DNA from: Histomonas meleagridis | Taxonomy: Eukaryota > Parabasalia > Tritrichomonadida > Dientamoebidae | Length of the DNA stretch: 64,000 nucleotides | Direction of reading: 5' to 3' | NCBI GenBank assembly: GCA_020186115.1 | Contig: WSYJ01000013.1 | Coordinates: 186,001 to 250,000, forward strand | Shown: one piece after another, positions 1-64,000 of the stretch | Position numbering within the stretch: the stretch's first letter is position 1 | Layout of the letters: every line of letters starts with the position of its first letter | The notes under the pieces: generated by a model | Seen by the model: the letters and a program-made list of their open reading frames with translations, nothing else | Databases searched by the model: none | Told to the model about the DNA's origin: nothing | Made by a program: the position numbers and the translations under genes

Positions 1-30
1 TAGAAAGTGAACCATTACATTTTGATCTAT

Positions 31-450
31 TTATTTTTTTGCTTTTTGTTCTTTTTGAATTCTTTGCTTTTTTTCATTGACGGTTTTTGCCGCCATTTCT
101 TTTATCTTGTTCTTCCTTTCTTCCTTTTGCTCTTGTCTTGCTAGCTTTTTATTAGCTTTGTTCTTCTCGCGTTCTTTCTGTTTAATACTTCTTTCTTCAT
201 CTCTAATTCTTGAAACAACTCGTTTTTGTTGTGTCTTATCAAATGCTTCTCTGCTTAGTTGAAGAAGTTTCTCAATAGAATCTGCATATTGAAGATCTTC
301 TTTAGAATTTCCAAGACGCAAATTCCTCTTCTTTTTCTTTTGTTTTGGCTTTTTTTCTTCTTCGTTATTTTGTGCTTCCTCTGGTTCTTCCTGTTCTTTA
401 GGTTTTTCTTCAGATTCCACAATTTCTAATTTTGGATGGTGATGACTCAT
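31..450 (-). CDS. Small charged coiled-coil protein, unknown function
   Basis: A 139-residue protein that I do not recognise. The N-terminal third is rich in Glu and Pro (several EEPEE-like runs) and is followed by a Lys-rich patch (KPKQKKKKR). The remainder is predicted to be a long charged helix ending in KAKK. There is no membrane segment. The true start is taken as the ATG at 448-450; the frame stays open further upstream only through a TTG codon. The stop TAA is followed by ATAG and T-rich sequence near the window edge. The basic patch could be a nuclear or nucleolar localisation signal, which is inference only. An AATAAACGGC word lies just upstream of the start, matching motifs seen before other genes here. 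Confidence 0.6.
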   Translation of the reverse strand: MSHHHPKLEIVESEEKPKEQEEPEEAQNNEEEKKPKQKKKKRNLRLGNSKEDLQYADSIEKLLQLSREAFDKTQQKRVVSRIRDEERSIKQKEREKNKANKKLARQEQKEERKNKIKEMAAKTVNEKKQRIQKEQKAKK

Positions 451-1469
451 TTGATTGACCAAAAATAAACGGCTTCTTTATGGGTCCAGAGTCTGGACTC
501 CAGACCCAAGGAAAGAACAATATAATGAACATTGAAAAAAAATTCTTTTTCACTAAAATTTCTGTGCATGCACAATTAAATTTCATTGTCATGATTTGCA
601 ATTGGCTTTATATGAAATACTTAGGTGTGTATCTATTTTTGTTTTTTATTTTTTATTATTTCATTATTCTCCTTCAACATGTGTTTGGATCATTTTTCTT
701 ATTTTTTATCATTTTTTATTATCCATACATATATTTTTATCACTCTTTTATTGTACAAGTGGTTTTGTTTTATATGTTTTTGATGATTTTTGTTCATGTT
801 TTAACTTTAATAAGTCAACATTATTACTCAATATTTTTTGTTGATTTTATATTTTTAATCTTTATCCTTATATATATTTCACAATACATCCATATATATA
901 TATATTTATTTAATTTTCCCCCCTCTCTACTTCTTATCGATTTTCTCGTTTCATATTTTTATTTATTAAGATAAATTGATGTTTTTATAGCTTCCTTGGC
1001 AGAAATGTTAAATAAAATTTGAAATTTATATTGATAAGCTATCACACTGTAAACACATAAATTAAAATACACAAAGTCAAGAAATGCATTTTTTTATTGT
1101 ACAGTGAAATGGTCATGTGAAGTAAATACAGAAAATTGACAGATCTGATTGAATGATTCAACGAAAAAACGATTACTTTTGATTTAATTATTGAATTGTT
1201 GAACATTCGACATCTGAAACAATAAATTCAATTAAACGCCAAGATAAATCCAATTTGTATCAATATAAATATATGAACATCGAAAACTTAATCGATTCAA
1301 TCTCAATGTAAATTATTTTCTCGTAAATATTAATACATCCTCTTGCTTCACTCTAAAGTTTTCACTTGATGTAAATGTTTTGTTTTCACTGATTATATTG
1401 ACTTTTTGAGTCAATAATAAACGCTCCCGAATAACCGTCAAAAATATTCTATAAATAACAAATAATCAA
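451..1469. other. Intergenic spacer, AT-rich, with GC-rich palindrome and upstream motifs
   Basis: About 1 kb without a convincing gene. The open frame at 480-974 is low-complexity Phe/Tyr/Ile sequence produced by T-rich DNA and is not counted as a gene. A GC-rich imperfect palindrome occupies 480-507 (outer arms TGGGTC/GACCCA, inner arms GAGTC/GACTC). Near the kinase start, 1398-1414 forms TTGACT-5 nt-AGTCAA. It is followed by AATAAACGCTCCC (1416-1428) and AACCGTC, typical of the upstream words seen before many genes in this window. Confidence 0.6.
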
Positions 1470-3947
1470 ATGACAAACCTCCTCAGCCACGTCAGCCCGG
1501 AACTTAAGTCTTACCAGGTAGAGTTGGAAGACTTTGAAATGATGCAAATGATTGGTCAAGGAGCCTATGGACAAGTTTTTAAAGCAAGACATATTCCCAC
1601 AGGAAAAATTTGTGCTGTTAAAAAACTTTTTACACAGGACATTGAAAGTAAGGACTTAATAGATTTCTGTCGAGAAGTAGGAGTTCTTGCTAAATGTGAT
1701 AACTTGTTTTTGGTTCCATTTTATGGATGGAAGCCAACAATTCCACTTCTTATTGTTACAGAATATATACCAAATGGCTCACTCTTTGGTGCTCTTCGTC
1801 ATCGAAAGGGCGCTCCATCATTAACTCCTACACAAAAAACAATTATTGCACTTGGCATATGTAAAGGTATGGCTTCTCTTCACGCAATGGGCATCATCCA
1901 TAGAGATCTTAAGTCCCTCAACATACTTTTAGATAAGAAATTATTCCCTAGAATCTGTGATTTTGGTACATCAAGATTAACATCAGAATCTAATTTAATG
2001 ACAAAGAACGTCGGAACTCCTCACTGGATGGCTCCCGAGTCTTTCGTATCCACAGACTACACAAACAAAGTCGATGTCTATGCATTTGGAATTATGATGT
2101 GGGAAATGTTAACAGAAACAGCTCCATTCCAAGGAAAGGATGGAATCCAAATAGCTATTGCAGTATCACAAAACCAAGAAAGACCTGCTTTCCCAGATAA
2201 AACACCAAAAGAACTCAAACAATTTATCAATGCACTTTGGAATCAAGACCCAAACAATCGACCTACTTTTGAACAAGCATATAATGCCATTGCTTCAAAG
2301 AAGGTTATGTTTCCCGGAACTGAACCAGCTGCAATTGATTATGTTATCAATGAAATTAAGGATGACCAAATCATCCGTTCTGAGATCAGAGGCGCAAGAG
2401 AACCTCCTCTGAAGTACAACAAAGCACAAGTAATCTCTGCACAAGCAAATCGTAAAAGAAATAATACCGTATTATCAACAAAAAGACCACCTCCAATGAT
2501 CAAATCGGTCAGTAATGTCCTGGAAGTACCACGTTTCGATGATATTCTTAATTTCTCTATTCCTAACTATCAGAAAAATTTCACATTATGTATGCAAAAC
2601 TTAACACCTGAAAATGCTCCAAAGTTCTTCCATATGTTAGTACGATGTTTTTCACCTACTACACCCAAGAACATTTCTGAGATTGTCGTTGAAAATCTTA
2701 ATCAATTAATTCGATCTAATGCAAATTACTTTAACTTATTTATCGAGAATGATCTTTTACATCATTTGCCCATTAATTCTGAAAAATCAGTCAAATATAC
2801 CTTTGAGATTGCATTATTTGTAGTTACCCAACGACCAACGTTAATTGACAAACCATTTGTTCGGTACATATCACCATTTATTAACCATGAATATGCCGAC
2901 AAAACGTTACGTATCTTATATCCAATTGTTCAAATGTTCGATCGCTTATCCAATGGATGGATTGCAAGCGACCATTTAATTAAAGCATCAACGAACTTTT
3001 TCAATACGTCGCCGGTTTTATATTTACAAATGTTATATTACTTGATGTCTAATTATTCCCAATTTAACAATGCTCGTTTTGAATACATCATACCCATTTT
3101 TAATAATTATATTGCTAATTCTACGTCATCACAAGTAATTATAAATGTATATTCATTAATGATAATGTTTTATTCACCGAAATATAATATTGATCCTAAT
3201 ATTATCTTAAAGCATTTACAAAATCCAGAAACGACAACAATAACATTATCATTCCTAATAAAACAAAAGTCAATTCATTTAACCAAAGAGATTATGTCAT
3301 ATTTATTAGCGTTATTACCAAGCAATCAAAATGCTTATTACACAATACTATGTCAATGTGATCGAACTAAAAGCGGCGATTCATTATTAGCTAATGGCGG
3401 ACAATGGATCTTAAATGGTAAAATGAGTGTGAAACAAGTCGTCAATTTATTACTTGTGTTATTAGTGTTCTCAGAGTTACGTCCAATAATATCATCGTTC
3501 AATGAGATCCCAATGTTCTTATCACAACTAATGCATAGTAATGACATCAAAATGATCGAAGTCGCATCTTCAATCATAGTGAAACTTGTGTCAACGCCAA
3601 TGGACTTACACAAATATGAACAAAATGGATTCTTCACTAATTATCAGCAAACAGTTATGAAGTTAAATGATAAGGAATCATTGTCAACGTGCTTCTTCAT
3701 GATAGACACATTATCACGAATTGGTTTAATTTCCGAATTTTTAGGTTTAGTCGAATATTTTGTTGAGTTCTTGAAGACGAATAATTGTTATACTTTAAGT
3801 GTATTATCTACTTTATGTTCATTAAGTCAATATCCTCAAACGCAATCAATACTTAGAAACACAAATTGCGCTAAATACATCGAAGATTTAGCTGGAATTC
3901 AACAATATTTACCTTATATTAATATATTAAGAAAAATTATACAATAA
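1470..3947 (+). CDS. TKL-type protein kinase with C-terminal helical-repeat region
   Basis: An 825-residue Ser/Thr protein kinase of the tyrosine-kinase-like (TKL) type. The catalytic domain spans about residues 20-285. It has a glycine loop GQGAYG (29-34), ATP lysine in AVK (K51), catalytic loop HRDLKSLN (D146), DFG (164-166) and GTPHWMAPE (182-190). All key catalytic residues are present, so it should be active. HRDLKS.N and the short activation loop favour TKL over other groups. Residues about 350-825 are helical and resemble the armadillo/HEAT-like tails common on trichomonad TKL kinases. There is no signal peptide or membrane segment. The stop overlaps TAAA. The ATG at 1470 is the first in frame before the domain. 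Substrates are unknown. The kinase call is sure; the tail assignment is inference. Confidence 0.92.
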   Translation: MTNLLSHVSPELKSYQVELEDFEMMQMIGQGAYGQVFKARHIPTGKICAVKKLFTQDIESKDLIDFCREVGVLAKCDNLFLVPFYGWKPTIPLLIVTEYIPNGSLFGALRHRKGAPSLTPTQKTIIALGICKGMASLHAMGIIHRDLKSLNILLDKKLFPRICDFGTSRLTSESNLMTKNVGTPHWMAPESFVSTDYTNKVDVYAFGIMMWEMLTETAPFQGKDGIQIAIAVSQNQERPAFPDKTPKELKQFINALWNQDPNNRPTFEQAYNAIASKKVMFPGTEPAAIDYVINEIKDDQIIRSEIRGAREPPLKYNKAQVISAQANRKRNNTVLSTKRPPPMIKSVSNVLEVPRFDDILNFSIPNYQKNFTLCMQNLTPENAPKFFHMLVRCFSPTTPKNISEIVVENLNQLIRSNANYFNLFIENDLLHHLPINSEKSVKYTFEIALFVVTQRPTLIDKPFVRYISPFINHEYADKTLRILYPIVQMFDRLSNGWIASDHLIKASTNFFNTSPVLYLQMLYYLMSNYSQFNNARFEYIIPIFNNYIANSTSSQVIINVYSLMIMFYSPKYNIDPNIILKHLQNPETTTITLSFLIKQKSIHLTKEIMSYLLALLPSNQNAYYTILCQCDRTKSGDSLLANGGQWILNGKMSVKQVVNLLLVLLVFSELRPIISSFNEIPMFLSQLMHSNDIKMIEVASSIIVKLVSTPMDLHKYEQNGFFTNYQQTVMKLNDKESLSTCFFMIDTLSRIGLISEFLGLVEYFVEFLKTNNCYTLSVLSTLCSLSQYPQTQSILRNTNCAKYIEDLAGIQQYLPYINILRKIIQ

Positions 3948-4072
3948 ACAGAAACTTTAACGTGTTTGGGGCGCTCCCAAATATGAACTTTTTCAACTAA
4001 ACAGTTGTAAATTATTGTAATCTTAATATTTTTTGTAAAATACTGAAAAAGTTGTGCGGAACGTTTAGTGAT
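3948..4072. repeat. Convergent 3' spacer with GC-rich palindrome
   Basis: A short spacer between the kinase stop and the uL16 stop, which converge. TTTGGG-GCGCT-CCCAAA lies at 3965-3981 in otherwise AT-rich DNA. It could form a hairpin at the ends of both transcripts. A similar palindrome occurs at 28166-28181. Confidence 0.5.
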
Positions 4073-4708
4073 TTAGTTCGTCTTCTTTGGAATTGGACCG
4101 CGGCGGTATACGCGGCGCATGTGATTACCACACTCAACGATTTTGCCGGAAGCAAGATAGTCCTTGTATTGTTGAAGCGTGTATGGGGTGAAACCAACTT
4201 TGGATGAGACAACGACCTTTGACTTGCCTGGGAATTTGAAGGAGGCACGACGGAAGGCTTCAATGGCATTCTTAAGGCCATCCTTTGGTGCACGAACTGA
4301 CATAATGCATTGTGGATGGTTAACACGGGAAACCATACCATTTGGCTTACCGAAGGCATGACGCATACCGGTTTGAAGTCTATCTGCACCTGCGGTGGAA
4401 AGCATCTTGTTGATACGGAGAACATGGAATGGGTGAAGATTGATACGGATGTGATATGCTTTGCCCATTGTCTTCATCATGTAACGGTTGGAGCTAACAC
4501 GAGCGGCTTCAAGCGCTTCAGCAGAAATGTTTTGTCTGTGTTCAAGATAGATAAGACGAACACAATATGGGAAAACGTGGGCTGTGGCTTGTTTTGTACC
4601 TGTTTCATAACGTTGAAGACGTGGATCTGGAACACCACGGCAGAAACGTGACTTTGGATATGGAGCACTCTTAAAGTAGCGATAGCAACGAGCTGGACGA
4701 CGACCCAT
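4073..4708 (-). CDS. RPL10: 60S ribosomal protein L10 (uL16)
   Basis: A 211-residue eukaryotic uL16 (L10/QM) protein of full length. It opens with the family hallmark [13 protein letters not shown] and keeps [14 protein letters not shown]-like sequence (here [16 protein letters not shown]), the [20 protein letters not shown] segment and a basic C-terminus. uL16 sits near the peptidyl-transferase centre of the large subunit and is needed for late 60S maturation and subunit joining. Codon use is more C/G-ended than in neighbouring genes, consistent with high expression. The stop is TAAA. Upstream lie TTACGGTTTGAAGG and, further out, a GC-rich block at about 4777-4793. The assignment is secure. 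Confidence 0.97.
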
Positions 4709-4855
4709 TTAGAAAAAGGGAAAGCCAAACCTTCAAACCGTAAAAATTCTCATGTTTACAACGAAGTGGTCGCTTTTTTTGGGGTGGCACCAAACGCCTA
4801 AATTTATCTTTGGATAGTCTTTGATTAAAAAAAATTACTGAAAAAAATTTTATTT

Positions 4856-6826
4856 TCAAATCCATTGGAGATTTCCATCAACTGCAACAATTGAACGAAC
4901 TGGATGTCCGATACCACAACTCCATGTCTTAACGAATTCTTCCATTGCTCCAGTTATACGCTTAGTTTCTTCTTGTAACTTTTGAATGTTTTCTTCTCCA
5001 AGCATATTCCTTGCTTCGATCTGCTTGATTACTTGATCACATAATTGTAATGATGTTGTCGGAATTCCATAAAGGATATCAATTGGGATGTTTTTACCAT
5101 CTTTAGTAGTAACCAATTTCATAAATCCGAACATTGTATCCAATGCGAAAGCCTTTTGTAATTCTTCATCCATCTGTTCTTCAAGTGGGAATCCAACATC
5201 TTTCATTGTTTCTCCTTCCTTTTCATAACATTGTACTAATACTGGGGATGATGGAAGTGCATCATTTAATGAAATTAAAAGTGTTGTCGTTGGTACAACC
5301 ACAGCTTCTGCTCCCCATCTATAAAGCCTTACTGTATCATACTCGAAAAATGGTTCTGGAAGAGAAGTCACTATTTCACCTTGGGGCCATACAAAAACGG
5401 GGGGTCCCTGTTTTACAACGGAGTGAAGATAAAGGAGTGCCCAAGGCGAGTGAAAAAGTGGTGATGGGGGTCCAAAGTGAACTAACCCTGGAATTGAAAG
5501 GGACGATTGAGTCAACATCAAAGGAGCAAGTGCAATCGCGGCAGTATAATTTCTTTCGAACATTTTAGCACGTGAATCTTCATCAAGGTCAAGTAAGTTC
5601 TCAAGACGTAATAAATCAAGCCCACCAGCAGCTATTGGTTGTGATTTTAAGAAAAGTCCAATTCGAGCTATAACTTGACACTTTTCATGGCATGAAACCA
5701 TTGATTCGTCAGCGGGTGGGTCGATTTGCTGCAATGCTTCGATAAATTCGGAGACTGATGCATCAAGCATCTTGCCGACTTCGAATAAGGTGACAGAAAA
5801 AGATTTAACAGTTTGCCCAAGATTTCCAAGCATTAATGCAGCAGGAAGATTACAATCATAAATTGCAGCTAAACGTTTGGCCGTTGGCTCATTAGAACCT
5901 CCATCAGCTTGTTCGTCAATAGATACTCTTTCAGCTAATCCAAGTCTAATAAATAGAGATAACACCTTACGGATTTCATGAACTTCAACAGCAAGCATCT
6001 TAGAGAGTTGTTCAATTGTTGTTCGCTCATCAATTGAGATGAATGACTTGTAACAAAGACCTTCAAGATAATCACCACATACACGATTCATAACAAAGTT
6101 ATCTAATGGTAAGAGCTTAACTGTGTCCTGTTGTGTGAGTGGAATATTAATATAAATAAGTCCTTCATTAATTAATCCACGAATATCTTGTTCATTGAAT
6201 GAGCTTATTTCAGCACCATTTGGCTGTGATGCGATTCGCTCATATGTAAGGCGCTGTGAGGATGGTAATTTGTTGAGTTTGGAGTCACTTGCTGGGATTG
6301 TGATAAGTATCCACCATTTTTGAAGCGGAACCTCCATTGGTGCTTGTGGGAGTAAAGATCGTAAAACCTTGTCTTTGGATTTGATAAAAGAGGACCAGCT
6401 ATTTGTTCTTGATTTGTTCATTGCATCAATAAATTGATTTCGACCAACACCAGTAACACGAAGAGCATCTGCAGCTGAGAAGTTAGGGATGCTTTGATAA
6501 GATCTATCACTAGCCATTACTTTAAGAAGCATTTCGCAGTAATAATTAAATGGAACTATTGGATTATTTTCCCTTAATTCAGCAGTCAAATGGTAAGGGA
6601 AAACAAGGAAATTGTTGATTCCATAGTCGATAAGCCTTTGGTAGTATTGTTGTTTCTGGATGAAAGGAAGAGAATTCCCATAAGGCTTTTGATGGTCAAA
6701 AAAGAAATTAAGAATACGTTGTTGGTACTGTGCAGGAGTACCGAAGTATGCTTGTGCGCTAGGCGTGAGTTTCTCCCAAGGTGTTGCCTCATCAAGGAAT
6801 TTGGATGTGTCTTCTTCCTGTATCAT
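4856..6826 (-). CDS. FAM91-family protein (FAM91A1 homologue)
   Basis: A 656-residue FAM91 protein. The N-terminal third carries strong family blocks: FPYHLTAELR, VPFNYYCEMLLKVMASD, SIPNFSAADALRVTGVGRNQFIDAMN, and later FVMNRVCGDYLEGLCYKSFISIDERT. In animals FAM91A1 works with TBC1D23 and WDR11 to capture endosome-derived vesicles at trans-Golgi golgins. A similar trafficking role is inferred here. There is no signal peptide or membrane segment. It is somewhat shorter than the roughly 840-residue human protein. The ATG at 6824-6826 is preceded by TTTACGGTGACACTTTTCGG. It is transcribed away from the helical-repeat gene at 7176, with about 350 bp between them. Confidence 0.88.
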   Translation of the reverse strand: MIQEEDTSKFLDEATPWEKLTPSAQAYFGTPAQYQQRILNFFFDHQKPYGNSLPFIQKQQYYQRLIDYGINNFLVFPYHLTAELRENNPIVPFNYYCEMLLKVMASDRSYQSIPNFSAADALRVTGVGRNQFIDAMNKSRTNSWSSFIKSKDKVLRSLLPQAPMEVPLQKWWILITIPASDSKLNKLPSSQRLTYERIASQPNGAEISSFNEQDIRGLINEGLIYINIPLTQQDTVKLLPLDNFVMNRVCGDYLEGLCYKSFISIDERTTIEQLSKMLAVEVHEIRKVLSLFIRLGLAERVSIDEQADGGSNEPTAKRLAAIYDCNLPAALMLGNLGQTVKSFSVTLFEVGKMLDASVSEFIEALQQIDPPADESMVSCHEKCQVIARIGLFLKSQPIAAGGLDLLRLENLLDLDEDSRAKMFERNYTAAIALAPLMLTQSSLSIPGLVHFGPPSPLFHSPWALLYLHSVVKQGPPVFVWPQGEIVTSLPEPFFEYDTVRLYRWGAEAVVVPTTTLLISLNDALPSSPVLVQCYEKEGETMKDVGFPLEEQMDEELQKAFALDTMFGFMKLVTTKDGKNIPIDILYGIPTTSLQLCDQVIKQIEARNMLGEENIQKLQEETKRITGAMEEFVKTWSCGIGHPVRSIVAVDGNLQWI

Positions 6827-7175
6827 TCAAAATGGAAACCGAAAAGTGTCACCGTAAACAAAAGCAAAAAATCAAAAAGAACCAAACTTTTTAATCATTC
6901 AGATGTTCAATAGCTTAATATGAACATTTATTTTGTCATACATACTAGGATTATATCTTAGCGTATTCAGAAAGAATTTTTTTTAATTTTTATATCAATT
7001 TTTGAAATGATATGTATCTTTTCTAATATCAAATAAATCAATTTGTATAGCATAATTTAATTGTACAGCATTAATGAGAAAAATGATGTTTTGATCCTAC
7101 TTTAATGTAGATTTTAGTTGAAGATTTTGAGATGTTGGCTGGCATTTATAAACGGCTTCGTTGCTGTAGCCACAG
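6827..7175. promoter_or_regulatory. Divergent promoter region
   Basis: A 349-bp AT-rich spacer between two outward-reading genes. It contains TTTACGGTGACACTTTTCGG toward the FAM91 gene and TTATAAACGGCTTCG 26 nt before the ATG at 7176. AAACGGC recurs upstream of other genes in this window. No other feature is seen. Confidence 0.5.
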
Positions 7176-9611
7176 ATGAACCCTAACCTCGAAGATGTTA
7201 TAAAATCATTTGTAACAAGCACATCCGAGGAACAAAGAAAGTGTTGCGAAGCAATTTTGCAAAGTGTTGTTGAAGATCCAAATTTTTATAATATTTTTGT
7301 TACAACACTTACAAATTCTCAAAGCGTGAGTTTAATTTCTTTTTTTATGATGCGAATTCAACCAAAACTCCAGTTTGTACCAAAAGATGCAATACGTGTT
7401 TTTTTTCAATTAACGATTGAAAGACTTCGAACTGGATTTTTTTCATCACAAGCATATGGCGTAATTTTCCATTTTCTTGCTCAATTAACAATGTATGATT
7501 TAACTTTAATACAAGAAACCCTTCAAAATTTATCAATTTTTATAAACCAAGAACAAACATTAACTTTTATATATAATTTATATGTTGTTAATGAGTCAGC
7601 TCGTACAGAAATATATAAATCGGAACCACAAGAAATAGAAGTAAATCTTAATTTTTTTAATCATTTCAAGCAAATTAATGAAGATGAAAATTATCAAGCA
7701 AGTCTTTTTACCCTTTTATCCAATTCCGAGATATGTCCAGTTTGGGTAAATTTACTTCGAATGTTCATTAAAATTTCTCCCAACATTTCACGATTTTCAG
7801 TCTTTTTAAATCAAATAAATCAGTGTTTTTCCATTCAACAATGTATACCATGTCTTATTGAGTTATTTGATGATATTCTCTCGCTTTCGATAGAATTTTT
7901 CACACTTGAAGAAATTGAATTTATAAAAAGTGTCATCACGATTATGGTTAACAATGCATTTCAAATGGTACAAACAGATACGCCAATAGAAGCATTTCTA
8001 CATTTTGCGTCATCCATTTATACGTTAGCCATTGATTACACGTTTGATTTTTATGGTATTGAACAAAATGCGATTTTTTCTCAACAATTTTTTGAGAATG
8101 TATATCAATTTTTAGATCGAATATTAATGCTTAACGAAGAAGAATTTTCAAATATTCTTGAAACGTTATGTAAATGTTTGAGTTATTGTCCATTTGACAT
8201 CTCTAATATTCGTCCATATGTATTACGATGTTTACAATATATGGTGAATATCATTGATATACATTTAACAGATTTTATACTCGAACGATTATCGAATTGT
8301 TTTATGTTGTTTAGTGAGCCATTAGGATATAACAAAATTGTGTCTGAATTTTTTGGTAATTCGATATGTAATATTACGCAAGGCCTATTTTTTGCAATTG
8401 CGCATTCTGATAAATCGATTCGACGATTATTTTCGAGTGCGTTTGCAATCTTTTTAACAGGAATTAGTAATCCTCCTATAACAGTCTTACATTTTATCTC
8501 TAAATGTTGTAAATATGCATCGGATTCATCACAATGCTTTATCCAAAACACGTTTTATTTCATTGATAAAGTTGACTTTAAATATGTTGGAATGGCATTA
8601 AATTCATTATCATTAGTATATCCCGAATTATTTGCGAATAATCCACAGATATATTATCAACCATTATTACGATTATTACCACAATCCGCAAACATCGAAA
8701 CGTTTCAAGTGTTATTAGTATCATTATTACGAATTACACAGAAATTATTAGTACAAGTCACCGAAATCACAACGATTTTAACAAATTTGTTTTCACTTTT
8801 AAGACAAATGATTATAAGTATTAACATAAATAATATTTTTGATTTACAACAATTTGTAGATTTCATTATATTCATCATTAAAGGCTCCGTATTTTATAAT
8901 AATGAAATTGTTGAATATATGCAAAATATGTACAATGAAATATTCCTTTTAGTTTTCGAGAAATTTAAACCTGCTTTAGCTGATGGTACTGATATTGAAG
9001 TACATATAACTATAGCGAATTATTTATCAGCAGCATTACAAAAAAATTGGGTTCGAAAAAGAGATGAAGTATTCCAATATTCATTACAATTCATTAATGA
9101 TATAAATGATGACAAAGATTTTAAGAATCCGTATTTCTCTGTACTTGTTTTGTTACCCGAATTCTTTCCTAATCAGAAGTTATACGAAATATTTTCGAAA
9201 TTTAAACATGAACAAATCGATGCGTTATTCGATCAAACAGCTCCTTATGACTATGCGAGGTATTGTTACTTGTTAACTGCTGTTTGTTTTTCGCAGTCAC
9301 AAGAAACAATTCCAAAGTTTTATTTATTAACGATGAATAATATGTTAAATCATATTACAAACGCTATGAATTGTATCCCGATAATTCTGCAGATCTTTAG
9401 AATAGTCGGATCCAGATTTAATAATTTGGAAATAGTTTGTAAAAATATTTTGACAAACGTGGCGCAAAAGTGTAATCCGCCAATTCAAGAAGTTGTCCTT
9501 CAACAATTTCGATTAAATTTCATGAGTCAAACGCCGGATTTAATTGTACTTGAAAATACATTTCATCAAATGTTATCAAGATACAAAAAAAGTAATAATC
9601 AGACAATTTGA
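7176..9611 (+). CDS. Large helical-repeat protein (possible importin/exportin-like solenoid)
   Basis: An 811-residue protein made almost entirely of amphipathic helices, without signal peptide, membrane helix or low-complexity linkers. The start (NLEDVIKSFVTSTSEEQRKCCEAILQS) and the repeated helix pairs resemble the HEAT-type solenoid of the importin-beta/exportin superfamily, in which the first helices have a similar spacing. No diagnostic motif proves this, so it is annotated as a probable HEAT/ARM-like solenoid. If it is a karyopherin it would carry cargo through nuclear pores with Ran. The ATG follows TATAAACGGCTTCG. The TGA stop is followed directly by TAAAA. A profile comparison against Xpo/transportin-SR families would decide. 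Confidence 0.7.
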   Translation: MNPNLEDVIKSFVTSTSEEQRKCCEAILQSVVEDPNFYNIFVTTLTNSQSVSLISFFMMRIQPKLQFVPKDAIRVFFQLTIERLRTGFFSSQAYGVIFHFLAQLTMYDLTLIQETLQNLSIFINQEQTLTFIYNLYVVNESARTEIYKSEPQEIEVNLNFFNHFKQINEDENYQASLFTLLSNSEICPVWVNLLRMFIKISPNISRFSVFLNQINQCFSIQQCIPCLIELFDDILSLSIEFFTLEEIEFIKSVITIMVNNAFQMVQTDTPIEAFLHFASSIYTLAIDYTFDFYGIEQNAIFSQQFFENVYQFLDRILMLNEEEFSNILETLCKCLSYCPFDISNIRPYVLRCLQYMVNIIDIHLTDFILERLSNCFMLFSEPLGYNKIVSEFFGNSICNITQGLFFAIAHSDKSIRRLFSSAFAIFLTGISNPPITVLHFISKCCKYASDSSQCFIQNTFYFIDKVDFKYVGMALNSLSLVYPELFANNPQIYYQPLLRLLPQSANIETFQVLLVSLLRITQKLLVQVTEITTILTNLFSLLRQMIISININNIFDLQQFVDFIIFIIKGSVFYNNEIVEYMQNMYNEIFLLVFEKFKPALADGTDIEVHITIANYLSAALQKNWVRKRDEVFQYSLQFINDINDDKDFKNPYFSVLVLLPEFFPNQKLYEIFSKFKHEQIDALFDQTAPYDYARYCYLLTAVCFSQSQETIPKFYLLTMNNMLNHITNAMNCIPIILQIFRIVGSRFNNLEIVCKNILTNVAQKCNPPIQEVVLQQFRLNFMSQTPDLIVLENTFHQMLSRYKKSNNQTI

Positions 9612-10025
9612 TAAAAAAATTTTTATGTGTTTTTAATTAAATAATAAAAAGTTTTATATTCATGAATTTAAAAATTGTTTTGCATTTTTCTGTTGTATCG
9701 TACTGACTTTTTGATCGCAATTATGTTAAATCCGATCAAAACCTCAAACCGGTTTTTTCAGACGCAAAAGCTTTGGTTCTAACCGGATTTGAATGCTTTA
9801 TTACTTCAATATATTGAAAATATTGAAACTAAGACATTCAATTCCATCCGTCAGAAACTGATCGTTTTAAAGTTTTTCCGGTTGATAATTCTAACCGACT
9901 ATTTCAAAAAGTATTTCACAGGTTTATTTTTCTGGGCTTTTCTAATGGAATTTGTGTTCCCTCAAAATCAAGCCAACAAAAATTGAACGAACAATCGGTT
10001 TGAGCTAACAAACAGCAACATCCCA
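9612..10025. promoter_or_regulatory. Upstream region with clustered CCGG/AACCG motifs
   Basis: The 414-bp spacer before the E2F-like gene. It holds a perfect palindrome AAACCGGTTT (9746-9755), AACCGG (9781-9786), CCGGTT (9878-9883), TAACCGACT (9892-9900) and ATCGGTTTGA (9994-10003). Such density is unusual in AT-rich spacers. The open frame at 9789-9986 lacks protein-like composition and is treated as chance. The motifs may be Myb or E2F-like binding sites (inference). Confidence 0.45.
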
Positions 10026-10766
10026 ATGACAAAAACAGACAATCAACCAAATCGACAAGTTAGAAATAAAGCAGAGCAACAACCCACGGAGAGACAACAG
10101 TTCGGAGCCTTGATTCACAGAATCATCCGACAATTCGAATTAGCAAAGAATATTCCAGTACGATTCTCAGATATAGCAGATTGTGACAAACGCAGACAGT
10201 CAGACTTATACAACATCCTTGAAGGTCTCGAAGTTTTCGCCCATTACTCAGATAAATTAATTGTATGGAGAGGATTGAGTGCAACTTCAGCTTCTCTCGT
10301 TAAACAGGGTATTAAGAATGAACTAAGAGCTCAGGATGAATCTATTATTACCATTTTTAACGCTGGTGCATCCCCATCCTTAACATCCCTCGTCAAGAAG
10401 TTCCTTTCTTTATACGTTTTCCTCGGAGTAGACTGCTTGAACATCAAAGAAGTTGCCAACTTAATGGGTGACTCCCCTGATCAAGCCAAAAAAATCCTTA
10501 GAAGATTATATCTAATTGTATTTGTTCTAGAACAAGTCGGTGTTATTGAACATGGGTTCGCTTACTCACACTATGTTCTTAAGCAACCACTTAACATTAT
10601 CATACCTTCCATTTTTCAAGAAGTAGCAAGACTTAGATTATTCCCAGATGAATCAGTTGAAGCTTTATTAAACAGAATAGACGATGTTTACATCAAAGTA
10701 ATACATCATGGAAGAAAAGAAACATACTCAATTGCTGTTAGAAGATTTATGAATACAAAAGATTGA
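10026..10766 (+). CDS. E2F/DP-like winged-helix protein, divergent
   Basis: A 246-residue protein with an N-terminal region resembling the E2F/DP winged-helix DNA-binding fold. CDKRRQSDLYNILEGLEVF followed by DKLIVWRGL mirrors the family pattern of RR-YD--NVLE---I and K----W-G (about residues 57-92). The canonical YD is LY here, so it is divergent. The rest is helical, with a second possible winged-helix-like segment (IKEVANLMGDSPDQAKKILRRLYLI, about 139-163). No marked box or transactivation domain can be recognised. It is probably a small nuclear regulator, perhaps of cell-cycle genes. The stop is TGA. The upstream spacer is rich in CCGG-type motifs that could be its own targets (inference). 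Confidence 0.6.
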   Translation: MTKTDNQPNRQVRNKAEQQPTERQQFGALIHRIIRQFELAKNIPVRFSDIADCDKRRQSDLYNILEGLEVFAHYSDKLIVWRGLSATSASLVKQGIKNELRAQDESIITIFNAGASPSLTSLVKKFLSLYVFLGVDCLNIKEVANLMGDSPDQAKKILRRLYLIVFVLEQVGVIEHGFAYSHYVLKQPLNIIIPSIFQEVARLRLFPDESVEALLNRIDDVYIKVIHHGRKETYSIAVRRFMNTKD

Positions 10767-11284
10767 TTTTCAGCACTGATCATCTTGTTTGTAAGAAATA
10801 GCACAAACACCCAAACATAAATTCTCGCTGTAGAGTCAATTTAGTCTCAATGTTGTTTAGATATTTTTATTTGGGGACTTGATCAACAAGATTTTACTGT
10901 TTGTAAAGTGTTCTAAAAGTTGTTTTTACTTCTTCTTTTTTAGAGCACTTCCTTCTCAAAATTGAGAGTCTAAAGGTTCCCTCAAATTTTCCTGAATTCA
11001 ACGGTTTTGTCCTAGAAAATTTTGTGACTGTTTCCGGCATAACGGTTATAAAAAATGACAAAGTTTTTTTGGGGAATTCCCTGAACGATAGTGTATCGTT
11101 TTTACTAAATCAATAAAAAAAATTTTAAAGGTTTCTATGCAACATTTGATAAATAAAATTATTAAACAATTTAATTTTTATATTTAAATGAATACAATGA
11201 AATTTTGGGATACCAAAAAAAACAGAGATTTAACTTATGCTGAATAAATATTTGCAAAAAATGAAAAACAAATAAACATTTACT
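10767..11284. other. Intergenic region with orphan promoter-like block
   Basis: No long frame. At 11039-11100 there is a compact block: TAACGGTTATAAAAA, then a nine-codon ATG frame containing GGGAATTCCC, then GAACGATAG-TGTATCGT, a short inverted repeat of ACGATA. The first part is almost the same as the sequence directly before the gene at 16955. It may be an unannotated small transcript or a relic promoter. Confidence 0.35.
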
Positions 11285-12775
11285 CTATTTTTTGTCTGAC
11301 CACAAATCACATTGTATCTTATTTTTAATAACAACAACTCCATACTCAATACGCGCTGAAACTTTTCCTATTGATTTTAGCGATGGAACAAACGCTAGAT
11401 TAACAACATCATCGAAAACATTTGGTAAATTCTCCAAATTGAATTCGGTTATATTTCCATTATCAAATAACATATTTTTTGCAAATTTATTTCTTTCATT
11501 TTCTTCTTTTGTGAAAAATTCACTTTTCGTTCTTACAATTTCTCTCACATCAAATAGTTTAACTTCATCTGCATCCACCAAAGAGCATTGAAGACACTTC
11601 GGAACCAACTGTGAGAACTTTGGAGGTAAAACAGCCACAAGTTGTTCAAAAGGAAGAAGCGGAGATCCGATTTCGAAATGAGGCTGAAAATCATGTGGAA
11701 GTGAGAGAACGTATTCTGAAACAGCGCTTAAACTCGGAGTATGCTGAAATGGATATTCCCATTCCCACGAAGGGACGCCTAGAGACTTGTAATATATGAA
11801 AACAAAGTAAAAAGCTTCGAGGACATATGATGGATCACATTGTGGCTGAGTAGTATTTTGGAGTTTTGAAAGCTCTAAGAGAAATTTTCCAAGATTTGTA
11901 AGGTTAAAACCTTCTTTAGTGTCGTTAACAAGATATTGATTGGTCCCAGAAAATAATTGTTTATAAGAGTCAAGAATAATGGAAAAATCAAAACCCTGGA
12001 GCGGAAAATTGGGGAGAAAATCATTTCCAATTAAAAAGGTGAGAGCAATAAAATCATTGATAATCCGATCGTCAGTATTTTTGAAGTCAAGGTGAATGTA
12101 TTCCCGAACAAGATTAATCGAAATAAGCGAAAAATCTGATGGAGACCGATTTGATGTGATATTTTTGGAACATGTATTCATAAGATAAGTATTATGGAGC
12201 TTGGAAGAAAGACAGAGAAGAATAAGATCTGGATCCGGTGAGTATAAACAGATCGTTGAATTTTCGTCCCATTTCCCACATTTGCGCATATATTCAATAA
12301 AATCAAAAAATTTGTGTTCGCCTTCACCAGGTGTTTTATAAGAGCTGTAAACAATTTTTATACCACACCATTCTCCTTTTGATTTTTCTTTTAATAATGA
12401 AATAAGATAGTTATGTAATCTTTCCATAAATTCTGTTCCAACGCTAATAGAACTACGCTCAATATTGGAATTCATTCTCCTTCTTCTTTGTTCTTTATTT
12501 TTTGCAAATGGAGCTGTTCCATCAACTGAAATGAATATTAAAGATGTTGGTTTAACTATGCTGAAAATATTATCAACAATTTGGGTAATTTTAGCAAACC
12601 AGTCTGTATCATTAATTTTGATATTTGATGCTAATATTAAAGAAAGTGCATTATGAATTATTCCATTGAAATCAAAAAACAATGTGTCAATGCGTGGCAC
12701 TGAGGTGGTTCCCATGTTGCGTGAAATTAAAGGATAACGCTTAGTTATCCACCCAAAAAAACCATCAATTCCCAT
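11285..12775 (-). CDS. XRN-family 5'-3' exoribonuclease, short form
   Basis: A 496-residue protein with the conserved N-terminal nuclease domain of XRN1/RAT1. Motifs in order are MGIDGFFGWITKRYP at the start, LFFDFNGIIHNAL (D35, N37), FISVDGTAPFAKNKEQRRRR, PGEGEHKFFDFIE, SPDPDLILL and ALTFLIGNDFLPNFP. These acidic residues coordinate the two metal ions, so catalysis should be possible. Part of the helical region after the nuclease is present, but the long C-terminal domains of XRN1 (1,500+ residues) or RAT1 (about 900) are absent. It would degrade 5'-monophosphorylated RNA, in the cytoplasm or nucleus. The stop is TAG followed by AGTAAA. AATAAACG lies just upstream of the ATG. Confidence 0.93.
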   Translation of the reverse strand: MGIDGFFGWITKRYPLISRNMGTTSVPRIDTLFFDFNGIIHNALSLILASNIKINDTDWFAKITQIVDNIFSIVKPTSLIFISVDGTAPFAKNKEQRRRRMNSNIERSSISVGTEFMERLHNYLISLLKEKSKGEWCGIKIVYSSYKTPGEGEHKFFDFIEYMRKCGKWDENSTICLYSPDPDLILLCLSSKLHNTYLMNTCSKNITSNRSPSDFSLISINLVREYIHLDFKNTDDRIINDFIALTFLIGNDFLPNFPLQGFDFSIILDSYKQLFSGTNQYLVNDTKEGFNLTNLGKFLLELSKLQNTTQPQCDPSYVLEAFYFVFIYYKSLGVPSWEWEYPFQHTPSLSAVSEYVLSLPHDFQPHFEIGSPLLPFEQLVAVLPPKFSQLVPKCLQCSLVDADEVKLFDVREIVRTKSEFFTKEENERNKFAKNMLFDNGNITEFNLENLPNVFDDVVNLAFVPSLKSIGKVSARIEYGVVVIKNKIQCDLWSDKK

Positions 12776-13358
12776 TTAATATATTACGTTTATTAATAAA
12801 GCTGTTTATACAAATTTGATTTTCCTTTGATTAAACGTACTCAGGAAAAAAGGATGGAAGAAATTCATGATGTTCTTGTGTGGCGAAAGAATTACGTAAT
12901 TCTTTTGAAAAGATTTTTGATGCATTAAACAATGATTTGAAAATGAGTTTTTCAAGAAGTTGAATAAATATGTATAAATTTACCGTAAAGTAACATATTT
13001 CAGCAACAATATTCTCAATAAAAAATTGAAATTGAAAATTAATTTAAATGTAAGAAAACACTCAAATATGTGGAATCCAGATATGAATAAAAAAGTGTAT
13101 ATCTAAGAGGAGTTAACGGTTTCATACAGGCTTTACCTGAATTCAGGTATTTCATACTATTTTTTTAATTAGAATCATTATTGGTGCTCTTACGACCATA
13201 ATCTGCATGGCCATGGAATAAATGCAGTATGAAATTTTCTGTTTTTCCCTCCTTATTTTAAGCCACTACAAAAAATTTCCACTTCTTCGTGACAGTTTTG
13301 CACTTTTGTCTACTGATTTAAAAAACGGTTTCAGATCCCCCTAAAAGAATTGTCAAAA
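12776..13358. other. Intergenic region with nested palindromes
   Basis: A divergent spacer between XRN and Vps33. It contains TACCTGAATTCAGGTA, a perfect 16-bp palindrome (13134-13149), and ATTTCATAC (13149-13157) paired with its complement GTATGAAAT (13227-13235). Close to Vps33 lies AAAAAACGGTTTCAG, 25-40 nt before the ATG. No coding frame is evident. A structured non-coding RNA at 13115-13240 is possible but unproven. Confidence 0.4.
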
Positions 13359-15140
13359 ATGGGTGAAAAACAGGAAAACATTTATCAAGTATACAATGAT
13401 CTAAATCTCGATGAATTCACCTCCCTAATGGGTAAAATTTCAGCACCAAGGATTCTTTGTTATTCTCAGAAAATAAGGCCTTTCATCCAAAGAATTTTCT
13501 CAAATGGAATTTCCGAAAAATTAAGCACATATTTCACAAAAACAATTATTCTTGACACACTTTCAGAGGATCCTGGAACAGGAAATATTTGTTGCTTTTG
13601 CGATGACGTAAATGAAGATATTCAATTTACGTGTCAAAAACTCAAATTGATACAAAACAATCAAATTTATCTAATAATGGTTCCATGCATCTCTATTGCA
13701 TGTCAATCAATTGTTAAAGAACATAACTTAAATGCAACTATTATGGAATTTCCTGTTGAAATTCTTCCAACGGAAAATTACAGCTTTTTAACTCCAGCGG
13801 AAGATTGCTTCAAAAGGTGTTTTGCTCAAGATGATGTTACTGATGTATCTACAATCTCAAGAGCATTATTAAAATTACAAACCATTAGTGGGCTTCCACA
13901 ACGCACATTCATTGCAGGAAACATCTCAATGATGGTCTACGAAATGCTTGAACAATACAAGTCTCAAGTTGGAAGCAGTTTTTTAACAGCAGCACCACAA
14001 TTTGATGAAATTTTCATAATTGATCGTACGGCAGATCTAATGACGCCACTTCTATCACAGTTTTATTATGGCGGTCTTGTTGATGAGCGATTTGATGTGA
14101 ATTATGGCTATCTTGAACTTCCAAATGATTTACCACTTATCATAGATGAAAATAAGGAGGTTTATGAGACACTCCTTTCCAATGACTATGATGAAGTTTA
14201 CTCTGAAATTGCAGGAAAGACCTTATCTGATGTTGGTTTACGTATTCAAGAATATAAAACCGAAATAGAAGGAATGGAAGATAAGCTTAAGAACTCCATA
14301 GGCACAACCCAATGGAAAGTCCATGCCAAGCGTACCCAACGCCTCGGTGAGCTTAAGCCATATGTTTTACTTCATTTCAAAATTCTCGACCGTTTAATTC
14401 ATGGCGACCGTTTATTACGACCTATAATGAATTTTGAATTTGATTCATTATTACTTAATGAACCTAATACTGAGTTGCTTTTAAAGATGATGAATCGACA
14501 AACGACTGTTGATGCACTTCGATTATTATGTATAATGTCTGTTTCATATGGCGGCATTTCTAATAATCTTTTAACTGATTTCCAACGACGACTTATTGGG
14601 CAACATGGGTATAAATCAGTTGAAGATTTACTTAATTTAGAGAAATCCGGACTATTAACAAAGACGGCATCCATTTTTTCACGAAACACTCGAATCAAAT
14701 TTAAGCGAATTAACGAAGTCCTTAAATTAGTGTTTAATGAGCCACAAGTTACATATGATGAAGAAGGAAACAAAGTGCGCGTTGACATTGAGACCGGCTA
14801 TGATACATATGTTCCAATATTGTTACGACTAATACAACGCGGACTAAACAACGAATGGAATGCACGCAACAGCGAAGTCGATAAGTTGATGACGCAAATG
14901 AACATACCGCATAAAGTAATCGGCGAAGAGCCGATTGTGAAGTACGACGAGAACGGCGTAGTCCCGAAGAGAGTGCTCGTGTACGTGATAGGTGGCGTGA
15001 CGGCAACAGAGACTTTGCTGATGAGAGAAATGGGAAAGATTCTGTTCGAGGGTAATGTGGTGTTCCATGTAGGAAGTACCAACGTGACAAATGGCAAAAA
15101 ACTGATAAGTTCGCTCTGCCCAAACATAAGTAAGGCATAA
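13359..15140 (+). CDS. VPS33: Vacuolar sorting protein Vps33 (Sec1/Munc18 family)
   Basis: A 593-residue Sec1/Munc18 protein closest to Vps33. The signature FDEIFIIDRTADLMTPLLSQFYYGGLVDE matches the Vps33 block around the IDRxxDLLTPL motif, and the C-terminal RVLVYVIGGVTATETLLMREMG matches the conserved GGVT-E segment of SM proteins. Vps33 is the SNARE-binding subunit of the HOPS and CORVET tethers and drives fusion with lysosomes or late endosomes. There is no signal peptide or membrane helix, and the length is normal. The ATG at 13359 is preferred over an upstream TTG. The stop is TAAA. CpG-containing codons become dense in the last third, as in several other genes here. Confidence 0.9.
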   Translation: MGEKQENIYQVYNDLNLDEFTSLMGKISAPRILCYSQKIRPFIQRIFSNGISEKLSTYFTKTIILDTLSEDPGTGNICCFCDDVNEDIQFTCQKLKLIQNNQIYLIMVPCISIACQSIVKEHNLNATIMEFPVEILPTENYSFLTPAEDCFKRCFAQDDVTDVSTISRALLKLQTISGLPQRTFIAGNISMMVYEMLEQYKSQVGSSFLTAAPQFDEIFIIDRTADLMTPLLSQFYYGGLVDERFDVNYGYLELPNDLPLIIDENKEVYETLLSNDYDEVYSEIAGKTLSDVGLRIQEYKTEIEGMEDKLKNSIGTTQWKVHAKRTQRLGELKPYVLLHFKILDRLIHGDRLLRPIMNFEFDSLLLNEPNTELLLKMMNRQTTVDALRLLCIMSVSYGGISNNLLTDFQRRLIGQHGYKSVEDLLNLEKSGLLTKTASIFSRNTRIKFKRINEVLKLVFNEPQVTYDEEGNKVRVDIETGYDTYVPILLRLIQRGLNNEWNARNSEVDKLMTQMNIPHKVIGEEPIVKYDENGVVPKRVLVYVIGGVTATETLLMREMGKILFEGNVVFHVGSTNVTNGKKLISSLCPNISKA

Positions 15141-15726
15141 ACATAAGGAATATTGACTAAAAAACGTATTGACTCATTTCATATGGAATTTTCTCATCAG
15201 AATATTTTTCTTTAATCAGTTTAAAATACGCACTCGATTTGTTATGTTTCATTTTTTGTGTTTCAGGATATCTTGATAAATTATAGCACATTTTATTCGA
15301 ATAATAACCTTTTTTGTAAAATGATTAAAATTAATTTATGTGAAACAATAACAATTAGTTGATTATGGAACTAGAAAATAAAATATCTTTCTCTCACATC
15401 ATTAATATATCATTATTATTTCTTGTTTTTTTACTTTTTTCCGTAATTATTTCTTTGCACACATTAATGGTTTGAATATTAATATGTCCTGTATTAAATC
15501 GAATTTTTGAACAAATTTTTATATTTCATTTTTCTTTGATATTTATTATTATTTTTATGGATTTCGTAAATTATTATTTGCATCTGAGTTAAAGTTCAAT
15601 ATATATGTATATATTTTCATATATGTTTAAAAAATAAGTACAAATTATTTATAAAAAGATATTTTTATTTTGAAACTTAAGTTATTTATGATTTTCATTA
15701 AACACACACGATTTCATAGTTTGTAT
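15141..15726. other. AT-rich 3'-3' spacer, nothing recognised
   Basis: A 586-bp spacer between the convergent ends of Vps33 and the PDI-like gene. It is very AT-rich with T-runs and no frame of interest. I see no RNA gene or mobile-element ends. Confidence 0.6.
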
Positions 15727-16833
15727 TTACTCTATCTTTTGCGTTGTTGATCTTAATATATATGTAAGAAGTATAGCCGCGACAATCAAAACAGCTAAAG
15801 CTACAAGCAACAACAAAACGATTTTATCTCTTTTCTTTCCTTTTCTTTCGTTGACTTTTTGTTGTGCGTGTTGATACAGTGCAGTTAAGTTTACATTTGT
15901 TGCTTTATCATAAATTCCGTTTTCGACATTTTCCAGTATTTTCTTTAATGACTCTTCATCATTAACTTCATTTATGATATGGAAAGTTTTTGTATCTTTA
16001 TCTCCGATAGCTAATGTTGGAGTATTTATTATCATATCTGGATATATGTTATGAAATGCATTATATGGCATCTTTGCACATAAGATAGAGCTTTCGTGTG
16101 TTTCAAAAATAGGCCTAAAGCTATTCAACGTACTATATTTGTTATATATAAGGATCATAAACTTGCGTCGTGTCGAAACGGCTTCAGTGAGTTCCCAATC
16201 ACCGAGTGAAGTGATGCGATATTCACTGATGAAGTCATTGGTGGAAGTTGTGCTGAAGTCGCCAAAGTATTCAACAACAGTGTTAGCGCTGATCAGAGCT
16301 TTGAGTGTGCGCTTTTCAGAGACTGAAAAATAAAATTGATCATTCATGCCTTTAAAGCGTTTGCTGACATCATTAATAAATTTACATTGTTGTCGTGGTG
16401 GTGAATTACTGGAAAAGATAAAAGAGGGATACTTCTGTTTGAATTCATATGGATATTGAGCTGAACATGGAAGAGATAAATCAGCTTTCAAAAGATTTTC
16501 TGTAATGTTGATGAAATTCTCCATGTTACGAGCTGGTCTAAGATTGGTTGATTTCCCTCTTAGATAAGTACAAAATGATGGATATCCAGTGATGTTACAT
16601 ATTTCATGACAGATTTTATTTTCAATACAATCTACTTCACCAATAACAACACCTGTTTCGTTTTCATATTTGTTCATTAAATCTTGCCATGTTGGACGAA
16701 TTTGTTTACAAAATCCACAATAAGGAGAATGAAGTAAAAGAAAAGCGGGAACCTTTGAACTATTTTTGATGATTTCTTTAGCTTGTTTAGAATCGGCAGT
16801 GATTTTAATGCCAATCAAAAAAAGCAAAAACAT
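15727..16833 (-). CDS. Membrane-anchored thioredoxin/PDI-like protein
   Basis: A 368-residue secretory-pathway protein. The start is placed at the ATG at 16831-16833, because it begins a clear signal peptide (MFLLFLIGIKITADS). The frame upstream is open only from a TTG and would bury the signal sequence. A thioredoxin domain follows (about residues 16-115) with active site SPYCGFCKQIRPTW. The CGFC centre differs from the CGHC of classic PDI, which should change redox potential. The middle part may be a second, inactive thioredoxin-like domain. A hydrophobic helix near the C-terminus (IVLLLLVALAVLIVAAILL) anchors it, leaving a short basic tail. The likely role is disulfide formation or holding of ER clients. 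AAAAAGTGGCA lies just upstream. The stop TAG is followed by AGTAAA. Confidence 0.85.
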   Translation of the reverse strand: MFLLFLIGIKITADSKQAKEIIKNSSKVPAFLLLHSPYCGFCKQIRPTWQDLMNKYENETGVVIGEVDCIENKICHEICNITGYPSFCTYLRGKSTNLRPARNMENFINITENLLKADLSLPCSAQYPYEFKQKYPSFIFSSNSPPRQQCKFINDVSKRFKGMNDQFYFSVSEKRTLKALISANTVVEYFGDFSTTSTNDFISEYRITSLGDWELTEAVSTRRKFMILIYNKYSTLNSFRPIFETHESSILCAKMPYNAFHNIYPDMIINTPTLAIGDKDTKTFHIINEVNDEESLKKILENVENGIYDKATNVNLTALYQHAQQKVNERKGKKRDKIVLLLLVALAVLIVAAILLTYILRSTTQKIE

Positions 16834-16954
16834 TTTTGAATTTTGCCACTTTTTATGACATATCCAAACAAACTTTGTAAAAAATGTATTTTTGGCCGAT
16901 AGATTTTTTGTTGAGTTTACGTTGGGGTGATCCAATAATTATCCGTTATAAAAT
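16834..16954. promoter_or_regulatory. Short divergent promoter
   Basis: 121 bp separate two outward-reading genes. It contains AAAAAGTGGCA toward the PDI-like gene and TATCCGTTATAAAAT directly before the ATG at 16955. Both resemble words found upstream of other genes in the window. Confidence 0.5.
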
Positions 16955-18283
16955 ATGGATGCAGAAACAAGAAAAAGAGCAAAAGAATTACGTAATCAAA
17001 TAATTGATCGTAAAACAGGGGATGCACAAAAGCGTGCTAGAAAAAAAGAACCTTCTTTAAGAGCAATCAAAGCAAAGACACAAAAATTATTAACAGCAAA
17101 TCAACACATTGAAACAATGCAAGTTGAAATGAGGAAACCAACAGATGCAGAACTTCGTACACCGGAAGAATCAATTTGTATTGATTTACTTACCAAAGGA
17201 TATGTTGATTCATTTTCAGATTTTTTCAAAATAACTCATCCAAAATGTCCAGGATCATTTCACTATGACTATTATAAGGATCCAAAGAATACCAATGCAT
17301 TTACACAACCACCAATAGTTCCACCAGAAAAATATGAATTCATACAATCACGACTTGTTGAAGCTGAAATTGCACGTCGGCATGGACGTGATAAGGATCT
17401 TTCACGAGCATATACAGATTTATCTCAATATTTTCAATCAATTAATGATATGACTATTGCAATCACATATTTAGAAAAACTTCGTGATTATGCTTTATTC
17501 ACCTCTGACATGGTTCAAGAAGCTCAAGCATTACGAGAGATTGCTCGTCTTTTTAAAGAAGCTGGTGATCTTGAAAGTTGTTTACATTTTTGTGAAGAAT
17601 GTTTAAATGTTTGCACTTCCATTCACGATGGTATTCCCGAAGCGCAGGCAGCGTTAATTGATGCATATCGGTCATATTCTGATACGTTGATTTCACGAGG
17701 TGAAGGTGATCAAGCCATAGACTTCCTTAACAAATCACTAAAAGTTGCTTCTGACTCCGGTGTACCGCTTTCTTTAGCCATTTGCCACCAACAACTTGGC
17801 GATTGCTATCGTCAAATGGAAATGTTGGACTTAGCGATAGAGCACTTTGACAAAGCCTTTCAAATATATAAAGAACTTGGAAACGTCGAAGGGCAAAGTG
17901 CTTCTGTGTCAGCGTTAGCTACTTCGTATAAATATATGGGAAAGATCGATTTAGCAGTCGATCACTTTAAGATATTACATGAACTAGCGAATCAAACAGG
18001 CAACGCTAAGGACAAAGCGATGTCTTGTCTGACAATGGGAAAGATATTATGGGAAAGTGATCAGAAAGAAGACGCGCTCGAATGGTTCAAGAAAAATTTC
18101 GACATTTCCCTCGAGTTGGATGACTATAATGTGATCGAGGACTCGAGGATATCATTGGGCGTGTCGCTCGCCAATTATAGAATGAAAAGATTCACCGAAA
18201 TGGTCAGGAATAAGGCGGACAAAGAGGCACTGCTGAAATGGGAAATAGATAGAAGTGAGGACGCATTCAACCAAAAGGTATAG
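16955..18283 (+). CDS. TPR protein, TTC29-like
   Basis: A 442-residue protein with a basic, charged N-terminus (1-60) and a helical array of at least six tetratricopeptide repeats (about 130-410). Examples are AITYLEKLRDYALF, DLESCLHFCEECLNVC, LAICHQQLGDCYRQMEMLDLAIEHFDKAFQIYKELGN and LAVDHFKILHELA. The layout and length suit TTC29, an axonemal protein needed for flagellar beating, and a flagellate would use such a protein. The segment ICIDLLTKGYVDSFSDFFKI resembles the conserved TTC29 region before the repeats. Other TPR proteins with the same repeat number remain possible. It is transcribed divergently from the PDI-like gene across 121 bp. Codons at the 3' end are richer in CpG than at the 5' end. 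Confidence 0.65.
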   Translation: MDAETRKRAKELRNQIIDRKTGDAQKRARKKEPSLRAIKAKTQKLLTANQHIETMQVEMRKPTDAELRTPEESICIDLLTKGYVDSFSDFFKITHPKCPGSFHYDYYKDPKNTNAFTQPPIVPPEKYEFIQSRLVEAEIARRHGRDKDLSRAYTDLSQYFQSINDMTIAITYLEKLRDYALFTSDMVQEAQALREIARLFKEAGDLESCLHFCEECLNVCTSIHDGIPEAQAALIDAYRSYSDTLISRGEGDQAIDFLNKSLKVASDSGVPLSLAICHQQLGDCYRQMEMLDLAIEHFDKAFQIYKELGNVEGQSASVSALATSYKYMGKIDLAVDHFKILHELANQTGNAKDKAMSCLTMGKILWESDQKEDALEWFKKNFDISLELDDYNVIEDSRISLGVSLANYRMKRFTEMVRNKADKEALLKWEIDRSEDAFNQKV

Positions 18284-18956
18284 ATATATATGTTAAACAT
18301 TTTTATTTTTTTGGGATATGTTAAATTTATATTATGAATTGAGTAAATGTTCTTATTATAATAGTCATAAAATTTGTGGAGTTTAATATATTGTGTAAGA
18401 AGTAACCAAAAAGGGTAATGAACAAAATCAGAATGTAATGTTTGAAAATGATTGATACTGTTACTATTGATGAAATCAATAAGTATATCTCCAAGGAATT
18501 TTTTCGGAATTAATTGTTCTGTGAGTTGGAAATTTTAAAAGTAAAAAATTATCTTTCTTTTGGAAGATCTGTTGGTGGCAATGTAATAGATCCATCAGTG
18601 TCGAAGAGAAAAGAAGAAAAGTAATATGGTTATGTGTTAGAAATCATTTTGTATTCAACATTCATATCAATTATATATTTCATCACTAGCATAGCCATGC
18701 AATTTTGATAGCATTATGATTATATTTAAGAAATTTACAGTTATTCACGCAAATGATGTTATTATTTTAACATACATAAATTTTTATATCATTAAAATTA
18801 TAATAGATTTCTTTATCATTATTAAGCTAAATTTTATATAAACTTTCAGGTAGAAAGCTTTTCACAATGATTATATTTTACATATTAGCATATATTTTTA
18901 TTCAAAAAGCAAGATATAACATTTTACATTTTAAAATATATTATTTTTACTAACTT
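18284..18956. other. AT-rich spacer with possible small coding relic
   Basis: A 673-bp spacer. On the minus strand at about 18563-18630 a short stretch translates as FDTDGSITLPPTDLPKER followed by a stop. It may be the tail of a lost gene, but the evidence is weak. The rest is AT-rich with nothing recognised. Confidence 0.35.
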
Positions 18957-19914
18957 CTAAATATGATTGATAAATTTTTCTTCTTTAAAATCTTCTGCAA
19001 ATGGATCTTCATCCATATTTGTTGTTAATGTATTTTGAAATGTGCTTTGGATTTCAACATTGTTTTGCTCAATGCTTTCTTTCTCTCGTTCTTCACGTAA
19101 ATGTTTTTTATGTTTGATTCTATCTAAAAGAATAACAAGAAATGAAATTACAATAATTCCAACTACTACAACGAAAACAGAAATGATAATTACGTTTTTA
19201 TTTTCGTTTGTTTGAAATTCACTTGCAAATAAAAATGTAAAGAAATAAGAATAAAAACTATAATAAGTAGCAAAAAATTGTATAATTATAATAAATAAAT
19301 CCTGTTTCAATATACGTATGTGATGAATTAATGTATGAAAATGTAAATGAATTTATTTGTGTATTATATAATGAAATTGTTTGTGTAATAGAATATAAAT
19401 ATGTTAAAGTGCTTACAAATGTTAATGAAGAATTTATTAATAATGATTTCGTAAATGTATTCGAATAGGATAATGTTTTATATTGAGAAAATGTATTTGA
19501 ATCAGAAAATGTTATTAATAATTGACATTCATTTGTTAATCCTTTAACAATATTTAATGAGCCGAATGTTTCATTTAAATATGTTAATGGAACAATAACA
19601 ATATTCGTTGAAATATTAACAAATGAATGTTCTTCAATATTTGGTGATATTTCTCCTAAATAATAAATACATTTCATTCGAGGACAATTAATAAATAAAT
19701 AATTTAAAATATTCATAACATTTTCATGTAAAATAATATTTTCTAAATAAAAAATACTTGAAAAAAAATATTCAGAAATATTTAATATTGAATTTGGAAG
19801 TAAAAATGTATTGTTTGTTCTACCTGGTGGATAAATGAGAATAGTCGTAATGTTTTTATCATAAACAATACCATCTTCTTGATAATTAGAATATTGAATA
19901 TTATTTTCTTTGAT
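18957..19914 (-). pseudogene. BspA-like leucine-rich surface protein, truncated and frameshifted
   Basis: The relic of a BspA-like type I membrane protein. On the minus strand an open stretch starting after a TGA at 19915-19917 reads DGIVYDKNITTILIYPPGRTNNTFLLPNSI and continues to about 19258 with LRR-like text. This is the trichomonad BspA-like pattern. A second frame (19310-18957) supplies the missing end: a membrane helix (VIIISVFVVVVGIIVISFLVILLD) and a charged cytoplasmic tail with basic and acidic clusters. A frameshift in the T-rich overlap near 19258-19310 separates the two, and most of the N-terminal repeats and signal peptide are gone. Intact relatives are surface proteins implicated in adhesion. 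It should be non-functional unless recoded. Confidence 0.7.
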
Positions 19915-20505
19915 TCAAATACAATATTCAATATTCAATCAAATATATATATTGATTTGTATTTATATTTCCTACACAATTTATATTTGTATTTCTTTAT
20001 TTATTTTTGAAAAAGAGTTCCGCTGTTCCTTTATGAATGTTCATATATTATTGTAAGCAGGTTGAAATAATATTAATTCAATTTACTTTTTTATTGACGA
20101 CATATTAAAATGTTAATAAATAGGCTTTATTAAAAATTTTATATTTTGATTCAGTTGTTCATGTTTTATTACAGATACTTCAAAAAATTTAATTTTATTG
20201 AGAATTTATATTTATTATAAATTTATTTAATTGATTGTACAGTAATGAATATTTCTTAAGGTATTTTTGTTATTTTTAAATTGTTTTTCTGGTTTGATAT
20301 TCTGTGGTAAGTCAAGATTTAAGTTATACTGTGTTTTGAGGTATCATTAACATTTCATTACATTTATTGTTTATTCAAACTTCTTCTAACATTTTAAAAT
20401 GAAGAAGATGATCAAAATAAACATATTTAAATATTATTAATTTAGTGAATTTTTATTTCTATTTTTGATAGTTTCAAATTTATCTAAAACATAATGAGTA
20501 AAACA
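19915..20505. other. AT-rich spacer, nothing recognised
   Basis: 591 bp of AT-rich DNA downstream of the GOST-type gene and upstream of the BspA relic. I find no frame, no RNA gene and no clear repeats. Confidence 0.6.
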
Positions 20506-21909
20506 TCAGAGCATTTCATTGGATGCAGCATCAACGTTTTCATTTTTTTCTTCTTCTTCTTTCTTCGTTTCTATCTCATCTTTTTGGTGGTTTTCTGTTT
20601 TTTCTGTTACTATTGAAGGCTGTGGTGGTAATGGCATTCCTTCTTCCCAAGTTGTTCCTTGATTAAATATTTCTTGATCAATTGACAGATTTCTTATATC
20701 TTCCATTGAGAATGTCGCTTGGTTATTACCATCATCTCCTATCATCATATAACCATTTGTAAGTTGTTTCTTTAACTTAAATATCCAAGCAGCCGCAGCC
20801 ATAACCAATAAATTCAAAGCATCAAATAATGAATAATATAAATAAACTGGGAACCAAAACACTTCTGCTATTATTAATATTGAAAAGAACAAAATGAAAT
20901 AAAATAAAGCTGTATGAGAAATTGTTTGAAACAATTTATATTTCTTAAAAATAGGTGTTGTCTTTGAATCAATTCCTGATTGAGAAATAAGAAATAAATG
21001 TGCTAGAACAAATGAATTGGCATTATTAACTGCTTTTATCATTTCTTGATAATATATTTGGAAAAAGATAAAACTTAATATAATTAAAATAAATTCAGTT
21101 GTTCGAGAAAAATCAAGATATCCACGAATAGCTATTGGTGAAATAGCTAAAAATGATTCGACAAATGATAATACAATTCTTTGAGTTGAAAGTGAATCAA
21201 CAATAATACTTAAACCATTAGCTGCTAACATCATTGATGAAAGTAAGAAAAAGTAATTCAAAATACTGAAAGTACTTGAAATTGGACTTAAATATGAATA
21301 ATCATGTGATTTATGATAATGATAAAGATAAAAATTATACATAAGTGAATTAAGAAATGCCACAAAAAATGTCAATGTGAGGCTGAGATGTAATGTATTT
21401 TTGAGTGTAAAATTTTGAAACCAATTAATTAACCAAAGAATTAATAAGATTCCATACAAACTGGTGAAAATTGGATTTATGACTAGAAGAGGTATTTGGC
21501 GATAGTCGAGAAAGGAGTTTGGATTTTTGTATATTCCTGTGATAGTATATTTTGATTGTGAATTACCACACAAAAAAATAAATGGATAGTAAATTCCCTT
21601 AGATGAAATGTTGCCATTAATTTGACATGAGTTGCTTGTTACTGGATAATCTTTAACTGATTGAATATAATTAGATAAATCTGAGCATTTCATTTGATTC
21701 CTCCCTATTAACACACTAGACATCCGTACCATTTCGCTTCTTGGGAAAAGATCAAAAACAATGCGTGTTATATTAGATGGTATATTAGTTAAATTGAATT
21801 CATATTCTCCATTTTTTTCAAAACCAAAATCGCTAAAAAAATAATAAGGTCCATTTGTGTTTATGTTTTCATTAAATTTATAAGATATAATTATGAGGAG
21901 ATTTAGCAT
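20506..21909 (-). CDS. Seven-transmembrane GOST-family protein (GPR107/TMEM145-like)
   Basis: A 467-residue membrane protein. A short hydrophobic N-terminus (MLNLLIIIS) is followed by a luminal domain of about 140 residues containing GEYEFNLTNIPSNITRIVFDLF and two Cys near 75 and 94. Then come seven hydrophobic helices between about 145 and 380. The C-terminal tail is acidic and Glu/Lys-rich. This order, an extracytosolic beta-sandwich followed by seven helices and a charged tail, is that of the GOLD-domain seven-transmembrane group (GPR107/108, TMEM87, TMEM145/GPR180). Members act in Golgi-endosome trafficking. Sequence alone does not settle the subfamily. There is no AACGG word near the ATG, unlike many neighbours. 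Confidence 0.7.
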   Translation of the reverse strand: MLNLLIIISYKFNENINTNGPYYFFSDFGFEKNGEYEFNLTNIPSNITRIVFDLFPRSEMVRMSSVLIGRNQMKCSDLSNYIQSVKDYPVTSNSCQINGNISSKGIYYPFIFLCGNSQSKYTITGIYKNPNSFLDYRQIPLLVINPIFTSLYGILLILWLINWFQNFTLKNTLHLSLTLTFFVAFLNSLMYNFYLYHYHKSHDYSYLSPISSTFSILNYFFLLSSMMLAANGLSIIVDSLSTQRIVLSFVESFLAISPIAIRGYLDFSRTTEFILIILSFIFFQIYYQEMIKAVNNANSFVLAHLFLISQSGIDSKTTPIFKKYKLFQTISHTALFYFILFFSILIIAEVFWFPVYLYYSLFDALNLLVMAAAAWIFKLKKQLTNGYMMIGDDGNNQATFSMEDIRNLSIDQEIFNQGTTWEEGMPLPPQPSIVTEKTENHQKDEIETKKEEEEKNENVDAASNEML

Positions 21910-22322
21910 ACGAAAAGATTTTATGGAATTTTATGGGAAAAACTTTAATAGAGATAGAAATAAATGTTAAACATCAAATCATTATCACATATGCTATCAA
22001 AACTTCTCATTTAAATATAGTTTTGATTTATATTGAGAGATGGATTTTCCAAAATTAATTAAATTTATAAATTAAAAAGAATTGATCAATACCATTTTTT
22101 TTTTACGAAGTATATAAACTTGTTGTATTATGACAGCAAAGTGATCTGAACTAATATTTCAATTAATTTAATAACATGAATTATTGATCCATAAGATGCA
22201 CCATATCTTCAAACCACCTCAGAGTGATTTTAAGCCTCAAATATGTTATACAAAACCCACAAAATTCTTATTAAAATAATAATATCGAAAGAAATTACAT
22301 AATTTAAAAAGGAAACGCATTC
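21910..22322. other. AT-rich spacer, nothing recognised
   Basis: A 413-bp spacer between the start of the GOST-type gene and the end of the MYST gene. AT-rich, with no coding frame or motif cluster that I can support. Confidence 0.6.
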
Positions 22323-23540
22323 TTAACAACTCGGTACCTTTGTAAAATCTGTTTTGTCATCATCTCCGTCCAGCCAAATCAAACACATTGGATCAATTTT
22401 TGCTCTTTTTCTACCATTTTCGAACTTATGTATAGCATCCATTAAACTATCTTTCTGCACCATTAGTTCATATTCACCTTTAGCTCTTGATACGCAGTTA
22501 ATTTCTCTTAATACATCTATCACGTCATCTCTTGATATTGATGTCATCATTACGATATCATCCAACGATATCATTTCTTTACTATGATCTTTTAATAATT
22601 CAACTAAAGTATCTCTCCAATAAGAATGAAATGCAATTTTTCCAAGATCACTTAACGGTCTCTCGGGGCCCCCCGACCGATGCTGCCGTTTAGCAATTTC
22701 GTACGATAGAGAAATCAATAGTCTGCCATAACCTTTTTTTTGATAAGGAGGAAGTGCAACGATACAAGCCAATATATTACCAGCATCGCTATTTATTTCG
22801 CGCGAAAAATAAGCAGCAATATGAGCTCCATTTTCATCGCACTCACAAAGAACATAGAAAATGAAACCTTCTACGTCATAAAAAAGTGTTTTATGATCAA
22901 GAAATAGTTTCGCAAGTAAACAAAGGCATTGACAACAAATTTTTTGATATTTACCATGAATCTCAAAGATGCTAATGTTATCTTTCCGATAGATTTCACG
23001 ACCAGGAGGTGTCATTTCTCCACTTTGAAGATGTAAATCAAGATCTTCTTGTGTAAGAAAATATTGAAAACAATGATCACAAATGTATAAGCTTGTCGCA
23101 TTAAGAAATGGCTTTGGATATGGTGAAAAATACCAGGTTCGAATGGTGTATTTGCCAATTGTAATTTGATCAATATTTCTGATTTTGGTAACTTCTTTGT
23201 GTAGTTTTTCAAACTTAAGCTCTCCGTCTGATAACCCATCACTATCTTCATCTGAATGATGTAGCCTTTCATAATCTCGTCGTGATAAAACTCTATCCTC
23301 TGTCGTTTCGTTTGTTGGCACGTATGGTGATAATTCTGTAGTTTTCACCCATCGATCAAGTCTTTTGTCTTCATGTTCAAAATGAATATAAGCAAGTGTA
23401 TTATCATTTCGAAATTGTAGAATTTGAGCTTTTTTGTTTTCTTGATATTCTTTGCAGTAGCATGTAACAAAGTCAAGAAGATTAAAATTAGTTTGGTTTG
23501 TTATCATCGAAAAACTTATCAAATTCACATCACATGTCAT
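22323..23540 (-). CDS. MYST-family histone acetyltransferase
   Basis: A 405-residue MYST acetyltransferase (Esa1/Tip60/MOF type). A chromo-barrel-like region occupies about 25-75 (HFEHEDKRLDRWVKTTEL). The catalytic domain starts at ITIGKYTIRTWYFSPYP and carries LYICDHCFQYF, PPGREIYRKDNISIFEI, the catalytic Cys in NILACIVALPPYQ, the acetyl-CoA loop QKKGYGRLLISLSYEIAK and the catalytic Glu in GPERPLSDLGK. It would acetylate H4/H2A tails in chromatin. Oddity: after the two zinc-binding Cys and the His, the usual fourth ligand Cys is Gly (HLQSGEM) and the loop is one residue shorter. The ATG at 23540 is preceded by GGAACGGTTGTAATAT and, further up, ATAACCGTTTATAAAAAGTG. TAAA lies 18 nt past the stop. 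Confidence 0.92.
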   Translation of the reverse strand: MTCDVNLISFSMITNQTNFNLLDFVTCYCKEYQENKKAQILQFRNDNTLAYIHFEHEDKRLDRWVKTTELSPYVPTNETTEDRVLSRRDYERLHHSDEDSDGLSDGELKFEKLHKEVTKIRNIDQITIGKYTIRTWYFSPYPKPFLNATSLYICDHCFQYFLTQEDLDLHLQSGEMTPPGREIYRKDNISIFEIHGKYQKICCQCLCLLAKLFLDHKTLFYDVEGFIFYVLCECDENGAHIAAYFSREINSDAGNILACIVALPPYQKKGYGRLLISLSYEIAKRQHRSGGPERPLSDLGKIAFHSYWRDTLVELLKDHSKEMISLDDIVMMTSISRDDVIDVLREINCVSRAKGEYELMVQKDSLMDAIHKFENGRKRAKIDPMCLIWLDGDDDKTDFTKVPSC

Positions 23541-23801
23541 ATATTACAACCGTTCCTAGGAACTGCTTCAGTGTGCACTTTTTATAAACGGTTATGAAAA
23601 AGGTTAAGTGAGAATCAGATTTGAATAGAAAACGATTAAAGGGACCCATTTGGATAAACTACTCAATTAATTTTTGTCACTTTTTATCTGCTGACAAAAA
23701 AAAACTGGTTGCTAAACAGTCCAACACCCCCATTATCTATGATTTACTTTTATTAAATTTATATAAATAACTAAATATATTAATCAAAAAATTTATTTAT
23801 A

Positions 23802-24485
23802 TTAATGTAGTTCTCTTGTTGTAAGTCGATGTCTCCTTTGAAGTCTTTGAAGCAAATGTTCTTTAGGTCGTAATTTTAAAAGATGCTGTTTTCTGTCTTC
23901 TTTTGATTTGAGTTCTTCATTATTTATTTGAGTCATGAGCATTTGAAGGTGTTGCTTTTTTTGATTAACATTATATTCAAGATTTTTAATTGTGTCCCTT
24001 TGTTTGTTTCTTTCTGTTACAAGTTGTTGTTCAAGATTTTCGAGTTCCAATCGCATCTCTCGTTTCTTTGACTGTATTATATTGCATAGATCCATAATGC
24101 ATTTGAAAATTATTTGAGGTGAATCATATTGATTCCATTGTTCTAAATCTGGTAATTCTATTTTTAATTTTTCTAGCTGCAAATGAACTGTTGAATTAAG
24201 TTTCTCAACTTCTTGAGAAGTAATTTTAGGTGGCTGAGAAGATAATATTTTTGAATAAAGATTACGATCAAATCTCATATTTTCACCAACTAAAATTTGA
24301 TCTTGATATTTTGATCTAATCATTTGTTTCTTAAGTAATTCCTGAAGTCGTTGATTTTCGACTTGATTTGTAATTCTTTTTCTCGTACTTTCCATTTGTC
24401 TCCTTAACATTTCGCGAAGCCTTGAATTATCAAGTTCAACAGTAGAAATTTCTTCAGTTTCTTGTATGTTTCTTTTTACTCTCAT
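23802..24485 (-). CDS. Coiled-coil protein, unknown function
   Basis: A 227-residue protein dominated by heptad-like helices: residues 1-60 (LREMLRRQMESTRKRITNQV, LQELLKKQM) and 125-205 (LELENLEQQLVTERNKQRD, LEYNVNQKKQHLQMLMTQI). It ends in a basic tail (LLQRLQRRHRLTTRELH). There is no membrane helix or known domain. The start is the ATG at 24483-24485; a TTG three codons upstream is not used here. It shares a 48-bp divergent promoter with the large propeller protein at 24534, so the two may be co-regulated. A cytoskeletal or basal-body role would fit but is inference. TAAA follows the stop by 5 nt. Confidence 0.65.
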   Translation of the reverse strand: MRVKRNIQETEEISTVELDNSRLREMLRRQMESTRKRITNQVENQRLQELLKKQMIRSKYQDQILVGENMRFDRNLYSKILSSQPPKITSQEVEKLNSTVHLQLEKLKIELPDLEQWNQYDSPQIIFKCIMDLCNIIQSKKREMRLELENLEQQLVTERNKQRDTIKNLEYNVNQKKQHLQMLMTQINNEELKSKEDRKQHLLKLRPKEHLLQRLQRRHRLTTRELH

Positions 24486-24533
24486 AAATTGCAAAATTTA
24501 AACGTATGAACGATAGAAAGATGACGTTTATTA
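24486..24533. promoter_or_regulatory. 48-bp bidirectional promoter
   Basis: The whole spacer between two outward-reading ATGs. It contains TAAACGT on one side and ACGTTTA on the other, an inverted pair, with GAACGATAGAA (24508-24518) between them. GAACGATAG also occurs in the divergent spacer at 41637-41647. ACGATA matches the Myb-recognition word known from Trichomonas vaginalis promoters. Confidence 0.55.
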
Positions 24534-27500
24534 ATGTGGGAAACAGATAAAGTAATACGCCTTCCAAGAACAAAAAAAGATTTTTTTATATCATTTTACA
24601 AGCAAGAACTTGTTTTAATAAAACCTGGGTGCGGTTTTTATTATACTGAAAATGAATGGAAAAGAATTAAATCATACAAGTTATTATCAAAAAAAATATT
24701 TTCAGTAAAATCTTCACCTTCAAAATCAGTATCAATCCATCTCCCTAAGTTAACACCTCTAATGGCAATTCATGAAAATTTACATCGAAGTCCAGTTTTT
24801 ACAATTCCAATTCCATTTAACTTCTTAGAAACAGATTCATATATTAATATTGGAGAAGCAGTTAATCCTTCTGGAGAGAAAATTATAGTTTCTAGATCTC
24901 ATAATCAAGTCAATGATATTCCATATGTTTTTGGAAAACAAAATAAACCAATATCAGATTTTTCATCGCATGTCAAAACGTTTTCAATTAGTGAAGATGG
25001 TAAACTTCTTTCTGTTTATGTTGATGATGATATCTGGGTTTGGCATCAAATTCCAGAAAGCTTACATGGCGATGGTACATGGATTAATTTAACAGATGAA
25101 TCTAATTTTATAATTCCCCATTTTGATAAATTTGGAAAAAACACATCACGTGTTTTTCAAAATTTAAGTTCATATCATAATTCAGATGAAGGATCTGGTG
25201 TTTGTTTGCTTACGTTTATGCTTCCTCCTTGTAAACCATTTAATACAGTGAATATTTATAGTAATATTTTTACTTTAAATGATAATCAAAAAAATTTTCA
25301 ACATTATTCAATTTGTATTGAACAGTTAGATGAAACTCAACGACCAACTGTTTTTTGGAGCCCATGTGGGAGAATATTTATATTATCTGCAAATAAACAT
25401 ATAATGATAATTACAAGATGGCTTAAAATCATTAATAAAATTCCAATGGAAAATGTTTTTGAATCAAAAAATACGTTCTTAAGAGATGTTGCTTGGTCAT
25501 CAAATAGCCAGTTTTGTATATTAACATCAGCTTCTGGAGATGTTGGTGCCATAACAAGAAGTGGGAAATCTTTAAGACATTGTATTTGTGATTTAGATCC
25601 ATTCAGCTATGAAATGAAATCTTCACTTCATGTAACAGCTGACTCATTTGATCCATCAAGATTTGTAGTTTATTCGAAAGATTCATTTCGTATCTTAAGA
25701 ATTGATTTAAATTTAATTGAGCAGCATATAGATAATTTAATGTCTTTACCTTTTCCAAATAAAATTGAAGCTGAACTAATAAATTCAACGCTTTTATTAT
25801 TACAAAAATTAAACCCTTCAAATCCATTTGATATTGTTCATGTATTATATTATACTGAATTATTTCATATCTTTGATCTTAAAAGCCCTCTAAGGTTTTA
25901 TGTTTTGCAATTTCTTGATAAATCATTAGATACACTTCTTGAAAATCCTAAAAATCATTTGTTGTGCTACTTTTTAATTAGGTCAACTTTTTGGCTAACG
26001 CAACAAAAACTTAAATCATATGAAGTATTTTTAAAAAGATTATCTCTTTCAAGTAATAACAGAGATCATTTATTATATCGAATTCTTGATGATGAACTTA
26101 AACTTAAAGACTGGAAATATGTTCCACATGAAAAAAATTCTTCTTTAATTAATTTCTATCAAACAATTCAAGAAGAAAATGATGAAATGAAACCACCAGA
26201 TCCACAATATGATGCAGATATTTTTGCTGTTACTGATTATATTCGAAATATATTATATGAAACAGATTTTATTGATATTGAAGATGTTCCCGTAGATTTA
26301 TGTTTACTTCTTGAATTAATGCTTGAATTAGGAAGATTTGATCGTGCAGTTATTATTGCTCATCATGAATCAATTTCAACAGATTCAATTCATCTTTTTT
26401 CAAGAATTGCTGGATTATATTTATCAGATCCAGTTTCATTATTTAGAGCAATGGATATTTGTTATAAAGCGTCGCCAATAGATGAACCTGAAATCAGAGC
26501 ATTGTGTTTAACAGCAATTAATAACATTCTTAAACAAAAAATTCATGATTCAAGACCAACATCTGAAAATCCAAAAATTGGTTTTATTTCTTCATTATGT
26601 GTACTTGAAGAATCTATATCAATGCCAATACCTGAAACAATTGATGAATGTTCAGATTTTGCAATGATTTGTGGAATTGCATTTTGTGTTGCTGATTATA
26701 TTAACATATCAAATTTTTGTAATGGAAGATCAATGTATATTCCAACAAATTTATTAATTGCTATTCGTGAATTTTTACAATTGATTTGGTTTGTTCGTTG
26801 GAGATACATATCAATGAATGAAAATATGATTCTTCATCGTCCAGGTAATTCTGCGCTTCGTTTAATACCTTATCCAGATTTTATTAATCAAAGAATGATG
26901 ATAGATAATTTTATTAATATCGGAGAAGAAAATTTCGATGAAGAAATTTATAATCTTTATATGAGATCGAATGGGAATTTTGAAAATGACCCTGAGTTTG
27001 TAGATTTTGCATGTGAAATTGCTGCAAAAATTACTCCAAAATTTATATCTCAATTCCAAAATGCATTATTTTCTTTTATAAAGCCTATGAATGAAATACC
27101 TGAATCTAATATATTAATTTCGTCTATTGTTTCCCATATTGTTCCATGGCTTAGATCTGGAATTCCAAGAGCTTTAGTTAAATTTCCTTGTAATGAAATA
27201 ATACCTAATGAATTAATTGATTTTGAACAATTTATTTTACCAGCATTATATGAAACTAATAAAAATACAATAACTATAAATCATGATCAAGACTTAAATA
27301 TAAATGTTAATAATGAAGAAAGTATAATAAATTCTTCAAAATCAGATACAATCGAATCTGATGTAGAAACAAAAATTCCAAAAGAAAATCAAAATGTTAA
27401 TATTAGTGATGATCATATAAGTGATGGAGAAATTGTTCCTAAACAAAGAATGAAAATAAACAATAAATCTATTAAGAACAAAAAGAAATCAAAGAAAAAA

Positions 27501-28088
27501 GAAAAAAATAAATCTAAAAGAGAAAAACCTCGATTAAAACTAATAAACATAGATCGATCAAAAGAAAACTTTAATCCATCACATGCACAAGTTCAAAGTG
27601 GTTCATTTGCACCATTATATCAATATAATCCAATGCAACCACATCCACCACCTGTTGCAATTTTTCAAGCTGTTCATGCACCATTTCCACAACAAACTTT
27701 TGGACCAATATGGGATTTAGATCCTTCACTTTATGAAAGACCTTATCCAAATCCACCACCAAATATTCCTATGGAAGAACATCAAGAAGAAACAACAAAA
27801 ATGACAGTTGAATCAACACAAACTACAACTCCGTTTATTCGAAAGAGAACAGAAGTTGTTATCAAAAGACCTAAAGAAAAACAAAAAATTTTTGATGAAG
27901 AAGATATTGTATCAATTTCATCTGATTTAGATGATATTAAAATCAAAAAAGACGATGCAAAATTTTATCCTATTGATCCATTTCCACTTGATGAAGCATT
28001 ACATCAAAGAGTTGAAGCATTATTAAATGAACCTATTATTGTTCCAACAAAAAAAGTTACAAAAACATACTCAAGGTCTACAACATAA
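24534..28088 (+). CDS. Large beta-propeller/solenoid protein, possibly CPLANE1 (JBTS17)-like
   Basis: An 1,184-residue protein. Residues about 1-400 are beta-rich with propeller-like blades (VKTFSISEDGKLLSVYVDDDIWVW, TVFWSPCGRIFILSANKHIMIIT, LRDVAWSSNSQFCILTSASGDVGAI). About 410-900 is helical. The last 250 residues are low-complexity: a Lys-rich block (KNKKKSKKKEKNKSKREK), a Pro-rich block (PHPPPVA, YPNPPPNIP) and an acidic tail. The order of blades followed by a solenoid, and the block around DVAWSSNSQF, recall CPLANE1, a basal-body/ciliary transition-zone protein, but the similarity is faint. Unknown WD-like scaffold is the safe call. It shares a 48-bp promoter with the coiled-coil gene at 23802-24485. 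Confidence 0.6.
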   Translation: MWETDKVIRLPRTKKDFFISFYKQELVLIKPGCGFYYTENEWKRIKSYKLLSKKIFSVKSSPSKSVSIHLPKLTPLMAIHENLHRSPVFTIPIPFNFLETDSYINIGEAVNPSGEKIIVSRSHNQVNDIPYVFGKQNKPISDFSSHVKTFSISEDGKLLSVYVDDDIWVWHQIPESLHGDGTWINLTDESNFIIPHFDKFGKNTSRVFQNLSSYHNSDEGSGVCLLTFMLPPCKPFNTVNIYSNIFTLNDNQKNFQHYSICIEQLDETQRPTVFWSPCGRIFILSANKHIMIITRWLKIINKIPMENVFESKNTFLRDVAWSSNSQFCILTSASGDVGAITRSGKSLRHCICDLDPFSYEMKSSLHVTADSFDPSRFVVYSKDSFRILRIDLNLIEQHIDNLMSLPFPNKIEAELINSTLLLLQKLNPSNPFDIVHVLYYTELFHIFDLKSPLRFYVLQFLDKSLDTLLENPKNHLLCYFLIRSTFWLTQQKLKSYEVFLKRLSLSSNNRDHLLYRILDDELKLKDWKYVPHEKNSSLINFYQTIQEENDEMKPPDPQYDADIFAVTDYIRNILYETDFIDIEDVPVDLCLLLELMLELGRFDRAVIIAHHESISTDSIHLFSRIAGLYLSDPVSLFRAMDICYKASPIDEPEIRALCLTAINNILKQKIHDSRPTSENPKIGFISSLCVLEESISMPIPETIDECSDFAMICGIAFCVADYINISNFCNGRSMYIPTNLLIAIREFLQLIWFVRWRYISMNENMILHRPGNSALRLIPYPDFINQRMMIDNFINIGEENFDEEIYNLYMRSNGNFENDPEFVDFACEIAAKITPKFISQFQNALFSFIKPMNEIPESNILISSIVSHIVPWLRSGIPRALVKFPCNEIIPNELIDFEQFILPALYETNKNTITINHDQDLNINVNNEESIINSSKSDTIESDVETKIPKENQNVNISDDHISDGEIVPKQRMKINNKSIKNKKKSKKKEKNKSKREKPRLKLINIDRSKENFNPSHAQVQSGSFAPLYQYNPMQPHPPPVAIFQAVHAPFPQQTFGPIWDLDPSLYERPYPNPPPNIPMEEHQEETTKMTVESTQTTTPFIRKRTEVVIKRPKEKQKIFDEEDIVSISSDLDDIKIKKDDAKFYPIDPFPLDEALHQRVEALLNEPIIVPTKKVTKTYSRSTT

Positions 28089-28221
28089 TTTTTTTTTTGT
28101 TTTGTAAAATAATATTTGTTTTTTATTTTGTTTTTTCCAAAAAAAAAAAAAAATAACAAAACAACTTTGGGGCACCCCAAACCAAGTTCCCAAAACCGAC
28201 CAAAAAAATAAGAACAAAAAA
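28089..28221. promoter_or_regulatory. Spacer with poly-T/poly-A tracts and TTTGGGG palindrome upstream of Rpn10
   Basis: A 133-bp spacer. A T-run and an A-run (28140-28153) flank the 3' end of the preceding gene. TTTGGGGCACCCCAAA (28166-28181) is a palindrome with 7-bp arms, centred about 48 nt before the Rpn10 ATG, followed by AAAACCGACC. It could be a promoter element or a hairpin. Confidence 0.5.
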
Positions 28222-29058
28222 ATGGAAAAAAATGAACCAAAAGCAATTATGATTCTTATAGACAACTCAGATATGTCAATCAATGGAGATTTTTATCCAG
28301 ATCGTCTAAGTGCTCAACTTGAAGCAGCAGGTGGGTTGATTCATATTTATATCAAAAATTCAGATGTAGGAATTGGAGTTTTAGCAAAAGGTGGTCCAAT
28401 TGTTGTATCTCTTTGCAAAAATTATAATAATTATAATAATGTAATTTCTAAATTACAAGAAAAATTGGGTAAAATTCAAACAGGAGGATCAGCCAAACTT
28501 GTTCAAGCAATTCGATGTGCTTATCTTACACTCAAAAATAGCGAAATAAAAAACAGGCAAGTCATAGCTTTTATTGGTTCACCCAATGACCTTGAAGAAA
28601 GTCATTGCCAAAAACTTTTTGAAGAAGCTAAAGATAACCAAATTTCGGTAAGCTTTGTTGTTATGGGCAATGATGTTCCAAACGAATACATACTGGAAAA
28701 TCTTGTCCAATCACTTCAGAAATCATACACGGATGCTGGTAAGCCTAACATGTTGAATGTTTTAATTCATGCCACGCCATTCAATATGCTCCTTTCAGAT
28801 ACAGTTCTTTCATCTCCTCTCAATCCTTCAGGCAACCCTGATTTGATTGAAGATGATATTGAGTTGGAGATGGCATTAAAAATGTCTCGCGAAGAAGCGT
28901 CAAATGAAGAAATACAAAAAGCTATCGAAGAATCACTCAAAACCAGTGACAGGTTAAACGACCCAGACATACAGGATGCGTTGATGATGGGGAGTAGGGA
29001 AAATAATCAAAACCCTGACAAATCGGACTCAAATAATGGGCAGAATCAGAATCAATGA
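28222..29058 (+). CDS. RPN10: 26S proteasome regulatory subunit Rpn10 (PSMD4/S5a)
   Basis: A 278-residue Rpn10. The N-terminal von Willebrand A domain (about 1-190) starts with AIMILIDNSDMSINGDFYPDRLSAQ and keeps the usual GVGVLAKGGP-like strand (here VGIGVLAKGGPIVV) and QVIAFIGSPNDLEES. Two ubiquitin-interacting motifs follow: DDIELEMALKMSREEA and NEEIQKAIEESLKTS. The end is Asn/Gln-rich. Rpn10 docks polyubiquitinated substrates on the proteasome lid-base junction. The length lies between yeast (268) and human (377) forms. The divergent WDR7-like gene ends 650 bp away, across a small palindromic element. Confidence 0.95.
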   Translation: MEKNEPKAIMILIDNSDMSINGDFYPDRLSAQLEAAGGLIHIYIKNSDVGIGVLAKGGPIVVSLCKNYNNYNNVISKLQEKLGKIQTGGSAKLVQAIRCAYLTLKNSEIKNRQVIAFIGSPNDLEESHCQKLFEEAKDNQISVSFVVMGNDVPNEYILENLVQSLQKSYTDAGKPNMLNVLIHATPFNMLLSDTVLSSPLNPSGNPDLIEDDIELEMALKMSREEASNEEIQKAIEESLKTSDRLNDPDIQDALMMGSRENNQNPDKSDSNNGQNQNQ

Positions 29059-29369
29059 TATTTTATTTAGATCTTTGATAGTTTTAGATTTGGTTTGTGA
29101 ATCACTAATAAAGAAAAAAAAATAACGTTGATTTTTAGCTTTTATATAATAAAATTTAATAATAGGGAGTATATATATTTAAAATTGGATTTTTTAATTT
29201 ATGAATACTTCAAAAAAAACATGTTTAATCATTTTTTCTTGGTTTCTCAAAAAGTGTTTATGTGTTCAAGTTGGTTCTCAAAATTGAATCTTCATGTAAA
29301 CGTATATATTTGTGGTCGTTTTATTTCACTTGTTGCCTTTCTCTGTTTTGTTCTTCATTTAAATTTAGA

Positions 29370-29577
29370 TTAAGGCGCTGAATTATGCCCAAAAAGAACG
29401 TAATTTTGAATCCCAGCTGTTCAAAAAATCAACTGTGGGAGTATTCCACTCGTTTCTAGAAACCATATAAATCTGATTTTCGGCCATAAGGGCACCCCGT
29501 GATTAAATAGTTTACAAATTATTTCTTAGTCCCCATTTTTTTTTTGCCTTGGGCTTAATTACAAGGAAGCGCCTTAA
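29370..29577. mobile_element. 208-bp palindromic MITE-like element
   Basis: TTAAGGCGCT at 29370-29379 is mirrored by AGCGCCTTAA at 29568-29577. Just inside lie AATTATGCCCAA on the left and the complement of AATTAAGCCCAA on the right. Internally there is GTTTCTAGAAAC (29452-29463), a perfect 12-bp palindrome, and an imperfect TCCCA/TGGGA hairpin near 29410-29440. There is no coding frame. A clear target-site duplication is not seen. The remaining spacer on both sides is AT-rich and empty. Confidence 0.5.
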
Positions 29578-29711
29578 ATTAAATTCTTGACAAAATGATA
29601 ATCATCATAAGACTCTTTTACGAGTAATCGTAATATAATTGAAATTTATGTCAATTTCAAAAAATCAAACTCTTTAATTCTATTTTTAGTTTATTACACA
29701 ATTTATTTAAT

Positions 29712-32700
29712 TTATTTTATCATATAGAAGTGGCACGAGTTTGGGTCACTCCACGTTATATCGAATTTTCCATCGCCCGTCAAAACGGCCTCGGATACTA
29801 CGTCACAATTATTTGACATGAACCCCTTTTTCAGTGCGAACATTTTGAGCTTCATTTCATCCTCCGACAAAGCCGCCGCGTATTTTGACGAAGGACCAAT
29901 TGACACCAACGAGATTGGCATTTCGAACAGTTTCTTTGAGAAGATGAATTTATTCTTTTTGAACACGTGAATTGTGCCATCGTTTGTTCCTATTAACCAA
30001 AAGACGCCATCACCTTTCACAGTTTTAAATGTCAATGAATGTAATTGCAATTCTTTCTGCGTGATTTTTTGATATTGACTATAATTGGAGCCAATTAAAG
30101 CGATGTTCAAAGTACCTTTCGTACCTACTGTTTGAACATTATTAAATGATACATTCGTACATAAGTTACATAAATATTTCACGACATTTAAGTTCCCATT
30201 TGACTTGTTAATTATGTCATTTATCGAGTTAAAAAATGATTCGTTTTCAGTTGCTGCAACAACAGAAAAAACTTTTTCGACATTCGAAAAGACATTTTTT
30301 TGTTTCTTCATTAATATTTGGATTAATAAGTTAAAGAATCGTTCTTTAGTCTTCATAAATGTAGACCATAATTTGAACCCGTCAAGTAATATAATTAAAG
30401 CTAAGTTCGATGACGCATGTTCCGAATTTGCGGTGTATACCATATACTTAAACAATTGCTTTTGATATTCTTCTTGTACAAAGTCAATATGTTCCACTGC
30501 GATTATTGATAATAAGAATTTGTCATAATTAGCTAACGCTTTAGGATTTAAATATTGTAAATATTGCCTCATTAAATCATTGCATTTTTGTATCGATAAT
30601 GTGCCAATTAAATTCGCACAACAATTCGCTGATATTATTTGAACTGTTTCATCATTCACAAATAATAATTGCGTTAAAATAGATAAGAAATCAGTGATTT
30701 TCGTTTTGTTCTCTCCTTTGGATAAATAATTGGAATCATGACCAAGTTTCCGTGATATTAATATATATGAAATATAATGTATCGCTGCATTATATGGTGA
30801 AGCATCTAAAACTCGATTCCCTCTTAAATGGAATAATGGATAGAAGAATGTCGGTATGTTCTTACTCCCTACAAGAACAAATGAAAATAATTTCTCATTA
30901 AACTTCTCGTTTTTGTTGGGTGTCGAATGCGGATTAAATAAGCGATATGATAACTCTAATGTATCAATGATATCGCAGTTAAGTTCATTAAATGGTATCG
31001 AATGAAGTTTAGTGACTTGTAAAGCACCATAAAACGTGGATTGGTTACCAATGGATACTGTAAGCGTAGAAAATACTTTGCTTTGATTAAGTTGGATGTT
31101 GACATTCGACCAAATTAATTTAGAATCAGTGGGCAAATAGGTCTGCTGTGAAAGTGGATATGGAGAATTAGCATTGTAGATGGTAAAGGAACCATTAGAT
31201 TTGTGTACAATTAATAAATTTGTTGAATGATAATATATTGATAATACGGGAAATTGATCAGCATGATATATAAACTGTAGTTTAGTGAGCCGATATAAGG
31301 CAATGGATCCATCTTTAGCGATGGCTAAATGGCCCCTTGTCAAAAAAACTTCGGGTAATATTGTGATACCGATTATTGGCGATTGAAGATCACAAGATGA
31401 ACTTATAGGAAAGCTCGAACGTTCAGTAAAGAAATATAACGCTCCGTTTGAGGCACCTACAATTATTTGTAAATCTTTAAGTGAATTTGAATACGAAAAA
31501 TAACAAGCTATGGATGTGATTTTAACATTATTATCTGATCTGTAGGCAAGCTCGTTGTATTCTAATGCATCATGAAAGTTAGAAGATTGAGACATTGGAA
31601 TTAATTTCGAACTGATTGAAAATTCTTTTGTTATAGCTTTAGGATTACCCCAATTAGAAAGATTAAATGATGAAGAAAAATCAGATTGAATGATTAAAGG
31701 TTCATCTATTTCAGGAACACAACAAATTTTTTTTTCTTTTGGTAAAACAAGTTTTACCCACTTTTTCAATGAACTCATTGAAACAATTGAAGTGGAATTT
31801 GATGAGAATATTATTCCTTCAGCCTTTGTAAATGCAAATGCATCCACAAATCCAGCTGAATATGAAAAGTCATGTACAGATTCAATATGAACTGATCCCA
31901 TCGCCCCATTATTAATTCGTCTCAGTTCATAGATCCGAAATTTTCCATAATATGAACTAATACAGAAAAGATCTTGACTATCCCACTTAATATTGGCAAT
32001 AGAGTCGCCTTCATCAAGTTCTGTAAATTTATCATAAAATATGATGTCCATTGTAGTTGGTGAATAAAGTGCAAATACATCTCCTTCGATTTTACATAAA
32101 CCAAAGTTTGAAACAACAAAACGAGTTCCAATTTTAAAATTGATTGGAAATGATTTGACATGTTCGACATCATTATCATCATCAAATCGAAAAAGATCTA
32201 TTTTATTATGACCAACAAGAATAAGACTATCTTCTGAAACATATTTACATGTGAGAGATGTAAGAAGTGAAAATGAAATTAGTCCTGGAAATAAAATTTT
32301 TTTTATAATTTGACCATTGATTAAGTCTAAAAGTATAGCTCCTTGCCCAACTGTCCATGCCCATATTTGAGCACAACTATATTGCGAAATTGATAAATTA
32401 ATAAAACCTGATGGTAGAATATTTTCAAAAATAAATCGACATGATCCATCATCACAATGCCATGCTGCAATTGTACCATCTGATGAAGCAGAAATAAATG
32501 TATTTGTCTGTAAAGTCATTAAAAGACTTGTTACTGGAGATTTGTGACCGCATAAAAAACAAACAGGAACAATTGTTTGTGCAAGCTTAGAAACTAATAA
32601 AATTGGTCCTTCTGATGTTCCAACAGCACAAAGATTTGATAAATTAAATGATGGAGAATGAAAAAGTTTTCCAGTAGAAACCCATTCAAAACATGTAAAA

Positions 32701-32780
32701 TGAAACCCTGAAAATGAACCACTTTCATTAGGACGAAGTCCAATAATTAATGGCGTGTTTGGGTCAATTTCACGCCTCAT
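29712..32780 (-). CDS. WD40 protein, WDR7/WDR72 (rabconnectin-3 beta)-like
   Basis: A 1,022-residue protein. The first 450 residues hold WD-like blades: HKSPVTSLLMTLQTNTFISASSDGTIAAWHCDDGSCRFIF is the best, and others include NLCAVGTSEGPILLVS and LQIIVGASNGALYFF. A long helical middle (about 620-900) follows and a last propeller-like part (VFWLIGTNDGTIHVFKKNKFIF, residues about 930-1022). Propeller, solenoid, propeller is the layout of WDR7/rabconnectin-3 beta, which regulates V-ATPase assembly and organelle acidification. The text near IFENILPSGFINLSISQ resembles this family. The call is moderate. Its 3' end is markedly CpG-rich. The TGA stop is followed by TAAAATAAATTAAA. Confidence 0.6.
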   Translation of the reverse strand: MRREIDPNTPLIIGLRPNESGSFSGFHFTCFEWVSTGKLFHSPSFNLSNLCAVGTSEGPILLVSKLAQTIVPVCFLCGHKSPVTSLLMTLQTNTFISASSDGTIAAWHCDDGSCRFIFENILPSGFINLSISQYSCAQIWAWTVGQGAILLDLINGQIIKKILFPGLISFSLLTSLTCKYVSEDSLILVGHNKIDLFRFDDDNDVEHVKSFPINFKIGTRFVVSNFGLCKIEGDVFALYSPTTMDIIFYDKFTELDEGDSIANIKWDSQDLFCISSYYGKFRIYELRRINNGAMGSVHIESVHDFSYSAGFVDAFAFTKAEGIIFSSNSTSIVSMSSLKKWVKLVLPKEKKICCVPEIDEPLIIQSDFSSSFNLSNWGNPKAITKEFSISSKLIPMSQSSNFHDALEYNELAYRSDNNVKITSIACYFSYSNSLKDLQIIVGASNGALYFFTERSSFPISSSCDLQSPIIGITILPEVFLTRGHLAIAKDGSIALYRLTKLQFIYHADQFPVLSIYYHSTNLLIVHKSNGSFTIYNANSPYPLSQQTYLPTDSKLIWSNVNIQLNQSKVFSTLTVSIGNQSTFYGALQVTKLHSIPFNELNCDIIDTLELSYRLFNPHSTPNKNEKFNEKLFSFVLVGSKNIPTFFYPLFHLRGNRVLDASPYNAAIHYISYILISRKLGHDSNYLSKGENKTKITDFLSILTQLLFVNDETVQIISANCCANLIGTLSIQKCNDLMRQYLQYLNPKALANYDKFLLSIIAVEHIDFVQEEYQKQLFKYMVYTANSEHASSNLALIILLDGFKLWSTFMKTKERFFNLLIQILMKKQKNVFSNVEKVFSVVAATENESFFNSINDIINKSNGNLNVVKYLCNLCTNVSFNNVQTVGTKGTLNIALIGSNYSQYQKITQKELQLHSLTFKTVKGDGVFWLIGTNDGTIHVFKKNKFIFSKKLFEMPISLVSIGPSSKYAAALSEDEMKLKMFALKKGFMSNNCDVVSEAVLTGDGKFDITWSDPNSCHFYMIK

Positions 32781-33188
32781 TATGTGAATTTAAATCATTT
32801 GAAAATCTTTACTTAGAAAAATTCATGAAATCTTCATAAAACATTTATTAAACTTATTATATTTTACATAAAAATAAGGATAAAATTTTTAAAATCAAAA
32901 GATATTAATAATTTATTTATATAATAAGATATTTTTATTTATTTTTGGAGTTAAATCAAGAATTGAAAAAACAGATATTTCTGTACATTAACGGTCCCTG
33001 ATATTGAAAAAAAATTATTAAATGAATAACAAAAAACGGCTGACCAAATCACTTACAAAAAGTGTTATAAAAAATGGGGTAGCCCAATTTTATTAACTAC
33101 CAATATTTTGTAAAGTTTTTAAATCCTGTTTACAATTTTTGACAATATTGTCAAAAACATACTTTTTCAGATAAGTACGTTATTTGCA
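32781..33188. promoter_or_regulatory. Divergent promoter region with 22-bp perfect palindrome
   Basis: A 408-bp spacer between the WDR7-like gene and the phosphodiesterase. A perfect 22-bp palindrome at 33136-33157 (half-site TTTTTGACAAT) is centred 42 nt before the phosphodiesterase ATG. Further up are AAAAACGGCTGACC, AGTGTTATAAAAAATG and GGGGTAGCCC (33075-33085). The palindrome could bind a dimeric regulator. Confidence 0.5.
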
Positions 33189-36100
33189 ATGAGTTTTGGG
33201 CACTTCGGGATTGATCCTCGTCAAAAGCATACAGATAATAAGACAGGCGTTTTAAAGAACGGAAGATATAACCCTTATTTAGCTGTACCAAATGTTCAAC
33301 ATAATCGATCAAATAATAACAAATCTCATAAAGCTACAATTAATCAACTAAATACTCAAGAAAACGATCGCAACTATTGTATAATAGAAAATATTTTGAA
33401 AAATTTAGGTAATATACCTATTCAAACAGCAATTGAACAAGGATTAATCCAATTTATGAATGCTTCTCAATGTTATGTTTGGTTTAATGATAAGCACTCA
33501 AATGTTTTACAATCGCCAACCTTATTTAAGAAATGTTCATATGATGTCGGTATTGTTGGTTTATGTTATCGTGAAAAGAAAATCATTAATATTAATCCTT
33601 ATACTCAAAATGAAAGTTTTGATTCTTCTGTTGATTATTCCGACACTTTTTCCATGTATATTCCACTTATAGATTATGATCAAAATGTATTTGCGATTGC
33701 ACAAGTTTTTCGTTTAGGTGAATGGGTTGAATTTACAGACGAAGATAACCAAAACGCATTATTTTTCCAAGAGAATTTTACCCGTCTTAGTCACTTTTTC
33801 ATTGATTATGACTTAAATGAAATTTTTGATTCCGACATTAGTCATTTTAATGACACCAAACTTATTGAGAAGCTTGCGCGATGTTTCGAATGTAAAACAG
33901 TTGAATTTTGGTCATATGATGAAGGCACCGGAATCTTTTCCAAGTATAATGTTGGAAAAGGATTTGTACAATATAATAAAACGCTTGGTGTTGTTGGGTA
34001 TGCGATGAAACTTGGAATCACTGTTAGTTATCCCGATGTTATTCAAGCGCCAGATTATAGTCCAGGCATTGATGGCACAGAACATTCTTCATTATTTATA
34101 TTTTCATCACATGATGATCCACAAACTATATCTATAGTTTTACGAGATAAAGTTGATCATAAATCATTTAGTGCAGTTGATTCTATTCGATTAGAATCAG
34201 TTGCACCAATTATTATTAAGTCATTATTAAATGATATTAATAATAACGGTAATATTTATAATGATTGTACTGAATCAGCAGCACGATTAACAGCGTTATT
34301 AGAAGTTGCCGAATGTTTAAGTGGCGTTTTAGATATCGATGTCTTAATACCAATGATTATGCAAAGAGCTTCATCATTATTACATACTGAAAGATGTTCA
34401 TTATTCTTACTTAGTTCCAATAAGAAAGATTTAATTACACGATTCCATGGAGGATTAGATAAATCAATATGTTTACCATTAACACAAGGAATTGCAGGTT
34501 ATACAGCATCTACAGGTAATGTTGTTAATATTACTGATGCTTATAATGATCCACATTTTGATAAATCTGTAGATATGGCAACTGGATTTAAAACTCGAAC
34601 TATATTAACTGTACCAATTTATGATAATAGAGGTGAAATTGCAGGTGTAACTGAAATGATTAATAGAGAAGATGGAAATGCTTTTGATGAAGATGACATT
34701 AAAATGATGAAAGCGTTTAATGTGTTTTGTGGTATTGCTTTAGATAATGCAAAACTTTATCGATCTTCTTTAAACATGACAAATCAATTACGAAGTTTTG
34801 TTGAAATGACAACGGCTTTAAATAAGACTCAATCAGTACGAAATGTAATTGAAGAAATATTACAAAACGCTAAAAACTTTGTACGCGCTTCTCGAGTTAC
34901 GATATTCTTAAAGGAAAGTCAAAATGAAGTAAGTCGATTAACACCTTATGTATCTATTGGAGAAGCTATAATTCATGGAAATGTATTTGCTAAAAATGTA
35001 TTAGAATCAGGTAACACTACTATTTTCTCACGAGATGATATTATTAAACAAGTCCAATTAACATCAGATAACAAAAGTGAAATTGAAGAACAACAATTAA
35101 ATTCAAGTCGTGTCTCAAATGCATTAAGTAAAGGGAAAACAATAATATTCTCAAGTACTAAAAGTGTACCTGAATTATCCCAATTTACTCCATTATGTGA
35201 TATTCCATTAATAATAAGTAATGGGAAAATAATTGGAGTTTTTGAGTTAAGTTGTCCTTTAAAGTTATTACCAGAAGATATTAAATTACTTGATTGCTTT
35301 GCTGTCTTTGCTTCAGTATCATTAGAAAAAAGTGAATTAGAAGAAATCGCTAAATTCGGTCATGTCGAATCAGAACTCCGAAAATATATAAGTGAAAATG
35401 AAAGAGATACATATGATATTCCGAAAGAATTAATAATACCAAAAGAAGACACTGACACGATATTAAAGATTAACTTTAATTCTCCCGATTGGGATGGAAT
35501 TGGCCATTTTAAAGTCATTTGGTATATCTTTAATGAGTTTAATATCTTAAAAGAATTCAAAATACCAAATGAAAAAATGTTTCGATTTTTATCCGAAATT
35601 AGTTCTACTTATAATCCCGTTCCATATCATAATTGGCGACATGCAGTTGATGTCACCCAATTTGTAAGTTATCAAGTAAAAATATCGAAAATGGATGAGA
35701 AGCTTACGAAGATGGAACTGTTTGGATTATTAGTCTCTGCCATATGTCATGATGCTAATCATGATGGCTTTACTAATGTATATAATGTTAAAGCCGAAAC
35801 ACCATTAGGTATCTTATTTAAGAACCAAAGTGTTATGGAAACACATCATTGTTCAATATCTATTGGTGTTTTAGCTAAAGAAGAAAATAATATTTTATAT
35901 TCATTAAGTCCAACAGAGTTTAAACAAATGTGGACATTAATCATTGACTTGATTTTGATTACTGACATGGCAAAACATTTCGAATTCTTAAAATATGCAA
36001 ACGCCGAAATAGATAAAGGTATTGACTTCGAAAAACCAGAACATAGATTAATTGCTATGAAGTTAATACTTAAATGTGGTGACGTATCAAACGTATCAAG

Positions 36101-36587
36101 ACCATTCGAATTGGCAAATAGATGGTGCGACGTATTATGCGAAGAGTTCTTTAGACAAGGCGACTTGGAAATGGCTCAAGGAATGGAATACACGTCCCCA
36201 TTAAATGATAGAGAACATTTGGATAAGCCGAAGTCACAAATTGGATTTTATACTTTCGTTTGTTTGCCATTGTTCCAAACAACAACAAGAATTGCTAACG
36301 AATTGGTGGTAAATGAACAACAGATACAATCGAATTTGGTGATATGGAAGAAAGAAGAACAAGAAAAAATAGAAGCTGAAGAAAGAGAGAAAAAGAAAAA
36401 TGAAAACGAAAACGAAAATGAAAATAATGAAGAAAAGAAAGAAGAAGAAAATAATGATGAGAACGAAGATGTTGTTGAAGATGTTGAAGATGAAGATGAT
36501 AAAAAAAAGAATAAGAAGAATAAGGAAGAAGAGGATAAAGAGGTAAATGATGATAAGAATGAAAGTGATGAAAATAAACAAAATTGA
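33189..36587 (+). CDS. GAF-domain cyclic nucleotide phosphodiesterase
   Basis: A 1,132-residue class I phosphodiesterase. Several GAF-type domains precede the catalytic domain. The clearest (about 370-500) has SSLLHTERCSLFLL and the NKFDE-like NREDGNAFDEDD; others lie near 60-200, 220-330 and 530-700. The catalytic domain (about 750-1050) has HNWRHAVDVTQF, the metal motif HDANHDGFTN, ETHHCS, LILITDMAKHFE and CGDVSNVSRP, so the metal ligands are intact. It should hydrolyse cAMP and/or cGMP under control of the GAF domains, like PDE2/5/10/11. The C-terminal 85 residues are a Glu/Asn/Lys/Asp low-complexity tail. No membrane helix. TAAA lies about 10 nt after the TGA. Confidence 0.94.
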   Translation: MSFGHFGIDPRQKHTDNKTGVLKNGRYNPYLAVPNVQHNRSNNNKSHKATINQLNTQENDRNYCIIENILKNLGNIPIQTAIEQGLIQFMNASQCYVWFNDKHSNVLQSPTLFKKCSYDVGIVGLCYREKKIININPYTQNESFDSSVDYSDTFSMYIPLIDYDQNVFAIAQVFRLGEWVEFTDEDNQNALFFQENFTRLSHFFIDYDLNEIFDSDISHFNDTKLIEKLARCFECKTVEFWSYDEGTGIFSKYNVGKGFVQYNKTLGVVGYAMKLGITVSYPDVIQAPDYSPGIDGTEHSSLFIFSSHDDPQTISIVLRDKVDHKSFSAVDSIRLESVAPIIIKSLLNDINNNGNIYNDCTESAARLTALLEVAECLSGVLDIDVLIPMIMQRASSLLHTERCSLFLLSSNKKDLITRFHGGLDKSICLPLTQGIAGYTASTGNVVNITDAYNDPHFDKSVDMATGFKTRTILTVPIYDNRGEIAGVTEMINREDGNAFDEDDIKMMKAFNVFCGIALDNAKLYRSSLNMTNQLRSFVEMTTALNKTQSVRNVIEEILQNAKNFVRASRVTIFLKESQNEVSRLTPYVSIGEAIIHGNVFAKNVLESGNTTIFSRDDIIKQVQLTSDNKSEIEEQQLNSSRVSNALSKGKTIIFSSTKSVPELSQFTPLCDIPLIISNGKIIGVFELSCPLKLLPEDIKLLDCFAVFASVSLEKSELEEIAKFGHVESELRKYISENERDTYDIPKELIIPKEDTDTILKINFNSPDWDGIGHFKVIWYIFNEFNILKEFKIPNEKMFRFLSEISSTYNPVPYHNWRHAVDVTQFVSYQVKISKMDEKLTKMELFGLLVSAICHDANHDGFTNVYNVKAETPLGILFKNQSVMETHHCSISIGVLAKEENNILYSLSPTEFKQMWTLIIDLILITDMAKHFEFLKYANAEIDKGIDFEKPEHRLIAMKLILKCGDVSNVSRPFELANRWCDVLCEEFFRQGDLEMAQGMEYTSPLNDREHLDKPKSQIGFYTFVCLPLFQTTTRIANELVVNEQQIQSNLVIWKKEEQEKIEAEEREKKKNENENENENNEEKKEEENNDENEDVVEDVEDEDDKKKNKKNKEEEDKEVNDDKNESDENKQN

Positions 36588-37446
36588 AAATTTATAAATG
36601 TGTAATTACACCAAAACATATCTTAATAAAACATAACTTATTTAATGGATCCATTGTCTGCATCCTTAACTGTGAATTTCTTATGTCATTCTTTGCATAA
36701 AACGCTTGCGAAAGTGGTAATTACCTACTATTATTGTTACTTATTTCCTGTCTCTTGTATTCTAAGTGATTTTTTTCATATCCAAACATATTGATTTATT
36801 TTTCCCGATAAATGAACGAAAAAAATGATTTTTTACTCCATTTAGACTTTAAAGTTATTTGGAAATTTCAACAAACGCTTATTATCCTTGGTATTCAATG
36901 TTTTTTATAAGGTTAGTCCAAGTTTAATCAGTGTTTCATGCCTTTACTTTATTTTTTAAAACAAATACTTTAAAGTTTTAATATCATTTCGCTGAGGTTG
37001 TATTTTAATGCTTGTATTCAATAGTTAGATAGAAGCCGTATTTTACTATAATACGATATTGAAATAAATTTAATTTCTTATAAGATGAAAATGATTTGAC
37101 ACAAGGGCTAACAAACCTTAATCAGGAGGAATTATTTCGGAAATGTGCTATGCAATGATTTAGGTAGAATTAAAAATTAAATTACATTAAGATATGTAAA
37201 CAAACTTAATTTAAGAAAACGATCAATCTAGTTACATCAATTGGAAATGACACATTTTATTTTTGTTTATCAATAATAAATATGATGCTGAATATATCTC
37301 AACTAGAAAGATGATATATTCAAATTCCTTCTTGAGAAAGGTTCCTATGAAAATTATATCGAGTTAAGGAACAAAACCGAAGACAAATTTATACATCATG
37401 AGAGAACACAAACAAACATTAAACATATTACCTAAAATCAAACGTT
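36588..37446. other. 859-bp AT-rich 3'-3' spacer, nothing recognised
   Basis: The spacer lies between the convergent ends of the phosphodiesterase and the PP2C gene. AT-rich and without a frame of protein-like composition on either strand. I see no inverted-repeat ends or RNA gene. Confidence 0.6.
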
Positions 37447-39084
37447 TTATTCATCAATTACTTTGTTAGCAAGTGCCTCAGCCAAAAACACCACAATCAC
37501 AGAAATGTTATCCAACGAATTCATTTCGAAAGCCGCATCTCTCAATGACTTTGCTGCCGTCATTGGGTCGATTTCGGCCGCCACAATATCGCATGCCTCT
37601 TGGTCGGACATCACGTCCCACACACCGTCGCATGCCATTATCATGAACGCGTCGTCGCCAGTGATTTCCACTTGACGGAAGTTCGGCTTCGAGTTTACTG
37701 CGTCGCCCAGGAAGCCATCGCCCAACGCGCGTGACACGGCCAACATCCCTCCGACTCTGCCCTCTCTCACGAAGCCGCCTTTCGATTGTATGTATTCTGC
37801 TTCTTCGGGCAAATCGGGCTTATGGTCCACTGTCAATCGGACTGCTTTACCGTCTCGACATAACACGCATCGCGTATCGCCGATGTTTGCGACGCTGAGT
37901 GTTTGGCCATTAATGATGGCTATGACAGCTGTCGTTCCAACGTATACACACCACGAGCGCATGTCGTTTTGGATCTGACTGAAGGACTCATCAATCGCTT
38001 CATTTAATGGCTTCCCGGATGATATGTTCCCGGTGATTAAAGGAGGCAAGTTCTCAGAAGCATATTCGGCAGCTTCACGTCCGCCGTGGCCATCAAATAA
38101 GCCAAATAACATGGAGCCTTCGTTCGGTGTGTCCTTTAAGATGATGGAAACATCTTCCATGTTGGGGCGACGCCCGATCATTTCGGCGTGGCCGCTGCGA
38201 AAAGTGTCGCCCATTTGATGCGATTCTTGTTTGTCAATGGTCTTAGCGCGAAGATCAGCTAATTCAATCTCTTTAAACAATTTGGTGCCACGAATACGCT
38301 CTTTTTGCCCAGCACGTCCCATTAACATTTGACGCCCTTTGACTGATTTAAACGATTCAACTTTGTCACGGAAATCACTTTGGAAAGGATGACGGGATAT
38401 GGAATCGACAAGATCAAAGATGACATTGTTACGTGAGGTAACGTTTTTACTGGGATCTTCTTCATGTGACCTTAAAGAAACATTTTTGAGATAATTATTA
38501 TTGTCAAGTGCATGAATTATAAGTTTTAGATTGTCTTTGCTGGCTTTGAGTGGTGCGATAAGAAGAGTTTCAAGCTTTCTGGAGGTAGTAATAAGTATAT
38601 TTAATGAGGAAATTGAAGAATCATTGATTTTTGTGTTTTCAAGAATTAGAGAATAAAGTGATGGATGACCAATTGCAGCATCTATGATTTCTTTAGCTCT
38701 ATCACCAAATTCATTTTCACTCGAATCAAACTGTCGTAAATTTGGCAAGGTAATAATAAGGTTTGCAATAGATCGAGCATGAGCACCTTTAAGTGAGCAT
38801 TTTCGTAATGAGATTTTAGTTAGAGTATCTGGATAAATTAAATTTGGAATATAAAATTCAGTAAAGACAGGACCCATTCCTTTTCCAACAACACCCATAC
38901 CAAATTCAGGCGATGAGCCAGGATTTCTCTTTAGGGATTCATACAAAATTTTGACCAAAGCTTTATTTGATTTTTTCTTTTTTTCTGGTATATGTTGTTG
39001 AACTCTTACGAAGGACTCAAAAAAAGCACGTGCATTTTGATTTGCGATTTTGGATGGCTGAACAGATGAGTTTCCCTGTCCCAT
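37447..39084 (-). CDS. PP2C-type protein phosphatase with N-terminal leucine-rich repeats
   Basis: A 545-residue protein. MGQGNSS at the start is a good N-myristoylation signal, so membrane attachment is likely. Residues about 75-220 contain leucine-rich repeats (SLRKCSLKGAHARSIANLIITLPNLRQFDSSENEFG). The PP2C domain (about 285-540) has AEMIGRRPNMEDVS, LFGLFDGHGGREAAEYA, VANIGDTRCVLCRDGKAVRLTVDHKP, GGMLAVSRALGD, MACDGVWDVMSDQEA and DNISVIVV, with all metal-binding Asp residues in place. It should dephosphorylate Ser/Thr in a Mn/Mg-dependent way. An LRR-PP2C order recalls PHLPP and yeast adenylyl cyclase modules. Codons are strongly C/G-ended in the catalytic half. The stop is TAAAA. Confidence 0.93.
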   Translation of the reverse strand: MGQGNSSVQPSKIANQNARAFFESFVRVQQHIPEKKKKSNKALVKILYESLKRNPGSSPEFGMGVVGKGMGPVFTEFYIPNLIYPDTLTKISLRKCSLKGAHARSIANLIITLPNLRQFDSSENEFGDRAKEIIDAAIGHPSLYSLILENTKINDSSISSLNILITTSRKLETLLIAPLKASKDNLKLIIHALDNNNYLKNVSLRSHEEDPSKNVTSRNNVIFDLVDSISRHPFQSDFRDKVESFKSVKGRQMLMGRAGQKERIRGTKLFKEIELADLRAKTIDKQESHQMGDTFRSGHAEMIGRRPNMEDVSIILKDTPNEGSMLFGLFDGHGGREAAEYASENLPPLITGNISSGKPLNEAIDESFSQIQNDMRSWCVYVGTTAVIAIINGQTLSVANIGDTRCVLCRDGKAVRLTVDHKPDLPEEAEYIQSKGGFVREGRVGGMLAVSRALGDGFLGDAVNSKPNFRQVEITGDDAFMIMACDGVWDVMSDQEACDIVAAEIDPMTAAKSLRDAAFEMNSLDNISVIVVFLAEALANKVIDE

Positions 39085-39342
39085 TGGAAAATGAAATGTG
39101 ATATGACATTACGAAGCATACGAAACCAACTCCGCGTAACTTTTTGATCGATAATTCAAAGTGTTATTGTTTGCTTTAGCACCGTACGTTAATTTTTTTT
39201 GGGCTGTTTAAGCATTTTGCTTTAGATGCAAGGAAGATAAAGTATTTCATTAAATTTAAAGTGCTTTTCTCATATAGTTTTCAAAGTTAAAAAAAAATCT
39301 TTCAAATTTAAAAAAAAGTTTATCGTAAATATTCCGTAACAT

Positions 39343-40056
39343 CTATGAAAATATGGCGTTTTTGCCATTAAGAGTAAAGTTCATGATGATTCCCAAGAAA
39401 ACTCCAAGAACTAAGAAAAAGTTTGTCATATCAACAAATAATACAATCAGAGAAACAAACCCAAAAAGTGTTCCGAGAGTAAAACCAATCAAGAGATAAA
39501 GCCATGATGGTAGTCTCCTTGGATACTCTTGCGCTGGTTCTAATATTCCAGTTGTTTCATTCAAGTTATCGGTATGAATGCCAAGTAAGTCAAGAGGGTT
39601 CTCTTGGTTAAATATAACTGGGAACCACTCTTCTTCAATGTTTAAACGTGTTTCATCACTTTCGTCTAATGTTCCATTCATTGTATGAAAATTGGTTCGG
39701 ATTGTTGAAATAAGTTCCGGAGAATAACCCATTCTCGAAATACGATCGAAGCCTTTCAACTCAACTGGCTCCTCTTCATTTTCTTGTTTTTTAATTGGTT
39801 TAAAATATGCTTGAACAGAAAACTCATCCATTTTTTCTATGTTTTGAAATACTTCAGACGGAAGCAAAAACCTTCCACGGTAAATAAGTGAAAGAGTTTT
39901 TTCTTCAGGTTTTGTAACTTTTGAATCTTCCTGAACTAATTTAATTAAATCAAAAACAGTGGAACTTGAACTTACGCTATACGGCTGCGATGTGCCATCA
40001 GGAAACATCACATGAATCATGTAGTTTTTGGTGTTTGTTTCTGTTTGTTCCTCCAT
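39343..40056 (-). CDS. Ubiquitin-like membrane protein, Dsc3 (DUF2407)-like
   Basis: A 237-residue protein. An N-terminal ubiquitin-like fold (about 10-90; MIHVMFPDGTSQPYSV, LSLIYRGRFLLPSEVFQNI) is followed by KGFDRISRMGYSPELISTIRTNFH, the conserved GFDRL-GF---EI--IR--F block of the Dsc3 C-terminal domain. Two hydrophobic helices close the protein (LPSWLYLLIGFTLGTLFGFVSLIVLFV and a second). In fungi Dsc3 is part of the Golgi/endosomal DSC ubiquitin ligase; an ER-degradation-like role is inferred here. AACGGTTTTTAAACTGG directly precedes the ATG. The Golgi ligase partners are not in this window. Confidence 0.75.
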   Translation of the reverse strand: MEEQTETNTKNYMIHVMFPDGTSQPYSVSSSSTVFDLIKLVQEDSKVTKPEEKTLSLIYRGRFLLPSEVFQNIEKMDEFSVQAYFKPIKKQENEEEPVELKGFDRISRMGYSPELISTIRTNFHTMNGTLDESDETRLNIEEEWFPVIFNQENPLDLLGIHTDNLNETTGILEPAQEYPRRLPSWLYLLIGFTLGTLFGFVSLIVLFVDMTNFFLVLGVFLGIIMNFTLNGKNAIFS

Positions 40057-40432
40057 CCAGTTTAAAAACCGTTAAAAACTAGCAATTTTTGAATAAGCCG
40101 TTTTTCCATAGAAAAATTTATCGGAAATTTAAACTGTTCAAAAATTTCAAAAAATGATGCAATACAGCTGATTATTAAAGTTTTCAGAAAATACCTTAAT
40201 TTTAAATAATTGCATGAGAGATAAAGCAATATTAAGTTATTGAGAAGAAATATTTGTTTTTTTAACATAAGAATTTCAATATTTTTTTATCTTAATTTTG
40301 TTCTTTCAATTTTTTGAAATTTTTTAATTGATTCATAGTAAATGAAAAAATATCAAAGTAATGAGGAGTGCATGATATCCCATTATTTCCTTTTCTCTTA
40401 TTTCAAAAATTATTTGTGAAAAACATGATTTA

Positions 40433-41581
40433 TTATAACAACATATCAATTTCATTTAGAATACTTTCGATTTTCGGATCTAAAGGTGGAGGTGGACCAT
40501 TTTGCACATTTTTCTCTTTTGACTTTTTCCTATATGTTTTACATGGAAGTTTCTGTTTATTTTTATTTTCTTCGTTTTGTTGTGAATTCTTTCTCATTCT
40601 TTCGAGAAATATTTCAACATCTGCAACTTTCACCTTTTTAGGAACTGAAACATGTCTTCTTTCTAATTCTGGTTTAAAACTATATTCAGCTGCATCAGCT
40701 AACTCTTTCCATCGCTTTACTTCCTCGGCTTGTTTCATAATTCTGTTATGTTTTTCTACAGATTCTTCAAATAAATCAGTTTTAATGTTTTCAGATATTT
40801 TTCGACTGTTGGGATCCATTTTTGATTGGTAATTATTTTTTATTTCTTCAACTTTTACTTTCTTCATTGAGCTTGTAACAAGTCTTTCGAATGTATTTGG
40901 TGATGAAGGAATTTGTTTTTTCAGAGATTTGTTAGTGTTCGGAGAAAAATGTTTTGAAACTTTTGGCTTTGTTAAACGCTCAATCATTTCCTTTTCTTGT
41001 TCTGAAGTAATTGTTTTGGTTGGGTTTGATATTGTTTGTTGTGGATTTTGATTATTCTTTTTGAATTGACGTGATAGGAAATTAGTATTTGTTTTTGATT
41101 CATAATTATTTGCAATATGTTTGGAATATGAATTCATGTAATTTTGCGTACTTTGTTCTTCAATTTGATATTTGCGTGAATTTGGTTTTAGAAGGTGATC
41201 TGTATTATATCGAAGATTTTTGCTCTTTCTACTTATTTTGGGATGAAACGTATATTCTTGTTGGAACTCTAATTCTCGGTCTTTAAGTGCTCTTTCTCTA
41301 AATTTTTTTTGCTTTTCAAGGTGATCATAAATTCTTTCAGAAGGTGGGATATAACCAGGAATATTAATTGAATTACGAGGTAACATTAATTCATTAATTT
41401 CAGAATTTTCCGTGCTAGAAATATCACTTGTAAATGATTGCGTTTGACTTTCATCATTAAAACTATATTGTGAATTTATTGATTTTGTTGAACTATTTAG
41501 TTCATCTTGAATAGATGCAATTTCGTCATCTAAATTTGCAAGATCGCATCTGATCTTAGTAAGTCTTTGTGATACAATCAT
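40433..41581 (-). CDS. Charged protein with F-P motifs, possible cytoskeletal protein
   Basis: A 382-residue protein without a known domain. It starts with a short coiled coil (LTKIRCDLANLDDEIASIQDEL) and contains two similar signature stretches: RIYDHLEKQKKFRERALKDRELEFQQEYTFHPKI and ELADAAEYSFKPELERRHV. The YTFHPKI/YSFKPEL pattern after a charged helix is common in repetitive protist proteins tied to basal bodies or the cytoskeleton, so such a role is a guess. The rest is Asn/Ser/Lys-rich and probably disordered, ending in a Pro-rich patch and a short helix. It shares a 104-bp promoter with the small membrane protein at 41686. Confidence 0.6.
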   Translation of the reverse strand: MIVSQRLTKIRCDLANLDDEIASIQDELNSSTKSINSQYSFNDESQTQSFTSDISSTENSEINELMLPRNSINIPGYIPPSERIYDHLEKQKKFRERALKDRELEFQQEYTFHPKISRKSKNLRYNTDHLLKPNSRKYQIEEQSTQNYMNSYSKHIANNYESKTNTNFLSRQFKKNNQNPQQTISNPTKTITSEQEKEMIERLTKPKVSKHFSPNTNKSLKKQIPSSPNTFERLVTSSMKKVKVEEIKNNYQSKMDPNSRKISENIKTDLFEESVEKHNRIMKQAEEVKRWKELADAAEYSFKPELERRHVSVPKKVKVADVEIFLERMRKNSQQNEENKNKQKLPCKTYRKKSKEKNVQNGPPPPLDPKIESILNEIDMLL

Positions 41582-41685
41582 TCTGATTAACGTACATATT
41601 TTAAATTGGGTTCAATATGATCGTAGAGATTTTTGAGAACGATAGAATCACGTTGTTGTAAACAATTCAAAGCTATACGTCATTT
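41582..41685. promoter_or_regulatory. 104-bp bidirectional promoter
   Basis: The spacer between two outward-reading ATGs. It contains TTAACGTAC, GATCGTAG, GAACGATAGAA (41637-41647), CACGTTG and ATACGTCA. The GAACGATAGAA word is shared exactly with the 48-bp bidirectional spacer at 24486-24533. Confidence 0.5.
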
Positions 41686-41895
41686 ATGACACTGTTTTTG
41701 CTTTTGTTCAACCTGATACTTGAAGAAAATACCCCAGAGAAATGTGGCACAGGTTCATGCTCAATAATCATGATTGTTTTTGCTGTCATTGGTTTTATCC
41801 TTTTGACTGCATACATTATATTTTTCATCAGATACAATATGAAACTCCATGAAAACGACAAAATGACAACAAAGGCATCCTTACTATTTAATTGA
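41686..41895 (+). CDS. Small single-pass membrane protein
   Basis: A 69-residue protein. A hydrophobic start (MTLFLLLFNLILEE) looks like a signal peptide and is followed by a small luminal part with two Cys (EKCGTGSC), a membrane helix (IIMIVFAVIGFILLTAYIIFFI) and a basic cytosolic tail. It has no recognisable family. ATACGTCATTT precedes the ATG in a bidirectional promoter, which supports it as a real gene. TGA follows Asn. It could also be a short relic of a larger surface protein. Confidence 0.5.
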   Translation: MTLFLLLFNLILEENTPEKCGTGSCSIIMIVFAVIGFILLTAYIIFFIRYNMKLHENDKMTTKASLLFN

Positions 41896-42275
41896 TTGCG
41901 TGGCGCCGAATTAATATTGGAAAAAAAAGTTCACTGTATCCATAATAAAATAAAGAAAAAACTAAATTATTTTTTTAATAAAAACATGAAGGATCCTTCA
42001 TGAGGCCAACTGTTTTGCGCAAACATTTAAATTTTAATCATCAAAAAAAAAATGTGAATTAAAGTTTGGATCAATTTTTCCTACATTAATAAAAACAAAC
42101 AAAAGTAGGTACAAAGTTCAGTGTTCCAAATACTATTAATCACTAGATTAATCAGACTTTATGAAACTGTGACGAAATTGAGAAAGCCCTGCGTGTGAAA
42201 AAGTGACACAACTGTCGTCTAATTCAGTTGACCTTTATCGTTTTTGCACAGAAACGAATTCCATAAGAAAAGCCA
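41896..42275. promoter_or_regulatory. Spacer with 18-bp perfect palindrome
   Basis: A 380-bp spacer. CATGAAGGATCCTTCATG (41985-42002) is a perfect palindrome, and ATTAATC-ACTA-GATTAAT lies at 42134-42151. Near the next gene are AAAAAGTGACAC and TATCGTTTTTGCAC, the usual promoter words. No frame or RNA gene is seen. Confidence 0.45.
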
Positions 42276-43892
42276 ATGGAACCCCTTCCTTCTCAAAATG
42301 CAAATGAAAAACCAGAACCAAACAACACCAAAAATAACTCATCACATGTTGGTGCTGAAAAGCCAATAAAGCTTTCCTTTAGACAATCTTCATACTCCTC
42401 CCTTTATGGCAATTTAGTAACAAAATCCGGAGATCACGTGAATGAACTTGTTGGAGATGAGCAGAGTAAAAGCGGCAAACCTCAAAATCCAATAATAGTT
42501 TTTGATGATCATCCAGATGAAGAATCTACACCAATTGGTCTCACATATCGGCAACCTTCTTTTTCATCACTCCGTGGTGAGTTAATTCCAAAAGGAGGAG
42601 AAAATTCATTGATTGATACAATCCAAGAATTTCCAATTGATGAGGATTCAGAGAATGAAGATATTGAACCTCTCGATGAAAATGATGAATCTGATCCTCA
42701 GGTTGCCATTGTTAAAGAATTACGTGATAAAAACATTAATCGATGGAAAAAGATGGGATATGAACCACCATCAGATCTAATTGAAATTGTTCGCTCAGCT
42801 TCACAGTCTCAAATCAGTCAATCAGAAAGGCCCAGTTCATTTAACCCAGAATTATCTTTGGATCAAATTGCTCCAATTGAGGAAGAAACTAATAGCAAAA
42901 AGGTCAATATTTCTCACAAACGCTGTGGCTCAGATGGCGCTCCTCTTGGCGAGTCATCAACCAAAATTGAGAGAATGTCAAATGCGATTCTTACGATTCC
43001 ACAAGAAGAAGAATTCGCAACAAATAGTGAGCCATCTACCATTAAAGAAGGGGAGGAAGAAGATACATTTGAAACCGATGAAAGTTACAATAGTAATTCT
43101 GATGATGAATTTTCAGATAATAATGAAGTTAATGAACCGACTAATCTTTTTGGCCACCTTGGGCTTATTGTTAAAGAGCGCCCCAGTTCTCCTGTTTATC
43201 TTGCTATTCAAACCGGGGATGTATCTCATGTCAAAGATATCCCGAATATTCAAAAAATCCTCGAAAAGTATCGGGAACAGTGTATAGATCGTCTTTGGGT
43301 CGATGAGGTCTCATATTTGAATGATTTAATCCATTCATTATCTTTTGGCAATAATTCTTGTCAAAATTCAAAAATTGAATTTGAACGAGAAAAACTTCGA
43401 ATTTCGATTGAACTTCTTCAGGAGAAATATAAAATCGCTGCGCAAGCGCTTGATGCGAAATATTGTTCCAATGAATTCCTAAGTAAATATGGAAAACCAT
43501 CGCAAACACTTCTTTCGCTAAAGGCGAAAGCGCGTGAATTAATAAAACAAAACAAAATTGACGAAGCGAAACGCGAAATTCGAAACATTAAAAATCTCGA
43601 AAAGAAAGAAACGAAAGCGATTTCTGATCGAATTCAACAAAAATATTTACGCGAAGACGAAAAACTTAAAAAAGAATTTGCATTGAAACTTAATTATATC
43701 AAAAAGAAGACATACGCAAAGATACAATACCTAAAGAGCATTGGTAATGATGAAATTGCTGCAAATGAAATTGTTTCGGAAAAAGAACTTTTAAATGTCC
43801 GAAAGCCAAAGCTATTGGATAGAAGTAACGACAGAAAAATATTAATGAAAATGTCAAGGGAATTAAGGAAAGGAAACAAAACAAAAAAATGA
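42276..43892 (+). CDS. Acidic/coiled-coil protein, unknown function
   Basis: A 538-residue protein. The first 300 residues are Ser/Glu/Asp-rich and probably disordered. They contain two near-repeats: IKLSFRQSSYSSLYGNLVTKSG and IGLTYRQPSFSSLRGELIPKGG. From about residue 320 to the end it is helical and charged (EREKLRISIELLQEKYKIAAQALDAKY, KAKARELIKQNKIDEAKREIRNIKNLEKKETKAI), ending in a Lys/Arg patch. No known domain or membrane helix. The RQxSxSSLxGxL repeat may be a docking motif. Codon use becomes CpG-rich in the helical part. The stop is TGA. Confidence 0.65.
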   Translation: MEPLPSQNANEKPEPNNTKNNSSHVGAEKPIKLSFRQSSYSSLYGNLVTKSGDHVNELVGDEQSKSGKPQNPIIVFDDHPDEESTPIGLTYRQPSFSSLRGELIPKGGENSLIDTIQEFPIDEDSENEDIEPLDENDESDPQVAIVKELRDKNINRWKKMGYEPPSDLIEIVRSASQSQISQSERPSSFNPELSLDQIAPIEEETNSKKVNISHKRCGSDGAPLGESSTKIERMSNAILTIPQEEEFATNSEPSTIKEGEEEDTFETDESYNSNSDDEFSDNNEVNEPTNLFGHLGLIVKERPSSPVYLAIQTGDVSHVKDIPNIQKILEKYREQCIDRLWVDEVSYLNDLIHSLSFGNNSCQNSKIEFEREKLRISIELLQEKYKIAAQALDAKYCSNEFLSKYGKPSQTLLSLKAKARELIKQNKIDEAKREIRNIKNLEKKETKAISDRIQQKYLREDEKLKKEFALKLNYIKKKTYAKIQYLKSIGNDEIAANEIVSEKELLNVRKPKLLDRSNDRKILMKMSRELRKGNKTKK

Positions 43893-44273
43893 TGTAAGGA
43901 AAAAAATTGTTGTAAATGCTGTGGTGCAAATTTTATCGTTACTAAAAATTTGTTAATTTTATGTTTATATAAACTCATTTCCGGAATTTTTAGAACTGAA
44001 TTTTTTATATATTTCTTAAAAATATTTAACGAACATTATATACCAAAATCGGATTTAATTACTTTTCATGCTAACATTAAAAACCTAAAGACTTTACAAG
44101 CTGAAAAAAGAAACTCTAAACAATTAAAATGCACCATTGAAATGGGGTCATTTTTCTAAATCTATAAATATAGCGCAAAGCAAAATATATGAAGAAAATT
44201 TGGCTAAAATACGCTTCAAATTTTCTGAAGCAAAATTTCGGTTCGTTCAATTAACCGTTATGCACAGCCAAAA
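43893..44273. promoter_or_regulatory. AT-rich spacer with promoter words
   Basis: 381 bp. The only recognised features are near the next gene: TTAACCGTTATGCAC ends about 10 nt before the ATG at 44274. The middle is AT-rich with nothing else. Confidence 0.5.
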
Positions 44274-47003
44274 ATGCTGGAAAAAATCCAATTTGGAGAA
44301 CAATATCCAAATTTAGATTTCTACAACAGCGTAAATTGGCAGATAGGTGAAGAAAAAATTGTGGAATTTTTTGAAAATAAATTCATTAAAGTAATTTTAA
44401 TATCAACAGATTCAGATAAATTAGATGAATATCTTAAAGAACTAGATGACAACAATAAACTAGCCATTGACCTTGAGTGGGAAGATGAAATATGTTTAAT
44501 TCAATTTTGTTCATCCAAATGCGTTTTAATCATTCGTCATCCAAAAGGGCCAGGGAATCCTATAATTTCAAATTTTCTCAAAACACACAAATTTTATGGC
44601 AAAGGTATGGTAAATGACAAAAAACAATTGCGCAAGAAATTTAACTCAACATTTTCTGAAAACCTAGAAGACATTGCCATAACGAGACTAATTCCATATG
44701 GTCATTCTGAGAATTTTGTACATATGACACATCAATTTGCAGGAATTCCAAAAGCTGAGTTCAAAGATATTAAAATAACCAAATCAAACTGGGAAGCACC
44801 AACGCTTACAGTTCGTCAAGTTCTTTATGCAGCATTTGATGTTGTTGCCCTTTACGTTGCATATCCTAATTTTCCTCCTCCCAAACAAAACAAATCTCCA
44901 AAGCAGCAACAAATCAAAGTAAAACAAAACAACAATAATAATAAAAGTGAAAATGTTCGAAATAAAAGTAAGCAAACAAATACCAAAAAACGAAAGACAA
45001 ATCTTAAAGTTGTATTGAAGCAAGGTGAAGTCAAACAAACTTTTTCATACATTTGCAAACGTTACACAGGAAACACTTCACATATTTATTTGAGAAGTTT
45101 ATTCGAAAATTACGATTTTATATCTTCTTTCCCAAATAATGATGGAACCTTCACTCTTATTGTATCATTATATGAAGAACTGGATTTAAATAACTTCTCT
45201 GACTTGAGTTTTATAAAATTGAGGCAAGTTCCAACTGAGCTTTCAACAATATATGATGTAATGTATTTCATAAATATTCCAACAAGAATAGCATCACAAG
45301 ATTCTCTTGAGGATTTCTTTTATTGTTTTGGGTTCGATCAGTTAGTGAATTATAATGGCGAATATTGTCGAGTTGAACCACGCAATGTTCAAATATCACA
45401 TCGAATTCGAACTTTTTTACCTTTTTTTGAAGTCGATGGACAAACACTTGAGTTATATAACTTCCCTTTTTTCTTGCCTAAATTAAGATGTTATAATCTT
45501 CCATCGACATTTACTGTTAATGATTGTATGAAAACATTTCCGAACATTACGTCTGTGGAAATATTACCATCGCGACAAGAAAGTGATAATAAAACGGCAT
45601 TTCTAACATTTCCTAATATTGAAACAGCCGAGTTAATACTTCATGAAATGAATTATATGAAGATTAATAATAATGAACTTCGAATTACTCGATTTACTGA
45701 TGAAACGCAAATTCGATTAATGCGAAATTATGAATTAACTGTTTATGGATTTAATGATAGTAAAACAGTTTATGAACATTATAGTAAATTTGGATTAATA
45801 TTTCAAGCATATTATGATCCAATTCTCCAAAATTCACATGTACAATTTTATAGTCATTTAGATGCTCATAAAGCGCAAGATGAAAGTTCATTTCTTTCTC
45901 CAGAAGGTTATGGAATTGTTATCAGAGATTTATCATTTGATGTAACTGAACAACAACTTATTAATCTTTTTAAAGATTATGGTACTATTCGAAATTTAGT
46001 TTTCCGTGAATTATATTATCAAAGTATGTTATCTGTTGCTGATGTAGTATTTTCATCACCTGAAATTCCGCAAATAATTAAAAAGAAATTTAATCGTTTA
46101 AAACTTTGCGGTGTACCAATTTATGTATCTGTACGTAATCGTGAAGATATGATTGATTGGAAAATGTCACAAAAGAATCAATGGGTTAAACTTCTTAATC
46201 CTATTTCATCTATTGATGAAATTTTCTCTAAATTAAAACATTATGGGAAAATAATTGATTATAATATTGTAGATAACATTGGTTACGTAATGTTTGATTC
46301 ACAAGACACAGTGAAAACAATTATCACAAGTGAAAATAATAATTGTTCATTAATAACTAATCAAGAATTCGTATATAATACAAATAATAAAGATTTGGAT
46401 ATAATTGAAGTGAAATCAATTCCAGAAGTGAAAAAAGATCCACGAATTCTTGCTGTTGTTATTGATCCAATTCCTGAGTGTGTTAATGAGAAGTTTGTTA
46501 ATGAGTTATGTAAAAATTGTGGCGATTATGAAATGTATATTATTAACTCTAGAGTTTGTGATCCTGATAAAAAACGACTCATCGTATATTGCTTTAGTAC
46601 TAGAATGATAACTAAAGTATATACTGTTCTTTTAAATACTGAAATAAATGGTATATATTTACGTCCGAGAAAGGTAGAAATATCGGACTTGAAAGATGTG
46701 CCTAAACCAACAAAAGGAATTTATTATTTTGGTGAAACTCAAGTTACGCATAATATAATAATCGTAGATCCTTTACCTCAGGGGTGGGATGAAAACGAAG
46801 TAAGAAAATTAATAGAAGTGGAAAAAGCTTCTGTTATTATTGATAAATCTGCAAATGTAATTGGACAAAAAAGAGCTGGAATTATCACAAAAACTTGCCA
46901 AGAAAGAACAGCAGTCCTAAGGGCATTAGCAAGAAAATTACCAAATGGCGAATATCTTCATGTATATAAAATGAAACCTGAACAAATACCAAAACCATTA
47001 TGA
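44274..47003 (+). CDS. DEDD 3'-5' exonuclease fused to multiple RRM-like domains
   Basis: A 909-residue protein with an unusual domain order. Residues about 35-205 are an RNase D/WRN-type exonuclease: Exo I LAIDLEWEDEICLIQF (Asp and Glu present), Exo II FYGKGMVNDKKQL (Asp present) and Exo III VLYAAFDVVALYVAY (Tyr and Asp present, DEDDy class). A Lys/Asn-rich linker with a basic patch follows (about 205-250). Then come at least three RRM-like folds, best at about 545-625 (YGIVIRDLSFDVTEQQLINLFKDYGTIRNLVFRE), about 640-690 and about 470-540. The last 150 residues may hold further RRM-like folds. Animal REXO5 also joins an exonuclease to RRMs, but with a DEDDh nuclease. Trimming of structured RNA is inferred. 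Confidence 0.8.
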   Translation: MLEKIQFGEQYPNLDFYNSVNWQIGEEKIVEFFENKFIKVILISTDSDKLDEYLKELDDNNKLAIDLEWEDEICLIQFCSSKCVLIIRHPKGPGNPIISNFLKTHKFYGKGMVNDKKQLRKKFNSTFSENLEDIAITRLIPYGHSENFVHMTHQFAGIPKAEFKDIKITKSNWEAPTLTVRQVLYAAFDVVALYVAYPNFPPPKQNKSPKQQQIKVKQNNNNNKSENVRNKSKQTNTKKRKTNLKVVLKQGEVKQTFSYICKRYTGNTSHIYLRSLFENYDFISSFPNNDGTFTLIVSLYEELDLNNFSDLSFIKLRQVPTELSTIYDVMYFINIPTRIASQDSLEDFFYCFGFDQLVNYNGEYCRVEPRNVQISHRIRTFLPFFEVDGQTLELYNFPFFLPKLRCYNLPSTFTVNDCMKTFPNITSVEILPSRQESDNKTAFLTFPNIETAELILHEMNYMKINNNELRITRFTDETQIRLMRNYELTVYGFNDSKTVYEHYSKFGLIFQAYYDPILQNSHVQFYSHLDAHKAQDESSFLSPEGYGIVIRDLSFDVTEQQLINLFKDYGTIRNLVFRELYYQSMLSVADVVFSSPEIPQIIKKKFNRLKLCGVPIYVSVRNREDMIDWKMSQKNQWVKLLNPISSIDEIFSKLKHYGKIIDYNIVDNIGYVMFDSQDTVKTIITSENNNCSLITNQEFVYNTNNKDLDIIEVKSIPEVKKDPRILAVVIDPIPECVNEKFVNELCKNCGDYEMYIINSRVCDPDKKRLIVYCFSTRMITKVYTVLLNTEINGIYLRPRKVEISDLKDVPKPTKGIYYFGETQVTHNIIIVDPLPQGWDENEVRKLIEVEKASVIIDKSANVIGQKRAGIITKTCQERTAVLRALARKLPNGEYLHVYKMKPEQIPKPL

Positions 47004-47452
47004 ATTTGTAAATAAAATATAGATTTATGTTTTGCAAATACTTTTGCATTGTTTGATTTGCTTCTCAAAATGCTATTGGATCTTAAAAAAATTAATTTAA
47101 AAATAATCCTAGTAAAATATAATTGGAAAATGATAAAACATATGATGATAATTTTATCGGATTTACTTAAATTACCAGAAAATTTTAAAAATATTTGAAT
47201 ATAAATGCTATTTAACTATTTCTGTGTGACCATTATAATAATTGCTGTTCTAAATTCTTAAAAAAAATCCAAATATTACCCGAAAATATCGAATTATTAA
47301 AATAAGTTTCAAATAAAGCAAATAAATCTCTTTAGGATTATTATCAATTCCTTCTTGTTCAAGAAGTAATTTAACTATTTCTGTATGACCATTTTGAGAT
47401 GCTAAAATAAGTGCTGTATTAAATAATTTAAATAATTTTCAAATATTATTTT

Positions 47453-47950
47453 GAATTCTCATCAAGCCACTTTTTGAAATGAAAAAATTAAAAAAAATAA
47501 TTTCGTTCACAATTTTCAATTCAATTTAAAATTGCAAAAATTTTATTGTTTATATAGAAAGTGCCTCTGAAATTTCCATACCAGCTCTGCTCATGTCTAC
47601 TGAAAATAATGTGTAAAACTATTAATGTAAGCTAGTAACGTACAACATTTCATATTCTGATTCTTTTTAAATATAATGAATGCAACCATTTTGTCATGAG
47701 TAATAGGAAATGGTTCTTCGTGTATTAGATTTATCATCACTTTGGCATAAGCATGAATCAGCCTATCATATGTACTTTTCGTTCCTGCTGAAACATTTGC
47801 GGCTGATATTGTATCAGCTTCAGCAAGTAATTGCTCCATCAATGACATTTTAAATATGATTCATAAAAAAAACTTAAAAACAATATTGAAAATTGTGAGC
47901 GAAATTACTTTTTTTAATTTTTTCATTTCAAAAAGTGTCGATGAGAATTA
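47453..47950. mobile_element. 498-bp inverted-repeat element carrying a tyrosine-recombinase-like fragment
   Basis: Inverted repeats of about 66-68 bp lie at 47453-47520 and 47882-47950. They share AATTCTCATC, then CACTTTTTGAAATGAAAAAA and the inner TCACAATTTTCAAT, with only a few differences including a 3-nt indel. It is inserted into a spacer of the ankyrin pseudogene, with spacer remnants on both sides. The interior codes for an 83-residue fragment (47597-47848). No unambiguous target duplication can be defined because the right side continues into a 65-bp hairpin. Confidence 0.75.
47597..47848 (-). CDS. Tyrosine-recombinase-like N-terminal (core-binding) domain, short
   Basis: An 83-residue protein inside the inverted-repeat element. 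KSTYDRLIHAYAKVMINLIHEEPFPITHDKMVAFIIFKKNQNMKCCTLLAYINSFTHYF has the helical pattern of the SAM-like core-binding domain of phage-integrase-type recombinases (T-TY----F-F------P-T----F------TL--Y--S). No catalytic domain (R-H-R-Y) follows, so it cannot recombine DNA alone. It may be a non-autonomous deletion copy or a DNA-binding regulator of a larger element. The start ATG is at 47846-47848. The assignment rests on pattern only. Confidence 0.45.
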   Translation of the reverse strand: MSLMEQLLAEADTISAANVSAGTKSTYDRLIHAYAKVMINLIHEEPFPITHDKMVAFIIFKKNQNMKCCTLLAYINSFTHYFQ

Positions 47951-47953
47951 CAC

Positions 47954-48018
47954 ATAATAAAGGCAACTTTTTAAGACGATGACCAAAGTTCATCGTCTTA
48001 AAAAGTTGCCTTTATTAT
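47954..48018. repeat. 65-bp perfect hairpin (29-bp arms, 7-nt loop)
   Basis: Arms 47954-47982 and 47990-48018 are exact complements around the loop CCAAAGT; the core reads AAGGCAACTTTTTAAGACGA. It adjoins the right end of the inverted-repeat element within the spacer of the ankyrin pseudogene. A perfect palindrome this long implies recent origin. It may be a separate fold-back element or a by-product of insertion. Confidence 0.75.
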
Positions 48019-49704
48019 TTGTGAAATATCAAAGAATACAAATAAATTTTATTAGCATTAATATCAATTCCTTTTTGTTCAAGAAGTAATTTAACTATTT
48101 CTATTTCACCTTTTTCAGATGCATACATAAGTGCAGTATAAAAATAAGCATAAAAGAAAATCTAATTCATTAAAATGAACAGTAAAAAAGTTGGATAAAT
48201 ATCTTTTGAATTAATATCAATATCATTTTGTTCAATAAGCATTTTGAATATCTCAATATTGTTATATTGTGATGCCCAAATAAGTGCTGTTTTAAATGAT
48301 TACAATTAAATCCGAATATCATTAAAACACATCAAATTTTAGAAAGATATTTTATACAAAACTAAAAAACATTTCTTGCACTAACATTAATTCCTTCTTG
48401 TTCGAGAAGAAATTTAACTATGCCACAATTCTCATATTCTGATGCAATTATAAGTGCTGTATCAAACAATACCAATGAAAATTAAATATTTTAAAGAAAT
48501 CCATTTCCCACGAAATTAACATTAAATAGAAATATTGAATATCTTTAACATTTACATTTATTTTCTTTTGTGTTATAAGATATTTAACTAATTCTAAATT
48601 ACCTGATTTTGAAGCTGCTACTAAAACATCATTTGCTATTTGAACCTCTTCATTAAAATATTGAACAAGAAATATATTTCCATTCTTAGGTGCTTCATTC
48701 ATAAAAGAATCATCAATTTCCATTCCTTCATCTTTGAAATATGTGAAAAGTTCATAGTTATTATGATAAATACATTGTCTTCCAAATTCGGCTATATATC
48801 TTACATCTAAAATTTCGTTTTCATGAACATATTGCATAATATCAATTCGATGGAATTCAATTGCTGCTGAATATGCGCCTTCAAATGATGAATGATTTTG
48901 TTCACATAAATGAATTATCTCTAAGTTTCCCCCTGCAATTGCATATTTACCTGTATTTTTAACATTTGCACCATTCATAAGTAAAAATTTAAAACATTTA
49001 ATTGATCCAAAAAATGCTGCATAATCAATTAATGTAACATTTTCTTGGTTAACGAATGAACATCTTTCATAAAGTGATGGTTCGATTGCTTGATTAAAAT
49101 TAAAATTATCTCGTGATGATATTTCTTGAAGTTTTTCTATTTCATCATTTCGAATTATTTTTGCAATTTTATTTGGATTAATTCCTTCTTTAATTAATTG
49201 TTTATGAAGTTCTCAAGCATTCTTTGAAAGTTCTTCATAATTATCTAAAAATTGTTCTGAAAAAGGTTCATATTCGTCATTTTTGAGTTCATCTAAAGTT
49301 TTATATCGTGCAAAATAAAATGACTTTTTGTGTTAAGAATTTCATCATTAATAATATTTTTTTTCTAAAAGATAATCTGATTCTTGCGTTGTTTTGATAA
49401 GAAGAATATGTGAAAAAATATCAAAAATTTTGAAATCATTTTTAAACAATTCTTTTTCTTTTGCTTCAACTGCCTTTAAAAATTCAGAATAAATATTGAA
49501 ATCCTTCATTCTAGAAACAAAAGATGAATATACTGAATGACAAAGAACAAAATTAAAAGAAAATGGAAAATTAATATTAAAAAGATCTAAAGCTATTTGA
49601 ACATCACTCAAATTACTTCTCTCGTTCATGTTTAATGTGATATTTTGGAGAGTTTTTAACATATGTAAAGATTCTTTTTCTTGGCTTTCCATTAATGGCA
49701 AGAG

Positions 49705-50382
49705 AAAGCGCCTGACTTCACTTTATCCACTTTTTGAGTGAACATATACAATAAATTCTATTAGTTAATAGAAAAAATGTTATACGAACTTTTTGAAAAC
49801 ATTCAAAAAGTGGCATCGGTCTGCTTTGATATGTATCGGTATCTGGATCCAGATATATATCATCTTTTTATTCTATTAATCTAATTGGTATATCTTGTGA
49901 ACCCTGAACTTATAAGTTGAAAAATAACCAAAATTGATAAAATCATTCTTGTTGAAAAGAGACTATTTCAATAAAATAACTATGTTTTTTATTAATTTCA
50001 ACTCAAAATAATATTTATTTTCAAATTCATTATATTCTGTTGATTTGTGGTATTATAAGTTGGCTATTTGATTTTTATGTAAATTTTTATACTTTCATGG
50101 ATATATTAGTCACAAAATATGAAATATTTTTTTCGTTTGTTGAAAATCTCCGATGTCTAATTTTACACTAAAAATAAACGTCTTCAGTAACTTTTTGATT
50201 CATTTACTCAGCGACTTTTAATGTCATTTACATTATTGACTTTTTGATAAGTTTATACCATCAACTTTTTTTATTTCGGCCGAAACCTGACTTGTCAATT
50301 GTTGTATCAAAAAGTAAAGGATTCGATACAAATAATTCTATGAGTTAACTCAAAAAGTAGAGAAAGTGAAGTCGGGCGCTTT
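49705..50382. mobile_element. 678-bp inverted-repeat (MITE-like) element
   Basis: Ends match over about 39 bp with four differences: AAAGCGCCTGACTTCACTTT at 49705-49724, and the complement of AAAGCGCCCGACTTCACTTT ending at 50382, both continuing into TC-ACTTTTTGAGT-AAC. Inside is a 10-bp-arm palindrome (49789-49812, ACTTTTTGAA/TTCAAAAAGT) and repeated ACTTTTTGA words near 50206, 50253 and 50267. There is no coding frame. It lies between the start of the ankyrin pseudogene and the Ras-like gene, so it may supply promoter words to both sides. No clear target duplication. Confidence 0.6.
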
Positions 50383-50423
50383 AAAATTGAATTGTTACTT
50401 GGTCATACTACCTTAAAGAAAAA

Positions 50424-51095
50424 ATGACTTTTAGTGACCGTTTAGAAATTGACAGTGCACTGTTCATATATTATTGTATCGCTTTGATTACACAAAGTCC
50501 TGAATTTGTAATTTATGTTTTTGGGGGGAATGTTGGTAAAACTACGATGGTAAGAGGTCTCGTGCACGAAATTACGGGTGAATATTGGGGAGATCCCTGT
50601 AGCTGTTTTATGACAGAAGATGAAGAATATTCTTTAACTATGTCAGTTGATAATGTTGAATCAAACGTTCTGGTTACTAAGGCTTATTGTGGTTATGGTC
50701 CCCAAGGGTGGAAACCAGAATATTTAAAAGCAAATGGTTATATAGTTGTTTACAAAGTTATCGATCCAGAGTCTTTTGAAGAAGCTGAAGGCTGGTGTAG
50801 GACTATCTTCAAAGAAAAAAACAGCCAAAATGTACCAATTGTTATCTGCGGTAATTTTTGCGACATTGAAGGTCCTCCAAGGATAACTCAAGAGGAAGGG
50901 GAAAACCTAGCAGCAAAACTTGGTGTGAAATTCTTTGAAACGTCAGCCTTCTATTTCATTAATGTAATTGAAGCGTTTTCAGAACTGATTCGAATGATGA
51001 GAAATCCTATTAAAGAACCTGTTTGTAAACCAATTGGTGAACCAAAACAGAACGTAAAAACAAAGAAGAAAAAAGAAATTTGTGCTATGTTTTAA
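50424..51095 (+). CDS. Divergent Ras-like small GTPase
   Basis: A 223-residue Ras-superfamily protein. A hydrophobic N-terminal 25 residues precede the G-domain. The P-loop reads VFGGNVGKTT, in which the first invariant Gly is Phe while GKT remains. The usual DTAGQE is replaced by AYCGYGPQG, so the DxxG Asp is missing. NKxD is GNFCD (Lys to Phe), and the last motif is ETSAF instead of ETSAK. Nucleotide binding or hydrolysis may thus be weak. The C-terminus is polybasic (KTKKKKEICAMF) with a CAAX-type prenylation box, so membrane attachment is expected. It may act as a pseudo-GTPase or a fast-exchanging form. The stop is TAAA. The 5' end directly follows an inverted-repeat element. Confidence 0.75.
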   Translation: MTFSDRLEIDSALFIYYCIALITQSPEFVIYVFGGNVGKTTMVRGLVHEITGEYWGDPCSCFMTEDEEYSLTMSVDNVESNVLVTKAYCGYGPQGWKPEYLKANGYIVVYKVIDPESFEEAEGWCRTIFKEKNSQNVPIVICGNFCDIEGPPRITQEEGENLAAKLGVKFFETSAFYFINVIEAFSELIRMMRNPIKEPVCKPIGEPKQNVKTKKKKEICAMF

Positions 51096-51234
51096 AGGAT
51101 TGTATACAAAGCATAAAAATTTTTATGCAGCTTCTGACCCGAAATTCCAAAAAATAAGATCTTAGCGATGTAACAGAGAGATTTTTCAACTTTTTATCTA
51201 AAAGTGAAATTCATTTTCTATCATAAAAAATTAA

Positions 51235-51610
51235 AATTGAAACATGAAAATTCAATAGCTTTTTTAATGACTTCATTTAATAATATAAAACAAGCATTAA
51301 TTGAATCCGAAAATTTCATTAATTCTTCATTAGTAATATCATATTTTGGAATGTTTGATTCATGAGCTTCTTTATCATATTGAATTTCATCACGTTTAAA
51401 AGTTTAAAATGAACTTTAAATCATTTCATTCTTTAATGACGTTAAGCATGCTAAAATTTGTCGAAGTTGTTGATTAGAAATTTGTTCACATAATTTAGGA
51501 ATTGATATATCTTCTAATAGGATAAATCAAGAAAATGGTTTTTGATATTTTTTGGATGATGTTAATGTTTCAATGTATTGATGATTTGCAATGAATTAAC
51601 TGAAATATGA
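51235..51610 (-). pseudogene. Coding relic of unknown family
   Basis: On the minus strand three nearby stretches have protein-like text: HQYIETLTSSKKYQKPF, then FILLEDISIPKLCEQISNQQLRQILACLTSLKNEM, then KRDEIQYDKEAHESNIPKYD with EELMKFSDSINACFILLNE. They are broken by stops (TGA near 51530, TAAs near 51402-51415). Upstream (51650-51672) are AAACGCATACGTTT and GACCGTTTAAC, the usual promoter words. The family is not recognised. The helical text would suit the end of a GTPase or ankyrin-family gene, but this is a guess. The surrounding spacer is otherwise AT-rich. Confidence 0.5.
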
Positions 51611-51732
51611 TACAATGACTCGATCCACCGCCGATAGAGCTTTTTAAACGCATACGTTTTGATGACCGTTTAACTAGGGTTCGTTTTCCATTCAATTTAC
51701 TACAATCTAAAAAAAGTTATAAGAAAAAGATT

Positions 51733-52191
51733 TTAGCATTTGAAGTTATCACAAGCCAGTTCAAGGAAATAGAAAACCATTTTCCCATCTTCCTCTCTTG
51801 CAAACATTAAATAATCATCCGGATCACCAGATTGTCCCATGTAGACTTCAAAATCAGCGAAGTGCTTGGCAATAAATGAAACAAATTTCTTAGCGTTTGC
51901 CATGAATGTGTCAACAGCGCCTGGGTTTGATTGTTCAAGTTGCTTCTTGCGCATTGGCATGAATTGTTTGGCCCATCCCATGAAAGCAGCCTTTTTCATG
52001 TCATATGGTTGAAGGTTGAAGTTTTCAACGATATCAATGACTTGGTATTTTGAATTTGGATCTTCTTCATCAGCAAGTTTATCAATGTAGCGGGATTCAA
52101 AAACTAAGCATCCAGCTTCTTCATTTGGTTTTGATGGATAAGCATCATTTATCATTTCATCATGGTTAACTGGGGATTCGTAAAGCCTCAT
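51733..52191 (-). CDS. Translationally controlled tumour protein (TCTP) homologue
   Basis: A 152-residue TCTP family protein, slightly shorter than the usual 170. It begins MRLYESPVNHDEMINDAYP, like the family start (M-IY-D----DE--SD-Y). It keeps VIDIVENFNLQPYDMKKAAFMGWAKQFMP in the helical-hairpin region and ends with YMGQSGDPDDYLMFAREEDGKMVFYFLELACDNFKC, the conserved (E/G)-----Y-------PY--F----L---KC tail. The flexible loop is shorter than in animals. TCTP is an abundant calcium- and tubulin-binding cytosolic protein. Codon use is optimised, as expected for high expression. GGTAAACGC and CCACTTTTTG lie within 55 nt upstream. Confidence 0.9.
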   Translation of the reverse strand: MRLYESPVNHDEMINDAYPSKPNEEAGCLVFESRYIDKLADEEDPNSKYQVIDIVENFNLQPYDMKKAAFMGWAKQFMPMRKKQLEQSNPGAVDTFMANAKKFVSFIAKHFADFEVYMGQSGDPDDYLMFAREEDGKMVFYFLELACDNFKC

Positions 52192-52779
52192 CAGACAAAG
52201 TGGATGACCTTGTAATTCAAATTTTCAATAGCGTTTACCACTTTTTGTGTAGTGATTTCTTGGTCGGCCAACAAAACAGCAAATTATAAAAAGTGCCACT
52301 TCAATTTTTACTTTGTTTTCATAATTTCTTCAAAAAATAATTGTATTAGGCATAATTAAAAATAGTTCACATCAAAACAAAGCGCATGTTTTTTATTTAA
52401 AAAAGGTGTGATGCAAATTTATAATTAATCATTTCATAAATACAATTATGTACACGTGCTTGTTATTTGAAGCTGACACTTGTTTTTTTTTTTCTTTTTT
52501 TCAATTTGTAAAGCGATTTTTAACCTTGCTGAACATTGGAGAAAACATTCAAATTTTTGGTCAGTAACAAGTTGCATGTCGTGATTCCACATTTACACGC
52601 AATTTTTGACCAAATATGTTATTTCGGATAAATATATTCTATTAAATAACGAAGCAACATAACACATATAATTTTTTTATTGCTTTTGTAATTTTGTTTC
52701 TGGACAAATTCATCCAAATGTTTTTCATATCATTAAATACAATTTTTACAGATAATTTTTTTTTATTTACAATTATTTT
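52192..52779. promoter_or_regulatory. Spacer with paired CACTTTTT/AAAAAGTG words
   Basis: 588 bp. CACTTTTT (52239-52246) and AAAAAGTG (52288-52295) face each other upstream of TCTP. The remainder, up to the end of the NT-C2 gene at 52780, is AT-rich with T-runs and nothing recognised. Confidence 0.45.
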
Positions 52780-54549
52780 TTATGCGAAAAACATATTCAT
52801 AAAAGGGAATTCGTCCAATATTTCTTTTGGAAATGTATTTTGTATCCATTCGTTTGGCAAACATTTCAATATTTCGTCATCGAATCCATTTTCATAGTTC
52901 ACATTTATTGGCTTGAATTCCATATCATGACTTAATCCGAAGTATTCGCAGAAGTCGCTTACGTTATTCTCCACTGGCATTAGTTCGTCCGGTTTTTGTA
53001 TTTCCAAAATTTTTAATACTGTTAAAGGCGTCAACAACTTTATAATATCGGCCTTAATTTCAGGCGATGCGCATAACGAAGTTGACATCATTAAAACGGA
53101 CACAGCCTCACGAAACAGTGGCAAATATATACTATAATCGCCATCCAGAATTGTAATGAATGAATTCCATTGAATCGCATTACTAAATGTACATTTATTT
53201 GGCGTTTCAATTAATTGTTCTACAAGTTTCGAATCAATGACATTATTAATTTGTTGTTGTATTAGTTCAATGATTTTAGGTAAAAGATAAATTTGTTTTG
53301 TGATTTTTTGTATTTTTTTGTTGTAATTCTCAATAAGAAATTTAACATCAGTAAACGTTAAATTGATAATACAACTTCGAATGTCTTGAAATTGCGGTGA
53401 TAATGAATTAATATAAAGATCAAAATTACCTGAAACTATTGGCGAGAAAAAACTAACAAATGATTTAACTCGATCTTGATCAAAACGGAGATCGGTTTGA
53501 ATGCATGACAAAATATTAAGTGAGATGATAAATCGTTCTAGAAATGTACCATCCTTAATAAGATTAGATTCTTTATAAATGGCATTAAACTCTGTGATGA
53601 TTTGGAAATATTCTTCATCAGTAAAAGTGTTGGGCTCGAAGACGTTAAGATGAGTGAAAACCGAAATAACCGCTGAAACCGATTTCGGGGTGGACAAAAA
53701 ATTTAATGGCGATTCATCCCACATACGAGAAAGAATAGACTTGATAAGATCAAGTGCATGTGGTAAAGGATTGACTTTTTCAGGTGTCGGTTTGTTTGGT
53801 AAAGAAATTGGATTTGGTGATGCTTTTGACTTCTGTGTTAAAAATGCACTAAGACTACCACTTGAAGCAACATGATCGTGGTGAGAAACACCAACGCTTG
53901 CATGTTTAAGCTTGTTCCGAGATGAAAGACGAGAAGGATTGGCTTTCGCAAATTGTGCTAAATTATTTCGCCTTTCTTCTCGTTCGTCATGTCTTTGTTG
54001 GAAAAATTTGTTGATTTTTTCTTTGTCATTTTGTGAAACAATATCACTAACATCCCAATCATCTTGAATATCTGTGGTGAGTTGAATGGCTTCAGACATA
54101 GAGGTAAGGTTATCATCAGTATTTGTTCCACTGCCTGCAAATGCTGTTTGATTAGTTGTTGAAGAAAATGTAATTGAAGCTTCATTTCTTCCGGAATGGG
54201 GTGTTTGAATTGGGATGTTAATAGTTGTTGGAGTACTAACGTTATAAAATTGGGAAACATCAACTTCGAATTTTCCAAAAATTTTCTTTTTTCCAGCTTT
54301 AAAAATGAAGACAGTAAAATTGATCATTTTTGGACGCGCTTTATTTGATGATGTATACATTGTTACCTTACATCGGAAGTGCTTTTCAAAAACAACTTCT
54401 TTTTCATCATTTACAAATGATTTTTCTGTATATCCTGCAGATCCATGTCTTTTCCACTCAATTTGGAATGGCTCTTTGTGCTCTTTTTCAAGATGTAATG
54501 TGTGAAATGTAAAGTTTATAACAGCGGATTGACGCTTATATCTGGACAT
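52780..54549 (-). CDS. NT-C2 domain protein with C-terminal dilute (DIL)-like domain
   Basis: A 589-residue protein. Residues about 1-125 form an NT-type C2 domain like that of EEIG1/EHBP1: INFTFHTLHLEKEHKEPFQIEWKRHG, VVFEKHFRCKVTMY, FTVFIFKAGKKKIFGKFEVDVSQF, INIPIQ. A Ser/Asn-rich linker (about 125-255) follows. The helical C-terminal part (about 260-589) resembles the dilute/DIL cargo-binding fold (FISLNILSCIQTDLRF, NNVIDSKLVEQLIETPNKCTFSNAIQWNSFITILD). Both domains link membranes to actin motors or Rab effectors. The start is the ATG at 54547-54549, not the GTG four codons upstream. TAAAAA is at the stop. CpG words are dense near the 3' end and sparse at the 5' end. Confidence 0.75.
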   Translation of the reverse strand: MSRYKRQSAVINFTFHTLHLEKEHKEPFQIEWKRHGSAGYTEKSFVNDEKEVVFEKHFRCKVTMYTSSNKARPKMINFTVFIFKAGKKKIFGKFEVDVSQFYNVSTPTTINIPIQTPHSGRNEASITFSSTTNQTAFAGSGTNTDDNLTSMSEAIQLTTDIQDDWDVSDIVSQNDKEKINKFFQQRHDEREERRNNLAQFAKANPSRLSSRNKLKHASVGVSHHDHVASSGSLSAFLTQKSKASPNPISLPNKPTPEKVNPLPHALDLIKSILSRMWDESPLNFLSTPKSVSAVISVFTHLNVFEPNTFTDEEYFQIITEFNAIYKESNLIKDGTFLERFIISLNILSCIQTDLRFDQDRVKSFVSFFSPIVSGNFDLYINSLSPQFQDIRSCIINLTFTDVKFLIENYNKKIQKITKQIYLLPKIIELIQQQINNVIDSKLVEQLIETPNKCTFSNAIQWNSFITILDGDYSIYLPLFREAVSVLMMSTSLCASPEIKADIIKLLTPLTVLKILEIQKPDELMPVENNVSDFCEYFGLSHDMEFKPINVNYENGFDDEILKCLPNEWIQNTFPKEILDEFPFMNMFFA

Positions 54550-54958
54550 TATCTTTTCCACAGAAAAGTGCCAATTAGTTTTTGTCCAAAACTAATTTTA
54601 AAAAGTGACAAAGTAATTTATTGAATTCCGTAAATATAAAATGTATCGTCCGGAAGATACAGTCAAAATTTCCTGTAGAAAAGTCTGGTGCACATAAGAT
54701 TATTTGAATCAAAAACGATCATATTTTGGAAGTTAACGTGTTTTAATCGTCATTTTATCAGTAAGTTTGAATCGAAAATAATTTTTTGTGAAAAATTAAA
54801 AATGTATAAATTTATATGATATTTTATTTATAGTATATACATGAATTGGCAGTGTGCTCAAGAATATCTAAAAAAATATATGAGAAAATAATTTTATATG
54901 AATTTTCGCTTTTTGAATAATTTTTGGTCGTCGTGTCTGAATTAATTTTCTTCTCGAA
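54550..54958. promoter_or_regulatory. Divergent promoter region with 10-bp-arm hairpin
   Basis: A 409-bp spacer between the NT-C2 gene and the GTPase-ankyrin gene. AATTAGTTTT-TGTCC-AAAACTAATT (54573-54597) is a perfect hairpin 24-48 nt upstream of the NT-C2 ATG, with GGCACTTTTCTGTGG between them and AAAAAGTGAC just beyond. Near the GTPase gene no strong word is seen beyond T-rich sequence. Confidence 0.5.
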
Positions 54959-57543
54959 ATGTTACCGCAGCCAATTCCTTTTCTTTTACATAATGGCAAT
55001 AAAAATATTACAATAAATTCAAAAGTAATCGAAATTCTATCATTGTCAAAAAGACCTTATCTAATCGTTATATATGGAAAGCATCAAACAGGAAAAAGCT
55101 CAATTTTAAATCAATTTATAAATGGGCCTGGTTATGAGAAATATTGTAACAAAAGTGAGCCAATAAAATTAGAACATATAAAAGAAACTTATTTTATTGG
55201 ACCTTTTAAACTGAAAGAATTACAAGAAAAAATGAAAATTCAATCAAATATTAAAGACGAAAATGAAAATGAGATTTTCTTTGTAGAAGGATCTGATAAT
55301 CCATCTGAGAAAATTGGCTTATTAACACTTCTACAAGTTTCGATTGTATCAATTTATGTTACTAAAGAAATTCCATCTTTTTCTTCAATGAAAAATCTTT
55401 TAGAAAATATCGAATATAATTTTTATATCAAGCAAATTTTCCCATCAATTTCAAATCAAGAAATTTGTCGACCAATTCTTTTTATTCATATTAAAGACAT
55501 TCCTGAAAAACTTGTATATTATTCAAAAGGAATGAAGAAATATTTAGATGATCAAGCTGAAGCAATTCATAATTCTATTTTATCATTTGATAATAATTTA
55601 CTTCTTGCTCAATTTTTATCAATTATAACATTACCAGAATATGTTCCAAATGATGAAGTTCAAACAAGAAAAACAGAACTTGATTTATATTGGAGTGAAT
55701 TAAATAGAACTTTTCATGAAATCATTACAGTTATAAATAAAAAGAATCCAATAAATGGGAAAACACTTTGCGAAATGATTAATTATTTGTTTCCAATATT
55801 TAATAATTTAAATGATTCAAATGATATTCAACAAATTATTTCTATAACTAAAACAAAATTTGATGAAATTGCAACACAAATAATTAATGAATATATGAAA
55901 AATTTGAAATCTGATATTAATAAATGTAATAAATTTATAAGCGATGATGCGTTTGCAGAAGAACAAATAAATGAGTGTATCAAAAAGAATCAAAATGATA
56001 TTTATCTAAAGCTAGTTCCAAATTTAGTAAATGATTACATGTTAAGAAAGATAATAAACTTGCAAGATGAAATTCGAGAATTTTTACATCAAGAAAATGT
56101 CAAAAATGAAAATGAAATTATTAAATATGCTAAAGATCAAAAAATTAGAATTAATGAAGAAATTTCTTTATTTTATTTGATATTTTTTCGAAATATTTAT
56201 TATTTATTTAATTTTTTTAAAAGTACTGAAACATTGTCAAAAATTCTTTTAAGTGCATCTAAAAATGGTCATTTAGAAATGGTTAAATTACTTCTTGGAA
56301 TAAAAGGAATTGATGTTAATGCTAAAAACATTTTTTTATTTTATTTGCTATATATTTTGTTAATTTGATGTTTTGATTTAATCATTTTATGTTACTAAAT
56401 AACATTTAGAAATTATTTATATTATTTGATACAGCACTTATGAATGCATCTATAAATGGTCATACAGATATAGTAAAACTACTTTTAGAACAAAAAGAAA
56501 TTGATATAAATGCTAAAAATGTTTAAATGTTTTATTTAATATTTGGTAAATTTTTTTGATGTTTGACTAAAATATTTGGAAATTATTTAAAATATTTAAT
56601 ACAGCATTTATGATAGCAACTTTAAAAGGTAATATTGAAGTAGTTAAATTGTTTCTTGAACAAAAAGAAACTGATATCAATGCAAAAAATGTTTTATTAT
56701 TTTGTTTAAATTTTATTTTCTTAATTTTATATTTCAAAATAATATTTGGAATTTGTTTAAATAATTTGATACAGCTCTTATTTTTGCAACAATTAATGGT
56801 CATATTGAATTGGTAGAAATTCTTCTTGGAGTAAAAGAAATTGATATCAATGCTAAAAATATTTATTTGTTAAATTTGATATTTATTTTCAATATTTTTT
56901 GTATTACAAAAAAATTTGGAAATTATTTAAATTATTTAAAACAGCACTTATGTTTGCAGCTGAAAATGCTAATGCTGATTTAGTTAAATTGCTTCTTCAA
57001 CAAGAAAAAATTTCTCTTAATGTTAAAGAAATTTGTTAATAATTTTTAAGATTTATTTAAATGATTTAACATTTAAAAATATCATTTGGAATATATATAA
57101 ATTATTCAAAACAGCACTTATTCTTGCATCTGAGAATGGTATTGTTGAAATAGTTAAATTACTTCTTGAACATGACAAAATCAATAGCAATATAAAAGAT
57201 ATTCATTCAATCCATTTTTTATTTATTTATAAAATTTAGTATTCCAAAACAAAATTTGGAATTTATTTTCATCATTTCAAACCGCGCTAATGCATGCGTG
57301 CGAGAAAGGTTATATCGAAGTAGTCAAGTTACTTGTACAACATGAAGGAAATGATATCAATGTTACCGATATTTTTACAATTCATTCAATATTTCACTTA
57401 ATAATTCGATATCCCAAACGAACACTTGGAAACTATTTCGTACATTTAACACAGCGCTCGCGTACGCAGCCAAAAACGACCAAAAAGAAATCGCCGAAGT
57501 ACTGAAACAAAACGGAATCAAAAGTAACTGTAACATATTATAA
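54959..57543 (+). CDS. GTPase-like (GBP/dynamin-type) protein with ankyrin cassettes split by 80-nt spacers
   Basis: The gene opens with a 469-codon frame (54959-56368). A P-loop YGKHQTGKSSILNQF lies at about residues 39-53, a possible switch FFVEGSDNPSEKIG follows, and then comes a long helical region. This resembles guanylate-binding-protein/dynamin-type GTPases, though a DxxG and base-recognition motif are not clear. The frame then enters ankyrin text (LLSASKNGHLEMVKLLLGIKGIDVNAKN). Ankyrin coding continues in seven further cassettes starting at 56431, 56601, 56771, 56941, 57111, 57281 and 57451, all without stops. The last ends with a C-terminal cap and TAA at 57541-57543. They are separated by spacers of 101 nt and then six of 80 nt. 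An 8-9-repeat protein of about 700 residues is inferred if the spacers are removed. A pseudogene is the alternative. Confidence 0.6.
56240..57543 (+). repeat. Tandem array of ankyrin cassettes in 170-nt register
   Basis: 90-nt cassettes (TALMNASINGHTDIVKLLL type) alternate with T-rich spacers at 56330-56430 (101 nt), 56521-56600, 56691-56770, 56861-56940, 57031-57110, 57201-57280 and 57371-57450 (80 nt each). Every 80-nt spacer begins RTTY and has TTTGGA (or CTTGGA) at positions 55-60. Just before the next cassette it encodes a Phe (TTT/TTC) two codons before the Thr. The cassettes stay ankyrin-like at protein level while their bases diverge strongly (for example AT-rich in unit 1, CpG-rich in unit 7). 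Confidence 0.85.
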
Positions 57544-57589
57544 CTCTAAAAAATAAAATATTTTTTTTTTAAAATGTTTTTAATTATTC

Positions 57590-60406
57590 TTAAAGTTCGA
57601 TAGCTATTTCTCCTTCGTCACTATCATCTTGTGCAGGAGGAGCTGTAGGTGGCTTCGGATATTTATGAGCTGTTGGAATAGCGCTAAAGTCTTCAGGCGG
57701 CAATGACCCCATGTGATGTCTTCGTAACGATCCGACGGTTTGCTGCTTGATACTTCCCACTTTTGGGGGTGGTGCGATGACCACGTTCGGGGTGCCCTGG
57801 TCCTCTTCCACTTCAATTGTCGGTATCGGGCACGGTTTGATGTCCCAAATTTGTTCAGCGTATTCCTGTATCGTTCTATCGGAGCTGAAGTACTGCATGT
57901 TAGCGGTTGAAGTGATCGTCTTCTTTACCCAATTTTCTTTATCTTTGTAATCGTTATCGACCACTTTTTGTATTTCGACAAATGCATCGAAGTCTTCGCC
58001 GCATAAGTAAAAGTCACTTCCTTCGACTGAATTAATGATGCAGTCATATTCATTGATACCGAACATACCATTTTTGATTGCATCGAAGACGCGCTTCAGA
58101 CGTGGCGATATGTTCTTGCGCCCGTTCTTATTGTTGTTACGAATTTCTTCAACTCTTTCGACTTTAGTACCGAAGAAGTAAACATTTTCATTACCGATTT
58201 CGTTACCGATTTCGATGTTAGCGCCATCGTAAGTGCCGACAATCAAACTTGCGTTAAATGCGAACTTCATGTTGGATGTGCCTGACGCCTCTGTGCCAGC
58301 TGTAGAGATTTGCTCGTTAATATCTGCGGCCGGTATAATGATTTCTGCTAACGATACATTATAATTTGGTAAGTATAATAACTTAAGTAAATCGCCAACA
58401 CGTTCATCATTGTTAATGACTTTGGAGACATTGTTAATAAGTTTAATTAACTTCTTCGCAAAGTAATAACCAGGAGCTGCTTTGCCGCCAATTAAGATCG
58501 CACGCGGCTGTAAGTTTTGAGTGTTTCCATCTAAGATAGTCAAATAGCGATCAATGACTGATAATATATTTAATGTCTGACGTTTGTATTCATGAATTCG
58601 TTTGACTTGTACATCGAATAATTGGACCTCCGGATTAAGCTTAATGCCCATGTTATCATAGATCCAATTAGCTAATCGCTTCTTGTTAGCTAATTTAATT
58701 GACGCCCATTTGTTGCAGAAGTCTTTGTCATTGACCTTCGTCATTAACTTCTTCAATGAATTTGGTTGTAATGCCCAATTCTCATCGCCAACAACTTTAG
58801 TGATTAAGTTGGATAACTCACGATTACAATGATGTAACCAACGACGGATTGTGACGCCATTTGTCTTGTTTTGGAATTTGTTGGGCCATAAGTCATAGAA
58901 GTCTTTGAACACATATTGTTTCATTAAGTCTGAATGAATCATCGCAACGCCATTAACTGTATGTGAGCCAACAACAGCTAAGTTGGCCATACGAACTTGT
59001 TTCTCATTACCTTCTTCAATTAATGATAAGTTACGAATGACTTCGTCTGGTGGATTATATAAACGACGAACATCTTCAAGGAAATGTTGGTTCAACTCAT
59101 AGATAAGTTGCATATGACGTGGTAATACTTTCTCAAATAATGAGACGTTCCATTTCTCTAATGCTTCTGGCATTAATGTGTGGCATGTGTATGAGAATAC
59201 TTTGACACAGATATCTAACGCTTCGGGGAACATAAGTCCATTTTCATCAATTAATATGTGCAATAATTCAGCAACCATTACTGCAGGATGTGTATCATTG
59301 AGTTGTATGGAGGCATACTTTGGTAATTCACGAATATCTGCATTGTGAATTGTCTTAAGTTTGCGAACAATATCTTGTAATGTTGCCGAGGATAAGAAAT
59401 ACTCTTGCATAAGACGCATTTCTTTACCTTCAAGTGTATTATCATTTGGATATAATACAGATGTTAAGTTTTCACATTTTTGCTTCATCTTAATGGCTTC
59501 ATAATAGTCACCATATCGGAACTTTTCTTCATCAAGTTCTGATGATGGTTGTGACGACCAAAGACGTAACGTTAATGTGTTGTCAGTAGCAAAGCCTGGA
59601 ATAAGGAAATCATTAGCTACGGCAATGATGGTCAATGATGGATGCCATTTACCATTTTCGGCACTACCATAGAAATATACTGGATGTTTGACTGTAGTCT
59701 TTTGAACACGCCATGGATCTCCATAGTTAAGCCAGTAGTCAGGAATTTCCATTTGGCTTCCATCTTCTCCAATTGTTTGTTTGAACATACCAAATGTATA
59801 CATGAGACCATATCCCCAGCCAGGATAATTAAGGGTAGCAAGTGAATCCATAAAGCAGGCTGCAAGACGTCCAAGACCTCCATTACCTAAACCTGGATCA
59901 TATTCTTCATTGTAAATTTGATCTAAAGAAACATCAAGTTCATCAAGAGAATCGCGGTAAAGATCTTCAAGTTCAAGATTTAACAAGGCATTTCTTAAGA
60001 AACGACCAACAAGAAATTCTATTGATACATAATAGACTTGCTTAGCTTTGGTCGAGATGAAATACTCTTGTGTATCATTGAAAAGCTCAATGAGACGATC
60101 ACGGACTGAGTAGCTAGCGGCCAAATAAGCAGAGAACTTATCAAAGTTAAATCTCGATCTAGCAATTGTATATTCAAGATGATTTACAAAGGAAACTTGA
60201 ACTGAATCCTTCTCTGCAGGGAGATAGTTGTTCATGAGCTTCCAAAGATAACTGTGACGTGCTTCTTCTTGGTCAGCATTTGTATCAGCGTTTTTAATAT
60301 TTTCGGACAATTGCTCGATCTTAGCAGAAGCAACGCTCTTAGGAGGAGGTTGTGCTGTTGGCCAGAAAGGGCGGAAACCTGCTCTACGATTTTGCTTTGT
60401 TTCCAT
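57590..60406 (-). CDS. Glycogen phosphorylase
   Basis: A 938-residue glycogen/starch phosphorylase (GT35). Family blocks include YYVSIEFLVGRFLRNALLNLEL, DPGLGNGGLGRLAACFMDSLATL, QLNDTHPAVMVAELLHILIDE, VFSYTCHTLMPEALEKW, KTNGVTIRRWL, RIHEYKRQTLN and the pyridoxal-phosphate site EASGTSNMKFAFN (Lys near residue 711; the common GTGN is GTSN). It releases glucose-1-phosphate from the glycogen reserve, central to carbohydrate metabolism in trichomonads. About 90 C-terminal residues are an extension not seen in the core enzyme: VGSIKQQTVGSLRRHHMGSL repeats a (V/M)GS(I/L) unit, then Pro and acidic stretches. The start is the ATG at 60404-60406; a TTG lies one codon upstream. Strong codon bias suggests high expression. 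Confidence 0.96.
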   Translation of the reverse strand: METKQNRRAGFRPFWPTAQPPPKSVASAKIEQLSENIKNADTNADQEEARHSYLWKLMNNYLPAEKDSVQVSFVNHLEYTIARSRFNFDKFSAYLAASYSVRDRLIELFNDTQEYFISTKAKQVYYVSIEFLVGRFLRNALLNLELEDLYRDSLDELDVSLDQIYNEEYDPGLGNGGLGRLAACFMDSLATLNYPGWGYGLMYTFGMFKQTIGEDGSQMEIPDYWLNYGDPWRVQKTTVKHPVYFYGSAENGKWHPSLTIIAVANDFLIPGFATDNTLTLRLWSSQPSSELDEEKFRYGDYYEAIKMKQKCENLTSVLYPNDNTLEGKEMRLMQEYFLSSATLQDIVRKLKTIHNADIRELPKYASIQLNDTHPAVMVAELLHILIDENGLMFPEALDICVKVFSYTCHTLMPEALEKWNVSLFEKVLPRHMQLIYELNQHFLEDVRRLYNPPDEVIRNLSLIEEGNEKQVRMANLAVVGSHTVNGVAMIHSDLMKQYVFKDFYDLWPNKFQNKTNGVTIRRWLHHCNRELSNLITKVVGDENWALQPNSLKKLMTKVNDKDFCNKWASIKLANKKRLANWIYDNMGIKLNPEVQLFDVQVKRIHEYKRQTLNILSVIDRYLTILDGNTQNLQPRAILIGGKAAPGYYFAKKLIKLINNVSKVINNDERVGDLLKLLYLPNYNVSLAEIIIPAADINEQISTAGTEASGTSNMKFAFNASLIVGTYDGANIEIGNEIGNENVYFFGTKVERVEEIRNNNKNGRKNISPRLKRVFDAIKNGMFGINEYDCIINSVEGSDFYLCGEDFDAFVEIQKVVDNDYKDKENWVKKTITSTANMQYFSSDRTIQEYAEQIWDIKPCPIPTIEVEEDQGTPNVVIAPPPKVGSIKQQTVGSLRRHHMGSLPPEDFSAIPTAHKYPKPPTAPPAQDDSDEGEIAIEL

Positions 60407-60674
60407 CAAAGTGGCTACAAAAGTACTTCAATTCAAAATTTCAATAGAGATTGGCCGATAAATTGAGAGGAACCACAACCGGCCAAAGCGAGATTATGTG
60501 TCTTACAAAAAAGTTTTTAAGACGGCGGTTAAAATTGTTTCTTTACAAATTTGAGATCCGCTCTTCACAATTTCTCTATCGTCCTTTAATTGTAATCTGT
60601 CTGTGGTTAACACATAAAAAAAAGTTGAATTTTATTTTAGCAAATTTAAATTATTTTTTTTAAAGAAAAAATAT
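60407..60674. promoter_or_regulatory. Phosphorylase upstream spacer
   Basis: 268 bp between the phosphorylase ATG and the minisatellite. AACCGGCC at 60476-60483 and CCACTTTG just before the ATG are the only motifs noted. The frames here are not protein-like. Confidence 0.4.
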
Positions 60675-61100
60675 AATAAATAAATAATATTGGGCAAATT
60701 GAAATAATTATTTTTCCATAAGCAAAAAGATAACAAATGAATAATATTCAGCAAATTTAAACAATTTTTTCCATAAGCAAAAAGATAACAAATGAATTTT
60801 ATTCAGCAAATTTAAACAATTTTTTCCATAAGCAAAAAGATAACAAATGAATTTTATTCAGCAAATTTAAACAATTTTTTCCATAAGCAAAAAGATCATA
60901 AATAAATAATATTGGGCAAATTGAAATAATTATTTTTCCATAAGCAAAAAGATCATAAATAAATAATATTGGGCAAATTGAAATAATTATTTTTCCATAA
61001 GCAAAAAGATAACAAATGAATTTTATTCAGCAAATTCAAATAATTTTTTCCATAAGCAAAAAGATAACAAATGAATAATATTCGGCAAATTTAAACAATT
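60675..61100. repeat. Minisatellite, 56-57-bp units, two subtypes
   Basis: Seven and a half copies of a 56-57-bp unit, each containing TTTTTCCATAAGCAAAAAGA. Subtype A carries GGGCAAATTGAAATAATTA and is preceded by GATCATAAATAAAT (except the first copy). Subtype B carries CAGCAAATTTAAACAA and is preceded by GATAACAAATGAA. Order is A, B, B, B, A, A, B, then a partial B. It lies past the 3' end of the large ankyrin gene and upstream of the phosphorylase. No coding frame. Confidence 0.9.
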
Positions 61101-61139
61101 TTAAAATGATGAATTATTACATATTTATTTATTATCACT

Positions 61140-63674
61140 CTATTGTTTACACAAACGTTCGACTTCTTTCATAATTTCTTGGTTCCCGAATTTTAATATT
61201 TCGGATTTTATTTCTTTCATGTAGGACTTCGGCAATTTTTGCAACTTCTTCAACACCATCAACAATATGAACGGGTCGCTTTGCTTAAACAGCATCATAA
61301 TTTCATCATCCCTCAACTCGTTCACGTTTAAGTTTTTGTTGATTAAAGTTTTCACCAGATACGTAATGCCTTGTGTTCTTAAAGCCAACATCAATGCGCA
61401 TTCTCCTTTATTATTTCTATGGTTTGGGTCAATTCCATTATTTAATAATAGCACTGCTTTTTTGATACGTTTTATATCAGAAGAACTCATGTACAATGAA
61501 AGAAAGTTATTATGTGGAACATCAAACAGTTCCAATAATGCATTATTACCATTATTCGCGACATGATTAATATCAACACCTTTATCGATGAAATATTTCA
61601 TAATTTTCTTATCACAATCGTAATTAATTGAAGCAGAATGTATTAATATGTTTCGGCCTTTGGAATCTGTTTTGTTGACAATGTCAATTCCATTTTTAAT
61701 TAAGAAGTCATATGTCGGTATATGTTCTTTGTTATAAAACCCAAAGAAAATCGGCATATTCTCCTTTAAACTTTGTTGGAAATCTTTCATTCGATAACTT
61801 CGGCGATATCTAAATCCGAAAAATGATTTGTTTTTCTTTATGTTCACATCGAAGTTTGCTCCTTTCTTTACAAGTAATTCTAATAAAGGTATACATTTAC
61901 TTCTTAATGCATTAAATAATACTTCTTCTTGATGATCATTATATTGTATTTTAGCGCCTTTTTCGATAAGTAATTCAATGATTTTTAACATTGTTTCTTG
62001 TGTTTCATTTTCTTTTTGTTGTTCTTCATAATATCTATTGTTGAAATAAAATCGATTTGTTATCACTTGAATTGCTTCCACTAATGGGTTATTCGATGAA
62101 TGGAAATTAATATATCGAAAACCATTTTCAATTAATTTATCTTCGTTTTGATCTTCTTCTTCATTATCATTATCTAATGTTATTCCTTTATCGAATAATA
62201 ATTTAACACATTCATAAGAACGTGAATCAATTGCATAATTTAAGATTTCTCGTGTATTAAAGTTTTTTTCTGATAATGTTTCCCCATTTTCGATTAATAA
62301 TTTTATGATTTCGATGTTTCCAGTCTTAAATGCAGTATATAATGGGCTTTTGTTTCGACTTATCTTTAACGCGCCATGTTCAATTAATAATTTAACAAGA
62401 TCATAGTTCTTACGTTGAATTGGCATATCTAAGATTTGACTGTTTCGATATCTGTATTCGCCAGTGTTCGCATCTAAATTAAGTTTTAATCCTTTGTCGA
62501 ACAAATATTTGACTAATTCAGCATTACATGATGTGATTGCAGTATTAAGTGCTCCTGTTTCATCTTGTAAAAATTCACTAAATTTATCGCCATATATTTC
62601 TTCAAAGATTTTAACTATCTCAAGATTTCCTTGTGAACATGCTTCATTAAATGCAGTGCCTTCATATTTCCTCACTCGGATTTTTGGATCGGCTCCATTC
62701 TTAAGTAAATATCGGACAACTTTTGAATGCCCATTTTGAACTGCAGCATATAATGCCGTAACAGATTCTGATGTAATGATATTAATGTCTACTCCTTTCT
62801 TAATTAAATATTGGACAACATCTAAATGTCCTGATGATGCAGCTTCAACTAATGGAGTATATTTACGACGGCGATATGTGAATTGCGCGCCGGCTTTAAC
62901 AAGTTCTTTTATGACTGATAATGAGCCATGTCGTGATGCTAAGATCATAGGTGTACATGAACATCGATTTGGACGATTTTTATCAACGCCTTTTTCTAAT
63001 AAATAATGGACTATGGCAGCATGGCCGCCTATACATGCATGATGAATAGCACAAAGTCCACTGCCATCTTCGACATTGGGATCAACACCTTTGTTCATCA
63101 TAAAATCTACTATGTCTAAATGACCATTGGCACATGCCATGTACATTGGGATCTTATATGGACCAGTGATCGAATCATTAAATGATATCCCTTTAGACCA
63201 AAAATAATGGACCATCTCTAATTGACCAAATGCACATGCATAATGAATGGGCGTAAGATTGTCACTATCACGTTGAACTGGCCATGTATCATTTGTATCT
63301 AAAAGTCGTACAATTTCCATTGAACCTCCTGAAACTGCAAAGTGTTGTGGTATTCGCTGTTGGTAGTCATTAGTTTGATCAGATGCACCACAGTTTAAAA
63401 GTAATTGTACACATTTCTCGGCTTTAAAGAAACAAGCAACTGACAATAAAGGTGGGCGGTCTGAAAGTATTGGAAATTGTTGCTTAGATGTTAAAAAAAA
63501 TCGTGAGTCAACAGAATCTAAAGTGGATATAAAATCAGTTAGCTTCTCTTCGTCATCTTGAAGAATTATATCAATAAATTGGAGGGATTGTGAATCTTCG
63601 AGATTGTTTTCTAATGGTTCACCTGATGAAAAATAAAAAGGATGAAAATTGGGAAGTTTTGCTGCATGGTGCAT
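61140..63674 (-). CDS. Large ankyrin-repeat protein
   Basis: An 844-residue protein built mostly of ankyrin repeats (about 20), contiguous and in one frame, unlike the cassette array at 56.2 kb. Typical repeats are LTPIHYACAFGQLEMVHYFW, SGLCAIHHACIGGHAAIVHYLLEKGVDKN and VTALYAAVQNGHSKVVRYLLKNGAD. The first 60 residues are acidic/helical (FIDIILQDDEEKLTDFISTLDS), and the last 60 (VLKKLQKLPKSYMKEIKSEILKFG) are a helical cap. No membrane helix. Ankyrin proteins scaffold protein-protein contacts; the partner is unknown. The ATG at 63672-63674 follows a short CACTTTTT/AAAAAAGTGG hairpin by about 20 nt. TAG is followed by AGTGATAATAAA. Confidence 0.92.
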   Translation of the reverse strand: MHHAAKLPNFHPFYFSSGEPLENNLEDSQSLQFIDIILQDDEEKLTDFISTLDSVDSRFFLTSKQQFPILSDRPPLLSVACFFKAEKCVQLLLNCGASDQTNDYQQRIPQHFAVSGGSMEIVRLLDTNDTWPVQRDSDNLTPIHYACAFGQLEMVHYFWSKGISFNDSITGPYKIPMYMACANGHLDIVDFMMNKGVDPNVEDGSGLCAIHHACIGGHAAIVHYLLEKGVDKNRPNRCSCTPMILASRHGSLSVIKELVKAGAQFTYRRRKYTPLVEAASSGHLDVVQYLIKKGVDINIITSESVTALYAAVQNGHSKVVRYLLKNGADPKIRVRKYEGTAFNEACSQGNLEIVKIFEEIYGDKFSEFLQDETGALNTAITSCNAELVKYLFDKGLKLNLDANTGEYRYRNSQILDMPIQRKNYDLVKLLIEHGALKISRNKSPLYTAFKTGNIEIIKLLIENGETLSEKNFNTREILNYAIDSRSYECVKLLFDKGITLDNDNEEEDQNEDKLIENGFRYINFHSSNNPLVEAIQVITNRFYFNNRYYEEQQKENETQETMLKIIELLIEKGAKIQYNDHQEEVLFNALRSKCIPLLELLVKKGANFDVNIKKNKSFFGFRYRRSYRMKDFQQSLKENMPIFFGFYNKEHIPTYDFLIKNGIDIVNKTDSKGRNILIHSASINYDCDKKIMKYFIDKGVDINHVANNGNNALLELFDVPHNNFLSLYMSSSDIKRIKKAVLLLNNGIDPNHRNNKGECALMLALRTQGITYLVKTLINKNLNVNELRDDEIMMLFKQSDPFILLMVLKKLQKLPKSYMKEIKSEILKFGNQEIMKEVERLCKQ

Positions 63675-63950
63675 TTCTGCTTAGTTCGTGAACTCACTTT
63701 TTAAATCAAAAAAGTGGCATCTTTTTCAGGGCGGTACAAAAAAATGAACTTGTAAGAAAAGTCTTTTAGATCCCATTTTTAAAGTTAATTGCCTTTAAAT
63801 AACAAGCAAACGCAAAAAAACTTTTATTATTGTAAATGATGTTAAACATATCTCAAAGTAAAAAACGTTGATTTTTGTATCAGAAAATCAACTAAACCTC
63901 AATATAAACCTAAAATTGATTTATTCTATAACATTTCTGCACATTCGAAA
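63675..63950. promoter_or_regulatory. Upstream region of ankyrin gene with CACTTTTT hairpin
   Basis: CACTTTTT (63695-63702) and AAAAAAGTGG (63708-63717) can pair across 5 nt, 21-43 nt before the ankyrin ATG. The rest of the 276 bp is AT-rich, with TTCTATAACATTTC about 20-30 nt before the tRNA gene, a possible upstream element for RNA polymerase III. Confidence 0.45.
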
Positions 63951-64000
63951 GTCTCCGTAGTCTAATGGTTAGAATAGGAGTTTAACACGCTCTTGACGGC
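63951..64000 (+). tRNA. tRNA-Val (anticodon AAC), cut by the window end
   Basis: GTCTCCG (acceptor strand) then TAGTCTAATGGTTAGAATA (D arm with box A-like TAATGGTTA) and GGAGT-TTAACAC-GCTCT (anticodon stem and 7-nt loop). U33 precedes AAC at positions 34-36, giving Val. The TAACACGC core equals eukaryotic tRNA-Val. The T arm and 3' acceptor strand lie beyond the window. Confidence 0.8.

Follow-up and report, generated by a model that had tools for sequence, protein, structure and literature searches.

Ankyrin cassettes and spacers at the locus

The window analyzed here, a 64,000-nt stretch of the genome of the poultry parasite Histomonas meleagridis, contains on its plus strand (54959..57543) a coding region followed by ankyrin repeat cassettes that alternate with short spacers. 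The N-terminal coding part (54959..56164, 402 amino acids) is P-loop NTPase-like and belongs to an open reading frame, 54959-56368, that also takes in the 51-nt spacer behind it and the first cassette. Its matches are weak, with E=0.018 for guanylate-binding protein 5 in the PDB and E=0.0046, under the cut-off, for the Pfam family ATPase_2. The spacer preceding the first repeat (56165..56215) is in frame and open. The first ankyrin cassette, which includes an N-terminal cap (F-K-S-T-E-T-L...N-I), lies at 56216..56332, has a cassette start at 56240 and gives a PF00023 match of 22.3 bits within the open reading frame. A 92-nt spacer with the 3' end TTTAGAAATTATTTATATTA follows at 56333..56424.

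A further seven cassette starts, the first of them 191 nt downstream of 56240, run from 56431 to 57451 in exact steps of 170 nt, as the preliminary description of this locus had stated. Tandem Repeats Finder (TRF) also detected the array, at periods of 170 (score 604) and 340 (score 810). The seven cassettes had also been described as open ankyrin repeats; all are open, and six of them pass the PF00023 cut-off of 21.1 bits, the last scoring 15.8 bits. The predicted coding pieces are 99 nt each. The first, at 56425..56523 (cassette 56431, F-D-T-A-L-M...N-V), scores 31.7 bits; those at 56595..56693 (cassette 56601), 56765..56863 (56771), 56935..57033 (56941) and 57105..57203 (57111) are all above the cut-off; and that at 57275..57373 (57281) scores 33.2 bits. 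The last cassette (57445..57543) forms a C-terminal cap, is a weak ankyrin match and ends, as described, in a TAA stop at 57541-57543. The spacers between these pieces are 71 nt long. That at 56524..56594 begins with TAA, that at 56694..56764 finishes with a TAA that is in frame with the following cassette, and that at 57034..57104 has TAA TAA in the cassette frame; the remaining three lie at 56864..56934, 57204..57274 and 57374..57444. The spacer stops noted earlier are thus present, with TAA at 56524, 57037 and 57040.

A second array of the same family is found on the minus strand of the window at 47258-48978. It has an N-terminal open reading frame at 48978-48448 and units near 48460, 48290, 48137 and 47417, and is interrupted between 48021 and 47417. 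Inside it, at 47468-47937, 53-nt terminal inverted repeats (96% complementary) flank 364 nt of sequence, an arrangement that resembles a mobile element. At the edge of this array (47950-48022), the arms of a 33-nt inverted repeat are 97% complementary and enclose a loop of 7 nt. Elsewhere in the window, a 55-nt tandem unit in 8.3 copies (60639-61102) separates a phosphorylase gene from an ordinary ankyrin gene, an 844-amino-acid open reading frame with contiguous repeats on the minus strand at 61140-63674.

A family of arrays across the genome

A DNA search of the genome (43.28 Mb, 121 contigs) returned at least 130 matches that merged into at least 40 clusters, the cluster count being a lower bound with 40 of 1634 candidates scored. 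Because the 170-nt unit recurs across the H. meleagridis genome, the window array is not a product of chance. Units were surveyed in the window and 26 of the other 39 clusters (27 loci, 242 kb fetched), which hold 29 arrays of 4 to 41 units each and 398 units in total. Of the 370 adjacent starts that lie less than 200 nt apart at these loci, 308 are exactly 170 nt from their neighbour; the other spacings were mainly 171, 173, 153, 167 and 150 nt. Stop counts given below refer to the 308 exact-length units of the 398, and the removal scan to 306 of them, two having been dropped for a stop inside the cassette. Five further loci, L047-L051, were kept apart from the unit counts. Five hits with E<0.01 fell outside the array spans, all of them, by reading, beside other family units, and no solitary spacer was seen away from arrays in the fetched 242 kb.

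Many of the arrays have ends like those of genes. In 18 of the 29, the 300 nt upstream and the first cassette are stop-free in one frame, and 12, the window array included, close with a stop that falls at codons 19-31 of the last cassette; both features favour removal of the spacers from the RNA, the reading considered throughout what follows. In the other 11 arrays, stops interrupt the first cassette or the 300 nt ahead of it, which counts against removal. By reading, a spacer apparently precedes the first cassette at L012, L031 and L033, and L011 has a frame break. The word LCEQN of an N-terminal family occurs upstream of the first cassette in 17 of the 29 arrays, and the LCEQN part of L009 is assigned to DUF3447 by Pfam. 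The N-terminal part of the window gene, with its weak likeness to guanylate-binding protein 5, is unlike this type. Tritrichomonas, also a parabasalid, has ankyrin proteins of the same N-terminal family (DUF3447, PF11929). They are unlike the Histomonas arrays in that the one protein read, P0022 from T. foetus, has ankyrin-like repeats that follow one another directly, with no spacers. Searches of an open-access library returned no account of arrays like those of Histomonas.

Stop codons, frames and the size of the presumed removed piece

Across the 308 units, seven of 9548 cassette codons are stops, and these seven come from two units; the spacers contain 189 stops in 7084 codons in the frame of the previous cassette and 130 in 7392 codons in the frame of the next. 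That the cassettes are nearly stop-free while the spacers of the same units hold many stops favours removal. Frameshifting without removal was rejected as an explanation, the spacer being often stopped both in frame 0 and in the frame of the next cassette. When stops were counted by codon place, the cassette frame had none at 82-93, six at 94-96 and six at 97-99, and the frame of the next cassette had 35 at 147-149, seven at 159-161, nine at 162-164 and none at 165-167 or 168-170. Stop-free coding starts with a Phe codon (165-167) and ends with an Ile/Val codon (91-93). At the hypervariable triplet 168-170, which encodes K, N, E, R, D, Y, Q or W, about 26 stops would be expected if columns were independent.

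The scarcity of stops in the cassettes extends to both their conserved and their variable codons. In the 24 of 31 cassette codons that are not variable, five stops were seen against 83 expected from the spacer's own substitutions. At variable codons 5, 8, 9 and 33, the 308 units have 0, 0, 1 and 0 stops, where independent columns would give 48.5, 58.8, 10.3 and 26.1. By the spacer's own rates, spacer stops numbered 37 against 64.7 expected at 94-126 in the cassette frame (ratio 0.57), 40 against 45.7 at 93-128 in the next frame (0.88) and 90 against 119.7 at 129-164 in the next frame (0.75). When rates were taken from 11 four-fold sites, stops stood at 0.02 of expectation in the cassettes, at 0.22-0.55 in the spacer in the cassette frames and at 0.87 in the third spacer frame; spacer stops are therefore partly avoided. 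Codons at 144-158 of the spacer also look constrained (replacement 0.39, silent 0.65), and these two observations count against removal. Stops are thus tolerated much more in the spacer than in the cassette, though not without limit.

Frame-keeping pieces of 59, 62, 65, 68, 71, 74, 77 and 80 nt, with starts from position 85 on, were scanned as candidates for the removed piece. Every placement of a piece of 68 nt or less broke at least six of the 306 units, six being the number for the best 68-nt piece. Among pieces of up to 71 nt, only the 71-nt pieces at 93-163 and 94-164 kept all 306 units open, which favours removal; the 71-nt piece at 92-162 broke one. Some pieces longer than 71 nt work too because less sequence is kept. 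The open coding piece accordingly measures 99 nt at most, or 33 residues, in agreement with the 71-nt, 33-residue model first put forward for the window array. Indels in the spacers were not multiples of three in 33 of 41 cases, again in favour of removal. Constant spacer length says little alone, since indels are rare overall (59 in 279 hits).

Pooled pN/pS was 0.70 in the window cassettes and 0.68 in L051, and 1.20 and 0.76 in the window spacers. The preliminary description had proposed a comparison of dN/dS between cassettes and spacers. The result was weak: wrong-frame controls gave 0.48 and 1.12, and pN/pS was therefore treated as not diagnostic and was not used. The weak pN/pS, together with arrays that are broken (the 11 stopped before or in the first cassette, and 25 of the 398 units with a stop within positions 1-93), would fit pseudogenes held alike by unequal exchange only. 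We consider this explanation rather improbable given that stops are almost confined to the spacers of the units and that the hypervariable codons almost never reach a stop. For removal itself, the undiagnostic pN/pS and the stopped units count as evidence against, as do the indels inside cassettes, 9 of 18 of which break the frame.

Diverged arrays and related proteins

In the diverged array L051, nine more coding pieces, spread over three frames, follow an N-terminal open reading frame. Of the nine spacers, five are 71 nt long and the others 54, 51, 37 and, with a provisional end, 59 nt. One junction has no spacer and reads N-N-R-G-K-C-A-L, an ordinary ankyrin loop at the place of the junction. 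Removal is favoured both by the pieces in three frames and by this spacerless junction. Spacer lengths in L051 and L048-L050 (71, 54, 51 and 37 nt) are separated by steps of 17 or 20.

The 153-nt units contain one extra codon and a 51-nt spacer and are in frame (IYFNNLIFQNNIWKLFKLF). Their spacers could be translated linkers within 51-residue repeats, with the 170-nt units as decayed versions. The same peptide occurs in open reading frames of relatives, and the constraint at codons 144-158 and the partial avoidance of spacer stops would be expected of a linker. The relatives' short open reading frames, in which cassettes and spacers of a similar kind are seen (35 of the 37 proteins found were read), are however a sample selected for openness. 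Among the in-frame 153-nt units of L048-L050, 8 of 16 have a stop in the spacer, a proportion that favours removal, and the 170-nt units are the majority, with cassettes that are open despite being out of frame. On this balance translated linkers appear unlikely.

With the N-terminal part of L009 as protein query, 28 relatives were found. Of the 17 whose open reading frames were read, eight end exactly at the Ile/Val codon that borders the spacer, which favours removal of the spacer. One of the eight is P0013, an annotated H. meleagridis protein; by this example, read at the protein level only, proteins of this type are probably truncated by gene prediction where the first spacer is reached. 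The same eight open reading frames would also fit an arrangement in which only the N-terminal part and first cassette are expressed and the downstream cassettes are silent gene-conversion donors, kept open by copying into the expressed place. The likeness of units from different loci, and the whole-codon differences between near-identical pairs, also speak for it. Several observations make this arrangement improbable. The first cassette of the printed DUF3447-type arrays is a distinct type (LVFASxSGNIELVxYxLKQ and similar) and, by reading, no copy of the downstream cassettes, and a cap-like stop ends 12 of the 29 arrays. No contiguous near-identical acceptor was found either: among the best 150 of 8509 candidates in the genome, contiguous multi-repeat matches without a length gap reached 58% identity at most, which also favours removal. 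A protein search with the joined form, covering proteins of 146-464 amino acids, found nothing close among the best 120 of 5609 matches, the top one reaching 59% identity, and this counts against removal.

Signals in the spacers

The spacers are AT-rich, and their signals differ from those of ordinary GT-AG introns. A frame-keeping, stop-free GT-AG pair is present in 61 of 306 units, so few that the spacers do not have the form of GT-AG spliceosomal introns, and the spacer of 13 of the 16 153-nt units contains no GT. In a study of Trichomonas vaginalis (PMC12316389), introns of types A and B run from GT to AG, with a GYAYGY motif at the 5' end and, fused to the 3' end, a CTAA branch site; they occur singly in 63 transcripts. 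The Histomonas spacers are like these spliceosomal introns in being short intervening sequences of a parabasalid with a conserved part near the 3' end. Unlike them, they rarely contain CTAAC (2 of 308) or GTAYGT (4 of 308), and they stand in arrays of 4-41 units. A search for GTATGT...CTAACACACAG at gaps of 3-33 nt, which covers introns of up to about 50 nt only, gave no match in 43.3 Mb. A guessed branch and 3' motif, CTAAYAACACAG, was dropped because it matched 8 times and its reversed control 10 times.

In 11 diverged 71-nt spacers, the first 6 nt had a likeness of 0.424 against 0.404 from composition, and the remainder ranged from 0.55 to 0.75 with a peak at 52-60, that is ATTTGGAA and its neighbours. 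This best conserved stretch of the spacer lies about 20 nt ahead of the 3' boundary. Across the 308 units, divergence is lowest in this same stretch, at 144-151: 4.1%, compared with 6.5% in the spacer and 7.9% at four-fold sites. That the first 6 nt are at composition level and that GT-AG fits few units count against removal. For the "tiny intervening sequences" of the preliminary description, introns of the ordinary kind are unsupported because GT-AG is mostly unusable, the Trichomonas words are rare and the 5' boundary is unconserved. The genome encodes a U6-like snRNA with ACAGAGA (43.7 bits, just under the cut-off of 44) and two U2 snRNAs with GTAGTA; U1 and U5 models gave no match in the genome and none in the controls either. 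The arrays are without signals that match the snRNA machinery found (U6-like and U2).

RNA structure was rejected as a spacer signal. Spacers folded no better than shuffles (z-scores -0.10, 0.40 and -0.39), and no compensating pairs were seen among the 40 highest-scoring pairs in 151 distinct spacers. These results bear also on programmed bypassing, by which the ribosome would skip the spacer. Short AT-rich, frame-breaking inserts without ordinary splice signals would suit such a process, but bypassing needs matching take-off and landing codons, and in the consensus ATT (91-93) faces TTA (162-164), which are not identical. With the folding and pairing results also against it, bypassing is very unlikely. 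Non-canonical introns, or introners, have been confirmed by RNA-seq in many genes of Amoebophrya, a subset of them with direct and inverted repeats (PMC7789003). Like these, the Histomonas spacers interrupt coding genes and have neither GT-AG nor any other fixed dinucleotides at their ends. They are unlike them in that removal is here inferred, that no inverted repeats pairing the ends were seen in the 40 best pairs of the 151 spacers, and that they have so far been found only with ankyrin repeats.

Variable codons in the cassettes

In 138 disjoint closest pairs of units, codons 5, 8 and 33 have 36-37 differences per column, compared with 8.2 at four-fold sites and 7.0 in other spacer columns. 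In the 85 of these pairs that have no more than 6 differences elsewhere, 94 of the 255 codons at these three places differ, 59 of them by two or three bases. This suggests patch exchange under diversifying selection at codons 5, 8 and 33, which we take, from designed ankyrin proteins, to lie on the binding face. Such a placement of variable ankyrin codons agrees with a study of fungal NLR proteins, whose ANK, WD and TPR repeats are highly conserved and hypervariable (PMC4986451). As in the fungal proteins, the Histomonas arrays combine conserved, near-identical repeats, here with variable codons 5, 8 and 33, with variable binding-face positions and signs of repeat exchange, and thus have the features of a hypervariable repertoire in concerted evolution. 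The NTPase-like N-terminal part of the window gene is a further, weak resemblance. A difference is that short inter-repeat spacers are unmentioned for the fungal repeats in the available part of that source. Seven spacer columns (108-110, 128-130 and 162) are nearly as variable as codons 5, 8 and 33, with 29.1 differences per column, and this variability is without explanation by protein selection. In L009-L035 and the window, the triplets 108-110 and 128-130 each follow ATTT, like the coding triplet 168-170.

Discussion

We infer removal at the RNA level from stop placement, frame breaks, gene-like ends and hypervariable codons, all of them features of the sequence. With the machinery left aside, we give a probability of about 0.6 to the reading that the spacers are removed from the RNA as non-canonical introns. 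The window array would then be one gene encoding an N-terminal domain and eight ankyrin repeats, one per cassette. The AT-rich spacers would be cut from the transcript and the cassettes would join as ...N-A-K-D-I|F-x-T-A-L..., with 33 residues per repeat and 71 nt removed in 170-nt units, and 34 residues per repeat and 51 nt removed in 153-nt units. The array protein is probably a member of a diversified binding or recognition family. A more specific proposal is tentative and somewhat doubtful: that a parabasalid removes up to dozens of pieces of 37-92 nt per gene, one per ankyrin repeat, without GT-AG or a conserved 5' boundary and guided by an element near the 3' end, in a layout that may shuffle a hypervariable ankyrin repertoire.

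For a virulent H. meleagridis strain, PMC8529796 gives 573 introns and at maximum one per gene, in line with the earlier remark that introns are rare in this lineage. If the spacers are removed, a species described with at most one intron per gene would have arrays of 4 to 41 units with a non-GT-AG intervening sequence between each, and non-canonical splicing would be directly testable in a culturable protist. Splicing aside, this large family, with its variability mostly in a few ankyrin codons, is a candidate recognition repertoire.
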